A stretch of DNA of 9,051 bases from Deltaproteobacteria bacterium RBG_13_61_14 (GTDB lineage: Bacteria; RBG-13-61-14). The translations under genes and the position numbers were made by a program. The notes below the pieces were generated by a model that searched no databases, was not told the DNA's origin, and saw nothing but the letters and a program-made list of their open reading frames with translations. Shown in pieces: positions 1 to 9,051 of the stretch. The stretch covers positions 56,409 to 65,459 of the forward strand of contig MGQK01000113.1 in assembly GCA_001797815.1 (NCBI GenBank), read 5' to 3'. Every line of letters starts with the position of its first letter. The stretch's first letter is position 1.

Positions 1-759
1 GCCGATCACGATCAGCTCCTGGATCTGGCCGCGGTCGGTGGCGTCGGCCAGGCAGCCGGGCCTAAGCCCGTCGCCCAGGCTGAGCACCAGGTCGAACTCG
101 CGGGCGATTTCCAGGAGCCGGGGGTAAAACTCGAAGAGGGGGTTCTGGGCCTCGTGATAGCGCATCCATTCCACGGTGAGCGCGCCGCCCCGGCTGACCA
201 CGTCCAGGACCCGGCCCTCCCGGCTCAGGCGCTCCACCGATTCCTCGGTCACCCCGCAATGCACGGTGACGAAATCCACCCCGTCCTCGGCCTGGAGCCG
301 GATGGCGGCGAAGAGGTCATCGCCGGTCATGTCCAGGAAAGGATGGCCGCGGTTCACCATTTCCACCGCGGCCTGATAAATGGGCACCGTGCCCAGCGGC
401 AGCCGGGTCCGCTTCAGGATGGCCCGGCGGATCTCGGTGATCGGCCCGCCGGTGGAAAGGTCCATGACCGTGTCCGCCCCGGCCGCTTCCGCGACCCGGA
501 GTTTTTCCAGCTCGAATTCGAGGTCGGCCCGGTCCTTGCTCGTGCCCAGGTTGGCGTTGACCTTGGTGCGCAGCCCGGCGCCGATGGCCAGAGGCTCCAC
601 TTTTTGGCGGACGCGGTTGCGGGTGACGACGATGGTGCCGTTAGCCACGCCCTCGCGGATGAACTCGGGCTCCACGTTTTCGGCCCGGCCGGCCGCGACC
701 ATCTCGGGGGTCACTTCGCCTCGGCGGGCGCGGTCGAGCAAGGTGGGCGCCACGCTCAT
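1..759 (-). CDS. thiC: Phosphomethylpyrimidine synthase ThiC, N-terminal 253 codons (cut by the left edge)
   Basis: ThiC is a radical-SAM enzyme that rearranges aminoimidazole ribotide into hydroxymethylpyrimidine phosphate, the pyrimidine half of thiamin, in the cytoplasm. The frame stays open from ATG at 759 to base 1. Family segments in order: EFIREGVANGTIVV (32-45), KVNANLGTS (66-74), MDLSTGG (99-105), PLGTVPIYQA (121-130), DGVDFVTVHCGV (159-170), SRGGA (189-193) and LSLGDGLRPGC (226-236). The C-terminal cysteine motif that binds the iron-sulfur cluster lies beyond the window, so completeness cannot be judged. The start overlaps the stop of the upstream lipoprotein gene as ATGA, and the Shine-Dalgarno AAGGAG lies inside that gene's last codons, 5 bases from the ATG. 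Translation is therefore probably coupled to the upstream gene. Confidence 0.95.
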   Translation of the reverse strand, partial: MSVAPTLLDRARRGEVTPEMVAAGRAENVEPEFIREGVANGTIVVTRNRVRQKVEPLAIGAGLRTKVNANLGTSKDRADLEFELEKLRVAEAAGADTVMDLSTGGPITEIRRAILKRTRLPLGTVPIYQAAVEMVNRGHPFLDMTGDDLFAAIRLQAEDGVDFVTVHCGVTEESVERLSREGRVLDVVSRGGALTVEWMRYHEAQNPLFEFYPRLLEIAREFDLVLSLGDGLRPGCLADATDRGQIQELIVIG

Positions 760-1544
760 GGAGTCTCCTTGGGCGCGGGCTGGGGCGCGGCTTCGGGGGC
801 CGCCTCGGGTGCAGCCTCCGGCGCAGCTTGGGGTGCAGCCTCAGCCGTGCTCCCGGCCTGCGGCTGGGCCTGGCTCGCCTTCAGCTTTTGCTCCAGCACT
901 TGCAGCGAAGAATTTTGCTTGCGCAGCTCCTGATCAAAGCGTTCGAGCGCCTTCGAGATCGGATACCCCATCTCTCCGGCCTGATGCAGCTCCTGGAGCC
1001 CTTCCAGCTTCCGGTCCCGATCCGGATCAAAGAAATAGGCGAACGCCAGCGCGTAGTGGACCTCGAGGTTCTTGGGCTCCTGGAGCAGGACCTTCTCGAA
1101 GTGACCCGCGGCTTCCTGGAATTTCTCCTCCTGCAACAGAACCCCGCCCAGCAGAATATCAATGTTGCTGTTGTCCGGAGTCAACTCCATGGCCTTGAGC
1201 GCCAGTTCGCGCGCGGCCTCGAGCTTGCCCTGGGTGAAATAAATTTCCGCCAAGTCAATCCGGGCGTCGGCGTGGCTGGGTTCGAGATTGATCGTCTGGT
1301 TAAAAGCGGCCTCCGCCTGCTCGAGCATGTTCGCGCCCCGGTAAGCCCGGCCCAGGTGATACTGGGCGTCCACAAAGGTCGGGTCCTCGTCCAAAGCCTT
1401 CTGGTATTCGACCGCAGCCTGGCCGTATTGCTGCCGGTCCTCGAAGAATTTCCCCAACTCGTAAAATTTGTCCGCCCGCCGCTGGCACCCGAAGAGCCAC
1501 CCCACCAGCGCCAGGACGATCATGATCCGCACGAAATGCTTCAT
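756..1544 (-). CDS. TPR-repeat lipoprotein inside the thiamin operon
   Basis: Predicted lipoprotein of 262 residues; I do not recognise a named family. From MKHFVRIM it has a short basic n-region, a hydrophobic stretch and a lipobox LFGC with the lipidated cysteine at residue 20. About four tetratricopeptide repeats follow (roughly 26-58, 59-92, 93-124 and 127-158), each ending in an LxP or EP-type turn. Residues 200-224 look like a short coiled coil, and the end is an Ala/Pro-rich tail. TPR proteins usually act as protein-interaction scaffolds, and this one should face the periplasm. The start is uncertain: ATG 1544 has AAAGGGA 5 bases upstream, while ATG 1559 would overlap the thiE stop as ATGA. 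ATG 1574 has GGAGAG directly against it, which is too close. Its 3' end overlaps thiC by ATGA, so it is co-expressed with thi genes, but a thiamin role is only inferred from position. Confidence 0.85.
   Translation of the reverse strand: MKHFVRIMIVLALVGWLFGCQRRADKFYELGKFFEDRQQYGQAAVEYQKALDEDPTFVDAQYHLGRAYRGANMLEQAEAAFNQTINLEPSHADARIDLAEIYFTQGKLEAARELALKAMELTPDNSNIDILLGGVLLQEEKFQEAAGHFEKVLLQEPKNLEVHYALAFAYFFDPDRDRKLEGLQELHQAGEMGYPISKALERFDQELRKQNSSLQVLEQKLKASQAQPQAGSTAEAAPQAAPEAAPEAAPEAAPQPAPKETP
780..839 (-). repeat. Five AAP[E/Q] tetrapeptide units in the lipoprotein tail
   Basis: Residues 236-255 of the TPR lipoprotein are five successive four-residue units, AAPQ, AAPE, AAPE, AAPE and AAPQ, encoded by imperfect 12-bp direct repeats. 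The segment continues into PAPKETP at the C-terminus. Such Ala/Pro tails are usually extended and flexible. The repeat is prone to slippage, so copy number may vary between related strains. Confidence 0.8.
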
Positions 1545-1555
1545 CCGCGTCCCTT

Positions 1556-2188
1556 TCATGCTTTTGCCTGCCATCTCTCCATCAAATCTCTCGCAGCCTG
1601 CTCAGGATCCGAGGCCGCCAAAACTGCCGAGATCATCGCCATCCCGAACGCGCCGCTCGCCGCGACCTCGGCCAGATGATTCGGCCCGATCCCGCCCAGG
1701 GCGAATACCGGGATCAGAACCCGCTTGACCGCTTCCCGCAAGGCCGCCACGCCAACCGGCGGACCGTAGCGCGCTTTCGAAGCCGTGGCATAAACCGGAC
1801 CGAAAGTAATGAAGTCCGCGCCGGCTTCCGCCGCGGCCTGGGCCTCGGCCAGGGAATGGGTGGAAGCGCCGATCAGTCGCTTCGGCCCTAATAGCTTTCG
1901 CGCCTCGAGCACCGGGAAGCCGGACACCGGCACATGGACGCCATCCAGGTCCAGCGCCAGAGCGATGTCCACCCGGTCGTTAATCAGCACGCGAGCCTTG
2001 AACTTTTTCGCCAGGTTCTGAACCCGCTCGGCGAGCTTGTATAGCTCGCGGCCGGAAAGGTCTTTCTCCCGGACCTGCACCGCCCGCGCGCCGCCGCGAA
2101 ACGCTTTTTCCAGAACCTCAAGCAACTCCCGACCCTGCGTCTGCTTCCGGTCGGTGATCAAATACACCCGAAAATCCGGTCCGGACAT
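1556..2188 (-). CDS. thiE: Thiamin phosphate synthase ThiE
   Basis: ThiE condenses hydroxymethylpyrimidine pyrophosphate with thiazole phosphate to give thiamin phosphate and pyrophosphate, on a TIM-barrel fold in the cytoplasm. Counting from MSGPDFRVYLITD (210 residues, normal for the family), the hallmark segments are QVREKD (38-43), INDR (69-72), DGVHV (82-86), IGASTHS (106-112), FGPVYATASK (129-138), ALGGI (163-167) and GMAMISAV (182-189). These supply the pyrophosphate, metal and phosphate contacts expected of an active enzyme. The open frame continues 10 codons further upstream to a TTG, but that stretch is translation of a DNA repeat, so ATG 2188 is preferred. The region before this ATG lacks a clear Shine-Dalgarno and is occupied by the repeat, so expression may rely on the transcript from thiG. 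The 3' end abuts or overlaps the lipoprotein gene. Confidence 0.95.
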   Translation of the reverse strand: MSGPDFRVYLITDRKQTQGRELLEVLEKAFRGGARAVQVREKDLSGRELYKLAERVQNLAKKFKARVLINDRVDIALALDLDGVHVPVSGFPVLEARKLLGPKRLIGASTHSLAEAQAAAEAGADFITFGPVYATASKARYGPPVGVAALREAVKRVLIPVFALGGIGPNHLAEVAASGAFGMAMISAVLAASDPEQAARDLMERWQAKA

Positions 2189-2195
2189 TGTTCTA

Positions 2196-2270
2196 ACCAC
2201 AAAGACACAAAGGCACAAAATAAAATTCGTAATTCATAATTAGAACTTAATGTCTTTGTGCCTTTGTGGT
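2196..2270. repeat. Inverted repeat with CACAAAG units between thiG and thiE
   Basis: The left arm ACCACAAAGACACAAAGGCA (2196-2215) and the right arm, which read in reverse complement is ACCACAAAGGCACAAAGACA (2251-2270), match at 18 of 20 positions. Each arm is itself made of 8-bp CACAAAGR units. The centre is AT-rich, around a near-palindromic AATTCATAATT. The element fills nearly all of the thiG-thiE gap: it ends 8 bases before the thiG stop codon on one side and 7 bases from the thiE ATG on the other. In RNA the arms could form a long hairpin. I recall similar CCACAAAGGCACAAAG strings in intergenic regions of many environmental genomes, but cannot verify that here. Arm coordinates may be off by one base. 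Confidence 0.8.
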
Positions 2271-2278
2271 AAACCTCT

Positions 2279-3058
2279 TCATCCGATCGTGCCCTCGATC
2301 GGACTCGAAGCCGTGGCATAAAGCTTCTTCGGAATCCGGCCGGCCAGGTAAGCCAGCCGGCCGGCCTCCACCGCCAGCTTCATCGCTTTCGCCATGGCGA
2401 TCGGGTCCCTGGCCCCGGCAATCCCGGTGTTCATCAGCACTCCGTCGCAGCCGAGCTCCAGGGCAATCGCCGCGTCCGAGGCCGTGCCCACGCCGGCGTC
2501 CACGATCACCGGCACTTTCACCGCCTCCATGATCAGCCGGATGTTATATGGATTACGAATACCTAACCCCGAGCCGATCGGCGCGGCCAAAGGCATCACC
2601 GCGGCGCAGCCGATGTCCTCCAAGCGCTTGGCCACGATCACGTCGTCGTTGGTATAAGGCAGGATCGTGAAGCCTTCCTTGATTAAAACCTTCGCCGCTT
2701 CCAGCAAGCCGGCCGTGTCCGGGAACAGGGTCTTCTCATCGCCGATCACTTCCAGCTTCACCAGCTCGCCCAGCCCGGCCTCCCGTCCCAGCTGGGCCGT
2801 GCGCACCGCGTCGTCCACCGAGTAGCAGCCGGCGGTGTTCGGGAGCAGGGTGTAGCGCTTGGGGTCAACGTAGTCGAGGAGCGATTCCTTGGAGCGGTCG
2901 GTCAGGTTCACCCGGCGGACCGCCACGGTCACCACCTCGGTGCCGGAAACTTCCAAGGCTTCCTTCATCTGGGCGAAACTTGCATACTTGCCTGTGCCTA
3001 CGAACAGCCGGGACTTAAATTCCCGGCCGGCGATTTTGAGCGTGTCCACCGCGGCCAT
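2279..3058 (-). CDS. thiG: Thiazole synthase ThiG
   Basis: ThiG builds the thiazole phosphate ring of thiamin from deoxyxylulose phosphate, dehydroglycine and the ThiS thiocarboxylate. The 259-residue product has the normal length. The Schiff-base lysine is K101 in LVKLEVIGD, with E103 close by and the acid D187 in [11 protein letters not shown] (186-196). The phosphate-binding segment GSGLGIRNP is at 162-170 and [13 protein letters not shown] at 208-220. The N-terminal [19 protein letters not shown] is typical. ATG 3058 has AGGAG 8 bases upstream, and a promoter-like pair lies just beyond. It appears to be the first gene of the thi operon. No thiS, thiH, thiO or thiF accompanies it here, so its sulfur-carrier partner must be encoded elsewhere. 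Confidence 0.96.
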
Positions 3059-3088
3059 ACCTTATACTCCTTTTCTCCACCCGGTTTT

Positions 3089-3117
3089 ATCTTAGCCGTT
3101 AATGGTCGGAATTGCAA
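3089..3117 (-). promoter_or_regulatory. Candidate sigma70-type promoter for thiG
   Basis: On the minus strand, TTGCAA (3112-3117) is followed after 17 bases by TAAGAT (3089-3094). Each hexamer matches 4 of 6 consensus positions at ideal spacing. Transcription would begin near 3082, giving a leader of about 25 bases that contains the AGGAG ribosome-binding site. That leader is too short for a riboswitch. The prediction rests only on motif similarity. Confidence 0.4.
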
Positions 3118-3131
3118 AATGGAAGCAGGGC

Positions 3132-3251
3132 AAATTTGGAGTGCGGTGCTTCAGCACCGCCTTGCTTTGCGACCATTCATGGTCGCCCATCGTTCCTCAC
3201 CGATGAATCGGCGCGATAAAAAGCGGCGGTAAACCGCCGCACTCCAAATTT
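3132..3251. mobile_element. MITE-like or REP-like element with 15-bp terminal inverted repeats
   Basis: The ends AAATTTGGAGTGCGG (3132-3146) and CCGCACTCCAAATTT (3237-3251) are perfect 15-bp inverted repeats. Between and overlapping them are four hairpins: GCGGTGCT/AGCACCGC (3143-3160), GCGACCAT/ATGGTCGC (3169-3186), CCGAT/ATCGG (3200-3211) and GCGGCGG/CCGCCGC with loop TAAA (3223-3240). There is no ORF inside. Short size, terminal repeats and hairpin content fit a non-autonomous element moved by a transposase encoded elsewhere, such as a REP-associated tyrosine transposase (Y1 family). I see no clear target-site duplication. A role as bidirectional terminator or RNA stabiliser is also possible. 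Only one copy is present in the window, so mobility is inference. Confidence 0.7.
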
Positions 3252-3283
3252 CGCCCTTAACGAGCCGGGCTTCGCTTGTTATG

Positions 3284-3296
3284 CATTACTGTAATG
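3284..3296. promoter_or_regulatory. Perfect 13-base palindrome CATTACTGTAATG
   Basis: CATTAC and GTAATG are exact inverted copies around a single T. The size and symmetry resemble a dimer-binding operator, but there is no adjacent start codon. It lies beside the REP-like tract and may simply be part of that element. Confidence 0.3.
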
Positions 3297-3312
3297 TAAT
3301 AAGTAAAGACCT

Positions 3313-3338
3313 GACCCCTACCTTGGACCCCTACCTTG
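3313..3338. repeat. Tandem duplication of the 13-mer GACCCCTACCTTG
   Basis: Two exact head-to-tail copies occupy 3313-3325 and 3326-3338. The first follows directly after TAAGTAAAGACCT; read on the minus strand the junction is AGGGGTCAGGTCTTTACTTA. From memory, strings of this kind flank REP-associated transposase genes in environmental proteobacteria; this recollection needs a search. No transposase gene is present in this window. Confidence 0.6.
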
Positions 3339-3373
3339 ACTTACGCCAGGCAATTTTTAAAACCCGCGCCCGA

Positions 3374-3412
3374 CCTGCCTTCGCCCGCCGGAGCGAGCTT
3401 CGCGCAGGCGGG
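3374..3412. repeat. GC-rich nested hairpin in the toxin-thiG gap
   Basis: CCCGCC (3384-3389) pairs with GGCGGG (3407-3412), with an inner GCGA/TCGC stem (3393-3403). CCTGC (3374-3378) and GCAGG (3404-3408) offer an alternative pairing. On the minus strand it lies about 55 bases after the toxin stop, and a GGGTTTTAAAAATT stretch follows it, so it could act as a weak terminator for the toxin-antitoxin transcript. It may equally be a dispersed CCTGCCTTCGC-type repeat. Confidence 0.45.
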
Positions 3413-3466
3413 AGAGCGGTTGCGGCAAGGTTTTCTATCTTTTCACTTTGGAGGGAGAAAAAGGAC

Positions 3467-3808
3467 TTAAACAATTTTGTGAATGAGGGACAGAATTTCG
3501 GACAGGGTCGAAGAGGGAAGCTTTCCGAGCTTTTTGCGGACGATGCGACGGTCCAGGGTTACGATTTTTCCGCATTTGACCTTGGAAAGCTTGGGAAGAC
3601 CTGCCTGAGAAAGGTCATCTTTCGAGAGAAGATATTCAAAGGAGGCCAGGCTGGTGGGTGATTGGGAGGTAATGGCACAGGCGATTATATCCGGACATTG
3701 CCGATGGAATTCTTCGCTGGAGATCACCAGGGCGGGGCGTTGTTTGCTGGAGCTTAAATCGGAAAAGGGGAAAGAAATCAGGATGACATCTCCATGCTTA
3801 CAAGGCAT
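3467..3808 (-). CDS. PemK/MazF-type toxin, endoribonuclease
   Basis: Proteins of this family are sequence-specific ribonucleases that block growth by cutting mRNA and are neutralised by a cognate antitoxin. The 113-residue product, within the family's usual length, opens with GDVILISFPFSD, followed by the conserved KQRPALVIS strand-loop, CAITSQ and LSKVKCGKIVTLDRRIV, all in family order. ATG 3808 lies inside the antitoxin gene (11-base overlap). GGAGG sits 12 bases before it, while the alternative ATG 3820 has GGAGG directly against it and is less likely. The overlap with a small upstream gene of antitoxin type supports a bicistronic module. The body looks intact with no frameshift. MazF, PemK and ChpB cannot be told apart from this reading. 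Confidence 0.88.
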   Translation of the reverse strand: MPCKHGDVILISFPFSDLSSSKQRPALVISSEEFHRQCPDIIACAITSQSPTSLASFEYLLSKDDLSQAGLPKLSKVKCGKIVTLDRRIVRKKLGKLPSSTLSEILSLIHKIV

Positions 3809-4004
3809 CGTAAATTTCATCCTCCGGGTTATCCCAGAACGAGAAAGCTTGCTCTGCGGCCTTCAGCCATTCCAGATCCTCGGGACCGATTTTTTGAGTC
3901 TGGAAAAGCCGGGTAAACCTGGAAAGCAGTCTCCTTTGTTCTTCCGGGCTTAAGTGTTTAATGGCCGTTTCGATTTCTTTCAGTTTGGAAGAAGATTTTT
4001 TCAT
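3798..4004 (-). CDS. Antitoxin of the PemK/MazF-type module
   Basis: Small, charged 68-residue protein directly upstream of and overlapping the toxin gene. The N-terminal half (KLKEIETAIKHLSPEEQRRLL) resembles the helical dimerisation segment of small antitoxins. The C-terminal FSFWDNPEDEIYDAL resembles the WDNxEDxxYD-type tail that I recall from antitoxins paired with PemK/VapC toxins and that likely occupies the toxin active site. ATG 4004 is chosen because MKKSSSKLKE is a plausible start and it overlaps the stop of a possible small upstream ORF as ATGA. An alternative ATG at 4034 would add MLHYQIKKKP. Neither has a strong Shine-Dalgarno. Such pairs usually repress their own promoter, but no operator was identified. 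Confidence 0.8.
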   Translation of the reverse strand: MKKSSSKLKEIETAIKHLSPEEQRRLLSRFTRLFQTQKIGPEDLEWLKAAEQAFSFWDNPEDEIYDAL

Positions 4005-4060
4005 GGGTTTTTTCTTAATTTGATAGTGTAACATTCTTCGGGGAAGTAGTCAAAAATCAT
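4001..4060 (-). CDS. Possible 19-codon leader ORF coupled to the antitoxin
   Basis: ATG 4060 starts the peptide MIFDYFPEECYTIKLRKNP, which ends in TGA at 4001-4003, overlapping the antitoxin ATG (4004) as ATGA. GGAAAGGA lies 6 bases before this ATG, a much better ribosome-binding site than either antitoxin start has. It could therefore deliver ribosomes to the antitoxin by translational coupling. Alternatively it is a remnant of a longer 5' end of the antitoxin separated by a frameshift, or chance. No known family is recognised. Confidence 0.35.
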   Translation of the reverse strand: MIFDYFPEECYTIKLRKNP

Positions 4061-4106
4061 GACCCGTCCTTTCCGTCGCGGCTCCAGTTTTGCAATTGAA
4101 GGATTC

Positions 4107-4148
4107 TTCACTGTGCACTGTGCTCCGTGCACTGAGCACTGTTCACTA
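4107..4148. repeat. Heptamer array (6 units) after the membrane-protein gene
   Basis: Reading the plus strand in 7-base steps gives TTCACTG, TGCACTG, TGCTCCG, TGCACTG, AGCACTG and TTCACTA. The last unit contains the complement of the membrane-protein gene's TAG stop, so on the transcript the array begins at the stop codon itself. TGCACTG-type units are partly self-complementary. Confidence 0.8.
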
Positions 4149-5189
4149 CGCGAGGCGCTTGCGAAAGTCGGCAAAGAGAAGACAGCCAACCCAGGTGAAG
4201 ATGAGGGCCGGGTTATAGGCGAACTGGGGTTCGAGCGAGTCCTGGGCCGCGGCGTAAGTCAGGGACCAGGCTACCTCGAAGAGGGGGAAGATGCCCCACC
4301 AGCCGAAGCGCCAGAACACGTAACCGGCGAGCGCCAGGTGAATGGCGATCAGACCCGGGCTCCAGAGGGAGTGGAAGAACCAGATATCGTAAAAGGCGTC
4401 GGTCCAGATGGCGAGCACCCCGAAAATGACCAGGTCAGCTTCCAGGGTGAAGAGCCTGGGCTGATCCGCGATCCGGCGCCGGCGGAGGGTGAATTGGTAG
4501 AGCACGGCCAGGACTCCGAAGAGGACGGCCAGGCCGCCTTGCCAGTAGCGGTTGCGGCTGATCAGGAAGTTGGTATCCAGGAGGGAGAGGCTGCCGAGCG
4601 CGCCGGTGTGGGTGCGAAGCTCGAAGAGCAGGCCGATCGTGGCGTCATAAATTGCCGTGGCAACTTCCTGGCCGGCGTCGTTTAGGACCGCCACTTCATA
4701 GCTTGCCTGGCTGTCAAGGATTCGCGACCACAGGATCAGGCGCTTGGAAAACTTGAGTTGATAGGTTCTTCCGGCCGGACCGATCCAGCCGGCCACGTCT
4801 TTGACCCGGACGGCATTGATCGCCGCTTCGATCTTGGACCGCCGCCATTCGGTAACCGGGTTGGGAATAGCGACCCAGATCAAGGAATAGGCCTTTTCGG
4901 AATCCTCCAGGTAGCCGGTGGATTGCTCAACGGGCGATTCAATCTTTTGGCCGGCTTGAAAGGTATCTAGAACTGAGTAATGCGATTCCACGCGAATTTC
5001 AGCTAATCCGCGATAGGCGAAAAGTCCACTGCCGGAATAGGACGCGTAAAAGTCGTCCAGAAAAAAGGTCGGGTTTCTGGGATTCAGGTTGAGCCAGGAG
5101 AATGCCCACATCAGGACCAGGGGGGCGATGCCCACCCAGGCCACCCGGTAGAAAATCTTTAGCCGCTCGCGTCTTCCGAATCGAGTCAT
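4146..5189 (-). CDS. Unrecognised polytopic membrane protein downstream of ftsZ
   Basis: I do not recognise this 347-residue protein. It has a basic N-terminus (MTRFGRRERLK), then a transmembrane segment at about 12-32. A soluble region of about 180 residues follows (33-213), probably outside the cytoplasm, with alternating hydrophobic and polar residues suggesting beta structure. Five further hydrophobic segments lie near 215-233, 250-270, 277-294, 297-315 and 324-341, rich in Trp and Phe. The loop RRRR at 236-239 fits the positive-inside rule. There is no catalytic motif I can name and no cysteine pair. ATG 5189 has AGGAG 7 bases upstream. It follows ftsZ in the same direction after a 70-bp gap, so it may share the dcw transcript, but it is not a standard dcw gene. 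Confidence 0.8.
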   Translation of the reverse strand: MTRFGRRERLKIFYRVAWVGIAPLVLMWAFSWLNLNPRNPTFFLDDFYASYSGSGLFAYRGLAEIRVESHYSVLDTFQAGQKIESPVEQSTGYLEDSEKAYSLIWVAIPNPVTEWRRSKIEAAINAVRVKDVAGWIGPAGRTYQLKFSKRLILWSRILDSQASYEVAVLNDAGQEVATAIYDATIGLLFELRTHTGALGSLSLLDTNFLISRNRYWQGGLAVLFGVLAVLYQFTLRRRRIADQPRLFTLEADLVIFGVLAIWTDAFYDIWFFHSLWSPGLIAIHLALAGYVFWRFGWWGIFPLFEVAWSLTYAAAQDSLEPQFAYNPALIFTWVGCLLFADFRKRLA

Positions 5190-5224
5190 GGATCAACTCC
5201 TGATACTCTGGTGACTCTCCTTCC

Positions 5225-5252
5225 GTGAACCAGGAACCGCGAACCGTGAACT
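5225..5252. repeat. Heptamer array (4 units) after ftsZ
   Basis: Four 7-base units are seen on the plus strand: GTGAACC, AGGAACC, GCGAACC and GTGAACT, with consensus GNGAACC. On the transcript the array begins 8 bases after the ftsZ TGA and ends 35 bases before the next start codon. It is related to, but not identical with, the arrays after ftsA and after the membrane-protein gene. Confidence 0.75.
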
Positions 5253-5259
5253 TTTCTTT

Positions 5260-6402
5260 TCAATCGCTCTGCCGCCGCAGGAAAGTCGGGATGTCGTATT
5301 CCTCCTCGCTGGCCTCCTCTTTCAGGTAAGCCTGGACCCGGCGGGCCTTGCTCGCGCCGCCCTCGGACTGCTTCTTCCGGATCAAGGTGGGGATGTCCAG
5401 GTTGGGCCGGGACTCGGCCGCGGCCGAGGGCTTGAAGCGCATGCGCATGTCGCGGTTGAAGTCCTGGAACCCGGTGGCGATCACGGTCACCTGGACCGCG
5501 CCGTTGCGGCTTTGCTCGATCACGTCGCCGAAAATGATGAGCGCGTCCTCGTGCGCCTCCTCCCGGATCAGGTTGCAGGCCTCGCTGATCTCGTGCAGGG
5601 TCAGGTCCGACCCGCCGGTGATGTTGATGAGCACGCCCTTGGCCCCCTCGATGCGCACGTCGTCGAGCAGGGGGTTGGAGATGGCGTTGTGCGCGGCCTC
5701 CACCGCCCGCTCCTCGCCCTCAGCCGAGCCGGTGCCCATCAGGGCCATGCCCCGCTCGCTCATGATGGTGCGCACGTCGGCAAAGTCCACGTTGATGTGG
5801 CCGCCCACCCCGATCAGGTCGGCGATGCCCTTGACCGCCTGCAAGAGCACCTCGTCCGCCTTCTTGAAAGACTCGAGCACGGTGGTGTTCTTGCCCACGA
5901 TGTTGAGCAGCCGCTGGTTGGGGATCACGATCAGCGAGTCCACGTGCTCCTTGAGCTCCTCGATCCCCTGCAAGGCGTAGCGCGAGCGCTTGCGGCCCTC
6001 GAAGTCAAAGGGCTTGGTCACCACCCCCACGCAGAGCGCGCCCGCCTCCCGTGCGAGCTGGGCGATCACCGGCGCCCCGCCGGTGCCGGTGCCGCCGCCC
6101 ATGCCGGCGGTGACAAACACCATGTCCGCGCCGGCCAGCGCCTCTTCCAACTGGGCCCGGTTCTGCTGGGCCGCCTGCCGGCCCACCTCGGGGTTGCCGC
6201 CGGCGCCCAGGCCCTGGCCCAGTTGCACCTTGACCGAGGCCGAGTTCATCTCCAGGGCCTTGGCGTCGGTGTTGGCCGCGATGAATTCAACCCCTTGCAG
6301 GCTGCCGGCGATCATGGTGTTGATCGCATTCCCGCCGCCGCCTCCCACTCCGACCACTTTCAGCTTGGCCGCATGAGTTTCCGCTTCCACTAATTCCAGC
6401 AT
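5260..6402 (-). CDS. ftsZ: Cell division protein FtsZ
   Basis: FtsZ is the tubulin-like GTPase that polymerises into the Z ring on the inner face of the membrane and recruits the divisome. From [10 protein letters not shown] the protein has 380 residues. It shows [13 protein letters not shown] (18-30), NTDAKAL (44-50), the tubulin signature GGGTGTGG (102-109) and the T7 synergy loop NVDFADVR (204-211) with its catalytic acidic residues. A variable linker leads to the C-terminal peptide [13 protein letters not shown] (368-380), which binds FtsA and other tethers. A second DIPT motif ([11 protein letters not shown], 335-345) precedes the linker end. ATG 6402 is favoured by the strong ribosome-binding site AGGAGGAGG. 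The frame is open 45 codons further up, but that part only translates a DNA repeat and starts with TTG. All GTPase motifs look intact. Confidence 0.97.
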
Positions 6403-6429
6403 CGTCTTCCTCCTCCTGTTTCCGCTTTC

Positions 6430-6446
6430 TTGTTCAATTCGAACAA
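6430..6446. repeat. Small inverted repeat upstream of ftsZ
   Basis: TTGTTC (6430-6435) and GAACAA (6441-6446) are exact inverted copies around AATTC, lying 28-44 bases before the ftsZ ATG. It could form a short hairpin in the leader or serve as a protein-binding site. The GAAC/GTTC core loosely recalls SOS boxes of some lineages, but the match is too weak to claim. Confidence 0.35.
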
Positions 6447-6488
6447 ACTTTAGCCGCAACCTCCCGCCGCGGTTAATGCCTGGAAGTA

Positions 6489-6584
6489 GTGCACAGTGCA
6501 CGGTGCACGGTGCACAGTGAAAAGTGCTAAGTGCCAATTAAAATTTCCACCTCTTCACCCTTCACTCTTCACCCTTCATCCTTC
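6489..6584. repeat. Compound heptamer array in the ftsA-ftsZ gap
   Basis: Two blocks are present on the plus strand. Block one (6489-6537) is seven 7-base units: GTGCACA, GTGCACG, GTGCACG, GTGCACA, GTGAAAA, GTGCTAA and GTGCCAA. After 15 AT-rich bases, block two (6553-6580, running on as CTTC to 6584) is CTTCACC, CTTCACT, CTTCACC and CTTCATC. Block two contains the complement of GTGAAG-type units, so the blocks are inverted relative to each other: AGTGAAAAGTG (6516-6526) can pair with CACCCTTCACT (6557-6567) at 9 of 11 positions. The array touches the ftsA stop codon. Confidence 0.85.
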
Positions 6585-7810
6585 TAAAAGAACTCCACCA
6601 GCCATTCCTTCATCCGCTCCATCACCTTCTGGAAGAGGTTGTCGTCGCGGATGCGGAAGCGCCGCTGCGAGCGGTGCTTGCTCCCGTAGATCAACAGCCC
6701 GACCCCGGTGGCATACATGGGGCTGTTGACCACGTCCACCAGGCCGCCGATGCCGAGCGGCCGGCCCACCCGCACCGGCATCTCAAACACCTGCTCGCCC
6801 AGCTCCTCCATCCCGGCCATGAGCGCGGCCCCGCCGGTGAGCACCGCGCCCGAGGCAACGGTGTCCTCATACCCGGCCCGGGCGCACTCGCGCCGGACCA
6901 GGGCGAAGATTTCCTCCACCCGCGGCTCCACGATCTCGCACAGGAGCTGGCGCGGCATCACCCGCGGCTTGCGGCCGCCCACCGAAGGCACCTCGATGGT
7001 CTCATCCTTGCCCACCAACTGGGTGGTGGCGCAGCCGAATTTCTTCTTGATCTTCTCCGCCTCCGCGGTGGGCGTGCGCAAGCCGGCGGCGATGTCGTTG
7101 GTGATGTTGTCGCCGCCCAGCCCCAGCACCGAGGTGTGCTTGAGCGAGCCCTGGTGCCAGATGGCGAGGTCGGTGGTGCCGCCGCCGATGTCCACCAGGG
7201 CGACGCCGATCTCCTTCTCGTCGGGGGTGAGCACGGCCTCGGAACTGGCGAGCTGCTCGAGCACGATGTCGGCGACGTTGAGCCCGGTGCGGTTGCAGCA
7301 GCGCACGATGTTCTGGGCCGAGGTGATGGCGCCGGTGACGATGTGCACCCGGGCCTCCAGCCGCACCCCGGACATGCCCAGGGGGTCCTTGATCCCCTCC
7401 TGGTCGTCCACGATGAACTCCTGGGGCAGGATGTGGATCACCTCGCGGTCCATGGGGATGGAGACGGCGCGGGCCTGGTCCACCACCCGCTTGATGTCAA
7501 TCTCGCTCACCTCGCGGTTCTTGATCGCCACCACCCCGTGGCTGTTGAGGCCCTTGATGTGGCCGCCGGCGATCCCGGCATAGACGGTGTTGATCTCGCC
7601 CCCGGCCATCAGCTCGGCCTCTTCCACCGCCTGCTTGATGGATTCGACGGTGGCGTCGAGGTTGACCACCACGCCTTTGCGCAAGCCGTGCGAAGGCGAG
7701 GTGCCGATGCCGACGATGTCAATGCCCTCGGGGGTCAAGTCCCCGACGATCGCACAGATCTTGGTCGTGCCGATATCCAGACCCACGATTTGCTTGTCCC
7801 GCTTGGCCAT
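6584..7810 (-). CDS. ftsA: Cell division protein FtsA
   Basis: FtsA is the actin-like ATPase that tethers FtsZ filaments to the inner membrane. The 408-residue protein has the actin-fold motifs in order: phosphate-1 LDIGTTK (11-17), phosphate-2 VDIGGGTTDLA (206-216) and the adenosine motif LTGGAALM (324-331). The FtsA-specific 1C insertion lies roughly at 85-165, where actin's 1B would otherwise be. The last residues, NLFQKVMERMKEWLVEFF (391-408), form an amphipathic helix with Trp and Phe, as expected for the membrane-targeting tail. ATG 7810 has GGGAG 6 bases upstream. It lies between ftsQ and ftsZ in classic order. The length is normal and no residue looks damaged. Confidence 0.97.
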   Translation of the reverse strand: MAKRDKQIVGLDIGTTKICAIVGDLTPEGIDIVGIGTSPSHGLRKGVVVNLDATVESIKQAVEEAELMAGGEINTVYAGIAGGHIKGLNSHGVVAIKNREVSEIDIKRVVDQARAVSIPMDREVIHILPQEFIVDDQEGIKDPLGMSGVRLEARVHIVTGAITSAQNIVRCCNRTGLNVADIVLEQLASSEAVLTPDEKEIGVALVDIGGGTTDLAIWHQGSLKHTSVLGLGGDNITNDIAAGLRTPTAEAEKIKKKFGCATTQLVGKDETIEVPSVGGRKPRVMPRQLLCEIVEPRVEEIFALVRRECARAGYEDTVASGAVLTGGAALMAGMEELGEQVFEMPVRVGRPLGIGGLVDVVNSPMYATGVGLLIYGSKHRSQRRFRIRDDNLFQKVMERMKEWLVEFF

Positions 7811-7827
7811 CTTCCGCTCCCTCGGGC

Positions 7828-7846
7828 CACTGGATTCAATCCAGTG
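7828..7846. repeat. Perfect palindrome in the ftsQ-ftsA gap
   Basis: CACTGGATT and AATCCAGTG are exact inverted 9-base arms around a single base, occupying half of the 45-bp gap. GGG and CCC outside the arms can extend the stem with a bulge. It starts 18 bases upstream of the ftsA ATG. In RNA it would be a stable stem next to the ribosome-binding site, with no T-run to make it a standard terminator. Confidence 0.75.
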
Positions 7847-7855
7847 CCCACTAAA

Positions 7856-8677
7856 TTAATTCATCGCCACCTTGTAGCCGGACCGCAGCTTCACGGTAGC
7901 CTGTCCTTTGAAATTCAAATCCACGATCTCCACCTTGCCCCAGTCGCCGGCCAGTTCGGCCAGCACCCGCTCCAGCCGGCGCCAGCGTTCGGGAAAATCT
8001 TCATCGCCCAGCCGGATCCGCAGCCCGTCGCTCAAGGTGACCAGAGTGACCCCGTAGGTGGGATCGAGGTGCACCTCGGAGATCTCCCGCAGCGGCAAGA
8101 CCCTGGAGCCTTGCGCCAGGTCCAGCACCGCCTCCACTTTCCGCACCTGACGGGCGGTGGCGGGTTGATCGCTGATCACCTGGTCCAGGCTCAAGCCGGT
8201 GATCACCGGGAAATCGAGAGGCTCGCCCGGCAGCGCCCGCTTGAAGACCTCTCCCTCCTGGTCCGCATAGTAAAGCGAGCCGAGCGCCACCAGGGCCAAA
8301 GGCTTGCGCTCGAAGACCGTGATCTCCACCCGGTCCGGAAGCTTGCGGGTGATCGTGGCCCGGCGCACCCAGGGATGGAACTCGATCTGGTGCACCGCCT
8401 CGACCAGAGAAAAAGAGAAAATGTTTTTGCCTTCCATGATCCCGCTCAGCTTGCGGACATCCTCGGCCTTGACCCGCGGCCCGGTCCGGATCGTGACCGT
8501 GCGCACCGCGAACCGGGGCGAGTGCCGCACCCCCTGGTAACCGAAGCGGCCGAGGAGACCCAGCGCCGCGCCCACCACCAGGCAAAGGAAGACTTTGAGA
8601 GCGGCCAGGAAAAAGCGCCGGGCGGGTCGGCTCTTGCGCTTGCCCGCGGGGGAGCGCTTTTTAGTTGCGGCGGCCAT
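7856..8677 (-). CDS. ftsQ: Cell division protein FtsQ/DivIB
   Basis: FtsQ is a bitopic inner-membrane protein that links early and late divisome proteins (FtsB, FtsL, FtsW and FtsI) through its periplasmic domain. The product from ATG 8677 has 273 residues: a basic cytoplasmic tail (KKRSPAGKRKSRPARR), one transmembrane helix at about 22-43 and a POTRA domain at about 56-126 starting FAVRTVTIRTGP and ending EITVFERKPLAL. The FtsQ beta domain runs to VDLNFKGQATVKL near the end. ATG 8677 has AGGGGA 9 bases upstream. A TTG at 8698, overlapping the ddl stop as TTGA, would add seven residues and is the alternative start. Family similarity is mostly in architecture and position, as FtsQ evolves quickly; its place between ddl and ftsA makes the call firm. 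Confidence 0.93.
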   Translation of the reverse strand: MAAATKKRSPAGKRKSRPARRFFLAALKVFLCLVVGAALGLLGRFGYQGVRHSPRFAVRTVTIRTGPRVKAEDVRKLSGIMEGKNIFSFSLVEAVHQIEFHPWVRRATITRKLPDRVEITVFERKPLALVALGSLYYADQEGEVFKRALPGEPLDFPVITGLSLDQVISDQPATARQVRKVEAVLDLAQGSRVLPLREISEVHLDPTYGVTLVTLSDGLRIRLGDEDFPERWRRLERVLAELAGDWGKVEIVDLNFKGQATVKLRSGYKVAMN

Positions 8678-8694
8678 GCTCGCTTTTCCCCTGC

Positions 8695-9051
8695 TCAAGT
8701 GTTCTCCGCGCTGCGAAGCATCCGCTCCACCAGCTCCTCAAACCCGATCCCCATGACCGCAGCCGACTTGGGCAGCAGGCTCAGCTCGGTCATGCCCGGG
8801 ATGGTGTTGACCTCCAGGACAAAGGGGCCGCGCTCCGGGTGCAGGCGCAAATCCACCCGCGCCCCGCCCCGGCAGCCCAGCGCCTGAAAGGCCCGCTGAG
8901 AAAGCTCGCGGATGATCCCGGCCATCTCGGCCGGCAGTTCCGCGGGCGCCCGGTATTCGGTCTCTCCCTTTTGATACTTGGCACGGTAATCGTAAAACCC
9001 TTCCCGGGGGATCATCTCCACCACGCCCAGCGGCTCGCCGTCCAACACCCC
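8695..9051 (-). CDS. ddl: D-alanine--D-alanine ligase, C-terminal 118 residues (cut by the right edge)
   Basis: Ddl uses ATP to join two D-alanines for the peptidoglycan stem peptide, in the cytoplasm. Only the end of the ATP-grasp domain is present: LDGEPLGVVEMIPREGFYDY, then AKYQKGETEYRAP, RVDLRL and FVLEVNTIPGMTELSLLPKSA. The last holds the metal-binding glutamate and asparagine (EVN) and the substrate-side loop. The frame runs to the window edge; the GTG at 9046-9048 is an internal valine, not a start. The TGA stop lies 17 bases before the chosen ftsQ ATG. The position next to ftsQ is standard for dcw clusters. Confidence 0.95.
   Translation of the reverse strand, partial: GVLDGEPLGVVEMIPREGFYDYRAKYQKGETEYRAPAELPAEMAGIIRELSQRAFQALGCRGGARVDLRLHPERGPFVLEVNTIPGMTELSLLPKSAAVMGIGFEELVERMLRSAENT

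Follow-up and report, generated by a model that had tools for sequence, protein, structure and literature searches.

The intervening sequence (IVS) of Coxiella burnetii has a 28-bp terminal stem, and in it the motif AGAAGA followed by tandem GACAGAT heptamers lies ahead of an S23p open reading frame (PMC4990558). Heptamers are also known as dispersed repeats. Rehm et al. (2015) described GGGNATC heptamers in Xanthomonas and Nostoc, in runs of about four units and with 70-75 convergent pairs per Xanthomonas genome (PMC4692102). The G-rich strand of these repeats is in sense within 50 bp past stop codons and antisense before starts, the layout around ORFs in Nostoc is similar, and the repeats were read as G-quadruplexes, generally without a link to mobile elements (PMC4692102). 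The TAACTGA repeats of the Beggiatoaceae are intergenic direct repeats of a heptamer with a patchy distribution across phyla (MacGregor 2015, PMC4679880).

The arrays analysed here are intergenic heptamers like the TAACTGA repeats, but the latter consist of one unit, lie mostly just 5' of starts and are direct, not convergent. REP, BIME and REPIN sequences are likewise intercistronic palindromes, some of them close past stops; they lack a heptamer period, and the gene that goes with them encodes a Y1 transposase (RAYT). With the GGGNATC class our arrays share the period of 7, about four units per array, the intergenic position, the sense polarity past stops and the convergent pairs, whereas the single G-rich unit of that class is replaced here by many unit families and by a link to PF05635 genes. 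The likeness to 23S rRNA IVSs with an S23p/IVP ORF lies in the terminal inverted-repeat stem and in the purine lead followed by heptamers, as in Coxiella (PMC4990558); the copies in the window differ from these in that they are intergenic and at stop codons, lack the ORF and have a different unit at each site. Beyond the Coxiella IVS paper, a literature search that left subscription journals mostly outside its reach returned no publication that connects PF05635 genes to intergenic heptamers.

The window is a 9,051-nt stretch of the genome of Deltaproteobacteria bacterium RBG_13_61_14, and the features considered here are all on its minus strand. The ftsA gene (6584..7810, C-terminus ...KEWLVEFF, stop 6584-6586) is followed at 0 bp by an array of about 4.5 units of the GTGAAGG type (6553..6584), the G/T-rich strand being in the sense of the gene. 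A short spacer or loop (6538..6552) separates this arm from its convergent partner (6489..6537), which is of the GTGCACA/AGTGAAA type and A/C-rich in gene sense. A lone G/T-rich arm of the GGTTCAC type (5225..5252), preceded by the purine lead AAAGAAAA, lies 8 bp past the stop of ftsZ (5260..6402, ORF end at 5260), and another of the AGTGCAC type (4107..4148) follows a membrane-protein gene without a Pfam match (4146..5189, ORF end at 4146). The last two bases of the TAG stop of this gene are part of the first unit of its array. The C-termini of FtsA and FtsZ look natural for their families, which indicates that the arrays come after genuine stops.

These four arrays of 7-base period, reported in an earlier, sequence-only reading, are all present. 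Its statement that they begin 0 to 8 bases past stops holds for ftsA (0) and ftsZ (8); in gene sense the offset of the membrane-protein gene is -2, and the 6489-6537 array, which is opposite in sense to 6553-6584 and starts 46 bp past the ftsA stop, is a convergent partner. That reading overlooked the pairing of arrays, and also the inverted arrays behind thiG, the fourth window gene with repeats behind it, where 8/9-mers occupy 2198-2271.

In sense orientation, RNA of the ftsA-ftsZ gap (6480-6590) is predicted to fold at -40.1 kcal/mol (z = -3.6). This gap has the terminal inverted repeats and stem of an IVS, which the remaining two arrays of the window, as single arms, lack. All lie between protein genes, not within 23S rRNA; an Rfam search of the window returned no family and no rRNA. 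There is no PF05635 gene in or beside the window, so that the link to IVSs there rests on anatomy and on units shared with copies elsewhere.

The genome of the window (G000) comprises 4.74 Mb in 132 contigs and is 95% complete; its lineage is isolated, with two other species of the same order available for comparison. Stretches amounting to 1.38 Mb were sampled, including some chosen for GTG-type arrays, genes were called by our own script (hexamer model), and arrays were identified by a lag-7 match scan. The sample contains 171 intergenic period-7 arrays, 123 of them in same-strand (tandem) gaps. In the first 747 kb, which include 107 kb of intergenic DNA, 85 period-7 arrays are intergenic and 4 are in genes, against 0 in dinucleotide shuffles, while each of the other periods from 4 to 13 accounts for at most 14 arrays in intergenic DNA. 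Stretches sampled without bias (254 kb, 30 kb intergenic) hold 32 arrays, which extrapolates to about 600 for the genome. A dispersed repeat family of about 530 bp in this genome also bears arrays.

The arrays are concentrated just past stop codons. Within 5 bp of a stop lie 37 of the 123 tandem-gap arrays, compared to 10.9 ± 2.5 under uniform placement, a naive null that ignores the need of starts for a clear ribosome-binding site; within 10 bp the numbers are 50 and 17.4. Before starts there was no excess among the same 123 arrays (3 within 5 bp, 7 within 10 bp), and the preference for stops persists in gaps of 200-1000 bp. The sequence-only reading had judged three of three genes to be beyond chance and had named a genome scan for stop preference beforehand as a test that could refute it; on that scan stops are favoured and starts are not, and chance or an oddity of this window is ruled out by the shuffles together with the genome sample.

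The unit families include TTTTGGA, AGGCTTT, TGGTTCC, GTGAAGG, GTGCACA, GTATGTC, GTAGGTC, GTGTCAR and GGTTGGC, with a period of 7 in every one, and copy number peaks at 4-5 units. A fixed family sequence for the arms was considered and rejected, as units vary between sites and between genomes. The arrays have a polarity: past stops the G/T strand is in sense in 48 cases and antisense in 17 (P = 1.5e-4), and before starts the G/T-rich strand leans antisense, 29 to 14. Among arrays less than 60 bp apart, both members of the pair have a unit in common in 16 of 24 convergent pairs, in 0 of 4 divergent pairs and in 1 of 12 tandem pairs; in the convergent same-unit pairs the G/T-rich arm comes first in sense. 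For 189 arrays a stem partner was sought in the flanks, and it was found on the inner side in 43, on the outer side in 1 and in the flank of another array in 4. The convergent same-unit pairing and the inner position of stem partners indicate that the structural unit is a hairpin with heptamer arms. Such hairpins often bridge the whole gap between two operon genes, and purines, often as (A)AGA or AGAAG, predominate just beyond the outer arm. A recognisable inner partner is present in only about one quarter of arrays, the remainder being single arms.

Eight PF05635 genes (23S_rRNA_IVP, S23, a four-helix bundle) were identified in this genome by family search, and the predicted protein matches the solved Xanthomonas campestris protein XCC0516 (2GSC) at E = 1e-25. 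Of the longer convergent same-unit pairs, those on C81, C65 and C35 each enclose one of these genes. All eight adjoin arrays, in most cases with a matched pair around the gene, and the upstream array is at a stop codon or next to one; the genes measured are within 16 bp of the stop of a long ORF. The stem score of the arms is at least 22 in six of the eight (22-33.5), and at the remaining two loci the downstream flank contains an N-run in one case and the array is weak and short in the other. Ordinary genes of similar size (n = 234) have arrays on both sides in one case and a stem score of at least 16 in 18.

The units of the IVP elements, TGGTTCC, GTAGGTC, AGGCTTT, GTATGTC, GTGAAGG and TTTTAGA, are also abundant families among gene-less arrays, and for six of the eight IVP genes the unit is found in gene-less arrays elsewhere in the genome. 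Units of the genome's own IVP loci match 99 of 180 gene-less arrays, whereas the same number of units drawn from foreign genomes matches 49 ± 16 (500 draws, maximum 92). The other 81 match no own IVP unit, and some of these families may descend from IVP elements that are now extinct. Simple internal deletion of IVP elements was considered as the source of the gene-less hairpins, but no derivation was visible when their loops were compared to those elements.

The association extends to distant bacteria. PF05635 genes are present in 43 of the 116 genomes examined, nearly all of which are distant relatives of this one. At 83 usable loci from about 35 genomes, complementary flanks (score of at least 16) occur in 72%, compared to 1.7% when the flanks of different loci were combined. 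The upstream flanks have period 7 at 45 loci and period 8 at 12, any other period being found at no more than 2, and the outer edge of the upstream array is -30 to +12 bp from the stop of a same-strand long ORF at 40 of 62 loci, versus 3% at random positions. Neither array nor stem was found at 5 of the 83. One genome (G202) has 15 hairpins and a single IVP gene with an arm type common to all, and its congener G061 has neither. In Azospirillum lipoferum the IVP copy is inside the 23S rRNA, with heptamer arms of the GAGGACR type on both sides.

At ten plasmid loci, from Nostoc, Calothrix, Pseudanabaena, Geminocystis, Picosynechococcus, Gemmatirosa and Azospirillum, the flanks are complementary without exception and almost always of period 7 or 8, and several of these loci are between operon genes (cas6/cas4, cas10/cmr3, nrdB/nrdA). 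The STRRs of filamentous cyanobacteria are also heptamers dispersed between genes and are not known to have been described with a linked gene; the PF05635 genes of cyanobacterial plasmids are flanked by such arrays. The earlier view that the setting in the window is unlike that of cyanobacterial heptamer repeats finds no support, as the arms are the same at these plasmid loci and the layout is the same or similar in Xanthomonas and Nostoc (PMC4692102). Of the three suggestions in that reading, an insertion mechanism favouring gene ends is the one that gains support, from the paired arms, from the units common to gene-bearing copies and from the position at stops in this genome and in other phyla.

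A comparison of two families of the same order illustrates how the arms change. G000 and G002 have an insertion in common, between an ABC permease gene (VLRKKG*/VLRKKM*) and a binding-protein gene, and the IVPs of this insertion are reciprocal best hits with 62-65% identity. Its arms are of the GTGAAGG type in one genome and GTAAATA-like in the other; complementarity is higher within each pair of arms (22.5 and 19.5) than between the two pairs (11.5 and 14.0). To judge from these sequences, and in this one case, both arms appear to have been altered together while gene and stem stayed, either because the stem is selected and the arms co-evolve or because both are rewritten by copying. The relationship between the IVP proteins makes it less likely that the difference arose through a second insertion at a hot spot. 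At the ftsA-ftsZ gap G002 is without arrays (45 bp versus 181 bp), though its FtsZ is only 58% identical, and no clean empty site was found in the genomes compared, which are partly fragmented drafts and in some cases incomplete.

Concerted change of both arms at an orthologous site is what selection on a stem would produce, and the location past stops and the strong folds (z = -3.6 and -4.0) also fit the idea that these are immobile intercistronic RNA hairpins or G-quadruplexes, selected to end, process or protect operon mRNAs. We regard this as unlikely. Two unrelated gaps of the genome hold nearly the same hairpin with a common tail (L175), and the gene pairs involved, judged by eye, look sporadic. 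G-quadruplex formation was proposed for GGGNATC repeats (PMC4692102), but most units here, among them TTTTGGA, AGGCTTT, GTGAAGG and GTATGTC, are without the G runs of that class, and the layout is identical; G-quadruplexes were therefore rejected as the general basis.

Palindromes of the REP/REPIN kind, spread by Y1 (HUH) transposases and retained near stops for mRNA stability or translational control, are a further and distinctly improbable reading. This genome has 19 Y1_Tnp genes, and Y1_Tnp is found in 36 of 43 genomes with PF05635 versus 33 of 73 without (P = 4e-5), but genome size and mobile-element load are confounders of this association. In E. coli, translation is affected by REPs that lie within 15 nt of a stop, according to earlier work cited in a passage of PMC12306157. 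Each REP family has a conserved sequence; in the arrays it is the period that is conserved, with variable units, and the gene between matched arms is PF05635, not Y1.

That the arrays are simple-sequence repeats, grown by local replication slippage and tolerated between genes only, with no element involved, is very unlikely: many bacterial genomes have an excess of heptamer repeats, with variable copy number (PMC4692102), Coxiella strains are found one unit apart (PMC4990558) and the arrays avoid genes in this genome, but slippage alone, already strained by the mispaired-flank control, leaves unexplained the convergent same-unit pairs of fixed polarity, the adjacency to stops and not to starts, the association with a single protein family in different phyla and the joint change of both arms at one locus.

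The reading we prefer, and consider highly probable, is that the arrays are the terminal arms of selfish, IVS-like elements between genes, mostly as remnants or derivatives that lack the gene. Gene-bearing and gene-less copies share units, the same anatomy occurs in a 23S rRNA insertion, and PF05635 genes lie between stop-adjacent, convergent arms of regular period here and in about 35 genomes; from these points we infer mobility, selfishness and a role for the protein. A full element would consist of a G/T-rich heptamer array, typically of 4-5 units, an S23/IVP (PF05635) gene and a complementary array, placed directly past a stop codon, and its arms would pair into a long RNA stem. The window copies would be gene-less: a two-arm hairpin in the ftsA-ftsZ gap, and one single arm each behind ftsZ and behind the membrane-protein gene. 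Insertion would take place where harm is least, either in a variable helix of rRNA or in the interval from a stop to the following ribosome-binding site; stop codons may be favoured because an insert in that interval does no damage, and a true preference for the target may or may not add to this. By analogy to what is published for rRNA IVSs, RNase III may cut the stem so that upstream and downstream host products survive. An effect of the arrays on mRNA ends is plausible because the transcripts are predicted to fold into stems. The four-helix-bundle protein may recognise its own stem in cis, serve gene-less copies in trans and aid their spread.

As to the enzyme behind such spread, a genome-encoded reverse transcriptase was rejected: there are no RVT_1 genes in G000 to G002, which leaves RNA-mediated copying by a reverse transcriptase of the host genome's own unsupported, and across the 116 genomes RVT_1 is found in 12 of 43 genomes with PF05635 and in 21 of 73 without (P = 1). 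Y1 transposases could act as helpers, supplied in trans.

Taken with the present data, the published descriptions of the Coxiella IVS and of the GGGNATC repeats are consistent with a single class. Whether this extends further is, in our estimation, evenly balanced: the heptamer repeats of many bacteria (STRRs, GGGNATC) and the S23/four-helix-bundle genes would then be one bacteria-wide class of minimal selfish element, with heptamer-armed RNA stems, targeting the base past stop codons or the tips of rRNA helices, and with arms rewritten in concert while the period is kept. If true, such rewriting with retention of the 7-base period implies that the repeat is actively copied or enforced by some mechanism and does not simply drift.

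IVS-like elements have so far been recognised chiefly inside bacterial ribosomal RNA genes, and the elements proposed here would be intergenic and widespread. A single origin would be offered for bacterial heptamer repeats, which have no accepted origin, and for the common S23/four-helix-bundle genes of unknown purpose that are seen within nrd, cas and ABC-transporter operons. For annotation the implication is one of caution, in that such genes and repeats within operons would be insertions, not operon members. Whether rRNA intervening sequences are mobile, a long-standing question, would become testable in cultivable hosts.

Two copies of one hairpin, at positions 6755-6854 and 10119-10214 of the analysed stretch L175, are 98.9% identical over 93 bp and occupy two unrelated gaps with 3.4 kb between them. 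Both copies carry the 24-bp tail CGTAGAACCCTGACACCTYTTCGG, and they differ at the outer end of one arm. The window's own genome contains a dispersed repeat of about 530 bp, whose copies (C81:60769-61583, C33:2438-3199, C82:11878-13256 and C130:13577-14920) are 80-89% identical. In addition to 20-bp repeats (CAACCACCCCATTCTGC), it includes one array of GTGAAGG units and one of ACATACG units. Long gaps are filled by nested mosaics of many repeat types.

Within the window, thiG is the fourth gene with repeat arms following its stop codon. The thiG-thiE gap holds 8/9-base arrays as an inverted pair (2198-2271; CCACAAAGACACAAAGGCACAAAA ... TGTCTTTGTGCCTTTGTGGT) that starts about 8 bp 3' of the thiG stop; unlike the heptamer arrays at the other three stops, these have A/C-first polarity and a period other than 7. 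They resemble the 9-mer palindromes (CACAGAGGA) that follow ftsZ in G002, a genome from another family of the same order (L213 3620-3830).

Between thiG and the PemK/MazF-like toxin gene (3467-4034; PF02452) lies a MITE-like palindromic stretch (3139-3246) with termini TTTGGAGTGCGG...CCGCACTCCAAATT. Positions 3296-3338 hold a motif, GTAAAGACCTGACCCC, with the 13-bp tandem GACCCCTACCTTG. The GACCTGACCCC part of this motif is found again at L185 12865 and, on C79 near position 27290, beside a Y1 transposase gene. A 78-aa ORF upstream of the toxin gene, without a Pfam match, probably encodes its antitoxin.

Among the other genomes compared, G018 has about 14 GTGAAGG units in a perfect array (C61:847-949), much longer and cleaner than the arrays of the window's genome. 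Genome G010 has 19 matches to PF05635, the four-helix-bundle (S23) family; the matches are partial and lie back to back in pairs, one on each strand (for example, C7:104028-104225 (-) and C7:104402-104554 (+)). These pairs are possibly large palindromes. On cyanobacterial plasmids (loci L304, L311 and L306), PF05635 genes are inserted between cas6 and cas4, cas10/cmr2 and cmr3, and nrdB and nrdA. They are easily misread as operon members.
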